This document shows positions 1 to 64,000 of a DNA stretch of 64,000 nt, piece after piece. Each line of letters opens with the position of its first letter. Position 1 is the stretch's first letter. This stretch comes from Mycobacterium marseillense (GTDB taxonomy: Bacteria; Actinomycetota; Actinomycetes; Mycobacteriales; Mycobacteriaceae): positions 1,984,001-2,048,000 of the forward strand of contig NZ_AP022584.1 in assembly GCF_010731675.1 (NCBI RefSeq), in the 5' to 3' direction. A program made the translations under genes and the position numbers. Under the pieces are notes generated by a model, which saw only the letters and a list, made by a program, of their open reading frames with translations, made no database searches and was not told where the DNA came from.

Positions 1-206
1 TGGTGATTCCAGGCGGCATCGAATCGGCTGCGGGCTTGCTGGAAGGCGTGGTCGGCCTCCTCGGTGCATCGGCCCGCTTGGTGGAACGCGTCCGCCAATT
101 GAGAAATCTCGAATGGGCTACCGGCCTGCAAACTGCGGTTGATCTCCCAGGGATCACCCCCGGCCTGGGCGATCAAGTCAGCAACGCTTAGCCAGACCAG
201 CTGCAT
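1..206 (-). CDS. N-terminal fragment of a mycobacterial helical-domain protein (truncated by window edge)
   Basis: About 68 codons read leftwards from an ATG at 206 and run off the window. The protein begins MQLVWLSVADLIAQ, followed by AGGDPWEINRSLQAG, then a helical stretch rich in Ala, Glu and Gln ending SRFDAAWNH. This resembles the N-terminal domain shared by a family of large mycobacterial proteins often labelled putative alpha/beta hydrolase or TPR-region protein, some linked to ESX secretion. That assignment is from memory. An in-frame TAG about 40 nt upstream bounds the frame, so ATG 206 is the only plausible start, but no good ribosome binding site precedes it. Function is unknown because the C-terminal domain lies outside the window. 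Confidence 0.6.
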   Translation of the reverse strand, partial: MQLVWLSVADLIAQAGGDPWEINRSLQAGSPFEISQLADAFHQAGRCTEEADHAFQQARSRFDAAWNH

Positions 207-363
207 CGCACCGCCCGCAAATCCGCTACCTGTTCTCTCAGAAAGCTATGACGCTACCCTTCGCTGGCGTTCGTTCAAGCCAGTCAAGTCTGACCGCGCG
301 GCCGACTGTTGTTCCCGTCGAAGAGGACTGGCCGGGCTGACGATGAGGTGGATTCCCCAGAAG

Positions 364-645
364 TCATCCGCCGGACGGGCTGGGCATGGGCATTTGGGGC
401 ATCGACGGCTTGCCCGGTCCCGGAGGCATTTTCATGTCTTTCATCATTGAGGCACAGCAATCCATCGATTGGGCTGCCGGCGGATCGGCTTTCATCATTG
501 AGGGACAGCAGGCCGGCCGCGAGAAGAGCAGATAGAGAACGGCGACGATGACGACGATGCCTACCGCGGTGCCGGTGATGGCCAGGATTGGGTAGACCCA
601 GCGGGTCCACGTCGGTGTGGTCGGAGTGCTAGCGGTATCGGTCAT
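364..645 (-). CDS. Small membrane protein with Met/Cys-rich tail
   Basis: A 93-residue protein. Residues 1-14 are Thr/Pro-rich, residues about 17-42 form one strong transmembrane helix (ending VLYLLFSRP), and the rest is a tail rich in Met, Cys and Pro. The tail has two CC pairs, each followed by SMMK (ACCPSMMK and DCCASMMK), and later Met-Pro repeats (MKMPPGPG, MPQMPMPSP). Paired Cys and repeated Met suggest binding of soft metal such as copper, but this is inference and I know no named family. The start is ATG 645, with a GAAAGG-type ribosome binding site. It appears monocistronic. Confidence 0.6.
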   Translation of the reverse strand: MTDTASTPTTPTWTRWVYPILAITGTAVGIVVIVAVLYLLFSRPACCPSMMKADPPAAQSMDCCASMMKDMKMPPGPGKPSMPQMPMPSPSGG

Positions 646-809
646 GATGGCTTACCTTTCGTGCGCGTAGTCCGATTATCCGCCAAACCGCAAGCCAGCC
701 GCATCGGCAAAGTTCCGATTCCCGAGCCCGGTCGGTGCACTCAAACGGCCACTGGGCGCCCCGGCCTGGGGTTACGATCTGCGCACGGAGCTACAGATTC
801 GAGGTGGCC

Positions 810-1088
810 ATGTATCGCACCCGACGTTTCGTCACCACAGTCACCGCGGCCATCGCGCCGATGATCGTCGTCACCACGTTCGCCTCGTCGCCACCTGCCA
901 CGGCCGATCCGGTATGCGGGACGGCGGGAACGCCGCCCTGCGCGGGACCCGGACCGCTGACACCGGAACAGCAGTGCGCGTTCATCGCGTGGCGATCGAT
1001 GATGCCGTGCAATTGGCTCGGAGTGCAGGTGCCCGCAGGCACGCCGGGGAGTTGGGATAACCCGCCGGCACCGCCGCCGGAGCCGTGA
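810..1088 (+). CDS. Small secreted Cys/Pro-rich protein
   Basis: A 92-residue protein starting at ATG 810, directly after GAGGTGG. Residues 1 to about 33 are a signal peptide (MYRTRR basic end, hydrophobic core, cleavage near PPATA-DP). The mature part is about 60 residues with four Cys (VCGTAG, PPCAGP, QQCAF, MPCNW) and a Pro-rich end (NPPAPPPEP). It resembles the many small exported mycobacterial proteins with no assigned function. An in-frame start further upstream at 735 would place an unlikely hydrophilic leader before the signal peptide, so 810 is preferred. Likely secreted or periplasmic, with possible disulfides. Confidence 0.6.
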   Translation: MYRTRRFVTTVTAAIAPMIVVTTFASSPPATADPVCGTAGTPPCAGPGPLTPEQQCAFIAWRSMMPCNWLGVQVPAGTPGSWDNPPAPPPEP

Positions 1089-1095
1089 TCCGCGC

Positions 1096-1293
1096 TCACC
1101 AACCCCAGTCGTCATCATCGAGGACGTCCACGGTGAGATCGCTATCGGCGGGGGCGGTGGTCCCGTAGGTGAAGGTGAGCAGGGTGCGGTCGTCGCCGAG
1201 GGGTTCAGTCGCGACGACGGTGGCGTGCCCGACCTTCATGCGGATCCTGTCTCCGGGCTGCAGTTCGTCAACGCGTTTCAGGGGCACACTCAA
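1096..1293 (-). CDS. Conserved small acidic protein, beta-barrel-like
   Basis: About 65 residues from a tentative TTG start at 1293: a short leader, then ELQPGDRIRMKVGHATVV, a strand-rich middle and a very acidic end (VLDDDDWGW). The alternating hydrophobic pattern suggests a small SH3-like barrel, but no family is recognised. The frame stays open and protein-like for about 19 codons upstream (DDDHGICWIAS), up to an in-frame TGA, with no standard start codon there. The true N-terminus is therefore uncertain; GTG 1287 is another option. It is convergent with the secreted-protein gene, which ends at 1088. Confidence 0.45.
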   Translation of the reverse strand: MSVPLKRVDELQPGDRIRMKVGHATVVATEPLGDDRTLLTFTYGTTAPADSDLTVDVLDDDDWGW

Positions 1294-1458
1294 CCCATCA
1301 GCACCGGTGCAACTGGCAATCCAACAGATACCGTGGTCATCATCGCCATCCTCTCACGGCTGGCAATGCCTTCAGCGGGTCGTAACGCGATGAGACCCTG
1401 CGCCGCAATCGAATACGATCAGAGACGCGGAAGATCGGCGCGGCTAAGGGGATTCGAT

Positions 1459-2727
1459 TCAGTTCTCCACGAGATCGGGAATGGGTTCCGCGTCGGTTAG
1501 CCAGTGCCGCCCGATCTGGCGGGCGGCCTCCCACTTGGGGATGCTCAGCGCGTCGTCCTGGCCCAAGTCCTCAGGGGTCGGCCCGATTCGCTCGGCCAGC
1601 GGGCCGAGGGCATCGAGATCGAAGTTGTACAGCTCGGCCGCGGCCAGTCCCAGCATCTGCCGGGTCTCCTCGACGGGAATGTCCCAGAACGAGCGGCGCA
1701 GCCATTCGCGGGTGTGTGGCCAGGTCCCCTCGGGATGGGGGAAGTCGTTGCCCCACAGGATGTTCGAAACGCCGATCTCATAGCGCCGTGCCAGCTCCCG
1801 GCGCTCGGTGGTGGTGGCCCCGATGAAGCAGTTCCGGTCGAAGTAGGCCGACGGCGGCATCGTGAGGTCACCCTCCATCAGGTGGCTCATCTTCTTGGCC
1901 GAGTGCTCGCGCAGATAGCGGGTGTCCATCAGCCAGAGCAGATCGTTGGCCCAAAACGCCCCGCATTCGGTGACCCCCCAGCGCAGCCCGGGGAAGCGCT
2001 CGAAGACGCCCGACCACAGCGCGAACCACAGGGGCCGCGCACCCCACCAACGCACCTCGGTCACATAGATGCCCAGGTGCCCCCCGTACTCCTCCTGCGG
2101 TGCGGGGCCGGAGTGGGTGTGGATCGGCATCTGCAGGTCCTGGCAGGCGGCCCAGACCTTGTCGTAGCGGCGGTCGTGGTAGGGCGGGTAGCCGACCCAG
2201 CGCGCCGGAATCAGGATCCCGCCGCGCAGCCCGGATTCCGCGGCGCGGGTGATCTCGGCGACCGCCGCGTCGACGTCGGCCAGGATCGGCACCACCGCCA
2301 CCCCGGCGCGTCGCTCCGGACTGTGGCTGCACAGTTCGGCCAACCACCGGTTGTGGGCCCGGGCACCAGCCATGGCGCGTCCCGGATCCAGGTCGCCCGA
2401 CTGGCCCAGGCCGGCGCCGAACGGGGCCCCGGCCACCCCGGTCACGGCGTCGGCGTCGGGGAAGATGACCTCGCCCACCACGCCGTCGCCGTCGAGTTCC
2501 TTGTCGCGCAGACCGACGTCCCATCCCCCGGCGATGCCGTCGCCGTGCTCGGAGAACCACTCCTGCGCGAACTCCTCGTCGATGAATCCGCCGGCCTGCG
2601 CCGCGGCGGTCTTCTCCGCCAGGTAGGCCTCGAAGTCCTCCCGGTACTCGGGGTCGACGTATTCGCGGTACCGCTCCGTGGGGAGTTCGGCGTGGGTGTC
2701 CGCGGAGATGATGATGTAGGGATTCAC
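1459..2727 (-). CDS. Amidohydrolase-family (amidohydro_2) metal-dependent hydrolase/decarboxylase
   Basis: A 422-residue protein of the amidohydrolase 2 family, TIM-barrel enzymes that hydrolyse or decarboxylate cyclic and aromatic acids using a divalent metal. Recognisable sites are ISADTHAE near the N-terminus, MPIHTHSG mid-protein and the NDFPHPEG loop near the C-terminus, which supply the metal ligands and catalytic Asp/His. The start is GTG 2727, with GGAAGG seven bases upstream. It is the last gene of a leftward operon (SDR, decarboxylase-like, amidohydrolase, this gene) and lies 13 nt after its paralogue at 2741-3955. Substrate unknown. The context suggests catabolism of a carboxylated or CoA-linked intermediate. 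Confidence 0.85.
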   Translation of the reverse strand: MNPYIIISADTHAELPTERYREYVDPEYREDFEAYLAEKTAAAQAGGFIDEEFAQEWFSEHGDGIAGGWDVGLRDKELDGDGVVGEVIFPDADAVTGVAGAPFGAGLGQSGDLDPGRAMAGARAHNRWLAELCSHSPERRAGVAVVPILADVDAAVAEITRAAESGLRGGILIPARWVGYPPYHDRRYDKVWAACQDLQMPIHTHSGPAPQEEYGGHLGIYVTEVRWWGARPLWFALWSGVFERFPGLRWGVTECGAFWANDLLWLMDTRYLREHSAKKMSHLMEGDLTMPPSAYFDRNCFIGATTTERRELARRYEIGVSNILWGNDFPHPEGTWPHTREWLRRSFWDIPVEETRQMLGLAAAELYNFDLDALGPLAERIGPTPEDLGQDDALSIPKWEAARQIGRHWLTDAEPIPDLVEN

Positions 2728-2740
2728 GGGCGATCCTTCC

Positions 2741-3955
2741 TTACCAGGCGCGGATGGGGTCGGGTTCGAAGACGGTGCTGCGCGCGTCGGCGGGCACGGC
2801 TTCCAGCGGCTCGGCGACCTCGGCCACGGTCGGGCCGACCCGCTCGACGAGGGGCGCGAGGACCTCGAGGTCGAAGCCGTACACGGCGGCCGCGTTCCCG
2901 CCCAGCATGGCCGCCACCTCGTCGGCCGGGACGTCGCTGAAGGTGTGGCGCAACGCTTCCCGCGTGTAAGGGGCGGTGCCCTCGTAGTGCGGGTAGTCGC
3001 TTCCCCACATGATCTTCTCGACGCCGATGCCGTGCCGCTCGGCGCACTCGACGGGACGCATGAAACTGGCGCCGACGTAACACTGGCGGGCCCAGTACTC
3101 GCTGGGCCGCAGCCGGAGCGAGCCGGCGGTGGGCCCGGCGAAGCGGGCGATCGCCGAATTCTCCCGCCCGTAGCGGGCCGCGGCCACGTCAAGCGAGTCG
3201 AGCGTCGCCGGGATCCAGCCCGACCCCTGCTCGGTGAAGACGACGGTGAGGTCCGGATGGCGATCCAGCGCGCCACTGAAGATCAAGTGCCACAACGCCC
3301 GATGCGCCCACCAGTGCGTCTCGTACACCCACACCGCGAACGAGCTGCCCCATCCGTCCGTCGGGCTCGGCCCGGCGTTGCCGCCGTGGTGGTTGACCAC
3401 GAGGCCGGCCTCCGCGCACGCCGCCCACAGCGGCTCCCAGTGCTCGGCGTAGAGCGCGGGAAGGCCCGTGCCCGGGGCGATCCCGGGCAGCAACACCCCG
3501 CCGCGCAGGCCCAGCTTGGCGATCTGCGCGATCTCGGTGACGGCTTCGTCGAGATCCGGAAGCAGGATCTGGCCCACCCCGGCGCGCCGCTCGGGTGACA
3601 AGGAGCAGAAGTCGGCGAGCCAGCGATTGTGCGCGCGCAGGCCGGCCCAGCGCAGCTCGAGTTCCCGGGGGGTCTCGGGTGGCGGGGCAGCGAGGCTCGC
3701 CTGGGGAAAGAACGGCGGCACGGTGTTGGGGAAAATGACTTCCCCCGCAATGCCTTCGGAATCCAGATCGGCGTTGCGCCGGTCGCTGTTCCAGTTGCGC
3801 TCGGCCTCGGGCTCGGTGAGATCGCCGAACGGGTTGACGTATGTCTGTGCCCAGCCGTCGAATTCGTCGCGGTACTGCGGATCGAGGTACTCGCGATAGG
3901 CGAGCAGGTCGGCGCCGGCGTGGCAGTCGGCCGAAATGACGGTGTAGCGGTCCAT
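2741..3955 (-). CDS. Amidohydrolase-family (amidohydro_2) protein, second paralogue
   Basis: A 404-residue amidohydrolase 2 protein, paralogous to the genes at 1459-2727 and 6646-7920. Key sites are VISADCHAGAD at the N-terminus (D-x-H type metal site), VVNHHGGN mid-chain and MWGSDYPHYEG near the end, with the Asp-Tyr-Pro-His loop typical of the family. All three paralogues share the pattern RAHNRW-x-ADFCS-x-PERR. The ATG at 3955 lies three bases after the stop of the upstream decarboxylase-like gene, so translation is probably coupled. Predicted cytosolic. The actual reaction cannot be told from sequence alone. Confidence 0.85.
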   Translation of the reverse strand: MDRYTVISADCHAGADLLAYREYLDPQYRDEFDGWAQTYVNPFGDLTEPEAERNWNSDRRNADLDSEGIAGEVIFPNTVPPFFPQASLAAPPPETPRELELRWAGLRAHNRWLADFCSLSPERRAGVGQILLPDLDEAVTEIAQIAKLGLRGGVLLPGIAPGTGLPALYAEHWEPLWAACAEAGLVVNHHGGNAGPSPTDGWGSSFAVWVYETHWWAHRALWHLIFSGALDRHPDLTVVFTEQGSGWIPATLDSLDVAAARYGRENSAIARFAGPTAGSLRLRPSEYWARQCYVGASFMRPVECAERHGIGVEKIMWGSDYPHYEGTAPYTREALRHTFSDVPADEVAAMLGGNAAAVYGFDLEVLAPLVERVGPTVAEVAEPLEAVPADARSTVFEPDPIRAW

Positions 3956-3958
3956 GTG

Positions 3959-4762
3959 CTAGGCCCGCGCCGGCTCGGGCCTGGGGGCCGCGAGCAGGGC
4001 GACGTCGTCGTAGCGCTGGTGCACGTAGGGCAACAGCCACTCCTGCGGCACCCGCGCCGCGATCCGCCCCACCTGCACGGTGCGCCGCCGGCACCAGGTG
4101 ATCGACCTGATCTGGCGAACGGCGATGTCGGCCACCGGATCCAACGGCGACTCCCCCAATTCGAGGGTGCCGTCGATGTCCTCGAGCAGCTCGTAGTGGC
4201 GGTGGTACTCGCCGTAGACCAGATGCGGATCGGTGATGCCGCTGCCGTCGGGGGCGCGCAGGAACTTGAAGTAGAACTCGGTGTTCATCTGGTCGGGCGG
4301 CAATTCCGCGGGGCCGGTGATCTGTCCGTTCAGCCTGATCAGCTGGTAGCCCAGCCGGTCCACGGCGGCAGTGACGCGATCGTCGTCGCGCTCCACCTCG
4401 ATGCGAGCCAATTTCTTTGGCTCACCGAATGTTTCGCGCCCTCCCGTGACCGACTGCTCGGTGGACTGGGGCATGAAGAGCGGGTAGTCGCCCTCGACGT
4501 CGCCGTGCCGGGCGGCCACCGAGAACACCGCCGACCCGAACGGCGCCATGCCCTCGATCCGCACCCGCTGCAGCTGGACGCGCACCAGCGGCTCGGCCGC
4601 CGGCTCCAGCGGCCTGGGCAGCACGGCCGCGACGATCTCCGGGTCGGTGAGGTAGGTGACGGTCACCGCCTCGGTGGCGATGGGCGCCTTGGTGGCGTCG
4701 ATCTCGTGGTCGACCTGCGCCTCGGGAGCACGGGGACCGTACCGAATCACGTTGGTGTTCAC
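3959..4762 (-). CDS. Acetoacetate decarboxylase-like protein
   Basis: A 267-residue protein of the acetoacetate decarboxylase superfamily. The segment ETFGEPKKLARIEV matches the region carrying the Schiff-base lysine of the family (E-x-F-G-x-P-K-K). Family members decarboxylate beta-keto acids or act as hydratase/aldolase-type enzymes, so the substrate stays open. It starts at GTG 4762, overlapping the stop of the SDR gene by four bases (GTGA), with an AAGGAGAAAAG ribosome binding site inside the SDR gene. The stop is three bases from the next ATG. The tight packing argues that SDR, this protein and two amidohydrolases act in one pathway. Confidence 0.8.
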   Translation of the reverse strand: MNTNVIRYGPRAPEAQVDHEIDATKAPIATEAVTVTYLTDPEIVAAVLPRPLEPAAEPLVRVQLQRVRIEGMAPFGSAVFSVAARHGDVEGDYPLFMPQSTEQSVTGGRETFGEPKKLARIEVERDDDRVTAAVDRLGYQLIRLNGQITGPAELPPDQMNTEFYFKFLRAPDGSGITDPHLVYGEYHRHYELLEDIDGTLELGESPLDPVADIAVRQIRSITWCRRRTVQVGRIAARVPQEWLLPYVHQRYDDVALLAAPRPEPARA

Positions 4763-5706
4763 CGCTTTTCTCCTTCCTGTTCGGAGTCCTTCCCGGCGTT
4801 TCGACCGAGGACGTCGACCAGGTAGTCGGGCTCGCCGCGCGCGAGGATCGATGCGGCCTTGCTGCTCACCACCTGATCGGCCGGGGTGGGCGGGCCCATC
4901 ATCCAGAAACGGTCGGCGCGAATCCCGTCCACCACTTGGTCGGCGACCGTCTCGAGCGGGGTGAATTCGACTTGTGCGCCGGCGGCCTCGAAGCGGGCCA
5001 CGACCTTCGCCAGTGTCTGGTCGGGGGTGTGACGCTCCTGGGTCGCGGCGTAGCGCTGCGGTCGATGCCGCCACGACTCCCAGATGCCGGTGTTCAAAAA
5101 GCCGCCGGGAAACAGCACGTGCGCCCGAACGCCCGTCCCCGTCATCTCCAGGTGCGTGTAGAGGCTCTCGGTGAGGCAGAGCACCGCCGCCTTGGTCATC
5201 GGGTAGACGGCCTGGCCCGGCCCGCCCATGGCGCCCCGGGCAATCGGCGCGAACCCGCCGTTGCCCGAGCAGGTGTTGACCACGTGTCCCTCGCGCTGCT
5301 CGAGCAGGATCGGTACGAAAGCCTTGATGCCATGGATGACGCCGAGCACGTTGACGTCGATCCCCCAGCGCCAGTCGGCCAGGTCGTGCTCCCACATGTA
5401 GCCCTCGGAGACGCCGCCGGTGCCGGCGTTGTTGCACACCACGTGCACCGTGCCGAACCGCGAAACCGCCTCCTTGGCCAGCGATTCCACCGACGAATAG
5501 TCGGTGACGTCGGTGAGGACCCCGGCCGCCTCGATGCCCTCGTCCGCCAGGGCCCGAGTCGCCTCGTCCAGCGGTTCGGCCAGGACGTCGGCCAGCACCA
5601 CCTTCATGCCCTCGCGGCCGAAACGGCGACCCATGGCCCGGCCGATGCCGCCGGCCCCGCCGGTCACGACCGCCACCTTGCCCCGAAGGTCCATCATTGT
5701 GGCCAT
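4759..5706 (-). CDS. Short-chain dehydrogenase/reductase (SDR)
   Basis: A classical SDR of 315 residues. It has the NAD(P)-binding motif TGGAGGIG (residues about 15-22), NNAG at about 92-95, and a catalytic Ser (TCSGNGG, about S147) with Tyr168 and Lys172 in YPMTK. The C-terminal extension of about 60 residues after the core (including DRFWMMGPP) resembles the larger SDRs found in mycobacterial catabolic clusters. The asparaginyl loop VNVLGVIHG fits the family. Chosen start ATG 5706; internal Met codons at 5697 and 5694 are alternatives. It is the first gene of the leftward operon and divergent from the IclR regulator, with an operator-like palindrome between. Confidence 0.85.
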   Translation of the reverse strand: MATMMDLRGKVAVVTGGAGGIGRAMGRRFGREGMKVVLADVLAEPLDEATRALADEGIEAAGVLTDVTDYSSVESLAKEAVSRFGTVHVVCNNAGTGGVSEGYMWEHDLADWRWGIDVNVLGVIHGIKAFVPILLEQREGHVVNTCSGNGGFAPIARGAMGGPGQAVYPMTKAAVLCLTESLYTHLEMTGTGVRAHVLFPGGFLNTGIWESWRHRPQRYAATQERHTPDQTLAKVVARFEAAGAQVEFTPLETVADQVVDGIRADRFWMMGPPTPADQVVSSKAASILARGEPDYLVDVLGRNAGKDSEQEGEKR

Positions 5707-5737
5707 CGTCACACGGTCGCTTATATCACCGCAAGAA

Positions 5738-5752
5738 GTCGCACTATGCGAC
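5738..5752. promoter_or_regulatory. Putative IclR operator palindrome
   Basis: GTCGCA-CTA-TGCGAC is a perfect 6-bp inverted repeat with a 3-bp spacer in the 55-bp gap between the divergent SDR operon and the IclR-type regulator. A second, wider pair (GGTCGC at 5715 and GCGACC at 5748) overlaps it. The position suits control of both directions by the adjacent regulator. Site assignment is inference from symmetry and location. Confidence 0.5.
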
Positions 5753-5761
5753 CATTGGCCC

Positions 5762-6649
5762 ATGGCGCCGCGCCCCTCCCCGCAGACCGAACGGGTGGTG
5801 AACCTGTTCGAGCATCTCGCGGGCGACGGCAGCCGCGGGATGACATTGGCCGAGGTGTCGCGCCACCTGAGCGTGCACAAGGCCAGCTGCCACTCGATGC
5901 TGTCCGAGCTACTGCGGGCCGGCTGGCTGCTGCGCGACCCGGTGCGCAAGACCTATCACCTGGGTCCCGCTCTGGTCCGGCTCGGTCGCGAGGCCGCGGG
6001 CCGCTACCCGGCCCTGGTGTTGGCTCGCTCCGCGATGGCCGAGTTGTCGGCCGCGACGGGCGCGCACTGCGTGGCCTTCTCGGTGAGCGAGGACTACTCC
6101 ACCGTCGTCGACCAGGTCCGAAGCCGGCATGGCGGTGGTCACCCGATGCCCATCGGCACCCAGTTCCCCCACCGTCCGCCGTACGGGGCGTCGACGGTCG
6201 CCTGGGCCGGTCCCGAGGCGCGGGAACGCTGGCTGGCCGCCCTGCCGGGCGACGTGCGCGATCGCTACCGCGAGGCCATCACCACGGCCCGCCGGCGCGG
6301 CTACGCGGTCGGCCTGCACCTCCTGCCCGACCTGCGTCTGCAGGAACTGGCCCTGCTCGTGCGCAGCGCCGAGGTGCGTTCCACGCGGCTGAGCCAGCTG
6401 GCGCAGGCGTTGACCGACGAATTGATCCACCAGGAGGAGTGGTTCCCCGCCACCCTGGCCCCGGAGCGCACCTACGAGGTGAGCCACATCGACTCCCCGA
6501 TCCTGGGGCCCGGATCACGCATCGCCCTGATGCTCAGCCTGGTGCCCAGCGCCGAGCCGATGAGCGGCGCGGCGGTCACTCGGCTGGGGACGCAGCTCGC
6601 GTCGGCCACCCGCCGACTGAGCGCCGCCCTGAGCGACGAATCCGGTTAG
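5762..6649 (+). CDS. IclR-family transcriptional regulator
   Basis: A 295-residue IclR-type regulator. The N-terminal winged helix (residues about 8-70) includes ERVVNLFEHLA, MTLAEVSRHLSVHKASCHS and GWLLRDPVRKTYHLG. The C-terminal effector-binding domain follows. IclR proteins bind small acids or aromatic metabolites and control neighbouring catabolic genes. Start ATG 5762 is the first Met before TERVV. The gene is divergent from the SDR operon and its stop overlaps the end of the convergent amidohydrolase gene by four bases. It probably controls the amidohydrolase genes on one or both sides, using the palindrome at 5738-5752. Confidence 0.85.
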   Translation: MAPRPSPQTERVVNLFEHLAGDGSRGMTLAEVSRHLSVHKASCHSMLSELLRAGWLLRDPVRKTYHLGPALVRLGREAAGRYPALVLARSAMAELSAATGAHCVAFSVSEDYSTVVDQVRSRHGGGHPMPIGTQFPHRPPYGASTVAWAGPEARERWLAALPGDVRDRYREAITTARRRGYAVGLHLLPDLRLQELALLVRSAEVRSTRLSQLAQALTDELIHQEEWFPATLAPERTYEVSHIDSPILGPGSRIALMLSLVPSAEPMSGAAVTRLGTQLASATRRLSAALSDESG

Positions 6650-7920
6650 CGCCGTTCGGGAGCCAGCCGCTTGAGGGCCAGTCCGCCCTCGAACGGTCGG
6701 TAGCCGAAGGCGGCCGGGGCGCGATAGCCCGTGTCCTCCAACGGAGTGTGCACCTCGGCGACGGTCGGGCCGATCTTGGCCGCCACCGGCACCAGCGCGT
6801 CGAGGTCGAAGCGGTACAGGCGAGCCGCGTTGCCGCCCAATATCTTTCGGCACGCGTCCTGCGGCCTGTCGTGCAGCGCCCACCGAATGGCCAACCTGGA
6901 GTGGGGCGCGAAGCCTTCCTCGTGGGGATAGTCGCTGCCCCACATGATGTGATCGGGGCCCATGAAGTCGATCATCGCGCCGTCGAAGGGCATCAGCTCA
7001 GTGGCCAAATAGCAGTTCCGCTGGACGTATTCGCTCGGCGTCATGCTCAGCTCGTCGACCGACGATCCGCCGAACATTCCGTAGGTTCTGTTGCCCGCGT
7101 CCGACTTCATGGTGGGCACCATGGCGTCGAGGACGCCGAGTTGCCCGGGCACCCACAGCGTGCCCTGCTCGGTCGGCACGAAGCGCAGCGTCGGGTGGCG
7201 CTCGAACACCCCGGCCAGGATCAGGTGGCCGAGGGTCCGCTGCGCCCACAACGCCATTTCGGTGATCAACACCGCGTTGGAGGCCGGTTGGTCCATCGGC
7301 ATCTCGGGGCTGCCGGCGCCCGCGTGCTGCACCACGGTGAGGTCCAGTTCCGCGCACAGCGCCCAGAGCGGTTCATAACGGGTGTGGAACAGCGGCGCCA
7401 CCTGCGAGTCGCCGGGCGAGACCGGCGGAATGAGCACGCCCCCAAAGCAATCCTGCTTTGCCCCCCAGCGGATCTCGTCCAGCGCCAATTCGACGTCGTT
7501 GGGGAAAATCTGGATCAGCCCGCGGCGCCGGGCAGGCGCCAGCGAACAGAAATCGACCTGCCACCGGTTGTGGGCCTGCACACCGGCCCAACGCTGCTCG
7601 AACTCCTCGCGCGTGCGCGGCAGGCTGATGGTGATGTTCGGGGTCGTCGGGAAGAACGGCGGAACGGTGTTGGGCAACAGCACCTCGGCGGCCACCCCGT
7701 CGGCGTCCATCTCGGTGATCCGAAGCTCGTGGTCCCAGTTCCGGTTGGCGGTGGCGATGATCAGGTCATCGAACGGGCTGGCGTAGGCCCGGGCCCACGC
7801 ATCGAACTCCTCGTGCAGGCCGGCGGGCAGATACTGCTTGTAGTCGTAAAGATCCGCCCCGGCGTGGGTATCCGTCGAAATGACGACGTAGCGATCCAGC
7901 GTGTCCCAAGTTGTAGCCAT
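6646..7920 (-). CDS. Amidohydrolase-family (amidohydro_2) protein, third paralogue
   Basis: A 424-residue amidohydrolase 2 protein, closely similar in layout to the two paralogues at 1459-3955. Metal and catalytic motifs are VISTDTHAGAD near the N-terminus, VVQHAGAG mid-chain and MWGSDYPHEEG near the C-terminus, plus the shared AHNRWQVDFCS segment. Start ATG 7920 has GGAGGT just upstream. The gene is convergent with the IclR regulator and transcribed separately from the four-gene operon. It may act on a related substrate or form mixed oligomers with its paralogues; this is inference. An inverted repeat CGACCT/AGGTCG around 7923-7944 next to the start may be regulatory but is weak. Confidence 0.85.
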   Translation of the reverse strand: MATTWDTLDRYVVISTDTHAGADLYDYKQYLPAGLHEEFDAWARAYASPFDDLIIATANRNWDHELRITEMDADGVAAEVLLPNTVPPFFPTTPNITISLPRTREEFEQRWAGVQAHNRWQVDFCSLAPARRRGLIQIFPNDVELALDEIRWGAKQDCFGGVLIPPVSPGDSQVAPLFHTRYEPLWALCAELDLTVVQHAGAGSPEMPMDQPASNAVLITEMALWAQRTLGHLILAGVFERHPTLRFVPTEQGTLWVPGQLGVLDAMVPTMKSDAGNRTYGMFGGSSVDELSMTPSEYVQRNCYLATELMPFDGAMIDFMGPDHIMWGSDYPHEEGFAPHSRLAIRWALHDRPQDACRKILGGNAARLYRFDLDALVPVAAKIGPTVAEVHTPLEDTGYRAPAAFGYRPFEGGLALKRLAPERR

Positions 7921-8038
7921 CGCGACCTCCGTGAGAGTAGGTCGAGTATAGGAGAAACGGCTCGCCCCGCGAAGGGTCAATGTTCGCGACGGCGCCCGCG
8001 GTGCCGCGCATCGCCGCGGCCGTAGGAAGATGTCAGGC

Positions 8039-8257
8039 GTGAGTTGGACGAGGTACGACGGCAGGGCGCTCGCGGATATCGCCCTGGACGGCGAGGCGCT
8101 GCACGCCGAGCTCGAAGACTATATCCGCGTTGACAATCCGCATCTGACGGACGTTCGGCTGGAGCGGGCCACCCCGACCGAGACGTCCGAGGCCGAACCA
8201 CACAAACGGTGGTATGAGGTCACTTATCTGGCGGAAGACCCGGAGACCAATTCGTAG
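8039..8257 (+). CDS. Conserved hypothetical small protein
   Basis: A 72-residue protein starting MSWTRYDGRALADIAL, hydrophilic, with a mixed alpha/beta pattern, ending YEVTYLAEDPETNS. No signal peptide or membrane segment. I prefer GTG 8039 because AGGAAG lies nine bases upstream; an ATG at 8030 is in frame but sits directly on that ribosome binding site. Codon use fits the organism, with strong third-position G/C. No family recognised. It is divergent from the amidohydrolase at 6646-7920 and could share its promoter region. Confidence 0.5.
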   Translation: MSWTRYDGRALADIALDGEALHAELEDYIRVDNPHLTDVRLERATPTETSEAEPHKRWYEVTYLAEDPETNS

Positions 8258-8343
8258 CGCTGGACGCGCCCGGCCCGATTTCCCCGCGCGGGAGCCGACA
8301 CCGACGCTAAATTCGCTCTTGAGCGTTGCAAAGGAGCGGGCCG

Positions 8344-8715
8344 GTGCGGTCAATCATCGCCGTCGTCGTCGCGGTCGGTTGCGCGGTCACCGCGCTCCCG
8401 GCGCCGACGGCCTGGGCCGACGACGACTTCGTTGCCCTGGCCGTGTCGGTCGGCAGCGGACGCGCCGCCGGTTGGGGCACCGGGGGCAGCCAGGACCAGG
8501 CCAACCAGATCGCGCTCGCCCACTGCACCGCCGAGGCCGGCGATGTCTGCGAAGTCGTGGCCGGCACGCGCAACGGCTGCGCCTCGGTGGCGTTCGACCG
8601 TTCGGGCCGGTTCCAGGGCGGCTCCGGCCCGGACACCACTGCGTCCAACGCGGACGCCCTGGCCAAGCTGGGCGCGCCCAACGGACGAATCAAAGCCTCA
8701 CATTGCTCGTCCTGA
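8344..8715 (+). CDS. Secreted DUF4189-like protein
   Basis: A 123-residue exported protein. The signal peptide covers residues 1 to about 21 (RSIIAVVVAVGCAVTAL, cleavage near TAWA-DDD). The mature part has the pattern WGTGGSQDQANQIALAHC, EVVAGTRNGCASVAFD and a C-terminal Cys, matching the DUF4189 layout of small mycobacterial secreted proteins with conserved Cys and a Trp-Gly motif. Start GTG 8344 is chosen because AAGGAG lies seven bases upstream and it gives a clean signal peptide. Role unknown; likely periplasmic or extracellular. Confidence 0.7.
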   Translation: MRSIIAVVVAVGCAVTALPAPTAWADDDFVALAVSVGSGRAAGWGTGGSQDQANQIALAHCTAEAGDVCEVVAGTRNGCASVAFDRSGRFQGGSGPDTTASNADALAKLGAPNGRIKASHCSS

Positions 8716-8828
8716 AAACGCCAGGACAGCGGGGCGCCAATGACGAGATGGACACCGCGATTTCGGCTATCGTTCACATAAGTCGTCCACGACTTGCCGC
8801 CGATTGGCCCGCGCTTAGAGGGGAGGCC

Positions 8829-9203
8829 ATGACTCGCCTGAAGGCCGGTTTTGCGACGCGGTCGACCGCCTGCGCGATCGCCCTGTTCACGGGCGCACTG
8901 GCCTGCGCGACACCGGCAGCGGCGGACGACGACGCCGACGATGCGTTCCTCGCCGGCCTCGACCGGGGCGGGATCACGATGTTCGACGACGACGATGCGA
9001 TCGCGACGGCCCATGCGGTGTGCTCCAGCATCGAAACGAACCCGAACGTGTCGATGCTGGCCATCAAACTGACGAAGCAAACGCCCATGACTGCGAAGCA
9101 ATCTGGATACTTCATCGGCCTTTCGGTGGCCAGCTACTGCCCGGAATACAGAGACGACGTCGACCCGTCGATGGGCTGGCTGATACCGCCCCCGATCCTG
9201 TGA
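8829..9203 (+). CDS. Secreted DUF732 protein
   Basis: A 124-residue protein with an N-terminal signal peptide (about residues 1-35, cleavage near PAAA-DDD) and the DUF732 layout: DDAFLAGLDRGGITMFDDDDAI, then HAVCSSIE and a second Cys in SVASYCPEY. DUF732 proteins are small exported helical mycobacterial proteins with one conserved disulfide and no established function. ATG 8829 follows GGGGAGG, a strong ribosome binding site. Two further paralogues lie at 15141-15485 and 15534-15851. The gene is convergent with the TetR regulator gene, with 13 bases between them. Confidence 0.75.
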   Translation: MTRLKAGFATRSTACAIALFTGALACATPAAADDDADDAFLAGLDRGGITMFDDDDAIATAHAVCSSIETNPNVSMLAIKLTKQTPMTAKQSGYFIGLSVASYCPEYRDDVDPSMGWLIPPPIL

Positions 9204-9216
9204 GAGCGCCAGCGGC

Positions 9217-9840
9217 TCAGGGGGCCGGCGCGACGCTCTCGTAGGCCGTGGTCAACCAGAACACTGTGCGCTCGATGCCGGGCACGATCTCGGTGACGTC
9301 GATCTCCCCCTGAGTGAATCGCGTGAGGAGCCCGAAGACGACGCCGGTCAGAATGAGTTCGAGATCTTTGGCGAAACCCGGGTCAGCTTGGGCCAGAACG
9401 GCTTTGGCGAGCGGCACGACGGCGTCGACGCCGTGCTGGATGAGGCGTTTCCCGCCGGGCCCGGATCGCGCATGGAAGTAGGAGCGCAGCATCAACGGGT
9501 GGCGCTCCCACGGCTCGAAGATGGTCCGCATCACGTGCATCAGGTCCACATAGATCGAATCGCGGGGCAGGTCGTCGATCAGTGCCGGCAAGCGCGCATA
9601 GCGGTTGGCGTTCATCCACCCGTCGAGCGCGGCGACGATGAGCTCGTCGCGCGTCGGATAGCGCTTGTAGATGGTCGCCAGGGAAACGCGGGCCCGTCGC
9701 GCCACTTCGCGCAGCTGTACGGCCTCGTAGCCTTCGGTGTCGAGCATCTCGACCACGATGTCCAGGATCGGGTCGGCCGGCCGCGCGGACGCGTCGTCCA
9801 CGGCCTGGGAGCCAGCCCCTGTTGCCTTCACAGTAACCAT
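9217..9840 (-). CDS. TetR-family transcriptional regulator
   Basis: A 207-residue TetR-type repressor. The helix-turn-helix spans about residues 40-68 (LREVARRARVSLATIYKRYP-TRDELI), followed by a helical ligand-binding domain; several mycobacterial relatives control lipid or steroid genes. ATG 9840 lies in the exact centre of a perfect 9-bp inverted repeat, which indicates autoregulation. It is divergent from the mycofactocin-type SDR operon, and a second copy of the palindrome sits on that side. The likely role is repression of the 9917-13864 operon until an effector, perhaps an acyl-CoA or alcohol-pathway metabolite, binds. The effector is inference. Confidence 0.85.
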   Translation of the reverse strand: MVTVKATGAGSQAVDDASARPADPILDIVVEMLDTEGYEAVQLREVARRARVSLATIYKRYPTRDELIVAALDGWMNANRYARLPALIDDLPRDSIYVDLMHVMRTIFEPWERHPLMLRSYFHARSGPGGKRLIQHGVDAVVPLAKAVLAQADPGFAKDLELILTGVVFGLLTRFTQGEIDVTEIVPGIERTVFWLTTAYESVAPAP

Positions 9841-9849
9841 GTTACTGTG
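9829..9849. promoter_or_regulatory. Putative TetR operator 1 (overlaps tetR start codon)
   Basis: The arms CACAGTAAC and GTTACTGTG form a perfect 9-bp inverted repeat around a 3-bp spacer that is the start codon of the TetR gene. A bound repressor here would block its own gene. Confidence 0.65.
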
Positions 9850-9856
9850 CGCGGGT

Positions 9857-9873
9857 GAGTAACGGCGTTACTC
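9857..9873. promoter_or_regulatory. Putative TetR operator 2
   Basis: GAGTAAC-GGC-GTTACTC is a perfect 7-bp inverted repeat with a 3-bp spacer. It shares the core AGTAAC-N3-GTTACT with the site at 9829-9849. The centres are 26 bp apart, between the TetR gene and the SDR operon starting at 9917. Confidence 0.65.
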
Positions 9874-9916
9874 TGCCCTGATCTGGGCCGATGACGAAGA
9901 AACGAGGAAGCGCGCC

Positions 9917-10747
9917 GTGGGTTCATTAGATGGCAAAGTCGCCTTCATCACCGGGGTGGCGCGTGGCCAGGGCCGCAGCCACGCGGTACGGCTCGCCCGC
10001 GAGGGCGCCAACATCGTCGGCATCGACATCTGTGCCGACATCGCCGCCAACGGATATCCGATGGCCTCCCGCGCGGAACTGGACGAGACCGTCGCCCTGG
10101 TCGAAGAGGTCGGCGGCAAGATGCTGGGCACGGTCGCCGATGTGCGCGAGTTCGAGCAAGTCAAGACCGCGATGGATCGCGGCGTCGAGCACTTCGGCCG
10201 GCTCGACATCGTGTTGGCCAACGCGGGCATCGCGCCATTGGCGTTCCGCGAGTTGAGCATTGAGGAGGAGCTGGCGCAGTGGCGGGCGGTCACCGGCGTC
10301 AACCTCGACGGGGCGTATCACACGGCGTGGGCCGCCGTGCCGCACCTGCTATCCGGCAACCGCGGCGGGGCGATCATCTTCACCAGCTCGACGGCGGGCA
10401 TCAAAGGTTTCGGCGGCCTGCAAGGCGGCGGCCTGGGCTACGCGGCGTCCAAACACGGCATCGTCGGCCTGATGCGCACCCTGGCCAATGCGCTTGCGCC
10501 CCTCAACATTCGGGTGAACACCGTGCACCCCACCGCCGTCAACACGATGATGGCGACCAACGACGACATGACCGACTTCCTGGAGAAGAATCCCGGCGCC
10601 GGCCCCCATCTGCAAAATCCGATGCCCGTCGGCATGCTGGAACCCGATGACGTCAGCGCCGCGATCGCCTACCTGGTCTCCGACGAGGCGAAGTACGTCA
10701 CCGGCGTGACGTTCCCCGTCGACGCGGGCTTCTGCAACAAGGTGTGA
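9917..10747 (+). CDS. Mycofactocin-coupled SDR-type dehydrogenase
   Basis: A 276-residue SDR with the extended signature ARGQGRSHAVRLAREGA that typifies the mycofactocin-coupled SDR subfamily, in which tightly held NAD is reoxidised through the redox cofactor mycofactocin. Visible sites are TGVARGQG (about 12-19), NAG (102-104), Ser157/158, and Tyr175/Lys179 in YAASK. Family members oxidise secondary alcohols or other carbinols. GTG 9917 has GAGGAAG six bases upstream. First gene of a rightward operon with a second such SDR seven bases downstream, a CMD-type protein and an aldehyde dehydrogenase. Likely repressed by the adjacent TetR. Confidence 0.85.
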   Translation: MGSLDGKVAFITGVARGQGRSHAVRLAREGANIVGIDICADIAANGYPMASRAELDETVALVEEVGGKMLGTVADVREFEQVKTAMDRGVEHFGRLDIVLANAGIAPLAFRELSIEEELAQWRAVTGVNLDGAYHTAWAAVPHLLSGNRGGAIIFTSSTAGIKGFGGLQGGGLGYAASKHGIVGLMRTLANALAPLNIRVNTVHPTAVNTMMATNDDMTDFLEKNPGAGPHLQNPMPVGMLEPDDVSAAIAYLVSDEAKYVTGVTFPVDAGFCNKV

Positions 10748-10754
10748 TTTCGGA

Positions 10755-11576
10755 ATGACGACGAACAACGCAACGGGCCGGGTCGCCGGCAAACGCGTCT
10801 TGATCACCGGGGCCGCGCGGGGCATGGGACGCTCGCACGCCGTGCGACTGGCCGAGGAGGGCGCCGACTGCATCCTCGTCGACATCTGCTCCACCCCAGA
10901 GGGTTTGGAATACCCACTGGCCACCGAGGACGACCTGAACGAGACCGCCAAGCTGGTCGAGAAACACGGCCGGCGGGCGATCACCGCGGTCGTCGACGTC
11001 CGTGATGAGGCCGCCATGAAAGCGGCGGTCGACGCGGCCGTCGGTGGACTCGGCGGTCTCGACGGCGCGGTCGCCAACGCCGGTGTGCTCACGGTCGGCA
11101 CCTGGGACACCACCACCGCCGAGCAGTGGCGGCTGGTCGTCGATGTCAACCTCATCGGGGCCTGGAACACCTGCGCCGCCGCGCTCCCCCACCTGGTCGC
11201 TCGCGGCGGCGGAAGCCTGGTCAACATCAGTTCCTCGGCCGGCATCAAGGGGACGCCGCTGCATGTGCCTTACACGGCGTCCAAGCACGGCATCGTGGGG
11301 ATGACGCTCGCGCTGGCCAACGAGCTTGCCGCACAGAATATTCGCGTCAACACCGTGCACCCCACCGGCGTGGCGACCGGCATGGCTCCGCCGACGATGC
11401 ACACGTTGATCGCCGAGCAGCGGCCCGACCTGGTGCCCATCTTCCTCAACGCACTGCCCGCGCCGCTGATCGAAGCGAACGATGTGAGCAATGCGGTGCT
11501 CTACCTCCTCTCCGATGAATCCCGTTATGTCACAGGGCTTGAGCTGAAAGTCGACGCCGGTGTCACCATCAGATAG
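10755..11576 (+). CDS. Mycofactocin-coupled SDR-type dehydrogenase, second copy
   Basis: A 273-residue paralogue of the preceding gene. It has the cofactor motif TGAARGMGRSHAVRLAEEGA, NAG near 108-110, Ser159-161, and Tyr173/Lys177 in YTASK. The same subfamily signature points to mycofactocin-dependent alcohol oxidation. It starts seven bases after the first SDR, so the two are co-translated and may form a hetero-oligomer or act on successive substrates. Its last 17 bases overlap the start of the CMD-type gene in another frame. Confidence 0.85.
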   Translation: MTTNNATGRVAGKRVLITGAARGMGRSHAVRLAEEGADCILVDICSTPEGLEYPLATEDDLNETAKLVEKHGRRAITAVVDVRDEAAMKAAVDAAVGGLGGLDGAVANAGVLTVGTWDTTTAEQWRLVVDVNLIGAWNTCAAALPHLVARGGGSLVNISSSAGIKGTPLHVPYTASKHGIVGMTLALANELAAQNIRVNTVHPTGVATGMAPPTMHTLIAEQRPDLVPIFLNALPAPLIEANDVSNAVLYLLSDESRYVTGLELKVDAGVTIR

Positions 11577-12378
11577 CGACCACGACCGACACGCGCGCGG
11601 GGTGCGCACCTTCGCCGAAGTGATGACGTTCGACGCGCCGGGTTACGACGGCCCCTTCAGCGGCGGGTTGATCGACTTCGTCTTCGGCGAGGTGTGGTCA
11701 CGTCCCGGGCTCAGCCGCCGCGATCGGCGGTTCGTGACGCTGGCCTGTGTCGCCGCCGCCGACACGCAGGCCCCCCTCGAACAGCACGTCCACGCGGCAT
11801 TGAAAAGCGGCGACCTCACGATCACCGAGATGCGGGAAACCGTCCTGCATTTCGCCGTCTACGCCGGATGGCCCAAAGCCTCGCGGTTCAACATCGCGGT
11901 GGACCTGGAATGGGCCAAGATCGCCGAGGAGCGCGGGGAGGCGCCCCCGCCCCCGGAGCCGCTGCTGCCGCTGGTCACCGCCAGCGACCCCGAGCAGCGG
12001 CTGCAAGACGGCGAGAGCTCGTTCAAGGAGATCAACTGCCTGCCGTTCGCGCCGATCCGCGACAACCCCTATTCGGGCGCGGGCATCCTGAACTTCGTCT
12101 TCGGCGAAATGTGGCTGCGGCCCGGATTGGGCATGAAGGAACGCCGCCTCATCACGGTTGCCTGCGTCGCCTTCCAGGACGCCGAAATCCCGATCATGTC
12201 CCACGTTTACGCGGCGCTGAAGAGCGGCGACGTGTCATTCGAGGAGATGGACGAGGTGGCACTGCAGTTCGCGGCGTACTACGGCTGCGCCAAGGCCGAA
12301 TACCTCAACCAGGTGATCGCGGAGCAGAAGCAGCGGGTGGCGGCCGAGAACCGGGCCGGTCCCACACCCGTCGGCTGA
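11560..12378 (+). CDS. Carboxymuconolactone decarboxylase-like protein with two CMD domains
   Basis: A 272-residue protein made of two related halves. Repeat one (about 30-125) has IDFVFGEVWSRPGLSRRDRR and ALKSGDLTITEM; repeat two (about 165-255) has LNFVFGEMWLRPGLGMKERR and ALKSGDVSFEEM. This is an internal duplication of the carboxymuconolactone decarboxylase/AhpD-like fold. The AhpD C-x-x-C redox motif is absent, so a lactone-decarboxylase-type or structural role is more likely than peroxidase. GTG 11560 overlaps the SDR gene by 17 bases. It probably handles an intermediate produced by the SDRs. Confidence 0.75.
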   Translation: MSPSDSDHDRHARGVRTFAEVMTFDAPGYDGPFSGGLIDFVFGEVWSRPGLSRRDRRFVTLACVAAADTQAPLEQHVHAALKSGDLTITEMRETVLHFAVYAGWPKASRFNIAVDLEWAKIAEERGEAPPPPEPLLPLVTASDPEQRLQDGESSFKEINCLPFAPIRDNPYSGAGILNFVFGEMWLRPGLGMKERRLITVACVAFQDAEIPIMSHVYAALKSGDVSFEEMDEVALQFAAYYGCAKAEYLNQVIAEQKQRVAAENRAGPTPVG

Positions 12379-12400
12379 CACAACAACGGAGGGCACTCGC

Positions 12401-13864
12401 ATGACGGCAACGGCGTCGTCACCGCTGCTTTCGGGCGCGTTACTCATTGGCGGGGAACGCATTACCGAAGCGTCGGGTGGCACCTATCGCCACGTCTATC
12501 CGGGCACCGGCGTGCCCAACGCGGCCATACCCATGGCCGGCCACGGCGAGATCGATCGCGCCATCGACAGCGCATGGGAAGCGCACCGGGAATGGATGTC
12601 CTACCCGGTCGACCGCCGCCGCGATCTGTTGTTCGCGTTGGCCGATGTGGTGCGCGATCACTTCGCCGAGCTGGCCGAGCTCAACGTGCACGACTACGGC
12701 GTCCCGATCGCGATGGCCGGCAACTCCGTACTGACCGAACGGTTCCTGCGCTACTACGCCGGCTACGCCGACAAGACGCACGGTGCGAGCACGCCGGTCG
12801 CCGGTGCGTTCGACGTCAACATCGTCGAGCGCGAACCCTACGGTGTCGTCGGTGTCATCGCGCCGTGGAACGGGCCGCTGGTCGTCGCCGGCGCGGCCGT
12901 GGCGCCCGCGCTGGCGGCGGGAAATGCCGTCATCCTCAAGCCCTCGGAGCTTGCGTCGTTGGCGCCCTTGCGCTTTGGCGAACTCTGCCTCGAGGCGGGC
13001 CTGCCGCCGGGGCTGGTCAACGTGCTGCCCGCCGGCGCCGAGGGCGGTGACGCGCTGGTGCGGCACCCCCGCGTCGGCAAGATCCACTTCACCGGAGGCC
13101 AAGCGACCGCGCAGAAAGTGCTGCAGGCCGCATCGCACAACGTCACGCCCGTGACGGCCGAATTGGGTGGCAAGTCAGCTTATCTCGTGTTCGCCGACGC
13201 CGACCTCGACATGGCCGCCGTCATCGCGGCCCACCAGGGGCCCATCACGCAATCGGGTCAAAGTTGCGCCTGCGCCTCGCGGATCCTCGTCCAAGCCTCC
13301 GTGTACGCCGGCTTCGTGGAGAAACTGGTGGCCGCGGTGCAGGCCGCGAAGATCGGTGACCCGCTGCGGCCCGACGTCATGCTCGGCCCCGTGATCACCG
13401 AGGCCGCCGCCGAGCGCATCCTCGGTGTGATCGACCAGGCGGTCAGCGAGAAGGCCGGCGACCTGGTCACCGGCGGACGCCGGCTCGGCGGTGAGCTCGC
13501 GTCGGGTTATTTCATCGAGCCGACGATCTTCACCAACGTCGACAACCGCTCGACGCTGGCGCAGACCGAAACATTCGGCCCGGTGGCTTCCGTGATCCCC
13601 TTCGGCGACGAGGCCGAGGCGGTCAGGATCGCCAACGATTCCCGTTACGGTCTCAACGCTTTCGTGGCGACCTCCGATCTGGAACGCGCGCACCGGGTTG
13701 CGCGCCGGCTCGAGGCGGGTTCGGTGTGGGTGAACAGGCACAGCGACATCGAGCCTCAGGGTCCCTACGGCGGATACAAGCAGAGTGGGTTCGGCCGCAC
13801 CGGTGGCGTGGAGGGCCTCTACGAGTTTTTGCAGGTGAAGAACATCCGCATCGGCATGAGCTGA
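12401..13864 (+). CDS. NAD(P)-dependent aldehyde dehydrogenase
   Basis: A 487-residue aldehyde dehydrogenase of normal length. Catalytic residues are visible: Asn157 in APWNGP, Lys180 in ILKPSE, Glu254 in TAELGGKS and nucleophile Cys289 in GQSCACAS. The C-terminal ETFGPV and PYGGYKQSGFGR motifs are also present. It converts an aldehyde to the acid using NAD(P)+. ATG 12401 follows ACGGAGGG. As the last gene of the TetR-linked operon, it would oxidise the aldehyde made by one of the mycofactocin-type SDRs, giving an alcohol-to-acid route. Confidence 0.9.
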   Translation: MTATASSPLLSGALLIGGERITEASGGTYRHVYPGTGVPNAAIPMAGHGEIDRAIDSAWEAHREWMSYPVDRRRDLLFALADVVRDHFAELAELNVHDYGVPIAMAGNSVLTERFLRYYAGYADKTHGASTPVAGAFDVNIVEREPYGVVGVIAPWNGPLVVAGAAVAPALAAGNAVILKPSELASLAPLRFGELCLEAGLPPGLVNVLPAGAEGGDALVRHPRVGKIHFTGGQATAQKVLQAASHNVTPVTAELGGKSAYLVFADADLDMAAVIAAHQGPITQSGQSCACASRILVQASVYAGFVEKLVAAVQAAKIGDPLRPDVMLGPVITEAAAERILGVIDQAVSEKAGDLVTGGRRLGGELASGYFIEPTIFTNVDNRSTLAQTETFGPVASVIPFGDEAEAVRIANDSRYGLNAFVATSDLERAHRVARRLEAGSVWVNRHSDIEPQGPYGGYKQSGFGRTGGVEGLYEFLQVKNIRIGMS

Positions 13865-13927
13865 CGGACAGCGCTCCGAAATATCGCGTCCATCAGGTAT
13901 TTCCGCTAGACGGGTACAGTCGCGTTC

Positions 13928-14140
13928 ATGGATTTGGTCGAGTGGCTGCGGACGCCCCGCTATTTGCGGACACGCTTCATGATGGAAACGCGGCCCCTGA
14001 ACCGTCTCGAAATGGAGATCGTGTTCCTGGAGGTCGCCGCCCGCGACGCGCTGGTGCGCCTCCCCGTGGCTTTCATGATCCTGCCCAAGACCGCCCGCCC
14101 GTGGCGCGATCAACCGTCCAAGCCGGAGCAGGACAAGTAG
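13928..14140 (+). CDS. Conserved hypothetical small protein
   Basis: A 70-residue protein beginning MDLVEWLRTPRYLRTRF, basic, with one moderately hydrophobic helix (LVRLPVAFMILP) and a polar tail. No known family comes to mind. It sits 63 bases after the aldehyde dehydrogenase on the same strand, with TACAGT-type sequence upstream that could be a promoter, so it may be independently transcribed. Coding potential is supported by codon bias only. Confidence 0.45.
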   Translation: MDLVEWLRTPRYLRTRFMMETRPLNRLEMEIVFLEVAARDALVRLPVAFMILPKTARPWRDQPSKPEQDK

Positions 14141-14201
14141 GGGTCCCTCCAGGCGCCCGTAAACCCTTGGGAGTCGCCGTCGCATCGGGCATGCTGACGA
14201 T

Positions 14202-15122
14202 ATGCACGTGATGAACGGGGTGCGTGACCCGGCGGCCGGCTTTCCCCTCGAGACCGCGGCGGACGACGCCGGCGAGCGACGCCAGGCCAACCGTGCGGTT
14301 GCCGTCAGCGCCGTCGGACTGGCGGTGACCGGGCTGGTGGAATTGGTCATCGCACTGTTGTCCGGTTCGGTGGCGCTGCTCGGTGATGCGCTGCACAACC
14401 TGTCCGACGTCTCCACCAGCGCGCTGGTGTTCGTCGGCTTCCGCGCCTCGCGCAAGGTTCCCACCGAGCGCTACTCCTATGGGTACGAACGCGCCGAAGA
14501 CCTCGCGGGCATTGGGGTGGCCCTGGTGATTTGGGGCAGCGCCGTGGTCGCCGGTTTTGAGAGCGTCACCAAGCTGCTGCGTCACGGCGGCACCGGCTAC
14601 GTGGGCTGGGGTATCGCCGCGGCCGTCGTGGGCGTCGTCGGCAATCAGCTGGTGGCCCGTTACAAACTGGTGGTAGGCAAGCGTATTCGGTCGGCGACCA
14701 TGGTCGCCGACGCCAAGCACTCCTGGCTGGACGCGTTGTCGTCGGCCGGGGCGGTGCTGGGGCTGATAGGCGTGGCGCTCGGCTGGGGCTGGGCCGACGC
14801 GGTCGCGGGAATCGTCGTCACCGGATTCATCTGCCACGTCGGCTGGGAGGTCACCGCCGACATCGCGCACCGATTGCTCGACGGCGTCGACCCCGAGATC
14901 ATCATCACCGCCGAGGCCGTCGCCGCCTCGGTGCCCGGTGTGACGCACGCGCACGCCCGGGCCCGGTGGACCGGGCGGACCCTGCGCGTGGAGGTGGAAG
15001 GTTTCCTGAAGGCCGACACGTCGCTGGCCGCGTCCGATCAGATCGGTCGCAGCGTCGCCGCGGCCCTGGCGCCACGGATCCCGGAGATGCAGAGCTTCAC
15101 CTGGACGGCGCGCGCCGCCTGA
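14202..15122 (+). CDS. Cation diffusion facilitator family transporter
   Basis: A 306-residue CDF-type metal/proton antiporter with about six transmembrane helices (first near residues 33-60). The transport-site motifs are present: GDALHNLSD (Asp62, His65, Asp69) in helix 2 and ADAKHSWLD in helix 5, matching the HxxxD pairs of zinc-type exporters. The C-terminal cytoplasmic domain (from about residue 215) carries several His (HAHARARW). It probably exports Zn2+ or a related divalent cation from the cytosol. No metal-responsive regulator is adjacent. Confidence 0.85.
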   Translation: MHVMNGVRDPAAGFPLETAADDAGERRQANRAVAVSAVGLAVTGLVELVIALLSGSVALLGDALHNLSDVSTSALVFVGFRASRKVPTERYSYGYERAEDLAGIGVALVIWGSAVVAGFESVTKLLRHGGTGYVGWGIAAAVVGVVGNQLVARYKLVVGKRIRSATMVADAKHSWLDALSSAGAVLGLIGVALGWGWADAVAGIVVTGFICHVGWEVTADIAHRLLDGVDPEIIITAEAVAASVPGVTHAHARARWTGRTLRVEVEGFLKADTSLAASDQIGRSVAAALAPRIPEMQSFTWTARAA

Positions 15123-15140
15123 GCGCTCGGCTCAGTTGGC

Positions 15141-15485
15141 TCAGTTGCCAGTGGCGCCTTCGGGCTTGGGGCCGCGGTCCTCGCCGGTGATGTACTTCGG
15201 GCAGTAATGGGCGGCCGAGAGAAAGGTGAACTTGGCCGCGCTGGCGCCCTGGAAGGCGGGGTTCTGGTTGCGCAGGTCCGTCACGATCTTCGCGTCCGAC
15301 TGCCCGTCGTCGAGCAGCTCACACACCGACTTGCCGATGGTGATCGCGTTGCCGGCGTCCTGGTAGGTGATCCCGGCGTCGCGCAGGTCTTTGAGGAAAT
15401 CCTGATCGTTGTCGACGTCCGCGTGGGCGGGGGCGGCCAGGGCGATCACGGCAGCGGCGCTGCAAAGCCCGAGGAAAAATCGCAT
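15141..15485 (-). CDS. Secreted DUF732 protein
   Basis: A 114-residue exported protein with a signal peptide of about 22 residues (FFLGLCSAAAVIALAAP, cleavage near AHA-DVD). The DUF732 core has DQDFLKDLRDAGITYQD, the first Cys in GKSVCELL and the second in SAAHYCPKY, followed by a polar Pro/Gly tail. It is convergent with the CDF transporter gene and 48 bases downstream of a second DUF732 gene on the same strand. The pair probably arose by duplication. Function unknown. Confidence 0.75.
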   Translation of the reverse strand: MRFFLGLCSAAAVIALAAPAHADVDNDQDFLKDLRDAGITYQDAGNAITIGKSVCELLDDGQSDAKIVTDLRNQNPAFQGASAAKFTFLSAAHYCPKYITGEDRGPKPEGATGN

Positions 15486-15533
15486 AACGCCTAGATTCTT
15501 TCAAACCCGGCGGCAATTGGCATCTCGGCGCCG

Positions 15534-15851
15534 CTACGGGGTGTTCGTGGTGGAGGTGATCGTGTTGGGGCAGTAGGTGTTGGCGGCGATCGCCGCGAAC
15601 TGGTTTGCCTTCTCCTCGCTGAGCCCGGAGTTCATCGATCGCAGCGTCGCGACGACCTGCGGCATCTGTTCGCCCCGGCCGGCCGTGTCGCACACCCATT
15701 TGCCCGCGCCCACGGCCCGGTCCGGATCGGCGAACGTAATGCCGACCGCGCGCAGCGACGCGATGAACGCATCGTCGGTGCCGTCGGCGTGCGCCGGCGC
15801 GGCCAGGCCGATCGTCACGGCGAGGCCAGCCAGGGCGAGCAGGAGCTTCAT
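15534..15851 (-). CDS. Secreted DUF732 protein
   Basis: A 105-residue exported protein: signal peptide of about 22 residues (LLLALAGLAVTIGLAAP, cleavage AHA-DGT), then TDDAFIASLRAVGITFAD, GKWVCDTA and ANTYCPNT carrying the two conserved Cys. Paralogue of the neighbouring gene at 15141-15485 and of 8829-9203. It is divergent from the ClpC2-like gene, so the twin palindromes at 15902-15946 also lie upstream of this gene and could affect it. Confidence 0.75.
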   Translation of the reverse strand: MKLLLALAGLAVTIGLAAPAHADGTDDAFIASLRAVGITFADPDRAVGAGKWVCDTAGRGEQMPQVVATLRSMNSGLSEEKANQFAAIAANTYCPNTITSTTNTP

Positions 15852-15901
15852 TGCTCACGAATTCTCCCAGAGGCTTCGCGCCCGCGCACCAACTTTCTGT
15901 C

Positions 15902-15918
15902 GTCAACCCTTGGTTGAC
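15902..15918. promoter_or_regulatory. Putative operator 1 of the clpC2-like gene
   Basis: GTCAACC-CTT-GGTTGAC is a perfect 7-bp inverted repeat with a 3-bp spacer, 32 bases upstream of the clpC2-like start. It pairs with a second copy at 15930-15946. Confidence 0.6.
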
Positions 15919-15929
15919 AGGCGGTACGC

Positions 15930-15946
15930 GTCAACCTACCGTTGAC
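15930..15946. promoter_or_regulatory. Putative operator 2 of the clpC2-like gene
   Basis: GTCAACC-TAC-CGTTGAC repeats the operator-1 pattern with one mismatch, centre to centre 28 bp away. It ends three bases before the ATG, so a bound protein would block translation start or transcription of the gene. Confidence 0.6.
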
Positions 15947-15949
15947 GGC

Positions 15950-16720
15950 ATGTCCGAGCCCATCCGCATCGCCTATCCGATCCGGCTCGACGAGCTGATC
16001 GGCGCGATCAAGAGCACCCACCCCGACGTCCTCGATCAGCTGACCGACGCCGTGCTGGCCGCCGAACACCTGGGCGAGATCGCCGACCACCTGATCGGCC
16101 ACTTCGTGGACCAGGCCCGCCGCTCCGGCGCGTCTTGGACCGACATCGGCAAGAGCATGGGCGTCACCAAGCAAGCCGCCCAGAAGCGATTCGTCCCGCG
16201 CGCCGAGGCCGCCACCCTGGATCCCGAACAGGGCTTCGCGCGGTTCACCCCGCGGGCGCGCGGCGCGGTCGTGGCGGCCCAGAACGCCGCGCACGAGGCC
16301 GGCAACGGCGAGATCACCCCCGACCATCTGCTGATCGGGGTGCTCGCCGATGCGGCCGCCCTGGCGACGGTGTTGCTGCGCCTCCAACAGGTCGACACCG
16401 AGGCGCTGCGCGACGCCGCGGCCGCGTCGATCGCCGCGCTGCGCGTGGAAGACGAACCGCCTGAACTCATTCCGTTCAGTGGCCCGGCGCGCAAGGCGCT
16501 CGAATTGACCGTGCGCGAGGCACTTCGGCTCGGCCACAACTACGTCGGCACCGAGCACCAGCTGCTGGCATTGCTCGAGCTGGAGGCCGGCTCCTCCGCC
16601 CCGGGACCGCTGCACCGTTGCGGCGTCGACAAGGACCGGGTGGAGGCGGATCTGATCGCGGCGCTGGAATCGCTCGGCAGCGGGAAAAACGTTGCCCCGG
16701 ACGCCGAGGGTGACGGTTGA
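15950..16720 (+). CDS. clpC2: ClpC2-like protein: HTH segment plus Clp N-terminal repeat domain, no ATPase
   Basis: A 256-residue protein matching Rv2667 in position and type. Residues about 45-80 contain GASWTDIGKSMGVTKQAAQKRF, a helix-turn-helix-like segment. Residues about 95-245 are two Clp-N repeats (FTPRARGAVVAAQNAAHEAG and FSGPARKALELTVREALRLG, each followed by a TPDHLL or GTEHQLL motif), like the ClpC1 N-terminal domain. There is no Walker motif, so it is not an unfoldase. From general knowledge, ClpC2 binds antibiotics that target the ClpC1 N-domain and may regulate its own gene. The twin palindromes directly upstream fit autorepression relieved by ligand binding. Confidence 0.85.
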   Translation: MSEPIRIAYPIRLDELIGAIKSTHPDVLDQLTDAVLAAEHLGEIADHLIGHFVDQARRSGASWTDIGKSMGVTKQAAQKRFVPRAEAATLDPEQGFARFTPRARGAVVAAQNAAHEAGNGEITPDHLLIGVLADAAALATVLLRLQQVDTEALRDAAAASIAALRVEDEPPELIPFSGPARKALELTVREALRLGHNYVGTEHQLLALLELEAGSSAPGPLHRCGVDKDRVEADLIAALESLGSGKNVAPDAEGDG

Positions 16721-16803
16721 GCGGTGCGGCCGACCCCTCCCTTGGCACTACCGCGTGTGCGATCATGCGAGGGTCCCCCGCAACGGTGCCAAGGAGGCAA
16801 GCA

Positions 16804-17331
16804 ATGGCGAAGATGCGCCGCTGGCTCGTATCGGTGTCCGCCGTGTTGGTTGCCGCCGCGAGCATCACCGCCATCGTGCCGGTCCCCCGCGCGTGGGCCG
16901 GTGACGCGCCGATCGGCCACATCGGCGACACGCTGCGCGTGGACACCGGCAAGTTCATCGCGGACGTGACCGTGAGCGGCGTGGCGCCCTGCGATCCTCC
17001 GCCGGGATTCGGCTACACGCGCGAAGGCACCTACAAAGGCTTCCCCGGCAGCAGCGTCGAGCGCGCCGATGTGACCATTCGCGCGATCCGGGTGCCCAAT
17101 CCCTACATCATCTCGACCGTTTTCAGTTTCAACGGGGTGACCCCGAACGCCGACGCGTACAAGCCGCGGGCCTCCGATGCGCCCGACGCGCTGGACAACG
17201 TGCTCGTCAACGCGCCGAACGGGGCGATCGTGCGCGGCGGCGTGTACTGGGATGCCTACCGCGATCCCGTCTCCACCGTCGTGCTGCTGGACAAGAAGAC
17301 GGGCTATCACCTCGCCCAGTGGAATCTTTGA
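16804..17331 (+). CDS. Secreted MPT63/DUF1942-like immunoglobulin-fold protein (Rv2668-type)
   Basis: A 175-residue exported protein: signal peptide about residues 1-31 (cleavage near RAWA-GDA), then a strand-rich mature domain (GHIGDTLRVDTGKF, VTVSGVAPCDPP, VTIRAIRVPNPY, TVVLLDKKTGYHLAQW). The layout resembles the MPT63-type immunoglobulin-like secreted proteins. ATG 16804 follows AAGGAGG. Position matches Rv2668, between clpC2 and an acetyltransferase. Its stop lies inside the next gene, so they are co-transcribed. Only two prominent strand-end Pro-Pro turns and one Cys are seen. Function unknown; family assignment moderate. Confidence 0.7.
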   Translation: MAKMRRWLVSVSAVLVAAASITAIVPVPRAWAGDAPIGHIGDTLRVDTGKFIADVTVSGVAPCDPPPGFGYTREGTYKGFPGSSVERADVTIRAIRVPNPYIISTVFSFNGVTPNADAYKPRASDAPDALDNVLVNAPNGAIVRGGVYWDAYRDPVSTVVLLDKKTGYHLAQWNL

Positions 17332-17828
17332 TCGAAACCGTCCACGTCGCCGCGGCGGATGCCGCTGACGCCGCGGCGCTGGCCGTCCTTGCGGCACAGA
17401 CCTTTCCGCTGGCGTGCCCACCCACGGCGGCCCCCGAGAACATCGCGGCCTTCGTAGAGGCCAACCTGTCGCCCGAGCACTTCGCCCAGTACCTCGCCGA
17501 TCCGCACCGCGTGATCCTCACCGCCGCGCGCGGCGGCCGAATCATCGGCTACGCCATGCTGGTTCGCGACTCCGGCGCAGCCGAGCTGTCCAAGATCTAC
17601 GTGCTGCCGGAATATCACGGCGGCGGGGTGTCGGTGGCGTTGATGGAGGCCGCGCTGGCCACCGCCGACGGCTGGGGCGTGCGGCGCGTGTGGCTGGGGG
17701 TCAACCAGGCAAACGAACGCGCGCAACGCTTTTACGCCAAGAGCGGCTTCAGGATCAGCGGCACCAGGACGTTTCAGCTCGGCGCCGACCTCGAGCACGA
17801 CTACGTCATGGTTCGCGAGCTGGGCTAG
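17319..17828 (+). CDS. GNAT-family N-acetyltransferase (Rv2669-type)
   Basis: A 169-residue GCN5-related acetyltransferase. The acetyl-CoA binding region is AELSKIYVLPEYHGGGVSVAL (motif A, about residues 86-106, with HGGGV in the pyrophosphate loop), followed by WLGVNQANERAQRFYAKSGF (motif B, typical N-x-x-A-x-x-F-Y-x-x-x-G-F). The substrate amine is not evident. GTG 17319 overlaps the end of the preceding secreted-protein gene by 13 bases. The 3' end overlaps the convergent zapE by 23 bases. Confidence 0.8.
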   Translation: MESLIETVHVAAADAADAAALAVLAAQTFPLACPPTAAPENIAAFVEANLSPEHFAQYLADPHRVILTAARGGRIIGYAMLVRDSGAAELSKIYVLPEYHGGGVSVALMEAALATADGWGVRRVWLGVNQANERAQRFYAKSGFRISGTRTFQLGADLEHDYVMVRELG

Positions 17829-18900
17829 CCGCCGTCAACGCCAGCAGCCGGGAAGTGGCCCGCAAGTACTTTTTTCGGTATCCACCGGCCAGCATCTCCT
17901 GGCTGAAGATCGCGTCCAGCTTGGTGCCCGACGCCACCACCGGAATGCCGGCGTCGTAGAGCCGGTCGGTCAGGGACACCAGCCGCAGCGCGACGTTCTG
18001 GTCGTCGATGCCGTGCACGCCGGTCAAAAACACCCCGCTGACCCCCTCGATCAACGTCAGGTACCGCGACGGGTGCATGGTGGCCAGGTGCGCGCACAAC
18101 GCGTCGAAGTCATCGAGCGTCGCGCCGTCGATCTGCGCGGCGCGCGCCGCCACCTCGTCGTCGGACAGCGGCTGCGGCGCCGGCGGTAGGCCGCGGTGCC
18201 GGTAGTCGGGCCCCTCGATCCGCACCGTGGTGAAAATGCTTGCCAGCGTGTTGATTTCGCGCAGGAAATCCTGCGCCGCGAAGCGGCCCTCACCGAGCTG
18301 CTCGGGCAACGTGTTGGAGGTGGCGGCCACCGACACCCCGCGCTCGACCAGCGACGAGAGCAGCCGCGCGATCAGCGTGGTGTTGCCCGGGTCGTCGAGC
18401 TCGAACTCATCGATGCAGACCGCCGTGTAGGTGGCCAGCAGCTCGACGCATTCGGCGAAGCCGAACACTCCAGCGAGCTGGGTGAGCTCCCCGAAGGTCG
18501 CGAACGCCTTGGGGGGCGGGCCATCCGGTGCCCCGCCCGGTGCCCCGCCTGGTCCCTGGCCGGGCAGCTCGTAGTAGGCCGACGCCAGCAGGTGCGTCTT
18601 GCCCACCCCGAACCCGCCGTCGAGGTAGAGCCCGACGCCGGGCAGAATTTCCCTTCGCCCCAACAGTTTTCGCCGGCCCGCGCGGCGCTGCGTGGCCTGC
18701 CGGCAGAACTCTTGGCACGCCAGCACGGCGGCGGCCTGCGTCGGCTCGGCCGGATCAGGCTGGTACGTCGCAAAGCTCACGTCGGCGAACGTCGGGGGCG
18801 GCCTCAATTGGGCGATGAGCCGCTCCGGCGAGACGGTCGGCTGCCGATCCACCAGGCGCGCGACGGCGCCCGAAGCGCCCGCGGAGGTGGACCCGTGCAT
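17806..18900 (-). CDS. zapE: Cell division protein ZapE/AFG1-like ATPase (Rv2670c-type)
   Basis: A 364-residue AFG1/ZapE-type P-loop ATPase. Walker A is DGGFGVGKTHLLAS (about residues 93-106) and Walker B is AVCIDEFELDDPG, followed by the sensor-like VAATSNTLPE. In other bacteria ZapE associates with the divisome and FtsZ; in mitochondria AFG1 helps remove unassembled proteins. The start is taken at ATG 18900 (MHGSTSAG) because a more upstream Met at 18936 would overlap the divergent ribD start. Divergent from ribD with 34 bases between, as in M. tuberculosis. Confidence 0.85.
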   Translation of the reverse strand: MHGSTSAGASGAVARLVDRQPTVSPERLIAQLRPPPTFADVSFATYQPDPAEPTQAAAVLACQEFCRQATQRRAGRRKLLGRREILPGVGLYLDGGFGVGKTHLLASAYYELPGQGPGGAPGGAPDGPPPKAFATFGELTQLAGVFGFAECVELLATYTAVCIDEFELDDPGNTTLIARLLSSLVERGVSVAATSNTLPEQLGEGRFAAQDFLREINTLASIFTTVRIEGPDYRHRGLPPAPQPLSDDEVAARAAQIDGATLDDFDALCAHLATMHPSRYLTLIEGVSGVFLTGVHGIDDQNVALRLVSLTDRLYDAGIPVVASGTKLDAIFSQEMLAGGYRKKYLRATSRLLALTAASPAREP

Positions 18901-18934
18901 GCAGGAACTGTAACGGCGTGCTGCAATCAGACAC

Positions 18935-19690
18935 ATGCCCGAGCCGCCGCTGTCACTGCTCGGCTCGGTGCGCGAACTCGACGACGGCGAACTCCCCCGG
19001 ATGTACGGCTATCCCGAGCACGACGCGACCTGGGTGCGGGCCAACTTCATCACCAGCGTCGACGGCGGAGCCACCTCGGGCGGCAGCAGCGGGGCCATGG
19101 GCGGGCCGGGCGACCGGTTCGTCTTCAACCTGCTGCGTGAGCTCGCCGACGTCATCGTGGTGGGCGCGGGCACCGTGCGGATCGAGGGCTACTCCGGCGC
19201 GCAGCTGAGCGTCGCCCAGCGTCAGCACCGGCAGGCCCGGGGACAAAGCGAGGTCCCGCCGCTGGCGATCGTGACCAAATCGGGCCACCTCAATCGGGAC
19301 ATGGCCGTGTTCACCCGCACCGAGGTGCCCCCGCTGGTGCTCACCTGCGCGGCGGCGGCCGCCCAGACGCGGCGGCTGCTCAGCGGCGTGTGCGAGGTCA
19401 TCGACTGCTCCGGTGGCGATCCCGAGAAGGTCGATGAGGCCACCCTGCTGGCGATGCTCGGCGCGCGCGGGCTGCGCCGCATCCTCACCGAGGGCGGCCC
19501 GATGCTGCTGGGCTCGCTGATCGAACGCGACATGCTCGACGAGCTGTGCCTGACGATCGCGCCCTACATCGTCGGCGGCCAGGCGCGACGCATCGCGGCC
19601 GGCCCGGGCCAGCTGCTCACCGGGATGCGGTGTGCCCACGTCCTGACCGACGACGCCGGCTACCTTTACACCCGCTACGTCAGGGCCTAG
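18935..19690 (+). CDS. ribD: RibD C-terminal-domain reductase (Rv2671-type)
   Basis: A 251-residue protein of the RibD C-terminal/DHFR-like reductase family. Motifs include WVRANFITSVDGGATSGG at the N-terminus, VIVVGAGTVRIEGY and the ILTEGGPMLLGSLI loop. It lacks the N-terminal deaminase domain of full riboflavin RibD. In M. tuberculosis the orthologue can supply dihydrofolate-reductase-like activity when overexpressed, known from para-aminosalicylate resistance. The normal substrate is presumably a pyrimidine or related NADPH-reducible compound. ATG 18935; 14 bases before the lipoprotein gene. Confidence 0.85.
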   Translation: MPEPPLSLLGSVRELDDGELPRMYGYPEHDATWVRANFITSVDGGATSGGSSGAMGGPGDRFVFNLLRELADVIVVGAGTVRIEGYSGAQLSVAQRQHRQARGQSEVPPLAIVTKSGHLNRDMAVFTRTEVPPLVLTCAAAAAQTRRLLSGVCEVIDCSGGDPEKVDEATLLAMLGARGLRRILTEGGPMLLGSLIERDMLDELCLTIAPYIVGGQARRIAAGPGQLLTGMRCAHVLTDDAGYLYTRYVRA

Positions 19691-19704
19691 CTACTGTGGT
19701 CGGC

Positions 19705-21264
19705 ATGAGTCGGCCGTCCACGTGCGCCACGATCCTCGTTGCGGTGACCGCGCTGCTGGCCGGCTGCGTCCCGGGCCTGGCCGCCAACCCGCGCTTCGCC
19801 ACCAATTCCGGTGCCCGCCCGCAGGGAGCGGCCACCTCGAAGCCGCCGCCCAGCGGCCCGCCCCCGATCGCCGCGCCCAAAAACGACCTCGCGTGGCACG
19901 ACTGCACCTCGCGGGTGTTCGCCGACGCGGCGGTACCCGCCGCCGCCGGAGTGCAGCTGGACTGCGCGACCTACGACTCCGACCTGGACCCGGTCAACGG
20001 CGGGGGCGGCAGCCTGAGCATCGGCGTGGTGCGCGCGCGGTCGACCAAGACGCCCCACGATGCCGGCCCGCTGGTCTTCACCACCGGCTCGGATCTGCCG
20101 TCGTCGGCGCAATTGCCGGTCTGGCTGTCCCGGGCCGGCGCCGACGTGCTCGCCGCCCACCCGATCGTCGCCGTCGACCGCCGCGGCATCGGCATGTCGA
20201 GTCCCATCGACTGCCGGGACAAGTTCGACCGCCAGGAGATGCGCGACCAGTCGCAGTTCCAGACCGGCGACGATCCGGTGGCCAACCTGTCCGAGGTCGC
20301 CAACACCGCGACCACCAACTGCACCGACGCCATCGCACCCGGCGCCTCCGCCTACGACGACGCGCACGCGGCCTCCGACATCGAGCGGTTGCGCAGCACG
20401 TGGGACGTGCCCGCCCTGGCGCTGGTCGGCATCGGCAACGGCGCCCAGGTGGCGCTGGCCTACGCCGGATCTCGGCCGGACAAGGTCGCCCGCCTCGTCC
20501 TCGACTCACCGGTCGCGTTGGGCACCAACGCCGAAGCCGCCGCCGAGCAACAGGTCAAGGGGCAGCAGGCCGCGCTCGACGCCTTCGCCGCCCAGTGCAT
20601 CGCCGTGAACTGCGCGCTGGGACCGGACCCCAAGGGCGCGGTCAGCGCCATGCTGGCCGACGCCCGCGCCGGCAAGGGTCCCGGCGGCGCGTCGGTGGCG
20701 CAGGTCGCCAACGCCATCACCGTCGCGCTGGGCTTTCCCTCCGGCGGGCGCGTCAACGCCACCACCGACCTGGCCAACGCCCTGGCCGCCGCCCGATCCG
20801 GTGACACCAACGGGCTCAACAGCCTGATCAACCACGCCAACACGCTGCAGGATTCCGACGGCCAGTTCGTCAACGTCTGCAGTGACGCCGTCAACCGCCC
20901 GACCCCGGACCGGGTGCGTGAGCTGTTCGTCGCCTGGGGCAAGCTCTATCCCCAATTCGGCACCGTCGCCGCGCTCAACATGGTCAAGTGCGTGCACTGG
21001 CCCACCGGCTCCCCGCCGCCCTCACCGAAGACCCTCAAGGTCGACGTGCTGCTGCTCGGCGTGCAGAACGACCCGATCGTGGGAACCGACGGGGTCGCGG
21101 CGACCGCGGCCAGCATCATCAACGCCAACGCGGCCAGCAAGCGGGTGATGTGGCAGGGCATCGGGCACGGCGCCAGCATCTATTCGGGCTGCACGGTTCC
21201 GCCGCTGGTCGGCTACCTCAGCAGCGGCAAATTGCCCAACACCGACACCTACTGCCCGGCCTGA
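19705..21264 (+). CDS. Lipoprotein alpha/beta-hydrolase-like protein, nucleophile Ser missing (Rv2672-type)
   Basis: A 519-residue exported protein. The N-terminus has a lipoprotein signal with lipobox LLAGC (Cys near residue 20), followed by a Pro-rich linker (KPPPSGPPP). The rest resembles the TAP/SCO-type tripeptidyl aminopeptidase alpha/beta-hydrolases: VAVDRRGIGMSSP loop, a C-terminal domain with NDPIVG (acid) and GIGHGAS (His). The nucleophile elbow, normally G-x-S-x-G, reads LVGIGNGAQVAL, with Gly instead of Ser. It may therefore be catalytically dead or use another residue. Annotated as a possible secreted protease in M. tuberculosis. Several Cys suggest disulfides. Confidence 0.8.
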   Translation: MSRPSTCATILVAVTALLAGCVPGLAANPRFATNSGARPQGAATSKPPPSGPPPIAAPKNDLAWHDCTSRVFADAAVPAAAGVQLDCATYDSDLDPVNGGGGSLSIGVVRARSTKTPHDAGPLVFTTGSDLPSSAQLPVWLSRAGADVLAAHPIVAVDRRGIGMSSPIDCRDKFDRQEMRDQSQFQTGDDPVANLSEVANTATTNCTDAIAPGASAYDDAHAASDIERLRSTWDVPALALVGIGNGAQVALAYAGSRPDKVARLVLDSPVALGTNAEAAAEQQVKGQQAALDAFAAQCIAVNCALGPDPKGAVSAMLADARAGKGPGGASVAQVANAITVALGFPSGGRVNATTDLANALAAARSGDTNGLNSLINHANTLQDSDGQFVNVCSDAVNRPTPDRVRELFVAWGKLYPQFGTVAALNMVKCVHWPTGSPPPSPKTLKVDVLLLGVQNDPIVGTDGVAATAASIINANAASKRVMWQGIGHGASIYSGCTVPPLVGYLSSGKLPNTDTYCPA

Positions 21265-21292
21265 TACTGCCTTCAGGGGCACCGCTGCCCCG

Positions 21293-22603
21293 GTGTACGG
21301 TGCGCTGGTGACGGCAGCTGAATCGACCCGAACCGGCTCGCGCGAGCGGCTCCTGGCCGCCTTTCGTCCCCGCACCGGCGCGCCGAACGTGGCGAGCATC
21401 TTGCGGTCCGCGCTGTGGCCGATCGCCATCCTTTCGGTGCTGCACCGCAGCATCGTGCTCACTCTCAACGGCAATATCACCGACGACTTCAAGCCGGTGT
21501 ATCGCGCGGTGCTGAATTTCCGGCACGGCTGGGACATCTACAACGAGCACTTCGACTACGTCGACCCGCATTACCTGTATCCGCCTGGCGGCACGCTGCT
21601 GATGGCGCCGTTCGGGTATCTGCCCTTCACCCCGTCACGGTTTTTGTTCATCCTGATCAACACCGTCGCCATCCTGATCGCGTGGTACCTGCTGCTTCGG
21701 ATGTTCAAATTCACGCTGGGTTCGGTGGCCGCGCCCGCCTTGTTGCTGGCCATGTTCTGCACTGAGAGTGTGACCAGCACGCTGGTGTTCACCAACATCA
21801 ACGGCTGCGTCCTGCTGGCCGAGATGTTGTTCCTGCGCTGGCTTTTGGACGGGAGGGTCAGCCGACAATGGTGGGCGGGCCTCGCGATCGGGCTCACGCT
21901 CACGCTCAAACCCGTGCTCGGCCCGCTGCTGTTGCTGCCCTTGCTGAACCGCCAGTGGCGAGCGTTGGTACCCGCGTTCGCGGTGCCCGTCGTCGTCAAC
22001 CTGGCCGCCTGGCCGTTGGTCAGTGATCCGATGGACTTCGTCACCAAAACGGTGCCCTACTTCTTGGGCACCCGCGACTACTTCAACAGCTCGATCGAGG
22101 GCAACGGCGTGTACTTCGGCCTGCCCACCTGGCTGATCGTGTTCCTGCGAATCCTGTTCACGCTGATCGCCATCGGGGCCATGTGGCTGCTGTACCGCCA
22201 CTACCGCACCCGCGATCCGCTGTTCTGGTTCACCAACTCGACAGGGGTGCTGCTGCTGTGGTCATTCCTCGTGTCGTCGTTGGCCCAGGGCTACTACTCG
22301 ATGATGTTGTTCCCGTTCCTGGTGACGGTCGTGGTGCAGAACTCGCTGATCCGCAACTGGCCGGCCTGGCTCGGGATCTATGGCTTCATGGCGCTGGACG
22401 ACTGGCTGATCTACCGGTGGATGAGGTACGGCCGCGCACTGCAGTACCTCAAGATCACCTACGGGTGGTCGCTGCTGTTGATCGTGACGTTCACGGTGCT
22501 GTACTTCCGGTATTTGGACGCCAAAGCCGAGAACCGGCTGGATGACGGCATCGATCCGGCGTGGCTGACGGAAGAGCGGGAGCGCGCTAGCGTGGATGCA
22601 TGA
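21293..22603 (+). CDS. aftC: Arabinofuranosyltransferase AftC
   Basis: A 436-residue polytopic membrane protein with about ten helices, matching AftC (Rv2673), the alpha-(1,3) arabinofuranosyltransferase that introduces branches in arabinogalactan and lipoarabinomannan using decaprenyl-phosphate arabinose. The periplasmic GT-C catalytic Asp pair is in NGNITDDFKPVYRAV (about residues 58-72), followed by FDYVDPHYLYPPGG. GTG 21293 reproduces the N-terminus MYGALVTAAES that I recall for the tuberculosis protein. Its stop overlaps the msrB start by four bases. Confidence 0.92.
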   Translation: MYGALVTAAESTRTGSRERLLAAFRPRTGAPNVASILRSALWPIAILSVLHRSIVLTLNGNITDDFKPVYRAVLNFRHGWDIYNEHFDYVDPHYLYPPGGTLLMAPFGYLPFTPSRFLFILINTVAILIAWYLLLRMFKFTLGSVAAPALLLAMFCTESVTSTLVFTNINGCVLLAEMLFLRWLLDGRVSRQWWAGLAIGLTLTLKPVLGPLLLLPLLNRQWRALVPAFAVPVVVNLAAWPLVSDPMDFVTKTVPYFLGTRDYFNSSIEGNGVYFGLPTWLIVFLRILFTLIAIGAMWLLYRHYRTRDPLFWFTNSTGVLLLWSFLVSSLAQGYYSMMLFPFLVTVVVQNSLIRNWPAWLGIYGFMALDDWLIYRWMRYGRALQYLKITYGWSLLLIVTFTVLYFRYLDAKAENRLDDGIDPAWLTEERERASVDA

Positions 22604-23022
22604 CCTCCCCCGACGTGTCGCAGCCCAAGGTGCAACTCAGCGACGACGAGTGGCGCAAGAAACTCTCCCCGGAAGAGTTCCACGTGCTGCGCCAAGCCGG
22701 CACCGAGCGACCCTTCACCGGTGAATACACCGACACCAAGACCGAAGGCGTGTACCAGTGCCGGGCCTGCGGGGCCGAATTGTTCCGCAGTACAGAGAAA
22801 TTCGAGTCGCACTGCGGCTGGCCGTCGTTCTTCGACCCGGCGAAATCCGAGGCGGTGATCCTGCGGCCCGACCATTCGATGGGGACGACGCGCACCGAGG
22901 TGCTGTGCGCGACCTGCCACAGCCACCTGGGCCATGTGTTCGCCGGTGAGGGCTACCCGACCCCGACGGATCAGCGGTACTGCATCAACTCGGTCTGCCT
23001 GCGCCTGGTGCCGGCCGAATAA
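22600..23022 (+). CDS. msrB: Peptide-methionine (R)-S-oxide reductase MsrB
   Basis: A 140-residue MsrB. Zinc ligands are Cys54/Cys57 (CRAC) and Cys103/Cys106 (CATC). The catalytic Cys128 lies in QRYCINS, and the HCGWPSF motif with Cys72 is a likely resolving or structural site. It reduces methionine-R-sulfoxide in oxidised proteins with thioredoxin. ATG 22600 overlaps the aftC stop by four bases, so it is translationally coupled to aftC, as in M. tuberculosis Rv2674. The repeat-flanked nuclease cassette begins only 27 bases after its stop. Confidence 0.95.
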   Translation: MTSPDVSQPKVQLSDDEWRKKLSPEEFHVLRQAGTERPFTGEYTDTKTEGVYQCRACGAELFRSTEKFESHCGWPSFFDPAKSEAVILRPDHSMGTTRTEVLCATCHSHLGHVFAGEGYPTPTDQRYCINSVCLRLVPAE

Positions 23023-23049
23023 CGTCGCCAGACTCTTCTCGCCAGGTGC

Positions 23050-23111
23050 CGCGACACTTAAACGGTTGCGACGACGCGCCGCACAGCCTCGCAACCCTTT
23101 AAGTTTCGTGG
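23050..23111. repeat. Hairpin-forming direct repeat, upstream copy
   Basis: About 62 bp, sharing roughly three quarters identity with 23983-24044 in the same orientation; both begin CGCGACAC and end TTTAAGTTTCG-GG. Within this copy, CTTAAACGGTTGCGA (23057-23071) and TCGCAACCCTTTAAG (23089-23103) form a 15-bp stem with one mismatch and a 17-nt loop. It lies between msrB and the solitary nuclease gene. Confidence 0.75.
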
Positions 23112-23119
23112 GATCCCAC
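23108..23119. promoter_or_regulatory. 12-bp palindrome upstream of the AbiEi-like gene
   Basis: GTGGGATCCCAC is a perfect 12-bp palindrome, 27 bases before the GTG start of the AbiEi/DUF559-like gene and touching the end of the upstream repeat. AbiEi-type proteins often bind inverted repeats at their own promoters, so it is an operator candidate. Confidence 0.4.
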
Positions 23120-23145
23120 CGCCGCGTCGTTACGTCTTTGAGGTT

Positions 23146-23994
23146 GTGGACGACGTATTCGTGGGCAGCGAGGCAGTGCGGCTCGGGCTGGTGAGCGCCT
23201 ATCAGCTGCGGACGGGCTTCCGCGCGATCTATCCAGACATCTATCTGTCGAACGCCGCGACACTGTCGCTGAGGACGCGTTCGGCTGGGACGTTTCTGTG
23301 GTCGCGGCGGCGCGGCGTGCTCGCCGGACTCGCCGCGGCGGCGCTGCACGGGTCGCGATGGATCGACGATGACGAGCCCATCGAGTTGATCTGGCGCAAC
23401 CCGCATCCGCCGCGCGGTGTGATCACCCGAAATCAGCGCATCGAGCCCGACGAAGTCACCTGGCTCAGCGGTTTGCCGGTGACCACTCTTGCCAGGACCG
23501 CGTTCGACCTTGCCCGGCAAGGTCCAATCGGCGAGGCGGTGGCGCGGATCGACGCGTTGATGCGCGCCACGCCGTTCTCGCTCGAGAATGTGCTGCTGCT
23601 GGCCAAGCGATACCGCGGTGCGCGCGGCCTGCGTCGGCTGAGGTTGGCCCTGCCTCTGGTCGACCCGGGCGCGGCGTCGCCCAAGGAGACGTGGTTGCGC
23701 TTACTGCTGATCAACGCCGGCCTGCCCGTCCCGACCACGCAGATACCGGTGCAGTACAACTGGCGACTGATCGCGTTACTCGACATGGGCTGGGAGGAAT
23801 ACAAGGTGGCCGCCGAGTACGACGGCGATCACCATCGCACGAACCGTAAGCAGTACGCGCGTGATCAGAGTCGGCTACGAGAGCTAGAAGAATTTGGGTG
23901 GACCGTCATCCGGGTGATCGCCGACGACAAGCCGGGCGAGGTTGTGGACCGCGTGCGCCGTGCACTCATCCGCCGCGGATACCGCGACACGTAA
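23146..23994 (+). CDS. Solitary AbiEi-like/DUF559 nuclease-fold protein
   Basis: A 282-residue protein. The N-terminal part (MDDVFVGSEAVRLGLVSAYQ, then IYPDIYLSNAATLSL and RTRSAGTFLWSRRRGVLAGLAAAALHG) resembles AbiEi-type toxin-antitoxin regulators. The C-terminal part (about 205-280) has ALLDMGWEEYKVAAEYDG-DHH and LRELEEFGWTVIRV, the Vsr/DUF559 endonuclease-like core. No partner AbiEii nucleotidyltransferase gene is adjacent. Such solitary genes are frequent in mycobacteria, role unclear. It sits between msrB and a methyltransferase gene, which I recall as adjacent in M. tuberculosis, and is flanked by direct repeats, the downstream one covering its stop codon. Likely an inserted cassette. 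Confidence 0.75.
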   Translation: MDDVFVGSEAVRLGLVSAYQLRTGFRAIYPDIYLSNAATLSLRTRSAGTFLWSRRRGVLAGLAAAALHGSRWIDDDEPIELIWRNPHPPRGVITRNQRIEPDEVTWLSGLPVTTLARTAFDLARQGPIGEAVARIDALMRATPFSLENVLLLAKRYRGARGLRRLRLALPLVDPGAASPKETWLRLLLINAGLPVPTTQIPVQYNWRLIALLDMGWEEYKVAAEYDGDHHRTNRKQYARDQSRLRELEEFGWTVIRVIADDKPGEVVDRVRRALIRRGYRDT

Positions 23995-24044
23995 CCAATT
24001 GCGATGACATGCCGAAAAGCATCGCAGCGGTTTAAGTTTCGCGG
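23983..24044. repeat. Hairpin-forming direct repeat, downstream copy
   Basis: Imperfect copy of 23050-23111, 933 bp downstream in direct orientation. It begins in the last codons of the AbiEi-like gene (CGC GAC ACG TAA; the upstream copy reads CGC GAC ACT TAA), and ends TTTAAGTTTCGCGG. It also has internal symmetry (GCGATG near 24001 and CATCGC near 24020). Confidence 0.75.
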
Positions 24045-24071
24045 TATGGGTGGCGCGCGGGCGGCCGGACG

Positions 24072-26894
<2,823 letters not shown>

Positions 26895-26898
<4 letters not shown>

Positions 26899-27956
26899 AG
26901 CGAATGGACCAGCGACACCAGGTCGGTCAACAGCGCGGGGTCGGTTTCGGGCAGCACGCCGTGGCCGAGGTTGAAGATGTGACCGGCGGCGCCGACGTCG
27001 ACCGCGCGCCGGCCGTCATCGATGACCACGCGCGCCGCGCGTTCGGTCACCGGCCAGCCTGCCAGCAGGACCACCGGATCGAGGTTGCCCTGCAACGCCG
27101 TGCCCGGTTGCACCCGGGCCGCCGCGTCGGCGAGCGAGGTTCGCCAATCGACGCCTACCACGGACGCGCCGACCTCCGACATCGCGCCCAGCAGTTCGGC
27201 GGTGCCGACGCCGAAGTGCGTCATCGGCACGCCGCAGTCGGCGAGGGCGGCGAAGATGCGGGCGCTGTGGGGCTGCACGTACGCGCGGTAATTGGCCAGC
27301 GACAGTGTGCCGGCCCACGAGTCGAACACCTGGATCGCGTCCACCCCGGCATCGAGTTGCACCCGCAGGAAGCCGACGGTGACGTCGGTCAGCTTCTGCA
27401 TCAACGCATGCCAGCTGTCGGGGTCGGCCAGCATCATCGCCTTGGTGCGCGCGTGGTGACGGCTGGGTCCGCCCTCGATCAGATAGGACGCCAGGGTGAA
27501 CGGCGCACCGGCGAAACCGATCAGCGGGACGTCGCCGAGCGCGGACACCAGCAGCGACACCGCGTCGGAAATCGGCTGAACCCGTTGGCGGTCAAGGGGT
27601 TTGATCGCGGCCACGTCGGCCGCGGTGCGCACCGGCGACTCGATCACCGGCCCGACGCCGGCGACGATGTCCAGGTCGATGCCGGCGCCGAGCAGCGGCA
27701 CCACGATGTCGGAGAACAAGATCGCGGCGTCGACGTCGTGGCGGCGCACCGGCTGCAGGGTGATCTCGCAGACCAGCTCGGCGTCGAAACAGGCCGACAG
27801 CATGTCGTGCTGGGCCCGCAGCGCCCGGTATTCGGGCAGCGACCGGCCGGCCTGCCGCATGAACCACACCGGAGCCCGGCGGGGTTTACGGCCGCCCGCG
27901 GCGGCCAGATACGGCGACTCAGGAAGGTCGCGGCGGGGGTCCGCACTGTTCGTCAT
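26895..27956 (-). CDS. hemE: Uroporphyrinogen decarboxylase HemE
   Basis: A 353-residue HemE. The substrate-binding signature [15 protein letters not shown] lies near the N-terminus (about residues 17-31), with [11 protein letters not shown] carrying the catalytic Asp, [18 protein letters not shown] and [11 protein letters not shown] later. It decarboxylates the four acetate side chains of uroporphyrinogen III to coproporphyrinogen III. I start at ATG 27956 ([12 protein letters not shown]), which best matches the tuberculosis N-terminus; an in-frame ATG at 27974 adds six residues. First gene of the hemE-hemY-chdC-methyltransferase operon. Confidence 0.93.
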
Positions 27957-28027
27957 CGGCCTCAATGCTGCCATGACCGGAGAACGCCCTAACGCCGCTG
28001 CGTACTATCGCGACCGCAACCGTTTGA

Positions 28028-28864
<837 letters not shown>

Positions 28865-28911
28865 GCAGCACATATACGTTTGGTGGAGGGCTGGTAACGG
28901 CTTGGTCGCGG

Positions 28912-28926
28912 CGGGTTTGAAACCCG
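28912..28926. repeat. Perfect 15-bp inverted repeat downstream of echA15
   Basis: CGGGTTT-G-AAACCCG is a perfect palindrome about 48 bases after the echA15 stop and about 100 bases before the DUF3000 gene. The one-base centre argues for protein binding (operator) rather than a hairpin terminator. Confidence 0.4.
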
Positions 28927-29027
28927 GCGCGCCTGTCGCGGCGTGTCAGGCGATAGGTCTACCGTCGATCCCTGTGACCCGTGCCGTGACATCGCAGAAC
29001 GGTCGGGATGAACAGGAGCGACGGCAA

Positions 29028-29609
29028 GTGACCTCATCCGAACCGGCCCCCTTCCGCGAGGCGGTAGCGGCGATGAACGCCGTTGCCGTGCGGCCGGAGA
29101 TCGAGCTGGGTCCGATCCGGCCGCCGCAACGCCTGGCACCCCACAGCTACGCGCTGGGTGCCGAGGTCAAACATCCCGACCGCGAGATCATCCCCGAACG
29201 GTCCGACGGCGACGCCTTCGGCCGGCTGATCCTGCTCTATGACCCCGAAGGGGCCGACGCGTGGGACGGCACCATCCGCATGGTCGCCTACATCCAGGCC
29301 GACCTCGACCCCAGCGAGGCCGTCGACCCCCTGCTGCCCGAAGTAGCGTGGAGCTGGCTGGTCGAGGCACTGGAGTCGCGCATGGAAGACGTCGTCGCGC
29401 TGGGCGGCACCGTCACAGCCACCACCTCGGTGCGCTACGGCGACATTTCGGGACCGCCGCGCGCCCACCAGCTCGAGCTGCGGGCGTCGTGGACCGCGAC
29501 GTCGCCCGCCGTCGGCGGGCACGTCGAGGCGTTCTGCGAGGTGCTGGAGCACGCCGCGGGCCTGCCGCCCGCCGGAGTCACCGACCTGAGCTCGCGGTCA
29601 CGCGCCTAG
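29028..29609 (+). CDS. DUF3000 family protein (Rv2680-type)
   Basis: A 193-residue cytosolic protein matching DUF3000, an actinobacterial family found next to the RNase D-like gene. It has the conserved RPPQRLAPHSYALGAEV, GRLILLYDPEGADAWDGTIR and a C-terminal LELRASWT segment. GTG 29028 is chosen because AGGAG is ten bases upstream; the open frame extends further but with no good start. It ends one base before the rnd gene (29611), so the two are co-transcribed. Function unknown, perhaps linked to RNA processing by its neighbour. Confidence 0.8.
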   Translation: MTSSEPAPFREAVAAMNAVAVRPEIELGPIRPPQRLAPHSYALGAEVKHPDREIIPERSDGDAFGRLILLYDPEGADAWDGTIRMVAYIQADLDPSEAVDPLLPEVAWSWLVEALESRMEDVVALGGTVTATTSVRYGDISGPPRAHQLELRASWTATSPAVGGHVEAFCEVLEHAAGLPPAGVTDLSSRSRA

Positions 29610-29610
29610 C

Positions 29611-30897
29611 ATGGGCGAACCGTCGCCGGACGGGCCGGGCAGCAGCGCGCCCGGCAGTAGCGAACCCGCGCCCACCCCGCTTCCGCATCCGGCCGAAGGC
29701 GTCCCACCCATCTCGGTGAGCGTGTACGAAATCGAGGCCGCGGCGGCGCGGCTGGACCGCGGGCGCGGACCGTTCGCGGTGGACGCCGAGCGGGCATCGG
29801 GTTTCCGCTATTCCAACCGGGCCTACCTGATCCAGATCCGCCGGGCCGGCTCCGGCACCGTGCTGATCGACCCGGTGAGCCACGGCCGCGACCCGCTCGA
29901 GGCCCTGCGGCCGGTGGCCGAGGTGCTGGGCTCCGACGAATGGATCCTGCACTCGGCCGATCAGGACCTGCCCTGTCTGGCCGAAGTGGGCATGCGGCCG
30001 CCGGCGCTGTATGACACCGAGCTCGCCGGACGGCTGGCCGGATTCGAACGCGTGAACCTGGCCACCATGGTCGAGCGGCTGCTGGGTTTCGGGCTGGCCA
30101 AGGGCCACGGCGCCGCCGACTGGTCCAAGCGGCCTCTGCCCGCCGATTGGCTCAACTACGCCGCCCTGGATGTGGAACTGCTCATCGAGATGCGGCAGGC
30201 GATCGCGGAGGTCCTCGCCGGGCAGGGCAAAACCGATTGGGCCGCACAGGAATTCGATTACCTGCGGGACGCGGGCACGAAGGATCCGGGCGCCGCCGTG
30301 CGGCCGGACCGGTGGCGGCGAACGTCGGGGATCCACAAGGTGCGCGATCAGCGTGGCCTGGCCGCGGTCCGCGAATTGTGGTTGACCCGCGACCGGATCG
30401 CGCAGCGCCGCGACATCGCGCCGCGGCGCATCCTTCCCGACTCGGCGATCATCGACGCCGCGCTGGCCAACCCGATGACCGTCGAGGAACTGGTCGCGCT
30501 GCCCGTGTTCGGTGGGCGCAATCAGCGCCGCAGCGCCGCGACGTGGCTGGCGGCGCTGGACGCCGCGCGGCAGAACAAGAATCCGCCCGTGGACGCCGAA
30601 CCGCCGAACGGGCCGCCGCCCCCGGCGCGGTGGAGCCGGCGCAAACCGGAGGCGGCCGCGCGGCTCGAGGCCGCGCGGGCGGCACTGTCGGAGGTGTCGG
30701 AGCGGGTGCACGTCCCCACCGAGAACCTGGTCTCGCCGGATCTGGTGCGACGGCTGTGCTGGGACTGGGAGGCCGCCCCGGATCCCTTCGAGGCCGTCGA
30801 GGCGTTTCTGCGGGCCGGGCAGGCCAGGCCCTGGCAGCGCGAATTGGTGGATCCCGCTCTGGCCCGCGCGCTGCAGGCGCCAGAAGACACCGATTAA
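29611..30897 (+). CDS. rnd: RNase D-like 3'-5' exoribonuclease with HRDC domain (Rv2681-type)
   Basis: A 428-residue DEDDy exonuclease. Motif ExoI is FAVDAERASG (Asp/Glu, about residues 55-64), ExoII HSADQDLPCLAE, and ExoIII LNYAALDVELLIEM (Tyr and Asp). An HRDC-type helical domain follows (about 240-320, LWLTRDRIAQRRDIAPRRIL). RNase D trims tRNA and other structured RNA 3' ends. A long Pro-rich linker (PPNGPPPPARW) leads to a C-terminal helical region. The N-terminal 30 residues are Pro/Ser-rich and disordered. Starts one base after DUF3000. Confidence 0.88.
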   Translation: MGEPSPDGPGSSAPGSSEPAPTPLPHPAEGVPPISVSVYEIEAAAARLDRGRGPFAVDAERASGFRYSNRAYLIQIRRAGSGTVLIDPVSHGRDPLEALRPVAEVLGSDEWILHSADQDLPCLAEVGMRPPALYDTELAGRLAGFERVNLATMVERLLGFGLAKGHGAADWSKRPLPADWLNYAALDVELLIEMRQAIAEVLAGQGKTDWAAQEFDYLRDAGTKDPGAAVRPDRWRRTSGIHKVRDQRGLAAVRELWLTRDRIAQRRDIAPRRILPDSAIIDAALANPMTVEELVALPVFGGRNQRRSAATWLAALDAARQNKNPPVDAEPPNGPPPPARWSRRKPEAAARLEAARAALSEVSERVHVPTENLVSPDLVRRLCWDWEAAPDPFEAVEAFLRAGQARPWQRELVDPALARALQAPEDTD

Positions 30898-30922
30898 CGT
30901 CGCGGATTAACTTCGGGGCCGA

Positions 30923-30984
30923 CGCCGAACGTGCAACCACTGCGAGAAATCGCGCTCCGAATCGCACTGAGTACACGTTCGGCG
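30923..30984. repeat. Nested inverted repeat between convergent rnd and dxs1
   Basis: CGCCGAACGTG (30923-30933) and CACGTTCGGCG (30974-30984) are perfect 11-bp reverse complements. Inside, TGCGA (30941-30945) and TCGCA (30962-30966) form a second pair, each separated from the outer arms by exactly seven bases. It could act as a bidirectional terminator for the two convergent genes. No U-tract follows. Confidence 0.55.
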
Positions 30985-31016
30985 AAAGACCCGAGAGGGC
31001 AGGCGCCGAAGTCGAG

Positions 31017-32942
31017 TCAGTCCAGGTGCTCGCGGATCTCGGCTTCGGCCTCGCTGCTGCCCAGCGCGGCGACCCACCCGGTGATGCGGCGTGCCACGTC
31101 CTGATCGGTCAGCGTCAGGTCCGCCAGCAGCTCGCCCCGGGAGGCATGCTCGTAGAACCGCTGCGGCAGGCCGACATCGCGGCAGGGAACGTCGATCTCG
31201 GCGTGGCGCAGCGCGGCCGACACCGCCGAGCCCACCCCGCCGTTGACCCCGTTGTCCTCGCAGGTGACGACCAACTTGTGCCGCCCCGCCAGGTCGAGAA
31301 GCTGGTCGGAGACGGGCAGCACCCACCGCGGGTCGATGACCGTGACGCCGATCCCCTGATCCTGCAACCGCTTGGCCACCGCCAGCGTCATCCGCGCGAA
31401 CGGCCCGACCCCCACCAGCAGCACGTCGTGGTTGCATCCACTGGCCGGCACGGCGAGCACATCGACACCCGAGATGCCCGACCCGAGGCGCTCGATCGCC
31501 GGAATGTCCTCGCCCACATCGCCTTTGGGGAAGCGCAGCGCCGTCGGCCCGTCGTCGACCTCGAGCGCCTCGCCGAGTTCCTCGCGCAACCGGGTGGCGT
31601 CGCGGGGGGCGGCCACCCGTATGCCGGGCACGATGCCCAGCAGCGACAGGTCCCACATCCCGTTGTGGCTGGCGCCGTCCGAACCGGTGATCCCGGCCCG
31701 GTCCAGCACCATGGTGACGGGCAGCCGGTGCAGCGCCACGTCCATCATGATCTGGTCGAAGGCGCGGTTGAGGAACGTCGAATAGATGGCCACCACTGGG
31801 TGCATCCCGCCCATGGCGAGGCCGGCCGCCGACGTCATCGCGTGCTGCTCGGCGATGCCGACATCGAACAGGCGGTCCGGGAACTGCTGCCCGAACGGCG
31901 TCAGCCCGGTGGGGCCGGGCATGGCCGCGGTGATGGCCACGACGTCGCGGCGCTTGCGGGCGTAGCCGATGAGCGCATCGGAGAAGGTCGCCGTCCAGCC
32001 CGGGCCCGCGACGCTGGTCGCCTGGCCGGTCAGAGGATCGATCACCCCGCACGAATGCATCTGCTCGGCTTCGTCGTCCTCGGCGGGCGCGTAGCCCATC
32101 CCCTTGCGGGTCACCACGTGCACGATCACCGGGCGCCCGAAGCCGCGGGCATGGCGCAGCGCGGCCTCCACCGCGCGTTCGTCGTGGCCGTCGACGGGGC
32201 CCACGTACTTCAGCCCCAGGTCGGTGAACAGCAGCTGCGGCGACAACGAGTCCTTGATGCCGGCCTTGACGCTGTGCATGACGCGGTAGGCCAGCCTGCC
32301 GACCAGCGGCAGCGCCCGCAGCGCGTCGCGGCCCCGTTCCAGGGCCTGCTCGTACACCGGTTGCAGGCGCAACGTGGCGAGATGGTCGGCCACACCGCCG
32401 ATCGTCGGGGCGTAGCTGCGGCCGTTGTCGTTGACGACGATGATCACCGGGCGGCCCGAGGCGGCGATGTTGTTCAGCGCCTCCCAGCACATGCCGCCGG
32501 TCAGCGCCCCGTCGCCGACCACCGCGACCACGTGCCGATTGCGGTGCCCGCTCAGCTCGAAGGCCTTGGCCAACCCGTCGGCGTAGGACAGCGCGGCGCT
32601 GGCATGGCTGGACTCCACCCAGTCGTGCTCGCTCTCGGCGCGCGACGGATAACCGGACAGCCCACCCTTTTTGCGCAGGGTTTCGAACTCGTGGGAACGC
32701 CCCGTCAGCATCTTGTGGACGTAGGCCTGATGGCCGGTGTCGAAGATGATCGGATCGTGCGGCGAGTCGAACACCCGGTGCAGCGCGAGGGTCAGTTCGA
32801 CCACGCCGAGATTGGGCCCGAGGTGTCCCCCGGTGGCAGCGACCTTGTGAATCAGGAACTCGCGAATCTCGGCGGCCAATTCGCGGAGCTGATGCGCAGA
32901 AAGGTGCTGCAGATCAGCGGGCCCGCGGATCTGTTCCAGCAT
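31017..32942 (-). CDS. dxs1: 1-deoxy-D-xylulose-5-phosphate synthase Dxs1
   Basis: A 641-residue DXS. The thiamine diphosphate motif is [19 protein letters not shown] (GDG...NN, about residues 141-160), with the catalytic His region [11 protein letters not shown] near residue 40, the [10 protein letters not shown] loop, and the C-terminal transketolase domain ([13 protein letters not shown]). It condenses pyruvate with glyceraldehyde 3-phosphate in the first step of the MEP pathway, feeding decaprenyl phosphate, menaquinone and other isoprenoids. ATG 32942. Convergent with rnd. Full length for the family. Confidence 0.95.
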
Positions 32943-33145
32943 CCCGTCAGTCTACGCAGCCGGCGCCGCGGCGCACGGACGGCGAGTTGCGAGTTCCACC
33001 CGTGATCGCCGTGGCCGCGCCTTTGGTAGCGTCAATGCGCGGTGAGCCGGGAAGCCTGGTCGGCACTTCTACTTCCGACCCAGGAGCACGCCATGAGCAT
33101 CGAGGCCGCCGCACCATCCACTCCCCGCGGACGTATCGTCGCAGT

Positions 33146-33589
33146 GTGCGCGCCGAGCAGATCGCCGAGGACTTCCCCGTCGTCAACATCGACGCGGACG
33201 CGCTGGAAGCCGCCCGGATGCTGGCCAAGCACCGGCTGCCCGGGCTGTTGGTCACCGACGGTTCGGGGCGCCCCTACGCGGTGCTGCCCGCCTCCCAGGT
33301 CGTCCGCTTCATCGTGCCGCGTTACGTGCAGGACGACCCGTCGCTGGCCGGCGTGCTCAACGAATCGACCGCCGACCGCTGCGCGGAAAAATTGAGCGGC
33401 AAGAAGGTGCGCGACGTGTTGCCCGACCATCTGGTCGACGTGCCCCCGGCCCACGCCGACGACACCATCATCGAAGTGGCCGCGCTCATGGCGCGACTGC
33501 GCAGCCCGCTCGTCGCGGTGGTCAAGGACGGCGGACTGGTCGGGGTGATCACGGCATCGCGGGTGCTCGCCGCCGCGCTGAAAACCTGA
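33146..33589 (+). CDS. CBS-domain protein (Rv2683-type)
   Basis: A 147-residue protein with two CBS motifs: [30 protein letters not shown] (N-terminal) and [34 protein letters not shown] (C-terminal), linked by [22 protein letters not shown] pairs bind adenosyl ligands and often control transporters or enzymes. It precedes an anion permease by 16 bases and may regulate it. The start is uncertain: GTG 33146 gives a natural N-terminus ([11 protein letters not shown]) but lacks a ribosome binding site, while the well-placed AGGAG-ATG at 33093 is in a different frame. Confidence 0.75.
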
Positions 33590-33605
33590 TGCCCCAGGCA
33601 CATCG

Positions 33606-34895
33606 ATGAGCTTCATCGCGATCCTGGTCTTCGTGGTCGCCTATGTCCTGATCGCCAGCGACCGCGTCAACAAAACATTCGTGGCCCTCGCCGGCGCCGC
33701 GATCGTGGTCACCCTGCCGATCATCCGATCCGACGACGTCTTCTACTCGCACGAAACCGGAATCGATTGGGACGTCATCTTTTTGCTGCTCGGCATGATG
33801 ATCATCGTCAGCGTGCTGCGGCAGACCGGCGTGTTCGAGTACGTGGCGATCTGGTCGGCCAAACGCGCCCGCGGCTCCCCGTTGCGCGTCATGATCCTGC
33901 TGGCCCTGGTGACCGCGATCGCCTCAGCCCTGCTCGACAACGTCACCACCGTGTTGCTGGTCGCCCCGGTGACGCTGTTGGTGTGCGAACGACTGGCGAT
34001 CAACGCGGCGCCGTTTCTGATGGCCGAAGTGTTCGCATCGAATGTCGGCGGCGCGGCAACGTTGGTGGGCGATCCGCCCAACATCATCATCGCCAGCAGG
34101 GCCGGTCTGACGTTCAACGACTTTCTCGTTCATCTGGCGCCGATCGTGGTCATCGTCCTCGGCGTCCTGATGGTGTTGTTGCCGCGCCTTTTTCCCGGGG
34201 CGTTCAGCGTCGACCCCGATCGGGTTGCCGACGTGATGTCGCTGGAGGAAAAGGAGGCCATCCGCGACCCCCGGCTGCTCGTCACGTGCGGGATCGTCTT
34301 GCTGGCGGTGTTCACCGCGTTCATCGCGCACTCGCCGCTGCATATGGAACCCTCCATGGTGGCGCTGCTGGGCGCCGGGATCCTGGTCGTGGCGTCACGA
34401 CTCAAGCCGTCCGATTACCTGTCCAGCGTGGAGTGGGACACGCTGCTGTTCTTCGCCGGCCTGTTCATCATGGTCGGCGCGCTGGTGAAGACGGGAGTCG
34501 TCAAAGAGCTTGCCCGCGTGCTGATCTCCGCCAGCGGAGGTAACACCTTGGCCGCGACGATGATCATTCTCGTCGCGTCGGCCGTCATCAGCGGGGTCGT
34601 GGACAACGTCCCCTACGCCGCGACGATGGCGCCGGTGGTGGCCGACCTGGTGCCCGCCCTGACCGATCACGCCAACCCGGGCGCCCTGTGGTGGTCACTC
34701 GCGCTGGGCACGGACTTCGGCGGCAACCTGACCGCCATCGGCGCCAGCGCCAACATCGTCATGCTCGGGATCGCCCACCGCTCCGACAACCCCATCTCCT
34801 TCTGGGAATTCACCCGCAAGGGCGCGCTCGTCACCGCCGTCACCATCGCGCTGGCGGCGCTGTATGTGTGGCTGCGGTATTTCGTGATGGGCTGA
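33606..34895 (+). CDS. ArsB/NhaD-type ion transporter (Rv2684/Rv2685-type)
   Basis: A 429-residue membrane protein with about eleven helices, of the ArsB/NhaD (ion transporter) superfamily. Conserved signatures are [16 protein letters not shown] (about 102-118), [14 protein letters not shown] (153-166), and the second-repeat equivalents [16 protein letters not shown] and [16 protein letters not shown]. Substrate could be arsenite, another anion or Na+/H+. M. tuberculosis has two adjacent homologues (arsA/arsB1) here; this window has one. No ArsR or arsenate reductase is nearby, which weakens an arsenic-specific role. Likely co-expressed with the CBS gene upstream. Confidence 0.85.
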
Positions 34896-34957
34896 AACTC
34901 CGGTGTTCCGCAGAAACTCCACGGATTGCCCGTTTGACCGTCGAACGGTGGGGTGGT

Positions 34958-36481
34958 TTAGCGGACTCGTCCGGTGCTCAACGCCGTCTCCAGCCATCGG
35001 TCCAGACCGAGCATGTCGTCGGGACCGCCCCGCCAACAAAGGTGCGCGTCCGGTCGAACCAGCATCAGTTCCTCACCTTTGTAGCGCAGCACAGTCAAAT
35101 GATCACCGAGCCGATTGCGAGCAGCCTCAGCGGCCATCACGTCGGCATCGTGCGGCGCGAGCAACCCCCAATGACCGCCCAGTTCGGCGTGTAGACGCGA
35201 CGCTGCGCCGTCCTCGCGCACGCACGCCACATCACCGATCCGATCACCCGGCCTTGGCCTTCGGCCCCGGCCCCCGAGCGGTCCTTTGCGGTAACTCACC
35301 CACAGCTGTGACGCGGAGTAGGTTGCCAACCGCTGCACCGCTGCCAATCCGAGCAACCGCACAACGATCCGATCTCGCACAAACCGGCCAATAGGGTTGC
35401 TTACCACGTTGACTCGGGTCATCGCGCTGGTGCCGCGCAGCACCTCCCTTGCCAACGGGCGGCGCTCGGACTCGTAGCTATCCAGCAGTCGATCAGTCGC
35501 GCAACCACTGAGGACCAGAGCAAGCTTCCACGCCAGGTTCTCGGCATCGCCGATACCGGTGAGCATTCCCTGCCCTCCGAAGGGAGAGTGCGCGTGCGCC
35601 GCATCGCCGGCGAGCAGGATCCGGCCGCGACGGTAGGTATCGGCAAGCCGCCGATGCACCGTAAACTGCGAAAGCCACACTGCATCGCCGATGTGCGCGG
35701 GGCGCCGCGTTCGCTCCGGCAGGATCTGCCGAAGACGGTCGAGAATCGCGGTTTGGCTTGGCTTTTCGTCGAATCCCGGGTCGTAGGCGATTACCCGCCA
35801 CAAGTCGTTGCGCCCGTGCGGACAGGGCATCGGCATCACGCCAATCAATCCCTCGGGGTGAATCCACCCGGTCGTGCCGCCACGGTCCAGGTCCCAATCA
35901 ATGTGCACATCCGCCAGGAGAAAACGCTCGCTGAGTTTCACGCCCGGAAAGCCGATTGCCGCCAGGTCACGGGTGGCACTACCAGTGCCATCGCAGCCCA
36001 CCACCCATCGCGCCCGCACGTCCTGATCGCCACTGAGCACCGCGGTGACACCCTCGCCTTCGGTCGTGACAGCTTTGAGCGACCGGTTCCATTCCGGAAC
36101 ACGGCCTAGCTCAGCCAACCGATTGCGCAGGGACTCCTCGACCTTGGCCTGCGACACCAGCATCGGCGGTGCGGCCGTGCGCAGCCCAGGATCACCGAAC
36201 TGCAGCCGCATGACCGGTCGGTCGCCGAGGTAGGTCGTAATGCGCATCGCTCGTAGCGACTCCTCGGGCAGCGTCCCCAAGGCGCCTATCCGATCGAGCA
36301 CCTCCGAGCCGCGGGCGTGCAGGAAATTGGCGCGCGACGTCACCGCCGGACCCGGCGCGCGATCGACCACACGCACGGAGACGCCGTGCAACAACAACCC
36401 ACACGCCAACGTCAGGCCCGTAGGGCCTGCGCCGACCACAATGACGTCGACGGTGTCCACACAGGCAAAACTATGAGGCAT
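34958..36481 (-). CDS. FAD-dependent aromatic monooxygenase (class A)
   Basis: A 507-residue class A flavoprotein hydroxylase. It has the FAD GxGxxG motif VIVVGAGPTGLTLACG near the N-terminus, the DG-type motif VVGCDGTGSATRDLA, and the GD motif ILLAGDAAHAHSPFGGQGMLTGIGD, in the order typical of phenol/polyketide or rifampicin-type hydroxylases. It hydroxylates or epoxidises an aromatic substrate using NAD(P)H and O2. Start ambiguous: ATG 36481 chosen; GTG 36502 and GTG 36448 are alternatives, none with a clear ribosome binding site. Base composition looks less GC-rich by eye than neighbours. I do not recall it at this site in M. tuberculosis. Confidence 0.85.
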   Translation of the reverse strand: MPHSFACVDTVDVIVVGAGPTGLTLACGLLLHGVSVRVVDRAPGPAVTSRANFLHARGSEVLDRIGALGTLPEESLRAMRITTYLGDRPVMRLQFGDPGLRTAAPPMLVSQAKVEESLRNRLAELGRVPEWNRSLKAVTTEGEGVTAVLSGDQDVRARWVVGCDGTGSATRDLAAIGFPGVKLSERFLLADVHIDWDLDRGGTTGWIHPEGLIGVMPMPCPHGRNDLWRVIAYDPGFDEKPSQTAILDRLRQILPERTRRPAHIGDAVWLSQFTVHRRLADTYRRGRILLAGDAAHAHSPFGGQGMLTGIGDAENLAWKLALVLSGCATDRLLDSYESERRPLAREVLRGTSAMTRVNVVSNPIGRFVRDRIVVRLLGLAAVQRLATYSASQLWVSYRKGPLGGRGRRPRPGDRIGDVACVREDGAASRLHAELGGHWGLLAPHDADVMAAEAARNRLGDHLTVLRYKGEELMLVRPDAHLCWRGGPDDMLGLDRWLETALSTGRVR

Positions 36482-36533
36482 CGAAACGCGCGTCAATTTC
36501 ACGGATGCGTCACGAATTTCCGGGCACTAACGG

Positions 36534-37301
36534 TCAGCCGCCAGCAGCAGTCGTACCGCTAGCGTTGTTCGCGAGGAAGCGACTAAACAATGGCCAGGCG
36601 ATCGCCAGGTTGTACACGACGCCGCCGAGCAGGTATGGCCACCACGTGCCGTGGTCGCTGGCGACCCAGAACGCCTTGGCGGCCCAGTAGGGCGGCAGGA
36701 GCCCGAAGGCCAGGTTCCAATGGGAGTCGATGAACCACGGGAGGCATGGCAATCCTGCGATGAGCATACCCAGGGCGCGCACGGCCGCGAGGCCCTGAAT
36801 CTTGTTGCTGGCCATGGCCAGTATCAGCAGCAGGGTCACCACCGCGGACAGGCCGGCAAGTAATCCGATGGGGATCAAGGCGCCGATCAGGCTGGGCTCC
36901 AGGATCCCGCTGAACGACATCGTCGCGACCACGTAGATGGTGGTCACCCCCATCACCGTTGCGGCCCGGTAGCCGAAGAACAGCGACAGCGGAACCGGTG
37001 TCACCCGCAGCGCGGTCAGTGTGCCGGCGTCGACCTCGTCCAACACGAGGAACGCCGCCAACGCCCCGGCGATGATGATGCTGGTCAGCAGCAGGAATGC
37101 AGTCAGGATCAATGGGTAGTACGGTGCCAGGTCAAACCCGTTACGGCGCAACAACATCCTGGAGATCCGCGGCGTAAGCACGGCGACACCAGTGGTCCAG
37201 ATGATCGGTGCAACCACGATCATCACCAGAAGCGGGTCGCGGTACGAACCGCGAACATCATTGCGGCCGAACGCCAACAGCGCTCGTACACCCGACATCA
37301 C
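36534..37301 (-). CDS. ABC exporter permease (Rv2686c-type)
   Basis: A 255-residue ABC-2-type permease with about six transmembrane helices (for example TAFLLLTSIIIAGALAAFLVL and LLAGLSAVVTLLLILAM). It corresponds by position and sequence to Rv2686c, part of the M. tuberculosis Rv2686c-2688c system reported as a fluoroquinolone exporter. The intracellular loop has DEVDAGTLTALRVTP, the coupling segment typical of ABC-2 exporters. GTG 37301 overlaps the stop of the preceding permease gene by four bases. Last gene of the leftward three-gene exporter operon. Confidence 0.88.
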   Translation of the reverse strand: MMSGVRALLAFGRNDVRGSYRDPLLVMIVVAPIIWTTGVAVLTPRISRMLLRRNGFDLAPYYPLILTAFLLLTSIIIAGALAAFLVLDEVDAGTLTALRVTPVPLSLFFGYRAATVMGVTTIYVVATMSFSGILEPSLIGALIPIGLLAGLSAVVTLLLILAMASNKIQGLAAVRALGMLIAGLPCLPWFIDSHWNLAFGLLPPYWAAKAFWVASDHGTWWPYLLGGVVYNLAIAWPLFSRFLANNASGTTAAGG

Positions 37302-38008
37302 AAGCCTCCCGAGGGCGCGACAACGTAGTGGTCAAACATCGCCTTTGCCACCCGAAACAACCCCGCCAGGAACACCGTCGGGTACAGCACCGCATACCCA
37401 ATCTGCCACGGCTGCAGCGCAACCTGCTCGAACGCGGCGCCAAACATCAGCAACGGTCCCTGTGTCGGGATGGCATACAACAGCGGAGTCGGCCACAAAC
37501 CCGAGTAATTCAGCACTGGCAACGTCATCACTGCGAGCGGGATCGTCGCTGCCAGAAACCAGTCACTGATTGACGCGAACGGCAGCGAGGTGGTGAAACC
37601 TACCAGCAACATCAGCAGTGTCCCGAGCACGGCCCCGACCACCAAGGGCGGCACGGCGTATGCCGAACCAGAGGTCGTCGTCGCTACCACCACCGCAACC
37701 AGTAGCGAGATCAACACCAGCAGAGCGAGTTTCGCGGACAGATACTCCCAGAATCGCAACGGAGTGGAGATTACCGCACCCAGTGTGCGTTCCTGCTTCT
37801 CGAAGAACACCGTGCCCGCGATGAAGAAGAAACCGATGATCGAGATATCACCCGTCAGCACATAGGGTTCGGCGACGGGGCGCAGGCTTGCCGGCATCGG
37901 CAGCAGTACGGCTAGCCAGATCAGTCCCGAAAAGACAGCGGCGTGCAGGAACTTTTGCCGCACTTGCAGTGTAAGTTCCAGCCGCAACGCGCTCACGAGC
38001 CGGCTCAC
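37298..38008 (-). CDS. ABC exporter permease (Rv2687c-type)
   Basis: A 236-residue ABC-2-type permease, partner of the 36534-37301 protein, with about six helices (FSGLIWLAVLLPM, SIIGFFFIAGTVFF, LLVLISLLVAVVVAT). The loop FFEKQERTLGAVISTPL is the predicted contact with the ATPase. Two different permeases and one ATPase would form a heteromeric exporter. GTG 38008 overlaps the ATPase stop by four bases and its own stop overlaps the next start by four bases, so the three genes are translationally coupled. Confidence 0.88.
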   Translation of the reverse strand: MSRLVSALRLELTLQVRQKFLHAAVFSGLIWLAVLLPMPASLRPVAEPYVLTGDISIIGFFFIAGTVFFEKQERTLGAVISTPLRFWEYLSAKLALLVLISLLVAVVVATTTSGSAYAVPPLVVGAVLGTLLMLLVGFTTSLPFASISDWFLAATIPLAVMTLPVLNYSGLWPTPLLYAIPTQGPLLMFGAAFEQVALQPWQIGYAVLYPTVFLAGLFRVAKAMFDHYVVAPSGGL

Positions 38009-38910
38009 GACAGCCGCCGTCCAGTGGTCTCCACGAAGACGTCATCCAGCGAAGCTTCCTTGCTGTGAATGGTCTCGACGTGGTGATCACGCAGCACGGC
38101 GTGGAACGCAGGATCGTCCGCCAGCCCATCCATCGGAAAGTCGGCGGTGTCAAGCCGGCCGTTCTCGCCGCGGTACTCCACGCGTACCAGCCGCTGACCG
38201 CGCGCGATCTTCAGCTCTGTCGGGGTGTCCAGGGCGACGATTCTGCCGTCGACCACGAAGGCGACCCGGTCACACAGCTCATTGGCAGTGGCCATGTCGT
38301 GGGTGGTGAGGAAAACTGTGCAGCCGCGCGCCTTGAGGTCTAGCACCATGTTCTTGACCTTGCGCGCGTTCACCGGGTCCAGCCCTGACGTGGGCTCGTC
38401 GAGGAACAGCAGCTCCGGGTCGTTGATCAGCGCCCGGGCGAACGTCAGCCGCATCTGCATGCCCTTGGAATACTTGCCGACGCGCGTATTGGCGTCGTCG
38501 GTCAGCCCCACGGCCTCAAGCAGCTTCATCGGATCCAGCGTCACGACGTCGTACAGCGACGCGAAGAACCGCAGATTCTCGCACCCGGTCAGTTTCTGAT
38601 AGTGGTTGGGCAGCTCGAAGGAGACGCCGACACGCTGGTAGTAGTCCGGTCCCCACGCCAGCGGATCCCTTCCCCAGACCGAAACCTCGCCACCGTGACC
38701 GCGCAGTAGGCCGATCAGGATCTTTTGGGTGGTCGATTTACCCGCGCCGCTGGGGCCCAGAAACCCGAAGATCTCGCCCCGGCCGACGGTGAACTCCATG
38801 CCCCGGACCGCGGGCTGCGATGCCTTCGGATATGTGAAGGTGAGGTCGCGGACGTGGATCACTTCGGTCGTGAGTTCCGTGGATGTGGCGACGACGGAGA
38901 CGTTCTGCAT
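38005..38910 (-). CDS. ABC exporter ATP-binding protein (Rv2688c-type)
   Basis: A 301-residue ABC ATPase. Walker A is GPSGAGKSTTQ, the Q-loop region VGVSFELPNHYQKL, the signature KYSKGMQMRL, Walker B ELLFLDEPTSGLD, and the switch His in FLTTHDM. The C-terminal domain (about residues 210-301) resembles DrrA-type drug exporters. It powers the two permeases to pump drugs or lipids outwards. ATG 38910 gives the same length as I recall for Rv2688c. It is divergent from a MarR regulator, 153 bases apart, with a palindrome between. Confidence 0.92.
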   Translation of the reverse strand: MQNVSVVATSTELTTEVIHVRDLTFTYPKASQPAVRGMEFTVGRGEIFGFLGPSGAGKSTTQKILIGLLRGHGGEVSVWGRDPLAWGPDYYQRVGVSFELPNHYQKLTGCENLRFFASLYDVVTLDPMKLLEAVGLTDDANTRVGKYSKGMQMRLTFARALINDPELLFLDEPTSGLDPVNARKVKNMVLDLKARGCTVFLTTHDMATANELCDRVAFVVDGRIVALDTPTELKIARGQRLVRVEYRGENGRLDTADFPMDGLADDPAFHAVLRDHHVETIHSKEASLDDVFVETTGRRLS

Positions 38911-39021
38911 GGAAATCGCCCAAACCCCTTTCGGGTCGAGGGCAGTGCACCAATCGTCGCACCGCACAGTCGGATGTCACATTTGCCGACCAGGCTTCCC
39001 GGCGCACCACAAGTTACTATA

Positions 39022-39033
39022 CTGAATATTCAG
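39022..39033. promoter_or_regulatory. Putative MarR operator palindrome
   Basis: CTGAATATTCAG is a perfect 12-bp palindrome in an AT-rich stretch (ACTATACTGAATATTCAGAAAT), 30 bases before the MarR-type start and on the promoter side of the divergent ABC exporter operon. Size and base content fit MarR-family sites. Confidence 0.55.
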
Positions 39034-39063
39034 AAATCTTTGAAGTCTCTGGAAGGGGTTGCC

Positions 39064-39519
39064 GTGGCCGCGGACCAAGGCGATGCGGCCGAACAGCTCG
39101 CGCTCGTACTGGTCAATCACGGGCTGCAACGCATGACCGCCCGGGTGCTGGCCACCCTGCTGTTCACCGAGCAGGCCAGCATGACGATGGGCGAGTTGGC
39201 CGAGCGGCTACAGGCCAGTTCGGGCGCGATCTCGGGCGCGCTCAAAATGCTCACCTCGGTGGGGCTGGCCGAGCGGGTGCCCGCCCCCGGCAGCAGACGG
39301 GATCACTACCGGCTGCGCGACGACGCCTGGGCGACGCTGTTCACCAACCAGAACGTCGTGATATCTGCCATGCAGAGCGCGGCCGACGTAGGGATCGCGG
39401 CGACCGGATCGGATAGCATTGCCGGGCAACGGCTCACACGGATGCGCGACTTCTACGCCTTCATGCTCGACGAGATCCCGGCGATGCTCGAACGCTGGCA
39501 GCAGCAGTCACCCGGCTAG
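39064..39519 (+). CDS. MarR-family transcriptional regulator
   Basis: A 151-residue winged-helix regulator of the GbsR/MarR type: LVLVNHGLQRMTARVLATLLF, the recognition helix TMGELAERLQASSGAISGALKMLTS and wing ERVPAPGSRRDHYRL. GTG 39064 has GGAAGGGG five bases upstream; upstream sequence is open but not protein-like. Divergent from the ABC exporter operon, with the 39022-39033 palindrome between. Likely represses the exporter until a drug or lipid ligand binds. I do not recall this regulator next to the tuberculosis exporter. Its stop overlaps the convergent methyltransferase gene by four bases. Confidence 0.85.
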   Translation: MAADQGDAAEQLALVLVNHGLQRMTARVLATLLFTEQASMTMGELAERLQASSGAISGALKMLTSVGLAERVPAPGSRRDHYRLRDDAWATLFTNQNVVISAMQSAADVGIAATGSDSIAGQRLTRMRDFYAFMLDEIPAMLERWQQQSPG

Positions 39520-40706
39520 GAGGGTCGTGTCAGCAGCGCGACGCATTCGGTGTGATGGGTCAGTGGGAACGCGTCGAATACCTTGATCTTCTCGACGGCA
39601 TAGCCGTGGCCGACGTAGATCCCGATATCGCGCGCGAAAGATGCTGCCTCACAACCGATGTGCACCACCCTCGGGACATCGGCCGCGGCCAGCAGATCGA
39701 TGATCTCGCGCCCGGCGCCCGCCCGGGGCGGATCCAGCACCGCCACATCAGCTTTTGAGGCGCGCCCCCGCTGCGCCTCCAGCGCGCGGCGCACCGAGTC
39801 CGTGACGATCTGCACCTGGGTGAGATCGGCCAGCGCGGTCCGGGCGGCCCGTGTCGACGCGCGCGAGGTATCCACGCTCAGCACCCGCCCCGAGGGACCC
39901 ACGGCCTCGCCGAGCACGGCGGCGAAAACGCCTGCGCCACCGTAGAGGTCCCAGGCACTCATGCCGGAGCCGGCGGCCGCCCACTCGGCGACCAGGCCGC
40001 TGTAGGTCGCCGCGGCGTCGCGGTGCGCCTGCCAGAAGGCGGTCACCGGCACCTGCCAGGTGCGCCCCGCCACCCGCTGCACCGCCTCGTAGCGGCCCTC
40101 CATCACCTTGGTCGCAGTCCGCCTGCCCTGCCGCAGGGTGCGCACCACGTGGCGCGCGCCGTCGTCGTCGACGGCCACGTGCAGCTGGGCGGCCGCCGGC
40201 CACTCGGTCTGGGCGATCCCGTCGAGCATGCCGTCCGGCAGCTGCGCACAGCGCAGGTCGGTCACCAAATCGTCGCTGTGGTAACGGTGAAACCCCGGAC
40301 GGCGGTCGGTCCCCACGTCGAGGCGAACGCGGGTGCGCCAGCCCGTGGGACCTGACGACAGCGATTCGGCCTCGCCGCTCCAGCGGTGCCCGCCCAGGCG
40401 CTCCAGCTGATTGGCCACGACCTCGGCCTTGAGCGCACGCGCCAGCTCGGGAGTGGCGAACGCCAGGTCGCAGCAGCCGGCGCCGTCGACGCCGGCGATC
40501 GGGCACAGCGACGCCGTACGGCCATCCGCCGGCTCGAGAACCTCGACAACCTCTGCGTGCCAATAGGATCCGCGATCCGCGGTCACCCGGACCCGCACCC
40601 GCTCACCGGGCAGTGCGTACCGGACGAACACCACCCGGCCCTCGTGATGCGCCACGCAGCTGCCACCGTTGGCCGGGGCGCCGGCGGTCAACGTCAGCTC
40701 CCCCAT
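39516..40706 (-). CDS. TrmA/RumA-type RNA (uracil-5-)methyltransferase (Rv2689c-type)
   Basis: A 396-residue protein with an N-terminal TRAM-like domain (GSCVAHHEGRVVFVRYALPGERVRVRV) and a C-terminal SAM-binding methyltransferase domain. Sites include WDLYGGAGVFAAVLGEA (SAM motif I), VAVLDPPRAGAG (motif IV) and HIGCEAASFARD with the catalytic Cys. It would methylate uridine in tRNA or rRNA. ATG 40706 (MGELTLTAGAPANGG) chosen; a TTG at 40751 overlapping the permease stop (TTGA) would add 15 residues. Convergent with the MarR gene. Confidence 0.85.
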   Translation of the reverse strand: MGELTLTAGAPANGGSCVAHHEGRVVFVRYALPGERVRVRVTADRGSYWHAEVVEVLEPADGRTASLCPIAGVDGAGCCDLAFATPELARALKAEVVANQLERLGGHRWSGEAESLSSGPTGWRTRVRLDVGTDRRPGFHRYHSDDLVTDLRCAQLPDGMLDGIAQTEWPAAAQLHVAVDDDGARHVVRTLRQGRRTATKVMEGRYEAVQRVAGRTWQVPVTAFWQAHRDAAATYSGLVAEWAAAGSGMSAWDLYGGAGVFAAVLGEAVGPSGRVLSVDTSRASTRAARTALADLTQVQIVTDSVRRALEAQRGRASKADVAVLDPPRAGAGREIIDLLAAADVPRVVHIGCEAASFARDIGIYVGHGYAVEKIKVFDAFPLTHHTECVALLTRPS

Positions 40707-40747
40707 CGCGGGCGATGCCCCGCGCGGTGCGCGGGTCGATTCGCGGG

Positions 40748-42742
40748 TCAATCGAAAATACCCCGACGTGCGTCGCCCGGCGCCACGTGCGGCTGCAACG
40801 TCTTGCGCCGTTCCGACGAGCTGAGTTGCCACGGAACCGAAGTCACCATGACGCCGGGCATGAACAGCAACCGGCCCTTGAGCCGCAGCGCGCTCTGGTT
40901 ATGCAGCACCTGCTCCCACCAGTGCCCCACCACATACTCGGGGATGAAGACCGTAACCACGGTGCGCGGCGACTCCTCCCGGGCCCGCTTCACGTATTCC
41001 AGTACGGGACGGGTGATTTCGCGATACGGCGAGGCGATGACCTTGAGGGGAACGCTGATATCGCTTTCCTCCCACTTGTGCACCAGCTCCCGGGTTTCCG
41101 CGTCGTCGACGCTGACCGTCACGGCCTCGAGGACGTCGGGACGGGTCGCCCTGGCGTAGGCCAGCGCGCGCAGCGTCGGCAGGTGCAACTTCGACACCAG
41201 CACCACGGCGTGGTTACGGCTGGGCAACACCACGTCCTCCTGGTCCTCCTCCTGCTTCGTCAATTCGCGGTTCACGGTGTTGTAGTGCCGGTGAATCATC
41301 TTCATGATGCCGAACACCAAGCTCATCGCGAACAGGGCGATCCACGCCCCGGCCACGAACTTGGTGACGAGCACCACCAGCAAAACCGTGCCGGTGGAAA
41401 GCAATCCGACCGTGTTGACCACCCGCGAGCGCATCATCTTGCGCCGCGCTCCCGGATCGGTCTCGGTGCGCAGCAACCGGGTCCAGTGCCGCACCATGCC
41501 GATCTGGCTCAGCGTGAACGAAATGAACACACCGACGATGTAGAGCTGGATCAGCGCGGTGACCTCGCCGCGGAACGCCACGATCGCCAGCACCGCCACG
41601 CCGGACAAAAACAGGATTCCGTTGGAGAACGCCAACCGGTCTCCGCGCGTGTGCAATTGGCGCGGAAGGTAGCTGTGCTGGGCCAGGATCGAACCGAGCA
41701 CCGGGAACCCGTTGAACGCGGTGTTGGCCGCCAGCACCAGAATGAGTGCCGTCACCGTGGCGATCAGCAGGAACCCGACGTGAAAGTTGCCGAACACCGC
41801 CTGCGCCAGCTGGGCGACCAGAGTCTTCTGGTAGTAGCCCTTCGGTGCCCCGCTCAGCTGCGTCGCGGGATCCTCGACCAGCTGAACGCCGATCTTCTCG
41901 GCCAGCACGATGATGCCCATCAGCAGGGTGACCGCGATCGCGCCCAGCATCAGCAGCGTCGTCGCCGCGTTGCGCGACTTGGGTTTCTGAAATGCCGGCA
42001 CCCCGTTGCTGATCGCCTCGACACCCGTGAGCGCCGCGCACCCCGAGGAAAACGACCGCGCCACCAAGAACGCCAGGGCGAAGCCGACGACCTGCCCGTG
42101 CTCGGCGTGCATCTGGAACCCGGCGGATTCCGCCCGCAACGGATCACCCAGCACGAAGATCCGGAACAGGCCCCAGCCGATCATCACGAGCACCCCGACG
42201 ATGAACGCATAGGTCGGGATGGCGAACGCCACCCCCGATTCGCGCACCCCACGCAGGTTCAGCGCCATCACGAGCAGGATGGAGGCCACGCAGAAGAACA
42301 CCTTGTGTTCGGCCACGATCGGGATGGCCGAGCCGATGTTCGCCATCGCCGAGGCCGTCGAAACCGCCACGGTCAGAACGTAATCCACCATCAGAGCGCT
42401 CGCCACGACCAGGCCCGCCGTCTCGCCGAGGTTGGTGGTGACCACCTCGTAGTCCCCGCCGCCGGACGGGTAGGCGTGGACGTTCTGGCGGTAGCTGGCC
42501 ACCACCACCAACATGACCGCCGCCACGGCGAGCCCGATCCACGGCGTCAGCGCATACGCCGACACCCCCGCCACCGAGAGCATGAGGAAGACCTCCTCGG
42601 GCGCGTAGGCCACCGAGGACAACGCGTCGGAGGCGAACACCGGCAAGGCGATCCGCTTGGGCAGCAGCGTGTGGCTGAGCCGGTCGCTGCGAAACGGCCG
42701 ACCGATAAGCAACCGACGAGTGGCGGTTGAAAGTTTGGACAC
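40748..42742 (-). CDS. APC-superfamily permease (Rv2690c-type)
   Basis: A 664-residue membrane transporter with about twelve helices in the first 430 residues and a cytoplasmic C-terminal domain of about 170 residues (HAVVLVSKLHLPTLRAL...). Motifs typical of APC amino-acid or K+ permeases include DALSSVAYAPEE (start of helix 1) and PSGGGDYEVVTTNLG. Close relatives include KimA-type potassium importers, which fits the divergent neighbours ceoB/ceoC, TrkA-type K+ regulators. GTG 42742 is chosen as closest to the tuberculosis length; the open frame extends 27 codons further. Confidence 0.88.
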   Translation of the reverse strand: MSKLSTATRRLLIGRPFRSDRLSHTLLPKRIALPVFASDALSSVAYAPEEVFLMLSVAGVSAYALTPWIGLAVAAVMLVVVASYRQNVHAYPSGGGDYEVVTTNLGETAGLVVASALMVDYVLTVAVSTASAMANIGSAIPIVAEHKVFFCVASILLVMALNLRGVRESGVAFAIPTYAFIVGVLVMIGWGLFRIFVLGDPLRAESAGFQMHAEHGQVVGFALAFLVARSFSSGCAALTGVEAISNGVPAFQKPKSRNAATTLLMLGAIAVTLLMGIIVLAEKIGVQLVEDPATQLSGAPKGYYQKTLVAQLAQAVFGNFHVGFLLIATVTALILVLAANTAFNGFPVLGSILAQHSYLPRQLHTRGDRLAFSNGILFLSGVAVLAIVAFRGEVTALIQLYIVGVFISFTLSQIGMVRHWTRLLRTETDPGARRKMMRSRVVNTVGLLSTGTVLLVVLVTKFVAGAWIALFAMSLVFGIMKMIHRHYNTVNRELTKQEEDQEDVVLPSRNHAVVLVSKLHLPTLRALAYARATRPDVLEAVTVSVDDAETRELVHKWEESDISVPLKVIASPYREITRPVLEYVKRAREESPRTVVTVFIPEYVVGHWWEQVLHNQSALRLKGRLLFMPGVMVTSVPWQLSSSERRKTLQPHVAPGDARRGIFD

Positions 42743-42769
42743 GAGAGCCAAGAGTAAGCCCAGACGGGT

Positions 42770-42798
42770 TTGACGGTAGCGTTCGTGGACGAGAATGT
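42770..42798 (+). promoter_or_regulatory. Candidate promoter of ceoB
   Basis: TTGACG (-35, 42770-42775) is followed after 17 bases by GAATGT (-10, 42793-42798), pointing to a start near 42805, about 65 bases before ceoB. Inferred by pattern only. Confidence 0.35.
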
Positions 42799-42870
42799 TC
42801 GCCGACCGAAACGGCTTGCCCACGTGCGTTGCCGACGAAGGGCGCAGGACGCGGCCGAGAGGACCAGCAA

Positions 42871-43536
42871 GTGCGAGTAGTAGTGATGGGCTGCGGCCGT
42901 GTCGGCTCCTCGGTCGCCGACGGGCTGTCCCGCATCGGTCACGACGTGGCGGTCATCGACCGCGACAGCACGGCCTTCAACCGGCTCAGCCCCGAATACG
43001 CCGGCGAGCGCGTCCTGGGGCAGGGATTCGACCGAGATGTACTGCTGAGGGCCGGTATCGAAGAGGCGGACGCGTTCGCCGCGGTGTCTTCCGGTGACAA
43101 CTCCAATATCATCTCGGCGCGCCTGGCGCGGGAGACGTTCGGCGTCAAGCGGGTCGTGGCGCGCATCTACGACGCCAAGCGCGCCGAGGTCTACGAGCGC
43201 CTGGGCATCCCGACCATCGCGACCGTGCCCTGGACCACCGATCGCCTGCTCAATGCGCTGCTGCGGGAGACCGAGACGGCCAAGTGGCGCGACCCGACCG
43301 GCACGGTCGCCGTCTCCGAGGTGGTCCTGCACGAGGACTGGATCGGTCACCGGGTCACCGATCTCGAGCAGGCCACCGGCGCCCGGGTGGCCTTCCTGAT
43401 CCGATTCGGGGCCGGCGTCCTGCCCGAGCCCAAGTCGGTGATCCAGGCCGGCGACCAGGTCTATGTCGCGGCGATATCCGGCCGCGCCGCCGAGGCGGTG
43501 GCCATCGCCGCGCTACCGCCGAGCGAAGACCTGTGA
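42871..43536 (+). CDS. ceoB: TrkA-type potassium uptake regulatory protein CeoB
   Basis: A 221-residue TrkA protein: N-terminal Rossmann RCK domain with VVMGCGRVGSSVADGL (about residues 4-19) and acidic VIDRD for NAD(H), then a C-terminal TrkA_C domain (about 135-215). It gates a K+ transport partner in response to nucleotide. GTG 42871 with GAGAGGACC upstream. Together with ceoC and the divergent APC permease it forms a K+ handling locus; the permease is the likely partner by position. Confidence 0.9.
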   Translation: MRVVVMGCGRVGSSVADGLSRIGHDVAVIDRDSTAFNRLSPEYAGERVLGQGFDRDVLLRAGIEEADAFAAVSSGDNSNIISARLARETFGVKRVVARIYDAKRAEVYERLGIPTIATVPWTTDRLLNALLRETETAKWRDPTGTVAVSEVVLHEDWIGHRVTDLEQATGARVAFLIRFGAGVLPEPKSVIQAGDQVYVAAISGRAAEAVAIAALPPSEDL

Positions 43537-43572
43537 TGAATTCGAGGGACAGGCTTTGAGGAGACGGCGCAT

Positions 43573-44229
43573 ATGAAGGTAGCGGTTGCCGGTGCCGGTG
43601 CGGTCGGTCGCTCGGTCACGCGGGAACTGATCGGCAACGGCCACGACGTGACGTTGATCGAGCGCAACCCCGACCACGTCGACGTCGACGCCATCCCGGC
43701 CGCGCACTGGCGCCTGGGCGACGCGTGCGAGTTGACGCTGCTGGAATCGGTGCACATGCAGGAGTTCGACGTGGTCGTCGCCGCCACCGGCGACGACAAG
43801 GCCAACGTCGTGCTAAGCCTCTTGGCCAAAACCGAATTCGCGGTGCCCCGCGTAGTGGCCCGGGTCAACGACCCGCGCAACGAGTGGCTGTTCACCGACG
43901 CCTGGGGCGTCGACGTCGCGGTGTCGACGCCGCGCATGCTGGCGTCGCTCATCGAGGAGGCCGTCGCCGTCGGTGATCTCGTGCGGCTGATGGAGTTCCG
44001 CAAGGGGCAGGCCAACCTCGTCGAGATCACCCTGCCCGACGACACGCCGTGGGGCGGCAAGCCGGTGCGCAAACTGCAGCTGCCGCGCGACACCTCGCTG
44101 GTGACGATCCTGCGCGGCCCGCGGGTCATCGTGCCCGAGGAGGACGAGCCGCTGGAGGGCGGCGACGAGCTGCTCTTCGTGGCGGTCGCCGAGGCCGAAG
44201 AGGAGTTGCAGAAGCTGCTGTTGGGCTAA
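43573..44229 (+). CDS. ceoC: TrkA-type potassium uptake regulatory protein CeoC
   Basis: A 218-residue TrkA paralogue of CeoB: MKVAVAGAGAVGRSVTREL (Rossmann motif), VTLIERNPDHVD, VVVAATGDDKANVV, and a C-terminal TrkA_C domain (RLMEFRKGQANLVEITLP). It lies 36 bases after ceoB with GAGGAGA upstream of ATG 43573. CeoB and CeoC probably form a heteromeric regulator ring. Its stop overlaps the convergent DUF3159 gene by four bases. Confidence 0.9.
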   Translation: MKVAVAGAGAVGRSVTRELIGNGHDVTLIERNPDHVDVDAIPAAHWRLGDACELTLLESVHMQEFDVVVAATGDDKANVVLSLLAKTEFAVPRVVARVNDPRNEWLFTDAWGVDVAVSTPRMLASLIEEAVAVGDLVRLMEFRKGQANLVEITLPDDTPWGGKPVRKLQLPRDTSLVTILRGPRVIVPEEDEPLEGGDELLFVAVAEAEEELQKLLLG

Positions 44230-44933
44230 TCGCCCACCGTGCGGGGCGCCAGTTCGGCCCCCGCGGCGATGGCGCGCTGGGCCGACTTGATCGCCGCGTA
44301 GGTCGCCAGCGCGGCCAGCACGGTCAGCGGCCAGCCCATCCCGATCCGCGCCGCCGCGAGCCACCCGGTGCGATCGGCGTCGTAGAGCAGCCCCTGGACC
44401 ACGAAGCGGGCGGCGAACACCAGCACCCAGCCCACCGACGCGATGTCGAACGCCAGGACGGCCCGGGGAACGCTGCGCCAGGCGTCGCCGCGCCCGCTGG
44501 CCCAGCTCCACGCGTAGCCCACCAGCGGCCGCCGGATCAGCACCGACGCCGCCACGACCACCGCCCACACCAGCGACATCCAGATGCCCAGCAGGAAATA
44601 GCCCTTGGACTCCCCCAGCACGTAGGCGATCAGCGCGCACAGCGCCACCCCGAAGAACCCGGAGAACGCGGGTTGCGGGGAATCCCGCCGAATCAGCCGC
44701 CACACCAGGACCAGCGCGGCGACCCCCAGCGCGGCCGCGATGGCCGGGACGAGCCCCGACACGCTCGAGGCGATGACGAAGACGATCACCGGGAGCGAGG
44801 AGTAGATGACGCCGCTGACACCGCCCGCCTGCGCCAGCAGGCGCTCGGGACTGATGCGGCTAGCGGTTTGTTCCGATGTGCCCGGCTCCCGGCCGGGCGG
44901 GGTTGGCCCGCCGAAGCCTTCTGGGACGGTCAC
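44226..44933 (-). CDS. DUF3159 membrane protein (Rv2693c-type)
   Basis: A 235-residue membrane protein with about six helices (IYSSLPVIVFVIASSV, FGVALCALIAYVLG, GIWMSLVWAVVVAASV, AFDIASVGWVLVFAARF), matching the actinobacterial DUF3159 family, related in shape to intracellular septation protein A-like proteins. Function unknown. GTG 44933 overlaps the stop of the OB-fold gene by four bases (GTGA), so it is coupled to it, as in M. tuberculosis. Confidence 0.8.
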   Translation of the reverse strand: MTVPEGFGGPTPPGREPGTSEQTASRISPERLLAQAGGVSGVIYSSLPVIVFVIASSVSGLVPAIAAALGVAALVLVWRLIRRDSPQPAFSGFFGVALCALIAYVLGESKGYFLLGIWMSLVWAVVVAASVLIRRPLVGYAWSWASGRGDAWRSVPRAVLAFDIASVGWVLVFAARFVVQGLLYDADRTGWLAAARIGMGWPLTVLAALATYAAIKSAQRAIAAGAELAPRTVGD

Positions 44934-45298
44934 CGTTGAATTTCGTAGTGCGGGTTGTAGATCGCCTTGGTTCCGTTCTCGAGCTTGCCGAGGCGACCCC
45001 GCACGCGCAGGGTGCGGCCCGAGTCGATGCCGGGGATGCGGCGCTGGCCCAGCCACACGAGCGTGACGGTGTCGCTGCCGTCGAACAATTCGGCGCGCAC
45101 TCCACCGGCGCAGGCCCTGCCGTTGCATTCCACGCTGCGCAGCGTGCCGACCATCGTGACCTCCTGGCCACGCTCGCAATCGATAGCCCGTTGCGCTCCG
45201 GTGCTTGCGACTTCGTCGGACAGTTCCTCAGAGTCGCGCTGCTCCGGATCCTCTGTCAACCGACGGGTCAGCCGGCGCAGATACCCTTGGGCCCCCAT
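44930..45298 (-). CDS. OB-fold nucleic-acid-binding protein (Rv2694c-type)
   Basis: A 122-residue protein with a basic N-terminal helix (MGAQGYLRRLTRRLT) and an OB-fold of the tRNA_anti type (about 45-120): EVTMVGTLRSVECNGRACAGGVRAELFDG, TLVWLGQRRIPGI, GRTLRVRGRLG. OB folds of this kind bind RNA or DNA; a role with single-stranded nucleic acid is inferred. ATG 45298 chosen, giving the length I recall for Rv2694c; the open frame extends upstream without conservation. Confidence 0.82.
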   Translation of the reverse strand: MGAQGYLRRLTRRLTEDPEQRDSEELSDEVASTGAQRAIDCERGQEVTMVGTLRSVECNGRACAGGVRAELFDGSDTVTLVWLGQRRIPGIDSGRTLRVRGRLGKLENGTKAIYNPHYEIQR

Positions 45299-45419
45299 GG
45301 CCACTCCTGACAATGCTGATAAGCCTCGACGCTTCCATTTATGCCAACGGACACCGTAGACCTCTTGGTTCCCCAGCGCCAACCGACTCAAACGTGATGT
45401 TGGACCGCAGGTCAACGCC

Positions 45420-46136
45420 GTGCACTATCGAGGGGTGGTGGTCGATCTGAACCGCGTCACGACGGTGTTGTTGCCCGGCACCGGCTCCGATGACGACTAC
45501 GTTCACCGGGCGTTCTCGCGCCCGATCGCCGAGGTTGGGGGCGTGCTGGTGACCCCGGCGCCGCGCCCCGACCAGCTGGTCGACGGCTACCTGGCGGCCC
45601 TGGATGCCGCGGCGCGCGAAGGCCCGATCGCCGTCGGCGGCGTGTCGATCGGAGCGGCGGTGGCGGCGGCGTGGGCGCTGGCCCATCCGGACCGGACGGT
45701 CGCGGTGCTGGCCGCGCTGCCGGCGTGGGCGGGCGCGCCGGGTGAGGCGCCGGCCGCCCTCGCGGCGCGGTATTCGGCCTCCCAATTGCGCGCCGACGGC
45801 CTGGCGGCGACGACCATCCAGATGCGGGCGTCCAGCCCGCCGTGGCTGGCCGACGAGCTGACCCGATCGTGGGGCGCCCAGTGGCCGCACCTGCCGGACG
45901 CCATGGAAGAGGCGGCCGCCTACGTCGCGCCGAGCTGCGACGAGTTGGCCGGGCTGGCCTCGCCGCTGGCGGTGGCGGCCGCGGTCGACGATCCGATCCA
46001 TCCGCTGCAGGCCGGTGTCGACTGGGTCGCCGCGGCGCCGCGCGCGGCGCTGCGCATGGTGACGCTGGATGAGATCGGGGCGGATCCCGCCGCGCTGGGC
46101 GCGGCCTGCCTGCAGGCGCTGGCCGAGCTGAGCTAG
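45420..46136 (+). CDS. Alpha/beta hydrolase (Rv2695-type)
   Basis: A 238-residue alpha/beta hydrolase. The nucleophile elbow is AVGGVSIGAAVA (G-x-S-x-G, Ser near residue 76), the oxyanion region VTTVLLPGTGSDDDY, and a late acid in VAAAVDDPIHPL with His. Likely esterase or acyl-hydrolase in the cytosol, substrate unknown. Start could be GTG 45420, 45435 or 45438; the downstream pair follow GAGGGG closely. Divergent from the OB-fold gene, as in M. tuberculosis. Confidence 0.8.
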   Translation: MHYRGVVVDLNRVTTVLLPGTGSDDDYVHRAFSRPIAEVGGVLVTPAPRPDQLVDGYLAALDAAAREGPIAVGGVSIGAAVAAAWALAHPDRTVAVLAALPAWAGAPGEAPAALAARYSASQLRADGLAATTIQMRASSPPWLADELTRSWGAQWPHLPDAMEEAAAYVAPSCDELAGLASPLAVAAAVDDPIHPLQAGVDWVAAAPRAALRMVTLDEIGADPAALGAACLQALAELS

Positions 46137-46152
46137 CCGGCCCGCTCGGAGC

Positions 46153-46926
46153 TCAGCCGCCGGTGGTGGTGCGCAGCTGTTGCATCGCCGACCCGTCGGC
46201 GCTGCGGCGCGCGGCGGGCTCGTCGGCAGGGGGCTGCTGCTCCTCGGCTTGCTGCGCCTCCGCTTGTGGTGAGGCCTGTTGCGCCGCGGCGGCCTCGCGC
46301 AGCTGTTGCGCCATCGGCTCGGGCAGCTGCACGGCCAGCGGTGTGCGCACCGGAAGGGGTGTGTCGCCGCGGCGAACCACGGTGTCCGCCAACGCCGCTC
46401 GCGCCTCCTGCTCGAGCGCCTCCATCGTCTCGTGGGCGCCGTTGATGACGCAGCGGATCATCCAGCGGTATCCGTCGACACCGATGAAGCGCACCACGCC
46501 GGTGGCGGTGCCGACCACTTCGCGCCCCCACGGCCCGTCCTTGATGCTGACCTGGGCCGAGTCATTGCGCAGCGACTCGGCGAGCTCGCCGGCGACCTCA
46601 CGCCACAGCCCGCCCGTCTTGGGCGCCGCGTAGGCGGCGATGGTGAAGCGTCCGTTGGGCGTGACGACCCAGACCGCGCTCGGGACACCGGTTTCGGTCA
46701 GCTCGACCTGCAACTGGCCGGCCTCGGGCATGGGGATCAGCACCGAGCCCAGGTCGAGCCGGGCCAGCTCGGCGACGGCGGGGTCGTCGAAGTCCTCGAT
46801 GTCGAACGGGCCCTCGAGTTCCTCGGCGGCGGGCTCGTCGGCACCGGGCATCACGGCCCCGTCCGGCTGCGCGTCCGCGGCGGGGACGCCGTCGTCCTTG
46901 CGTGAGCGTTTACCGAATGCAGCCAT
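46153..46926 (-). CDS. DUF3710 protein (Rv2696c-type)
   Basis: A 257-residue protein of the actinobacterial DUF3710 family: acidic N-terminus (PFDIEDFDDPAVAELARLDLG), conserved core (QVELTETGVPSAVWVVTPNG, AAYAAPKTGGLWREVAGEL, RFIGVDGYRWMIRCVINGA) and a Gln/Ala-rich disordered tail. Found next to dut and an OB-fold gene in many Actinobacteria, which hints at nucleotide or DNA metabolism. Starts 43 bases after dut and likely belongs to its transcript. Confidence 0.82.
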   Translation of the reverse strand: MAAFGKRSRKDDGVPAADAQPDGAVMPGADEPAAEELEGPFDIEDFDDPAVAELARLDLGSVLIPMPEAGQLQVELTETGVPSAVWVVTPNGRFTIAAYAAPKTGGLWREVAGELAESLRNDSAQVSIKDGPWGREVVGTATGVVRFIGVDGYRWMIRCVINGAHETMEALEQEARAALADTVVRRGDTPLPVRTPLAVQLPEPMAQQLREAAAAQQASPQAEAQQAEEQQPPADEPAARRSADGSAMQQLRTTTGG

Positions 46927-46969
46927 CAGCGCCGCTCCTTTTCATCGCTTCGCCCTGCTCGCCGGCGCA

Positions 46970-47434
46970 TCACAGACTCGCGTGTCCGCCGGAGGAACCG
47001 TGACCACCGTCGCCACGGGACGTGTCGGCCAGCCCGGCCTCGTCGAACGACGAGACCTCGACCAGCTCCACCAACTCGACCCGCTGCACCAACAGCTGCG
47101 CGATGCGGTCGCCGCGATGCACCACGATCGGCTCGGCCGGATCGAGGTTGATCAGCGCGACCTTGATTTCGCCGCGGTAGCCGGCGTCGATGGTACCGGG
47201 ACTGTTGACGATCGAAAGCCCAACGCGCGCAGCCAATCCCGACCGAGGGTGCACCAGGCCGACCATGCCGAACGGGATGGCGACCGCTACGCCCGTGCGC
47301 ACCAGGGCGCGCCGCCCGGGCTCGAGTTTGACGTCTTCGGCGCTGTAGAGGTCGATCCCCGCGTCGCCTTCGTGGGCGCGGGCGGGCAGCGGAAGCTCGG
47401 GGTCAAGGCGGACGATGGCCAGACTGGTCGACAC
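46970..47434 (-). CDS. dut: dUTP diphosphatase (dUTPase)
   Basis: A 154-residue trimeric dUTPase. The five motifs are visible: [11 protein letters not shown] (1), [10 protein letters not shown] (2), [16 protein letters not shown] (3, with catalytic Asp), [10 protein letters not shown] (4) and the C-terminal Gly-rich arm [15 protein letters not shown] (5). It hydrolyses dUTP to dUMP, preventing uracil incorporation and supplying dTMP synthesis. GTG 47434 gives exactly the length I recall for the tuberculosis protein. Divergent from the DUF3093 gene, with starts only 25 bases apart. Confidence 0.95.
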
Positions 47435-47459
47435 GGGGCCACAGACTACCCTTGACTGC

Positions 47460-47945
47460 GTGTCCGATACGCGCGTCGCGCCGCACAACGTGCGGTATCG
47501 CGAACGATTGTGGGTCCCGTGGTGGTGGTGGCCGCCGGCCCTCGCGCTCGCCGGCATCATCGCGTTCGAGTTCAACATGGGCGTCACCCGCCACTCCTCC
47601 TGGTGGCCGTACGCCACGCTGTTCGCGGTGGCGGCCGCGGCGCTGTTGTGGCTGGGCCGCGTCGAGATCCGGGTCACCGCCAACCCGTCCGTGCCCGGGG
47701 AAGTGGAACTGTGGGCGGGCCACGCGCACCTGCCGGTCACCGCGATCGCCCGCTCCGCACCGGTAGCGCCGTCGGCCAAGTCCGCGGCGTTGGGCCGCCA
47801 ACTCGACCCGGCCGCCTACGTGCTGCACCGGGCATGGGTGGCGCCGATGATCCTGGTCGTCCTCGACGACCCGGACGACCCGACGCCGTACTGGCTGGTG
47901 AGCTGTCGTCACCCCGATCGGGTGCTGTCGGCCCTGACAAGGTAA
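47460..47945 (+). CDS. DUF3093 membrane protein (Rv2698-type)
   Basis: A 161-residue protein with two N-terminal transmembrane helices ([20 protein letters not shown] and [19 protein letters not shown]) and a soluble C-terminal domain ([23 protein letters not shown], then [24 protein letters not shown]). Matches DUF3093. The short cluster of Trp residues at the membrane face is typical. Function unknown. GTG 47460 chosen, giving the tuberculosis length. Convergent with DUF4193, nine bases apart. Confidence 0.82.
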
Positions 47946-47954
47946 GGGCAGCTA

Positions 47955-48257
47955 TCAGGCCGCGCAGTCGGTACAGATCATCACGCCGTTCTTCTCGCTG
48001 GCCAGCCGACTGCGGTGTTGCACCAGAAAGCAACTCGAGCAGGTGAACTCGTCAGCCTGCTTCGGAACGACACGGACCGAGAGTTCTTCACCGGACAGGT
48101 CGGCACCGGGCAGTTCAAAATTCTCAGCGGATTCAGATTCGTCGACATCGACGACAGCCGAGGCCGCCTCGTTCCGTCGCGCTTTGAGCTCCTCCAGCGA
48201 GTCCTCCGAAACGTCGTCCGTTTCGGTACGCCGTGGAGCGTCGTAGTCGGTAGGCAT
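47955..48257 (-). CDS. DUF4193 zinc-ribbon-like protein (Rv2699c-type)
   Basis: A 100-residue acidic protein with a C-terminal metal-binding region: EFTCSSCFLVQHRSRL and ICTDCAA give a CxxC...CxxC zinc ribbon. The N-terminal half is charged and probably disordered (PRRTETDDVSEDSLEEL). DUF4193 proteins are universal in Actinobacteria, and similarity to RNA polymerase-associated zinc ribbons has been noted; function remains open. ATG 48257. The CRP-type site at 48383-48398 lies about 125 bases upstream. Confidence 0.85.
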   Translation of the reverse strand: MPTDYDAPRRTETDDVSEDSLEELKARRNEAASAVVDVDESESAENFELPGADLSGEELSVRVVPKQADEFTCSSCFLVQHRSRLASEKNGVMICTDCAA

Positions 48258-48382
48258 ATCTATTCCCCTGCCCTATTGCCTCTGCTTGCCTCTGCATGCC
48301 CTCGTAAATCTCAAGCATCGCTTTGTACCAGCGTCGAACGCATCCACCAAATGATTCGTGCCCGTATCGCGGCCCATTAAGG

Positions 48383-48398
48383 TGTGATTTACGTCACA
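48383..48398. promoter_or_regulatory. CRP-type (Rv3676-like) binding site
   Basis: TGTGA-TTTACG-TCACA is a perfect match to the TGTGA-N6-TCACA consensus of CRP/FNR-family regulators. It lies between the divergent DUF4193 and cei genes, 65 bases before cei and 125 bases before DUF4193, suitable for cAMP-dependent control of either. Confidence 0.7.
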
Positions 48399-48462
48399 GC
48401 ACCATTTTCACCCTTGCGCTCGCTTCTGAACAGTGGGTTTGTGGTGCGGTTAGAGTGCAGCT

Positions 48463-49113
48463 GTGGTCACACAAATCACCGAGGGTACTGCCTTTGACAA
48501 GCATGGTCGGCCCTTCCGGCGGCGCAACCCCAAGCCCGCAGTCGTCGTGGTGATTTTCCTCGCAGTGGCCACCGCCGTCATCTGGACCGTGGCCCTGACG
48601 CGGCCCGCCAAGGTGCACGAGGCGGCGGTGTGCAATCCCCCGCCGCAGCCGACCGGTTCGGCGTCGGCCCAACTCGGTGAGCAGGTGTCGCGCAGCGCCA
48701 TGATGGACGTCGCGCCCGCCAAGCTCGCCGACACCAAGGTCCGCGTCCTCAATGCCAGCGGCCGGGGCGGGCAGGCCGGCGACGTCGCCGGGGCGATGAA
48801 AGACCTCGGCTTCGCGCAGCCGACCGCCGCCAACGACCCGCTGTATGCGGGCACCCGGCTCGCCTGCCAAGGCCAAATCCGTTTCGGCACCGCCGGACAG
48901 GCCACCGCCGCGGCGGTGTGGCTGGTGGCGCCGTGCACCGAACTGTTCAACGACAGCCGCGCCGACGACTCCGTCGACCTCGCCCTGGGAACCGACTTCA
49001 GCGCCTTGGCCCACAACGACGACATCGACGCCGTGCTCGCCACCCTGCGGCCCGGCGCCAGCGAGCCGTCAGATCCCACGCTGCTGGCCAAGATTCACGC
49101 CAGCAGCTGCTGA
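48463..49113 (+). CDS. cei: Cell envelope integrity protein Cei (LytR_C domain)
   Basis: A 216-residue membrane-anchored protein: short cytosolic start with the basic FDKHGRPFRRRNPKP, one helix (VVVVIFLAVATAVIWTVAL, about 27-45), then an extracytoplasmic LytR_C domain (TKVRVLNASGRGGQAGDVAGAMKDLGF). Four Cys outside the membrane suggest two disulfides. Matches Cei (Rv2700), needed for envelope integrity and virulence in M. tuberculosis. GTG 48463. A CRP-type site lies just upstream. Convergent with suhB. Confidence 0.9.
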   Translation: MVTQITEGTAFDKHGRPFRRRNPKPAVVVVIFLAVATAVIWTVALTRPAKVHEAAVCNPPPQPTGSASAQLGEQVSRSAMMDVAPAKLADTKVRVLNASGRGGQAGDVAGAMKDLGFAQPTAANDPLYAGTRLACQGQIRFGTAGQATAAAVWLVAPCTELFNDSRADDSVDLALGTDFSALAHNDDIDAVLATLRPGASEPSDPTLLAKIHASSC

Positions 49114-49118
49114 GGCCG

Positions 49119-49997
49119 TCAATCCAGGATCGGGTCCAGGCCGTTGAACCGCTCCAGGACGGCCAGCAGCTCGTCGGCGATCCCGGGGGCGGCGGCCAGC
49201 ACCAATCCCGCCCCGGCGGCGTCGTGCGCGGGCAGCACCACCCTGGCCCCCGCCTCGGCGGCGATCAGCGCCCCCGCGGCGCGGTCCCACACCTTCAGGC
49301 CGTGCTCGTAGTAGGCGTCCAGCCGGCCCGAGGCCACCATGCACAGATCCAGCGCCGCCGAGCCGATGCGCCGAACATCGCGGACCACCGGCAGCATGCG
49401 CGCCAACAGCGCCGCCTGCGCCGCGCGGCGCTGCCGCGAATAGCCGAAACCGGTGCCCAGCAACGCCATCGACACGTCCTCGACCGCCGCGCACTGCAAC
49501 GGCTGGGTCCCCTGGCCGTCGGTGACGTGCGCGCCGAGGCCGCTGGCCGCCGAGTACACCCGGTCGCCCACGACGTCGGCGACCGCCCCGGCCACCGACT
49601 CCCCGTTGACCTGTGCGGCGACCGACACCGCGTAGGCGGGGACGCCGTAGACGAAGTTCACTGTGCCGTCGATGGGATCGAGCACCCAGGTCACCGAGCC
49701 GGCCGGCGTGGCCGCCGGGTCGGTCGGGCCGCCGCCCTCCTCGCCGAGAATGGGGTCCCCAGGCCGTAATTCGGCCAGCCGGTCCCGCAACAGGCGCTCG
49801 GTCTCGGTGTCGACCACCGTCACCGGATCGGTCGGGCTGCTCTTGGTCCGCACCGCGCCGCTGTCCGGGCCTGCCACGCCGGCAGCCTCGGCGCCGAACA
49901 CCTCGGCGCGCCGGCGCCGCACGAACGCGGCGGCCTCCGTGGCCACGGTTTCGGCCACCGAACGCAGCCGCACGAGCTCCTCATCGGAATGGGTCAC
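49119..49997 (-). CDS. suhB: Inositol monophosphatase SuhB
   Basis: A 292-residue inositol monophosphatase. The metal-binding signatures are PVTVVDTETERLL, ILGEEGGG, WVLDPIDGTVNF (D-x-I-D-G-T) and KVWDRAAGALIAAEAG (W-D-x-x-A). It dephosphorylates myo-inositol-1-phosphate, supplying inositol for phosphatidylinositol, mannosides and mycothiol. GTG 49997 (MTHSDEELVRL) is chosen over the longer open frame because the upstream extension is Arg/Thr-rich and unlike the family. Divergent from ppgK. Confidence 0.92.
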   Translation of the reverse strand: MTHSDEELVRLRSVAETVATEAAAFVRRRRAEVFGAEAAGVAGPDSGAVRTKSSPTDPVTVVDTETERLLRDRLAELRPGDPILGEEGGGPTDPAATPAGSVTWVLDPIDGTVNFVYGVPAYAVSVAAQVNGESVAGAVADVVGDRVYSAASGLGAHVTDGQGTQPLQCAAVEDVSMALLGTGFGYSRQRRAAQAALLARMLPVVRDVRRIGSAALDLCMVASGRLDAYYEHGLKVWDRAAGALIAAEAGARVVLPAHDAAGAGLVLAAAPGIADELLAVLERFNGLDPILD

Positions 49998-50035
49998 CGG
50001 TCTATCGGACCACAGTCGCCGGGGGCGCGCAGACA

Positions 50036-50052
50036 CCGCGGGCTCCCCGCGG
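50036..50052. repeat. Inverted repeat between suhB and ppgK
   Basis: CCGCGGG-CTC-CCCGCGG is a perfect 7-bp inverted repeat with a 3-bp spacer in the divergent intergenic region, 39 bases from the suhB start. It may be an operator, but strong GC bias makes chance symmetry plausible. Confidence 0.25.
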
Positions 50053-50100
50053 CGCGGCGTTAAGGTGAGCGGACAGCCTTCGTCACGCCGAGGAGATTCG

Positions 50101-50910
50101 ATGACCAGCACCGACTCGACCACGGACACGCCCGGCACCGCACCGGCCGACGGCGCGCCACAGCGCCGCGGCTTCGGCATCGACGTCGGGGGCAGCGGCA
50201 TCAAGGGCGGCATCGTCGACATGGACACCGGGCTGTTGATCGGCGAGCGGGTCAAACTGCTGACCCCGCAACCCGCGACGCCGTCGGCGGTCGCCAAGAC
50301 CATCGCCGCCGTCGTCAACGAATTCGGCTGGACCGGGCCCCTCGGGGTGACCTATCCCGGGGTGGTCACGCACGGCGTCGCGCAGACCGCGGCCAACGTG
50401 GACAAGTCCTGGATCGGCGCCAACGCCCGCGACATCATCAGCGCCGAGCTCAACGGCCAGGACGTCACGGTCCTCAACGACGCCGACGCGGCCGGCCTGG
50501 CCGAGGAGCACTACGGGGCGGGCAGAAACCAGACTGGTCTGGTGATTCTGCTGACCTTCGGCACCGGCATCGGCTCGGCGGTCATCCACAACGGCACGCT
50601 GATCCCCAACACCGAGTTCGGGCACTTGGAGGTCGGCGGCAAGGAAGCCGAGCAACGCGCGGCCTCCTCGGTGAAGGAAAAGAAGGGCTGGTCCTACGAA
50701 AAATGGACCAAACACGTGACCGAGGTGCTGGTGAGCATCGAGAACGCGATGTGGCCGGATTTGTTCATCGCCGGGGGCGGCATCAGCCGCAAGGCCGACA
50801 AATGGCTGCCGCTGCTCGAAAACCGCACCCCGGTGGTGGCCGCCGCCCTGCTCAACACCGCCGGGATCGTCGGCGCGGCGATGGCCGCCACCTCGGACGT
50901 GACCCACTGA
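50101..50910 (+). CDS. ppgK: Polyphosphate glucokinase
   Basis: A 269-residue ROK-type sugar kinase. Motifs: GFGIDVGGSGIKGGIVDMDTG (phosphate 1, about residues 25-45), VLNDADAAGLAEEHYG with the catalytic Asp, LLTFGTGIGSAVIHNG (phosphate 2) and FIAGGGISRKADKW (adenosine). It phosphorylates glucose using polyphosphate or ATP, as in Rv2702. The N-terminal 22 residues are Thr/Pro-rich. ATG 50101 follows CGAGGAG. Divergent from suhB, 177 bases before sigA. Confidence 0.93.
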   Translation: MTSTDSTTDTPGTAPADGAPQRRGFGIDVGGSGIKGGIVDMDTGLLIGERVKLLTPQPATPSAVAKTIAAVVNEFGWTGPLGVTYPGVVTHGVAQTAANVDKSWIGANARDIISAELNGQDVTVLNDADAAGLAEEHYGAGRNQTGLVILLTFGTGIGSAVIHNGTLIPNTEFGHLEVGGKEAEQRAASSVKEKKGWSYEKWTKHVTEVLVSIENAMWPDLFIAGGGISRKADKWLPLLENRTPVVAAALLNTAGIVGAAMAATSDVTH

Positions 50911-50948
50911 ATTTCGCCCGGCAGAGCTGTAGTACCGCGCACTGTCGT

Positions 50949-50954
50949 TACAAT
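50949..50954 (+). promoter_or_regulatory. Candidate -10 element of the sigA promoter
   Basis: TACAAT matches the mycobacterial TANNNT -10 consensus, 133 bases before the sigA GTG, implying a leader of about 125 bases. No convincing -35 is visible. Confidence 0.35.
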
Positions 50955-50979
50955 GGTGATCGGCGAACGCCCAACCGAT

Positions 50980-50999
50980 AGCGTGCGACTACGCACGCT
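50980..50999. repeat. Hairpin in the sigA leader region
   Basis: AGCGTGCG-ACTA-CGCACGCT is a perfect 8-bp stem with a 4-base loop, 70 bases after the ppgK stop and about 89 before sigA. It could be the ppgK terminator (no U-tract), an operator or an mRNA hairpin in the sigA leader. Confidence 0.45.
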
Positions 51000-51087
51000 G
51001 ATACCAACGCCGACATCGACATAGCAGACACTTTCGGTTAACCATGCCCACTACCCACCGAAGGTGAGCCCAAACGAAGGGGTGTAA

Positions 51088-52599
<1,512 letters not shown>

Positions 52600-52608
52600 T
52601 CCGGTCGG

Positions 52609-52624
52609 TCGTTCGCGAGAACGA
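52609..52624 (+). terminator. Possible sigA terminator hairpin
   Basis: TCGTTC-GCGA-GAACGA is a 6-bp stem with a 4-base loop starting nine bases after the sigA stop. No T-run follows, as is usual in mycobacteria. Confidence 0.35.
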
Positions 52625-52732
52625 TTGGCGCACAAGCTGTTTTGCGGCGCGCTGAACGCAGGCCGGCCAAACGGCCGCTGCGGCGGGGAAATTCGGCTGC
52701 GCCGACGGCGCCGGCGTCGTACGGTGAGGCGC

Positions 52733-53122
52733 ATGCCAGCACACCGTCACGTGGTCCTCTCCGGATCCGACTTCGAATCGGTGGTCGGTTACTCGCGCGC
52801 GGTGCGGGTCGGTCCGCATGTGTGGGTGGCCGGGACAACCGGCACCGGGCCCGCCGGTGACATCGCCGCCCAGGCGCGAGATGCGTTGCGGCGCATCGAC
52901 ATCGCGTTGCAACAGGCCGGCGCGTCACTCACCGACGTGGTGCGCACGCGCATCTACGTCACCGATGTCTCGCGCTGGCGCGAGGTGGGGGCCGTGCACG
53001 AGGAGGTGTTCGGCGCGATCCGTCCCGCGGCCACCATGGTCGAGGTCTCGGCGCTGATCGCGCCCGAGTTGCTGGTGGAGATCGAGGCCGACGCCTACGT
53101 CGACTCCACCGGCGGACCTTGA
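52733..53122 (+). CDS. RidA/YjgF-family protein (Rv2704-type)
   Basis: A 129-residue RidA-like protein: VGYSRAVRVGPHVWVAGTTG, QARDALRRIDIALQQAGASLTDVVRTRIYV and a C-terminal EVSALIAPELLVEIEADAYV. RidA enzymes hydrolyse reactive enamine/imine intermediates from PLP enzymes. The Arg of canonical RidA (the R-x-x-Y/V segment RTRIYVTD) is present; the acidic IEADA end is conserved. ATG 52733. Its 3' end overlaps the convergent DUF952 gene by 28 bases. Confidence 0.85.
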   Translation: MPAHRHVVLSGSDFESVVGYSRAVRVGPHVWVAGTTGTGPAGDIAAQARDALRRIDIALQQAGASLTDVVRTRIYVTDVSRWREVGAVHEEVFGAIRPAATMVEVSALIAPELLVEIEADAYVDSTGGP

Positions 53123-53475
53123 GCCGGGCCGATCGGCGCGAAGCCGCCGTCGGGGTCCGGAGGGTAGGCGGTGACCCGGGTCACCGCCGCGACCGGCAGG
53201 GTGCCGTACAGGTGCGGGAACAACATCGACTCCGGATCGGTTGCCACTCCCGGCTCCCAGCGCACCGGTGCGTCGAGCCGGCCCGGGTCGATGTGCAACA
53301 GCACCAGGTCGCGCCGGCCCCGGTAGAGCCGGTTGGCGGGCAGGTGGACCTGCCGGGGCGACGACAGATGGATGAAGTCGCCGCCGTCGGCGGGGCTGAT
53401 CGCGCCGTCACGGCGGGCCTGCGCCCACTGCTCGGCCCCGCACAGGTGCACCAGCACGTCGGCAGCGAACGTCAC
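53095..53475 (-). CDS. DUF952 protein (Rv2705c-type)
   Basis: A 126-residue DUF952 protein: VLVHLCGAEQWAQARRDG, GDFIHLSSPRQVHLPANRLY, LVLLHIDPGRLDAPVRWE and FPHLYGTLPVAAVTRV. The His residues in FIHLS and FPHLYG are conserved in the family, distantly related to the ADP-ribosyltransferase/KptA fold. Enzymatic role unknown. GTG 53475 (VTFAADVLVH) chosen; the open frame extends upstream but is unlike the family. Convergent and overlapping the RidA gene. Confidence 0.8.
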   Translation of the reverse strand: MTFAADVLVHLCGAEQWAQARRDGAISPADGGDFIHLSSPRQVHLPANRLYRGRRDLVLLHIDPGRLDAPVRWEPGVATDPESMLFPHLYGTLPVAAVTRVTAYPPDPDGGFAPIGPAQGPPVEST

Positions 53476-53606
53476 GACCGCCACCTTAGAGACCGTCCAA
53501 ACCAAACCTGACCAGGTCGTGAGAAACGACACACCCGATAACGATCGGGGAACAAGGCGAAAACGCCATACGTCTGAGAAAGTGAATGTACGAGAACGGA
53601 GAAGCC

Positions 53607-53792
53607 ATGAATGCAACTCTGACGAGTCCTGAACTGACACGGGCCGACCGCTGCGACCGCTGCGGTGCCGCGGCTCGTGTACGCGCCAAGCTGCCTTCCG
53701 GCCTCGAGCTTCTCTTCTGCCAGCACCACGCCAACGAGCATGAGGCCAAGCTGACCGAGCTGGACGCCGTGCTGGAGGTCAGCGGAAGCTAG
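53607..53792 (+). CDS. DUF7455-like small zinc-binding protein
   Basis: A 61-residue protein. TRADRCDRCGAAARVRAKLPSG and LLFCQHHANEHEAKL give a probable zinc site from CDRC plus CQHH/H. This small family is widespread in Actinobacteria beside sigA/sigB regions and was often missed in older annotation (M. tuberculosis Rv2706c was called on the opposite strand here, as I recall). ATG 53607 follows GGAGAAG. The upstream 130 bases hold only short inverted repeats (GGCG-AAAA-CGCC). Confidence 0.8.
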   Translation: MNATLTSPELTRADRCDRCGAAARVRAKLPSGLELLFCQHHANEHEAKLTELDAVLEVSGS

Positions 53793-53862
53793 GCCGGCTC
53801 CCCCGAACTCGCCCGTCGCCAATGTGGGCAGCGCGCGCGATCTTCGGTAATGCTGGACTGGT

Positions 53863-54864
53863 ATGAGCGATCAGGTCGCAAAACCGTCGCGCCACCACAT
53901 TTGGCGAATCACCCTGAGGGCGCTGTCCAAGAGCTGGGACGACTCAATCTTTTCCGAGTCGGCTCAGGCGGGTTTTTGGTCCGCGTTGTCACTGCCGCCG
54001 TTGCTGCTCGGGATGCTGGGCACCATGGCCTACGTGGCGCCGCTGTTCGGTCCGGACATGCTGCCCAACATCCTGCGGCAGCTCATTTCGACCGCACACA
54101 GCGTGTTCTCCCCCAGCGTGGTCAACGAGATCATCGAGCCGACGGTCCGCGACATCGCCAACAACGCCCGCGGCGAGGTGGTGTCGTTGGGTTTCATCAT
54201 CTCGCTGTGGGCGGGGTCGTCGGCCATCTCGGCGTTCGTCGACTCCGTCGTCGAGGCCCATGACCAGACGCCGTTGCGCCACCCGGTGCGGCAGCGCTTT
54301 TTCGCGCTGTTTCTCTACGTCGTGATGCTGGTGGTCGTGGTGGCGACGGCGCCGCTGGTGGTGGTGGGCCCGCGCAAGGTGGAAGAGCATATCCCGCTCG
54401 GCCTGTCCAACATGCTGCGCTACGGCTACTACCCGGCGCTGATCATCGGCCTCACGCTCGGGGTGATGATCCTGTACCGGGTCGCACTGCCCGAACCGCT
54501 GCCGTCCCACCGGCTGATCCTCGGCGCGATGCTGGCGACCACGGTGTTCGTCACCGCGACGCTGGGCCTGCGGTTCTACCTGCGCTGGATCACCAGCACC
54601 GGCTACACCTACGGCGCGCTGTCCACCCCGATCGCTTTCCTGCTGTTCGCGTTCTTCGGCGGCTTCGCGATCATGCTCGGCGCCGAACTCAACGCGGCCG
54701 TCCAGGAGGAATTTCCCGCGCCCACCACGCACGCCCACCGGGTGCGCAACTGGTTGTTCTCGCGTTCGCCCGCCCTGAAGCGGACGGTGGAGACGCTGGC
54801 CAGCCCGATCGCGAATCCCGCGACACAACAACGCGATACCGCGCCGGCGAAGCCGCCCGGGTGA
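53863..54864 (+). CDS. YihY/BrkB-type membrane protein (Rv2707-type)
   Basis: A 333-residue protein with about six transmembrane helices, of the YihY/UPF0761 virulence-factor BrkB family. Segments: WSALSLPPLLLGMLGTMAYV, LGFIISLWAGSSAISAFVDSVVEAHD, FALFLYVVMLVVVVATAPLV, LIIGLTLGVMILYRVALP, and the conserved IAFLLFAFFGGFAIMLGAELNA near the end. Function unclear; once mislabelled ribonuclease BN. The C-terminal about 50 residues are polar. ATG 53863. Confidence 0.88.
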   Translation: MSDQVAKPSRHHIWRITLRALSKSWDDSIFSESAQAGFWSALSLPPLLLGMLGTMAYVAPLFGPDMLPNILRQLISTAHSVFSPSVVNEIIEPTVRDIANNARGEVVSLGFIISLWAGSSAISAFVDSVVEAHDQTPLRHPVRQRFFALFLYVVMLVVVVATAPLVVVGPRKVEEHIPLGLSNMLRYGYYPALIIGLTLGVMILYRVALPEPLPSHRLILGAMLATTVFVTATLGLRFYLRWITSTGYTYGALSTPIAFLLFAFFGGFAIMLGAELNAAVQEEFPAPTTHAHRVRNWLFSRSPALKRTVETLASPIANPATQQRDTAPAKPPG

Positions 54865-55113
54865 TCAGCCCTTCTTGAGCCGGTCGTAGATCTGCTTGCA
54901 CTCGGGGCAGACGGGCGAGCCCGGCTTGGCCGCCTTGGTGACGGGGAACACCTCGCCGCACAACGCCACGACGTGGTTGCCCATCACCGCGCTCTCGGCG
55001 ATCTTGTCCTTCTTGACGTAGTGGAAATACTTGGGTGTGTCGCTGTCGGTCCCGTCGTCGACGCGTTCGTCGGTCTCGGTGCGCTCGATCGTCTGGGTCT
55101 GCATACCAGACAT
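54865..55113 (-). CDS. DUF3039 protein (Rv2708c-type)
   Basis: An 82-residue protein: an acidic N-terminus (IERTETDERVDDGTD), then YFHYVKKDKIAESAVMGNHVVALCGEV and the C-terminal KPGSPVCPECKQIYDRL with a CPEC motif, together a likely zinc site with the earlier Cys and His. Matches DUF3039, a small universal actinobacterial protein. ATG 55113 gives the tuberculosis length; ATG 55104 is alternative. Its stop directly abuts the convergent YihY gene stop. Confidence 0.82.
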   Translation of the reverse strand: MSGMQTQTIERTETDERVDDGTDSDTPKYFHYVKKDKIAESAVMGNHVVALCGEVFPVTKAAKPGSPVCPECKQIYDRLKKG

Positions 55114-55192
55114 TCTTGCACTGCCCGGTGCGCTGCCCAGCTGACCCGAAACCGGCCAAGCCGGATTCGTCCAGGTGTGGGACAGTGGAGAA

Positions 55193-55621
55193 ATGAAGCA
55201 CGGCTCCGACGCGGGGTTCGACGGCAGCTTCGATGACTTCGCCGGCAACAAAGGCCGCCCGGTACTGATCACCGCGGCCGAGCCCTCCTATGAGGAACAG
55301 CATCGCGCGCGGGTCCGTAAATACCTGACCCTGATGGCTTTCCGGATTCCGGCGCTGATTCTCGCCGCGCTCGCCTACGGCGCGTGGCACAACGGCCTGA
55401 TTTCTCTGGCGATCGTGGCGGTGTCGATTCCCCTGCCCTGGATGGCCGTGCTGATCGCCAACGACCGGCCGCCGCGCCGCCCCGACGAGCCCCGCCGGTT
55501 CGACAACGCTCGCCGGCGCACCCCTCTGTTCCCCCGGCCCGAACGCCCGGCGCTCGAGGCTCCGCGACACCCCGAGCCGGGGTGGCCGCCCGACGCGCGG
55601 GGCGGAATCAACGACGGCTAG
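55193..55621 (+). CDS. DUF3099 membrane protein (Rv2709-type)
   Basis: A 142-residue protein with two transmembrane helices (FRIPALILAALAYGAWH and ISLAIVAVSIPLPWMAVLIA), preceded by a polar segment containing LITAAEPSYEEQHRARVRKY and followed by an Arg/Pro-rich tail (NDRPPRRPDEPRRF). Matches DUF3099. ATG 55193 follows GTGGAG; a GTG at 55175 would add six residues and equal the length I recall for Rv2709. Divergent from DUF3039 with 79 bases between. Confidence 0.8.
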   Translation: MKHGSDAGFDGSFDDFAGNKGRPVLITAAEPSYEEQHRARVRKYLTLMAFRIPALILAALAYGAWHNGLISLAIVAVSIPLPWMAVLIANDRPPRRPDEPRRFDNARRRTPLFPRPERPALEAPRHPEPGWPPDARGGINDG

Positions 55622-55721
55622 CCGTCGTTGCCGTTAGGTGCCGTCGCGGCGCACTTCTCAGGACATTCTCAGGTCTTCGGCACATTTGTGCACGTCAAGA
55701 CGTGTGAGATGGGGAACCGCT

Positions 55722-55749
55722 GGGAACTCTGAAACCTGATCGGTCGTTG
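55722..55749 (+). promoter_or_regulatory. SigE/SigH-type promoter of sigB
   Basis: GGGAAC (-35, 55722-55727) and CGTTG (-10, 55745-55749) are separated by 17 bases, matching the mycobacterial SigE/SigH consensus. Transcription would start about 30 bases before the sigB ATG. In M. tuberculosis sigB is known to be driven by such stress sigma factors. Confidence 0.7.
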
Positions 55750-55785
55750 AACTCGATGACAGTACAAGCCGAACGGGAGGTCGCT

Positions 55786-56745
55786 ATGGCGAACGCCAGC
55801 ACGAGCAGATTTGACGGCGATCTGGATGCTCAGAGCCCCGCGGCGGATCTAGTGCGCGTGTATTTGAACGGGATCGGCAAGACGGCGTTGCTGAACGCGG
55901 CGGGGGAAGTTGAACTCGCGAAGCGCATCGAAGCGGGGCTCTATGCCGAGCACCTGCTCGAAACGCGTAAGCGCCTCGGGGAGAACCGTAAACGCGATCT
56001 AGAGGCCGTGGTGCGCGATGGTAAGGCCGCACGCCGTCACCTGCTGGAAGCGAACCTGCGCCTGGTGGTGTCGCTGGCCAAGCGGTACACGGGTCGCGGG
56101 ATGCCGCTGTTGGACCTGATCCAGGAGGGCAACCTCGGGCTGATTCGCGCGATGGAAAAGTTCGACTACACAAAGGGATTCAAGTTCTCGACCTACGCGA
56201 CGTGGTGGATCCGTCAGGCCATCACCCGCGGCATGGCCGACCAGAGCCGCACCATCCGGCTGCCCGTCCACCTGGTGGAACAGGTCAACAAGCTGGCGCG
56301 GATCAAGCGGGAGATGCACCAGAACCTGGGTCGCGAGGCCACCGATGAGGAACTGGCCGCCGAGTCCGGCATCCCGGTCGAGAAGATCAACGACCTGCTC
56401 GAGCACAGCCGCGACCCGGTGAGCCTGGACATGCCGGTCGGCTCCGAAGAAGAAGCCCCGCTGGGTGATTTCATCGAGGACGCCGAAGCGATGTCAGCCG
56501 AGAACGCGGTGATCGCCGAGTTGTTGCACACCGACATCCGCAGCGTGCTCGCCACGCTCGACGAGCGCGAGCACCAGGTCATCCGGCTGCGGTTCGGCCT
56601 CGACGACGGCCAGCCCCGCACGCTGGACCAGATCGGCAAGCTGTTCGGGCTGTCCCGTGAGCGGGTCCGCCAGATCGAGCGGGACGTAATGTCCAAACTC
56701 CGCAACGGGGAGCGCGCCGACAGGCTACGGTCGTACGCGAGCTGA
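55786..56745 (+). CDS. sigB: Stress-response primary-like sigma factor SigB
   Basis: A 319-residue group 2 sigma factor nearly identical in regions 2-4 to Sig[21 protein letters not shown] (1.2), [31 protein letters not shown] (2.4), [15 protein letters not shown] (3), and [20 protein letters not shown] (4.2). It lacks the acidic N-terminal extension of SigA. ATG 55786 with GGGAGG upstream; an earlier in-frame ATG at 55747 lacks support. It controls general stress genes. Upstream SigE/SigH-type promoter; a strong hairpin follows. Confidence 0.96.
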
Positions 56746-56774
56746 CAACTCACTCAGACTAGGTAGCAAGACGG

Positions 56775-56802
56775 TATGCCCGCCGCGTCAGCGGCGGGCA
56801 TA
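56775..56802. terminator. Strong hairpin terminator downstream of sigB
   Basis: TATGCCCGCCGC-GTCA-GCGGCGGGCATA is a perfect 12-bp stem with a 4-base loop, 29 bases after the sigB stop and 73 before ideR. It lacks a U-tract but is the strongest hairpin seen in this window. Confidence 0.8.
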
Positions 56803-56875
56803 CTGCTTGCCTGGGAGGCGTTACACCCATTCATGCAGCTGGCCAAGTAGACTCAGCGTCGATGGAAGGTGCTGA

Positions 56876-57565
56876 ATGAACGACCTGGTTGACACCACCG
56901 AGATGTACCTGCGGACCATCTACGACCTCGAAGAAGAGGGCGTAACGCCGCTACGTGCCCGAATCGCCGAGCGCCTCGATCAGAGCGGGCCGACTGTCAG
57001 CCAAACCGTGTCCCGGATGGAGCGCGACGGGTTGCTTCACGTGGCCGGTGACCGCCACCTCGAGCTCACCGACAAAGGCCGCGCGCTGGCCGTGGCCGTC
57101 ATGCGCAAGCACCGCCTCGCCGAGCGACTGCTGGTCGACGTCATCGGCGTGCCCTGGGAAGAAGTGCACGCCGAGGCGTGCCGCTGGGAGCACGTGATGA
57201 GCGAGGAAGTCGAGCGGCGTTTGGTCAAGGTGCTCAACCACCCCACCACGTCGCCCTTCGGCAACCCGATCCCCGGGCTTCTGGACCTGGGCGTCGGCCC
57301 CGAGTCCGGCGCCGAGGAGGCCAACCTCGTCCGGCTGACCGAGCTGCCGCCCGGCTCCCCGGTGGCCGTGGTGGTCCGGCAACTGACCGAACACGTCCAG
57401 GGCGACACCGACCTGATCACCCGCCTCAAGGACGCCGGTGTGGTCCCCAACGCGCGGGTGACCGTCGAGACCGGCCCCGCCGGCGTGACCATCGTCATCC
57501 CGGGCCACGAAAACGTCACCCTCCCCCACGAGATGGCCCACGCGGTCAAGGTCGAAAAGGTCTGA
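56876..57565 (+). CDS. ideR: Iron-dependent repressor IdeR
   Basis: A 229-residue DtxR-family metalloregulator. The HTH is in ARIAERLDQSGPTVSQTVSRM (about 28-48). Primary metal ligands Met10, Cys102, Glu105, His106 and ancillary ligands His79, Glu83, His98 are all present. A C-terminal SH3-like domain (from about 150) completes it. With Fe2+ it represses siderophore genes and activates iron storage. ATG 56876 follows GGAAGGTG; TAGACT at 56848-56853 is a possible -10. Confidence 0.97.
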   Translation: MNDLVDTTEMYLRTIYDLEEEGVTPLRARIAERLDQSGPTVSQTVSRMERDGLLHVAGDRHLELTDKGRALAVAVMRKHRLAERLLVDVIGVPWEEVHAEACRWEHVMSEEVERRLVKVLNHPTTSPFGNPIPGLLDLGVGPESGAEEANLVRLTELPPGSPVAVVVRQLTEHVQGDTDLITRLKDAGVVPNARVTVETGPAGVTIVIPGHENVTLPHEMAHAVKVEKV

Positions 57566-57587
57566 CCCACCACCCCATCGCCCCCGG

Positions 57588-58649
57588 CTAGCCCGCCCTG
57601 CGGCCGAACGGCCGCCGCGGCGGTAGCCGCACCCCGAACTGTTCGGCAAGCCGGTACCCGGTGAGCGCGAGATCCCGGATGTCCTCGGGCCGCAGGCCCG
57701 ACTGCAAGGCGGTGTCCAGCATGCCCGCCATCCGATGCTCGGGCTCACACCGCAGCGCCTCCTGGAGCGACACCCCGGCCAGCGGGCCGTCGCCGCGGGC
57801 GTAGGCGCTGAACGCGAGCAGGACCAGCGCCTCGACCCGCCACGGCGGCGGCAGGGTGCGCGCCAGCACCGCCCACAACGATTCGACGTCGTCGGCGCCC
57901 TCGCCGACGGCGAGCGCGTACAGGATGTCGCGTACCTGCGGGTCGCTCAGCGCGCAGCCCAACGCCGCCAGTTCGGTGTCGGGCAGCGATTCACCCGAGG
58001 CGACCCGGGCGGCCGCCGCCATCGCGCCCTCCACGTCGGCGCGGGTGCAGCGGACCGGATGCGCGCGGTGGGCGGCCCGGCGGCGGGTGGCCTGCCGGCC
58101 GACCGCGCCGGCCAGCGCGGCGCTGCGCGTCGGGTCGTCGGGTGCGATGACCGCCTGCAGGTCGGCGCGGCGTGGGTAGAGCCGCCTGCCCTCCAGCACC
58201 GCCGCGGCGGCCAGCGGTGACGCCGAGGGATCCTCGACGAGGCCGCTCGACCCACAGCCCTCGACACAATGCCACCGCCCGCCGAGGGCGACCCGGTCGA
58301 CCACGTGGGTTGCCCAGAGCTCAATGTCGTGCTGCGCCAAGGACTCTGCGAGCGCCTCACACAGCTCCCGGTACTCCTCGTTGCAGCTGGGACAGTGCGC
58401 GCCGTCCGCGTCGACGATCACCGCGATGACGGCCTGGGGCCGCGCCGCCGCGGCGACCTCCGCCAGATGACCGACCCGGCCGGTCAACTCGTCGGAGAGG
58501 TCGACGCGCATCACCGACCCGAGCTGCCGATCCTCCAAAGACACTAGTACCAATGAATTTTCGGGAATGAAGCCGAGAACGGCGGGCAGCGCGGCGATGA
58601 GCGCGCCGGGGCGGGAAAGCTCGAAGTCGGGTTGTGCATGCGTGGTCAT
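57588..58649 (-). CDS. DUF4192 protein (Rv2712c-type)
   Basis: A 353-residue DUF4192 protein: FELSRPGALIAALPAVLGFIPENSLVLVSLEDRQLG at the N-terminus, a middle region with CPSCNEEYRELCEALAE and WHCVEGCGSSGLVEDP (Cys pairs, possibly zinc), and a helical C-terminal half with LLAFSAYARGDGPLAGVSLQEAL, typical of the actinobacterial family. Function unknown. ATG 58649 (MTTHAQPD) chosen over a TTG nine bases upstream. Convergent with ideR. Confidence 0.82.
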   Translation of the reverse strand: MTTHAQPDFELSRPGALIAALPAVLGFIPENSLVLVSLEDRQLGSVMRVDLSDELTGRVGHLAEVAAAARPQAVIAVIVDADGAHCPSCNEEYRELCEALAESLAQHDIELWATHVVDRVALGGRWHCVEGCGSSGLVEDPSASPLAAAAVLEGRRLYPRRADLQAVIAPDDPTRSAALAGAVGRQATRRRAAHRAHPVRCTRADVEGAMAAAARVASGESLPDTELAALGCALSDPQVRDILYALAVGEGADDVESLWAVLARTLPPPWRVEALVLLAFSAYARGDGPLAGVSLQEALRCEPEHRMAGMLDTALQSGLRPEDIRDLALTGYRLAEQFGVRLPPRRPFGRRAG

Positions 58650-58762
58650 GAGCACCAACGCTGACGGCCGCCCCCGTCAGCAGGTGCTCGCGCGCATCGG
58701 CGCGGCGGCGCCGCTGTGGATGAACCCGGCACTGTGAGTTGTGCTGCTCTACTGTTTAGCCC

Positions 58763-60178
58763 ATGGGCTCGGCGCAAGAGTACGACATGGTGGTCATCGG
58801 TTCGGGGCCCGGCGGGCAGAAGGCCGCGATCGCTTCGGCCAAGCTGGGCAAGTCGGTCGCCATCGTCGAACGCGGCCAGATGATCGGCGGCGTGTGCGTG
58901 CAGACCGGCACCATCCCGTCAAAGACGTTGCGCGAGGCGGTGCTTTACCTCACCGGGATGAGCCAGCGTGAACTCTACGGCGCGAGCTATCGGGTGAAAG
59001 AGAAGATCACGCCGGCCGATCTGCTGGCTCGCACCCAGCATGTGATTGGCAAGGAAGTCGACGTGGTGCGCAACCAGCTGATGCGCAACCGCATCGACCT
59101 GCTGATCGGCCACGGGCGGTTCGTCGACCCGCACACCGTCGAGGTCGAAGACCCGTCGCGGCGCGAAAAGATAACCATCAGTGGCAAATACATCGTCATT
59201 GCCACCGGCACCCGGCCGGCGCGGCCGTCCGGCGTCGAGTTCGACGAAGAGCGCGTGCTCGACTCCGACGGGATCCTCGACCTCAAGACGCTGCCCGCCT
59301 CGATGGTGGTCGTCGGCGCCGGCGTCATCGGCATCGAATACGCCTCGATGTTCGCCGCGCTGGGCACCAAGGTGACCGTGGTGGAAAAGCGCGGCGACAT
59401 GCTGGACTTCTGCGACCCCGAGGTGGTCGAGGCCTTGAAGTTCCACCTGCGCGATTTGGCGGTGACGTTCCGGTTCGGCGAGGAGGTGACCGCGGTCGAC
59501 GTCGGCTCAGCGGGCACCGTCACCACCTTGGCCAGCGGCAAGCAGATTCCCGCCGAGACCGTGATGTACTCGGCCGGACGCCAGGGCCAGACCGACCATC
59601 TGGACCTGCACCACGCCGAGCTGGAGGCCGACAACCGCGGCCGAATCTTCGTCGACGACAACTTCCAGACGAAGGTGCCCCACATCTACGCCGTCGGGGA
59701 CGTGATCGGTTTCCCGGCGCTGGCCGCCACCTCGATGGAGCAGGGCCGGCTGGCCGCCTATCACGCGTTCGGGGAAGCGTGCGACGGGATCACCGAGCTG
59801 CAGCCGATCGGCATCTACTCGATCCCCGAGGTCTCCTACGTCGGCGCCACCGAGGTGGAGCTGACCAAGGACTCGATCCCCTATGAGGTCGGGGTGGCGC
59901 GGTACCGGGAGCTGGCCCGCGGCCAGATCGCCGGGGACTCCTACGGGATGCTCAAGCTGCTGGTGTCCACCGAGGACCTCAAGCTGCTCGGCGTGCACAT
60001 CTTCGGGACCAGCGCCACCGAGATGGTGCACATCGGGCAGGCGGTGATGGGGTGCGGGGGCACAGTGGACTACCTGGTGGACGCCGTTTTCAACTACCCC
60101 ACGTTTTCCGAGGCCTACAAGGTGGCCGCGCTCGACGTGATGAACAAAGTGCGTGCGCTCAACCAGTTTCGCCGCTAG
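58763..60178 (+). CDS. sthA: Soluble pyridine nucleotide transhydrogenase SthA
   Basis: A 471-residue flavoprotein of the disulfide reductase superfamily. FAD motif [15 protein letters not shown] (about 10-24), NAD motif [20 protein letters not shown] (about 183-202), and FAD contact [16 protein letters not shown]. The active-site segment [15 protein letters not shown] has a single Cys, so the redox disulfide of lipoamide dehydrogenase is missing, as expected for SthA. It equilibrates NADH and NADPH. ATG 58763. Its stop codon is part of a 55-bp tandem duplication. Confidence 0.92.
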
Positions 60179-60288
60179 CCAGATGGCGGCGACCCGCTGC
60201 GCCCGGCTCCGCCGCGCTGGCGATCGCCGCTAGCCAGATGGCGGCGACCCGCTGCGCCCGGCTCCGCCGCGCTGGCGATCGCCGCTAG
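60169..60288. repeat. 55-bp tandem duplication covering the sthA stop
   Basis: A 55-bp unit starting TCGCCGCTAGCC is present in two full, identical-looking copies (60169-60223, 60224-60278) plus a 10-base partial third copy. Each copy restores the CGC-CGC-TAG end of sthA. The block fills the gap between sthA and the convergent protease gene, whose own stop is in the last partial copy. Confidence 0.85.
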
Positions 60289-61121
60289 CAGGCGTCCTGC
60301 AGGTCGCTCGGTACGGGATCCCCCGGGCCGCCGACCTCCGCGCGGGCCAGCAGCTCCGCGGTCTGCGCGTCGAACGGCGCCGAGTACGACATGTCGGCGC
60401 CGCACCCACCGCGCTCCAGGCCGCCGATCAGTCCGGTCAGCGTGGTGCCGCTGACCCAGGGGGCGCCGCTGGTGCCGTCCACCAGACCCTCGCAGGCCAG
60501 CGCGGGGAATCCGGTGTCGCTGACCGAGGTGGTGCCCTGGCACCCGATGGGCGCCCCGCCCACACCGACCGGATAGCCCAGCACGGTCACGCGACTGCCC
60601 GGTGGGGGCGTCACGCCCAGCGTCAGCGCCAAACCGGCGCGGGACTCGACGTCGGTGCCGGTGTCGTTGCTGACCCGCGCGATCGCGTAGTCGGCGTGCG
60701 GGTCCTTGCTGGCCACCCAGCGCGGATCGAGGTAGACCGCGTCCGCCTTCCACACGTCGGTGGGAGCGGGAGCGGCGTCGCCGACGAAACCGGGAACGAA
60801 GGTGATCAGCGACGCTCCGGCCAAGCAGTGCGCCGCGGTCATGATCAGGTCGCCGCCCTTCGAATGCACCACCGAGCCGGTGCAAACGTGGAGCGGCCCG
60901 CCGTCAATGAAGATCGCCCCGATGCGCCGATCCGGCTCCACCGGAGCCGCCGCGGCCTTCTGCTCGGGCTGGCTGAGCCGCTGGACGGGGCCACTGGTCC
61001 GCGGCGCCGACACCGGCGCGCCCGACACCTGCTCGACGGGCCGGTGACACGACGTCAGCGACGTCGCCACCCCCACCACCGAGCAGAGCACCAGGATCGG
61101 TATGCGCATCGCCTTCATCAT
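60285..61121 (-). CDS. Trypsin-like serine protease lipoprotein
   Basis: A 278-residue exported protease. Signal peptide with lipobox SLTSC (Cys near residue 25; MMKAMRIPILVLCSVVG start), a Pro/Ala-rich linker, then a chymotrypsin-fold domain with the full triad: MTAAHCLAG (His), PHADYAIARV (Asp) and VDGTSGAPWV (Ser). Cys pairs in the catalytic domain suggest disulfides. The in-frame sequence upstream of ATG 61121 is Arg-rich and unlike a signal. Convergent with sthA; bordered by the 55-bp tandem repeat. I do not recall it between Rv2713 and Rv2714 in M. tuberculosis. Substrate unknown. Confidence 0.82.
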   Translation of the reverse strand: MMKAMRIPILVLCSVVGVATSLTSCHRPVEQVSGAPVSAPRTSGPVQRLSQPEQKAAAAPVEPDRRIGAIFIDGGPLHVCTGSVVHSKGGDLIMTAAHCLAGASLITFVPGFVGDAAPAPTDVWKADAVYLDPRWVASKDPHADYAIARVSNDTGTDVESRAGLALTLGVTPPPGSRVTVLGYPVGVGGAPIGCQGTTSVSDTGFPALACEGLVDGTSGAPWVSGTTLTGLIGGLERGGCGADMSYSAPFDAQTAELLARAEVGGPGDPVPSDLQDAC

Positions 61122-61350
61122 GCCCGACCATGCGATGACGAGCCGACTTCCGCGCGACGCGCTGCGCCAAGGGGTTTGCTGACGCGCCGGCGGGGCCGAC
61201 CGATATGTTCGCACCGGATTACGTCCGAGCATTATCGCGTTTCTGCCTGTAAGCGCGGACCCGAGTTCGCTGTTCGATGTGGGTGCCGCCTGATTCGGGG
61301 GACACTGGGTAGGGCACCCTAAAGAGACCTGCGAGAGGAGGCGACCGAAG

Positions 61351-62322
61351 ATGGATCACCATCAAGACCCAGGTGATCAGTACCAGCCAGGGCAACCGGG
61401 CATGTACGAGCTGGAGCTGCCGGCGCCGCAGCTGTCGACGTCCGACGGGCGCGGTCCCGTGCTGGTGCACGCCCTGGAGGGCTTTTCCGACGCCGGTCAC
61501 GCCATCCGGTTGGCGGCCTCGCATCTCAAGGCGGTGCTGGACACCGAGCTGGTCGCGTCGTTCGCGATCGACGAATTGCTGGACTACCGCTCACGGCGGC
61601 CGCTCATGACCTTCAAGACCGATCACTTCACGAACTATGACGATCCGGAACTGAGCCTCTACGCGATGCGCGACACGATCGGCACGCCGTTCCTGCTGCT
61701 CGCCGGGATGGAGCCGGATCTCAAGTGGGAGCGCTTCATCACCGCGGTGCGCCTGCTGGCCGAGCGCCTCGGCGTGCGCCAGACCATCGGCCTGGGCACC
61801 GTCCCGATGGCGGTTCCGCACACGCGACCGACGACCATGACCGCGCACTCCAACAACCCGGAGCTGATCGCGACTTTCCAGCCGTGGATCTCGGAGATCC
61901 AGGTCCCCGGCAGCGCATCGAACCTGCTGGAATACCGGATGGGCCAGCACGGCCATGAGGTGGTCGGCTACACCGTGCACGTCCCGCACTACCTCACGCA
62001 GACCGACTACCCGGCCGCCGCGCAAGCGTTGCTCGAGCAGGTCGCCAAGACCGCGTCCTTGGAGCTGCCGCTGACCGCGTTGACCGAAGCGGCGGAAGTG
62101 ATTCGGGCCAAGATCGACGAGCAGGTCGAGGCGAGCGCAGAGGTTGCTCAGGTGGTGGCCGCGCTGGAGCGCCAGTACGATGCCTTCATCGACGCTCAGG
62201 AGAACAGATCGTTGCTGGCTCGCGACGAGGATCTGCCGAGCGGCGACGAGCTGGGCGCGGAGTTCGAGCGTTTTCTGGCCCAGCAGGCGGAGAAGAAGTT
62301 CGACGACGACGACCAGGCCTGA
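61351..62322 (+). CDS. PAC2-family protein (Rv2714-type)
   Basis: A 323-residue PAC2-family protein (proteasome assembly chaperone 2 fold), matching Rv2714. Core: LVHALEGFSDAGHAIRLAASHL, FKTDHFTNYDDPELSLYAM, LLAGMEPDLKWERFI, GLGTVPMAVPHTRPTT and a C-terminal helical region (ALEQVAKTASLELPLTALTEA, VAALERQYDAFI). The N-terminal 17 residues are Gln/Pro-rich. Given that mycobacteria carry a proteasome, a link is tempting, but no experimental role is clear to me. ATG 61351 follows GAGAGGAGG. Confidence 0.88.
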   Translation: MDHHQDPGDQYQPGQPGMYELELPAPQLSTSDGRGPVLVHALEGFSDAGHAIRLAASHLKAVLDTELVASFAIDELLDYRSRRPLMTFKTDHFTNYDDPELSLYAMRDTIGTPFLLLAGMEPDLKWERFITAVRLLAERLGVRQTIGLGTVPMAVPHTRPTTMTAHSNNPELIATFQPWISEIQVPGSASNLLEYRMGQHGHEVVGYTVHVPHYLTQTDYPAAAQALLEQVAKTASLELPLTALTEAAEVIRAKIDEQVEASAEVAQVVAALERQYDAFIDAQENRSLLARDEDLPSGDELGAEFERFLAQQAEKKFDDDDQA

Positions 62323-62382
62323 CCTCCTAGCGCAAGCCCTTAGCCACCGCCCTTAGCCCGGCCCGACAGCAAGGTTGGCCCT

Positions 62383-63414
62383 ATGACCGAGCGGAAGCGC
62401 AAGAACAGGCTCCGCCCGGTGCGTGAAGTGACCGCACCCAAACTCGAGTTCCGCACCATCCACGGTTACCGGCGCGCGTACCGCATCGCCGGCTCCGGGC
62501 CGGCGATCCTGCTGATCCACGGCATCGGCGACAACTCCACCACGTGGAATGCCGTGCAGGCCAAGCTCGCCCAGCGCTTCACGGTCATCGCCCCGGACCT
62601 GCTGGGTCACGGCCAGTCCGACAAGCCGCGCGCCGACTACTCGATCGCGGCGTACGCCAACGGGATGCGGGACCTGCTCAGCGTGCTCGACATCGAGCGG
62701 GTCACCATCGTCGGCCATTCGCTGGGCGGCGGTGTGGCCATGCAATTCGCCTACCAGTTCCCGCATTTGGTGGAGCGGCTGATCCTGGTGGGCGCCGGCG
62801 GCGTGACCAAGGACGTCAACTTCGTGTTGCGGTGGGCATCGCTGCCGATGGGCAGCGAGGCCATCGCCCTGCTGCGGTTGCCCCTGGTGCTGCCGGCGGT
62901 TCAGGTCGTGGGCCGCGTCCTGGGCGCCGCGCTGGGCAGCACCGGCCTGGGCCGCGACCTGCCCAACGTGCTGCGCATCCTTGATGACCTGCCGGAACCG
63001 ACGGCGTCGGCGGCGTTCAGCCGAACCCTACGGGCGGTGGTGGACTGGCGCGGGCAGATCGTCACCATGCTCGACCGATGTTATTTGACCGAGGCCATCC
63101 CGGTGCAGATCGTCTGGGGCACCAAGGATGTGGTGGTTCCGGTCCGGCATGCATGGATGGCCCATGCCGCGATGCCCGGTTCGCGGCTTGAAATCTTCGA
63201 GGGCTCCGGCCACTTTCCGTTTCACGACGATCCGGCCCGCTTCATCGAGGTCGTCGAGCGCTTCATGGACTCGACCGCTCCCGCCGAATACGATCAGGCC
63301 GCCCTGCGCGGGCTGCTGCGCACCGGCGGCGGCGAGCAGGCCGTCACCGGCCCGGCCCCCACCCGCGTCGCCGTGCTCAACGCGATGGGGTCCGACGAAC
63401 GCAGCGCCACCTGA
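62383..63414 (+). CDS. Alpha/beta hydrolase (Rv2715-type)
   Basis: A 343-residue alpha/beta hydrolase. The oxyanion loop is LLIHGIGDNSTTW, the nucleophile elbow IVGHSLGGGVAMQ (Ser near residue 112), the acid near WGTKDVVVPVRHAW and the His in EGSGHFPFHDDP. Likely esterase or epoxide hydrolase/haloperoxidase type; substrate unknown. The N-terminal 25 residues are basic (RKRKNRLRPV). ATG 62383. It follows the PAC2 gene by 60 bases, as in M. tuberculosis. Confidence 0.85.
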   Translation: MTERKRKNRLRPVREVTAPKLEFRTIHGYRRAYRIAGSGPAILLIHGIGDNSTTWNAVQAKLAQRFTVIAPDLLGHGQSDKPRADYSIAAYANGMRDLLSVLDIERVTIVGHSLGGGVAMQFAYQFPHLVERLILVGAGGVTKDVNFVLRWASLPMGSEAIALLRLPLVLPAVQVVGRVLGAALGSTGLGRDLPNVLRILDDLPEPTASAAFSRTLRAVVDWRGQIVTMLDRCYLTEAIPVQIVWGTKDVVVPVRHAWMAHAAMPGSRLEIFEGSGHFPFHDDPARFIEVVERFMDSTAPAEYDQAALRGLLRTGGGEQAVTGPAPTRVAVLNAMGSDERSAT

Positions 63415-63461
63415 TCCCACCTTGATCGAGGCGGGCGGGTTCCGCGTCGTACAGTCGGGCC

Positions 63462-64000
63462 ATGGGTATCGACGTCACGGTGTTGAGAGTGTTCACCGAT
63501 GCGGACGGCAATTTCGGCAATCCGCTCGGCGTGGTGGATGCCGGCCAGGTCCGGGTCGCGGACCGGCAGCGGGTGGCGACCCAATTGGGTTACAGCGAAA
63601 CGGTTTTCGTTGATCTTCCGGCCGCGGGCTCCGCGACCGCGCACGCCACCATCTACACGCCCAGGACGGAACTCCCGTTCGCCGGGCACCCGACGGTGGG
63701 CGCCTCGTGGTGGCTGCGGGAGAACGGATCACCGATCAACACGCTGCAGATACCGGCAGGAATCGTGCAGGTGGGCTACGACGCCCAACACACCCGCATC
63801 AGCGCACGCGCGGAATGGGCGCCCGAGTTCGCGCTGCACGAATTCGGCTCGGCCGACGATGTTCTCGCCGCCGACCCGACGGACTTTCCCGACGATACGG
63901 CGCACTACCTGTGGGCCTGGACCGACCGGGATACCGGGTCGCTGCGGGTGCGCATGTTCGGCGCCAACCTCGGCGTGCCCGAAGACGAGGCGACCGGTTC
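63462..64000 (+). CDS. PhzF-family isomerase-like protein (Rv2716-type), cut by window end
   Basis: The first 179 codons of a PhzF-family protein (usual length about 230-300). ATG 63462 begins [25 protein letters not shown]; the family-critical Glu is in [12 protein letters not shown] (residue 46), followed by [19 protein letters not shown] (G-H-P motif). PhzF proteins isomerise or epimerise small metabolites; here the substrate is unknown. The gene continues past position 64000. Matches Rv2716 by position. Confidence 0.85.

Follow-up and report, generated by a model that had tools for sequence, protein, structure and literature searches.

A gene for an AbiEi-like/DUF559 nuclease in Mycobacterium marseillense lies between two copies of a long palindrome. 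Homologous genes of other mycobacteria are bordered by such palindromes in the same register, and palindromes without the gene are dispersed in mycobacterial genomes and variably present between species. The explanation we favor, with a probability of about 0.6, is a small mobile element with one gene between two cognate palindromes, in which the free palindromes are dependent copies and the plan is that of a REPtron with an unrelated enzyme. The first-pass annotation had described a repeat-flanked, solitary nuclease gene in the window (the whole 64,000-nucleotide stretch analyzed); this observation is confirmed and extends beyond the window to a recurrent, genus-wide arrangement. Its interpretation holds for the mobile, repeat-bounded unit but not for the upstream repeat as the possible tail of a lost gene.

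Palindromes and nuclease gene in M. marseillense

The two palindromes (Table 1) are part of a direct repeat of 66 nt (23049-23114 and 23982-24047) with 77% identity and a spacing of 933, close to the two imperfect repeats of about 62 bp, about 75% identical and 933 bp apart, that were first described. Both copies fold as single-stranded DNA, with -16.0 kcal/mol (z -3.8) for the upstream and -14.4 kcal/mol (z -3.0) for the downstream palindrome. The earlier claim of hairpins is therefore right, but its 15-bp arms are too short, as each arm has 24 positions, where position i faces 64-i and a mismatch at 7/57 is usual. The downstream repeat was also correctly said to hold the gene's own stop: CGC GAC ACG TAA at 23983-23994 is in frame and ends the nuclease gene, and the upstream palindrome reads CGCGACACTTAA at the same place. 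The Pfam families of the two neighbors bear out the location between msrB and a methyltransferase gene, and, according to the first-pass annotation, these are presumably adjacent in M. tuberculosis.

Table 1. Features of the palindrome-bordered gene and its neighbors, in window positions
Feature	Position	Strand	Remarks
msrB, left neighbor of insertion site	22600..23022	+	Pfam SelR
Upstream palindrome	23049..23111	+	63 nt; arms of 24 positions; GACxCGCCG conserved in the loop
Linker from palindrome to start codon	23112..23145	+	34 nt; GAGG, possible ribosome-binding site (by eye)
Gene for 282-aa protein: AbiEi-like N-terminal part and DUF559/MTES_1575 (Vsr-type) nuclease domain	23146..23994	+	GTG start
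Putative catalytic-residue codons E181, D213, E224, D226, H230	23686..23835	+	Conserved; catalytic role predicted from conservation
Downstream palindrome, overlapping the gene's stop codon	23982..24044	+	
Methyltransferase gene, right convergent neighbor	24072..24824	-	Pfam Methyltransf_25

The covariance model of this palindrome type (R1) scores the upstream copy at 75.6 bits and the downstream copy at 74.4 bits in the M. marseillense genome. A search of the genome with the upstream copy as query found the downstream copy at E=5e-8, and two strong copies in all. A known RNA family was rejected: of two matches, both far below their gathering scores, the one that covers the upstream palindrome was to a microRNA family (21.2 of 142 bits).

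The protein matches Pfam DUF559 with 22.4 bits, above the cut-off of 20.6, and MTES_1575 with 29.8 bits, under the cut-off of 38.2; the latter family is matched at E<=0.01 in 49 of 49 family members. PADLOC profiles of AbiEi match residues 45-161. Of the putative catalytic residues, E181 and H230 do not vary among 49 homologues, conservation of D213, E224 and D226 is at least 90%, and all five are identical in 13 of 13 close homologues. The dN/dS values across nine pairs of close homologues are 0.15-0.24, and the protein is therefore under purifying selection. At E<=0.01, the Pfam domains in the 49 members were MTES_1575, DUF559, AbiEi_1 and, once, DUF1153, and no HUH Y1 transposase domain was found among them. 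A distant-likeness search with the nuclease domain returned PDB 3r3p, a mobile intron protein which we take to be I-Bth0305I, at E=0.39 amid equally weak unrelated matches. By profile match and conserved catalytic-type residues, the protein belongs to the DUF559/MTES_1575 (Vsr-type) nucleases, a domain type assigned to the Vsr-family REases (PMC3710099).

Homologues were found at E<=1e-40 in 196 of 198 mycobacterial genomes, and at E<=1e-15 in 127 of 246 genomes of the class, genus members included. The window copy is the sole intact, full-length one among the homologue matches found in its own genome. The others (L028-L032) look broken: one has an in-frame stop, one is split over two frames, and one is split by an insert of about 2.1 kb, whose reading frames we assume to be IS21-like.

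Linkage and structure of the palindromes

The R1 model was scanned over 80 named homologous loci, all from Mycobacteriaceae and comprising 681 kb. At 31 loci, R1 palindromes stand in the same register both upstream and downstream of the gene, at 8 they stand on one side, and a single match in the 681 kb lies away from the gene (L114:8419). Whether the repeat is tied to DUF559/AbiEi genes, a question raised by the first-pass annotation, can thus be answered with yes. The upstream palindrome is in the gene's sense at all 35 loci where R1 scores it, and the distances between gene and palindromes are nearly always the same at R1-flanked loci. A tail of a lost homologous gene is rejected as the origin of the upstream repeat, since this copy is palindromic, has a fixed register and sense, and also occurs without genes.

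No R1 match was found by the gene at the other 41 loci. Many of these are more distant subfamilies, and many carry their own paired hairpins of about 60 nt in the same places. A comparison of the two flanks at 74 of the 80 loci (six with other coordinates were left out) gave a flank-pair similarity of at least 40 at 56 loci, compared to 6 of 414 control window pairs; 18 of the 74 genes score below this value, and several of them retain the upstream hairpin only. Within one element, the left and right palindromes are more similar than between elements (0.857 vs. 0.774, p=0.0002, for 12 forward msrB elements), and they evolve in concert, as if one were copied onto the other. Among 16 loci outside the genus, paired palindromic flanks are clear in L291 and L300 and weak in L292, and the same test showed none in 12. 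At L287, a homologue in another genus of the family has a short tandem repeat on each side, inverted, and the homologue at L284 is enclosed by inverted repeats, about 190 nt long, in which a palindrome of another type is found.

The R1 alignment (A1; 35 of 37 copies, L059 and L062 left out) has the consensus CCGCGACACNTAA...GACACGCCG...TTTANGTYTCGCGG, with position i facing 64-i and a conserved, asymmetric loop motif. Its covariation is modest, with 79.6% of cells paired vs. 77.6% after shuffling and 29 two-sided changes vs. 20.4, and position 10/54 switches among U-A, A-U and G-C. The second model, R2, is 57 nt long with i facing 58-i and was made from 27 copies of other subfamilies (alignment A3; one copy per locus from 27 of 42 loci examined, picked for a readable 57-nt hairpin). 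Compensation is strong in R2, with 117 two-sided changes vs. 43 +/- 6 after shuffling. Paired cells amount to 90.3% vs. 30-41% in slid alignments, a percentage biased upward since the copies were chosen for palindromic fit. The stems vary from one subfamily to the next, while these have the loop motif around TACTCGCACTTT in common.

Dispersal, variable presence and movement

Gene-flanking copies included, R1 palindromes occur in at least 80 and R2 palindromes in at least 183 of the 198 genomes; these counts are lower bounds given the candidates scored per genome (4 in a first scan, 27 in the R1 scan and 28 in the R2 scan), and counts by model take in both strands of one place. By hand count among the matches listed, R1 copies were present in 21 of 21 genomes with a best homologue of 70% identity or more, in 18 of 25 genomes where this value is 60-69%, and in 41 of the remaining 152. 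The 21 genomes have from at least 3 to at least 27 copies each. This association of homologue and palindrome across genomes is confounded by descent, and some genomes (such as G133 and G079) have many palindromes yet no close gene among the matches listed. When six genomes were scanned more deeply with R1, each had 9 to 50 matches, both strands counted. M. marseillense itself is poor in palindromes, with 9 matches over both strands that include two strong places, the rest being weak.

The gene context was assessed for 35 free palindromes using simple codon-usage gene calls (L165, L166, L168, L181 and L182 left out). No predicted gene fully contains any of the 35, and of the 31 that could be classified, 15 lie between convergent genes, compared to 2 of 14 other gene pairs at the same loci and 15 of 63 pairs among coarsely called genes of the window. 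Free palindromes also resemble the gene palindromes of their own genome (similarity 0.789) more than those of other genomes (0.759), and only 2 of 40320 label permutations, the true one included, were as high. The test comprised 52 palindromes from eight genomes (L147, the clusters L165, L166 and L168, and L180-L182 of M. marseillense left out), of which only 16 have their closest counterpart among the gene palindromes of their own genome (1/8 by chance). G001 is an exception, where the solos are mostly of the other N10 type than that of its gene. In G194, palindromes recur in tandem at L165 (G194:C1:881393-881714), about every 129 bp, and close pairs are also found near 312 kb, 3882 kb and 4260 kb, like REP clusters.

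At four orthologous sites, some species have the palindrome and others lack it, a pattern in which gain and loss look the same. Site L158 is filled in G194, G001, G117, G128 and G133 and empty in G096, G000 and G116, with an unclear filler in G060; L149 is filled in G163, G096, G001, G172 and G079 and empty in G117, G060 and G128; L148 is filled in G163 and G075 and empty in G079; and the M. marseillense palindrome L180 is absent in G060. Several filled sites hold extra unmatched bases, and no clean target duplication was seen at the filled sites compared, a pattern consistent with joining through host repair. At one orthologous site, G116 has a 916-nt insert that resembled a cassette at first and was rejected, since by eye its reading frame is a different one. 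By eye, the flanking DNA beside the palindrome is duplicated in short tandem copies at L214, L231 and L317, possibly as traces of break repair.

The gap after msrB was compared in 59 of the 194 genomes with msrB, a non-random panel chosen mostly by msrB similarity. Forward cassettes fill it in 7 genomes and inverted ones in 9, one genome has a decayed cassette, 13 have a palindrome alone (five R1, two of them weak, and eight R2, one of them weak), and there is no model match in 29. A methyltransferase match follows within about 2 kb of msrB in 48 of the 59 (one of them weak). The empty site with a single repeat, by which the first-pass annotation proposed to check its cassette, thus exists in relatives, including the genome with the most similar msrB among the 198 (G060, 98%), whose 118-nt gap (L213) holds a single palindrome and no gene. 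Both parts of the refutation proposed there, a repeat without a link to such genes and the lack of an empty site with one copy, thus spoke for the cassette. By eye, the gap also has, in other species (L234, L235, L241 and L251), another sequence resembling a palindrome (GAGAGTGCA ... GCACTTTCGCG), whole or as a half; the convergent gap after msrB therefore collects several palindrome types.

Comparison of flanks places the R1 subfamily at six chromosomal sites, counting both msrB orientations as one; at two of these (L091, and L076 of the pair L076/L094) one end has too low a score to count as R1. The forward and the inverted msrB units fall in different clades in a tree of 38 proteins, and three units at another site, which we take to be QcrB-like from its sequence, are sister to the inverted msrB units. 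The downstream palindrome is turned round in 15 of 15 units of the inverted msrB and QcrB-like sites, and the unit therefore seems to move with both ends. Such site changes are rare, with 10 on the tree and a minimum possible of 9. Collectively, a repeat-bounded unit that changes place, with six chromosomal sites and both orientations at msrB, agrees with the earlier proposal of a mobile cassette. In collections of plasmids and phages, the homologue search gave one weak match each, and the gene is no cargo there; a DNA search of the plasmids matched the msrB part alone. Plasmid or phage cargo was rejected on this basis.

Interpretation and comparison with known systems

We infer that the palindrome is cleaved and mobilized, and that its mobility depends on the protein. 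The AbiEi-like N-terminal part would help to bind the palindrome, and the nuclease would nick or cut it, probably when it is extruded or single-stranded as a hairpin. Repair of the break by copying or capture would then move the palindrome often and the palindrome-gene-palindrome unit rarely. Judged from sequence, the protein most likely binds and cuts its companion hairpin, because the active-site-like residues are conserved and the companion hairpin is fixed. A stronger version, to which we would give slightly less than even odds, dispenses with transposases and recombinases altogether: a single restriction-type (Vsr/PD-(D/E)XK) nuclease, fused to an AbiEi-like DNA-binding part, would recognize and spread the hairpin that belongs to it, with host repair as the joining step. 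This would be a new class of mobile DNA, common in mycobacteria and extending to other actinobacteria.

The main rival is homing alone, where the nuclease cuts at solo palindromes already there, homologous recombination via the nearly symmetric palindrome copies the gene in, in either orientation, and the palindromes spread otherwise. The empty, solo, forward and inverted states of the msrB site are compatible with copying of the gene into a cleaved allele, and the higher than expected likeness of left and right palindromes within one element, as well as the distant likeness of the nuclease domain to 3r3p (E=0.39 only, among equally weak unrelated matches), point the same way. Homing alone leaves the gene-less copies and their likeness to the resident gene's type unexplained, and we regard it as unlikely on its own; homing into solo palindromes may be part of the same process. 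Less likely still is that the palindromes are operators or terminators, with the AbiEi-like part repressing its own gene and the downstream copy ending transcription. This would suit an upstream copy that is in the gene's sense at 35 of 35 loci and, in the window, lies about 34 nt ahead of the start codon, the enrichment of free palindromes between convergent genes (15/31 vs. 2/14 and 15/63), and the binding of inverted repeats by AbiEi for autoregulation (PMC7319586). However, an operator needs neither presence and absence at orthologous sites nor dispersal, a conserved loop motif or a second copy over the stop. Autoregulation may act alongside mobility, as the two are not exclusive.

It is very improbable that host processes or an unrelated transposase spread the palindromes while the gene merely sits in a hot spot, even though convergent gene gaps are tolerant sites and several palindrome types meet at the msrB gap. 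One gene family in a fixed register, at several sites and in several subfamilies, argues against such a passenger role, as does the distribution of Y1 transposases (PF01797), the transposase family searched, which occur in just 33 of the 198 genomes. They are absent from M. marseillense and from G000, G001, G163, G194, G075, G096, G057, G099, G172 and G117, and present in G116 and G164, which are among the 21 genomes that have a close homologue. An integron cassette was rejected, as all 7 pairs of R1 palindromes 0.5-2 kb apart among the matches listed for six genomes enclose this AbiEi/DUF559 family.

In the literature searched, chiefly open-access articles with preprints aside, we found neither a description of DUF559/AbiEi genes with palindromes nor an assigned role for the AbiEi/DUF559 family. 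The small mobile element favored here, with its predicted enzymatic activity, would be a new kind, though its plan is REPtron-like, because the defining enzyme of REPtrons and of IS200/IS605 was looked for and not found. If the link between gene and palindrome holds, the abundant AbiEi/DUF559 genes of mycobacteria gain a definite substrate, their own palindrome, and mycobacteria gain a genus-wide REP-like family. It would also be a second, independent way of spreading palindromes, so that REP spread could be studied with an unrelated enzyme. In addition, presence or absence of a palindrome could mark relatedness between strains.

Several known systems share single features with this element. 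As in AbiE (type IV toxin-antitoxin) systems, the N-terminal part matches AbiEi profiles, but the neighbors are msrB and a methyltransferase gene rather than an AbiEii nucleotidyltransferase/toxin partner, and a nuclease domain is fused instead. The EDxHD (Vsr-like) homing endonucleases also have a free-standing nuclease gene and perhaps a distantly similar domain (3r3p, E=0.39), whereas here a full palindrome lies on each side and gene-less copies are scattered. The stem-loop families described in M. tuberculosis in 2008 are likewise dispersed, structured repeats in a mycobacterium and include Myt-1 (72 nt, 75 members) and Myt-8 (92 nt, 33 members); in the available text of PMC2267715 they are given without a linked gene, and they may include the palindromes described here. 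IS200/IS605 elements have palindromic ends too (PMC8266576), while the mycobacterial element lacks a TnpA Y1 transposase and has many end-only copies.

The closest likeness is to the REPtron (RAYT/TnpAREP and REPs), where the resident gene is also bordered by palindromes, many copies are intergenic, gene groups co-vary with palindrome groups, and the stem has a recurrent irregularity, here the mismatch 7/57. A palindrome-bordered gene with dispersed copies is likewise found in the mycobacteria, in M. marseillense itself weakly. However, the mycobacterial palindromes are 57-63 nt with a conserved loop, as opposed to REPs of 20-50 nt with a GTAG tag, and by eye no constant tag of this kind stands beside them in the alignments and junctions. 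REPtrons follow the same plan with a HUH transposase, whereas the mycobacterial protein combines a Vsr-type nuclease with an AbiEi-like part, and no HUH transposase was found in 49 members. For tnpAREP, mobility is not on record (PMC8266576). In contrast, the mycobacterial nuclease gene does change sites.
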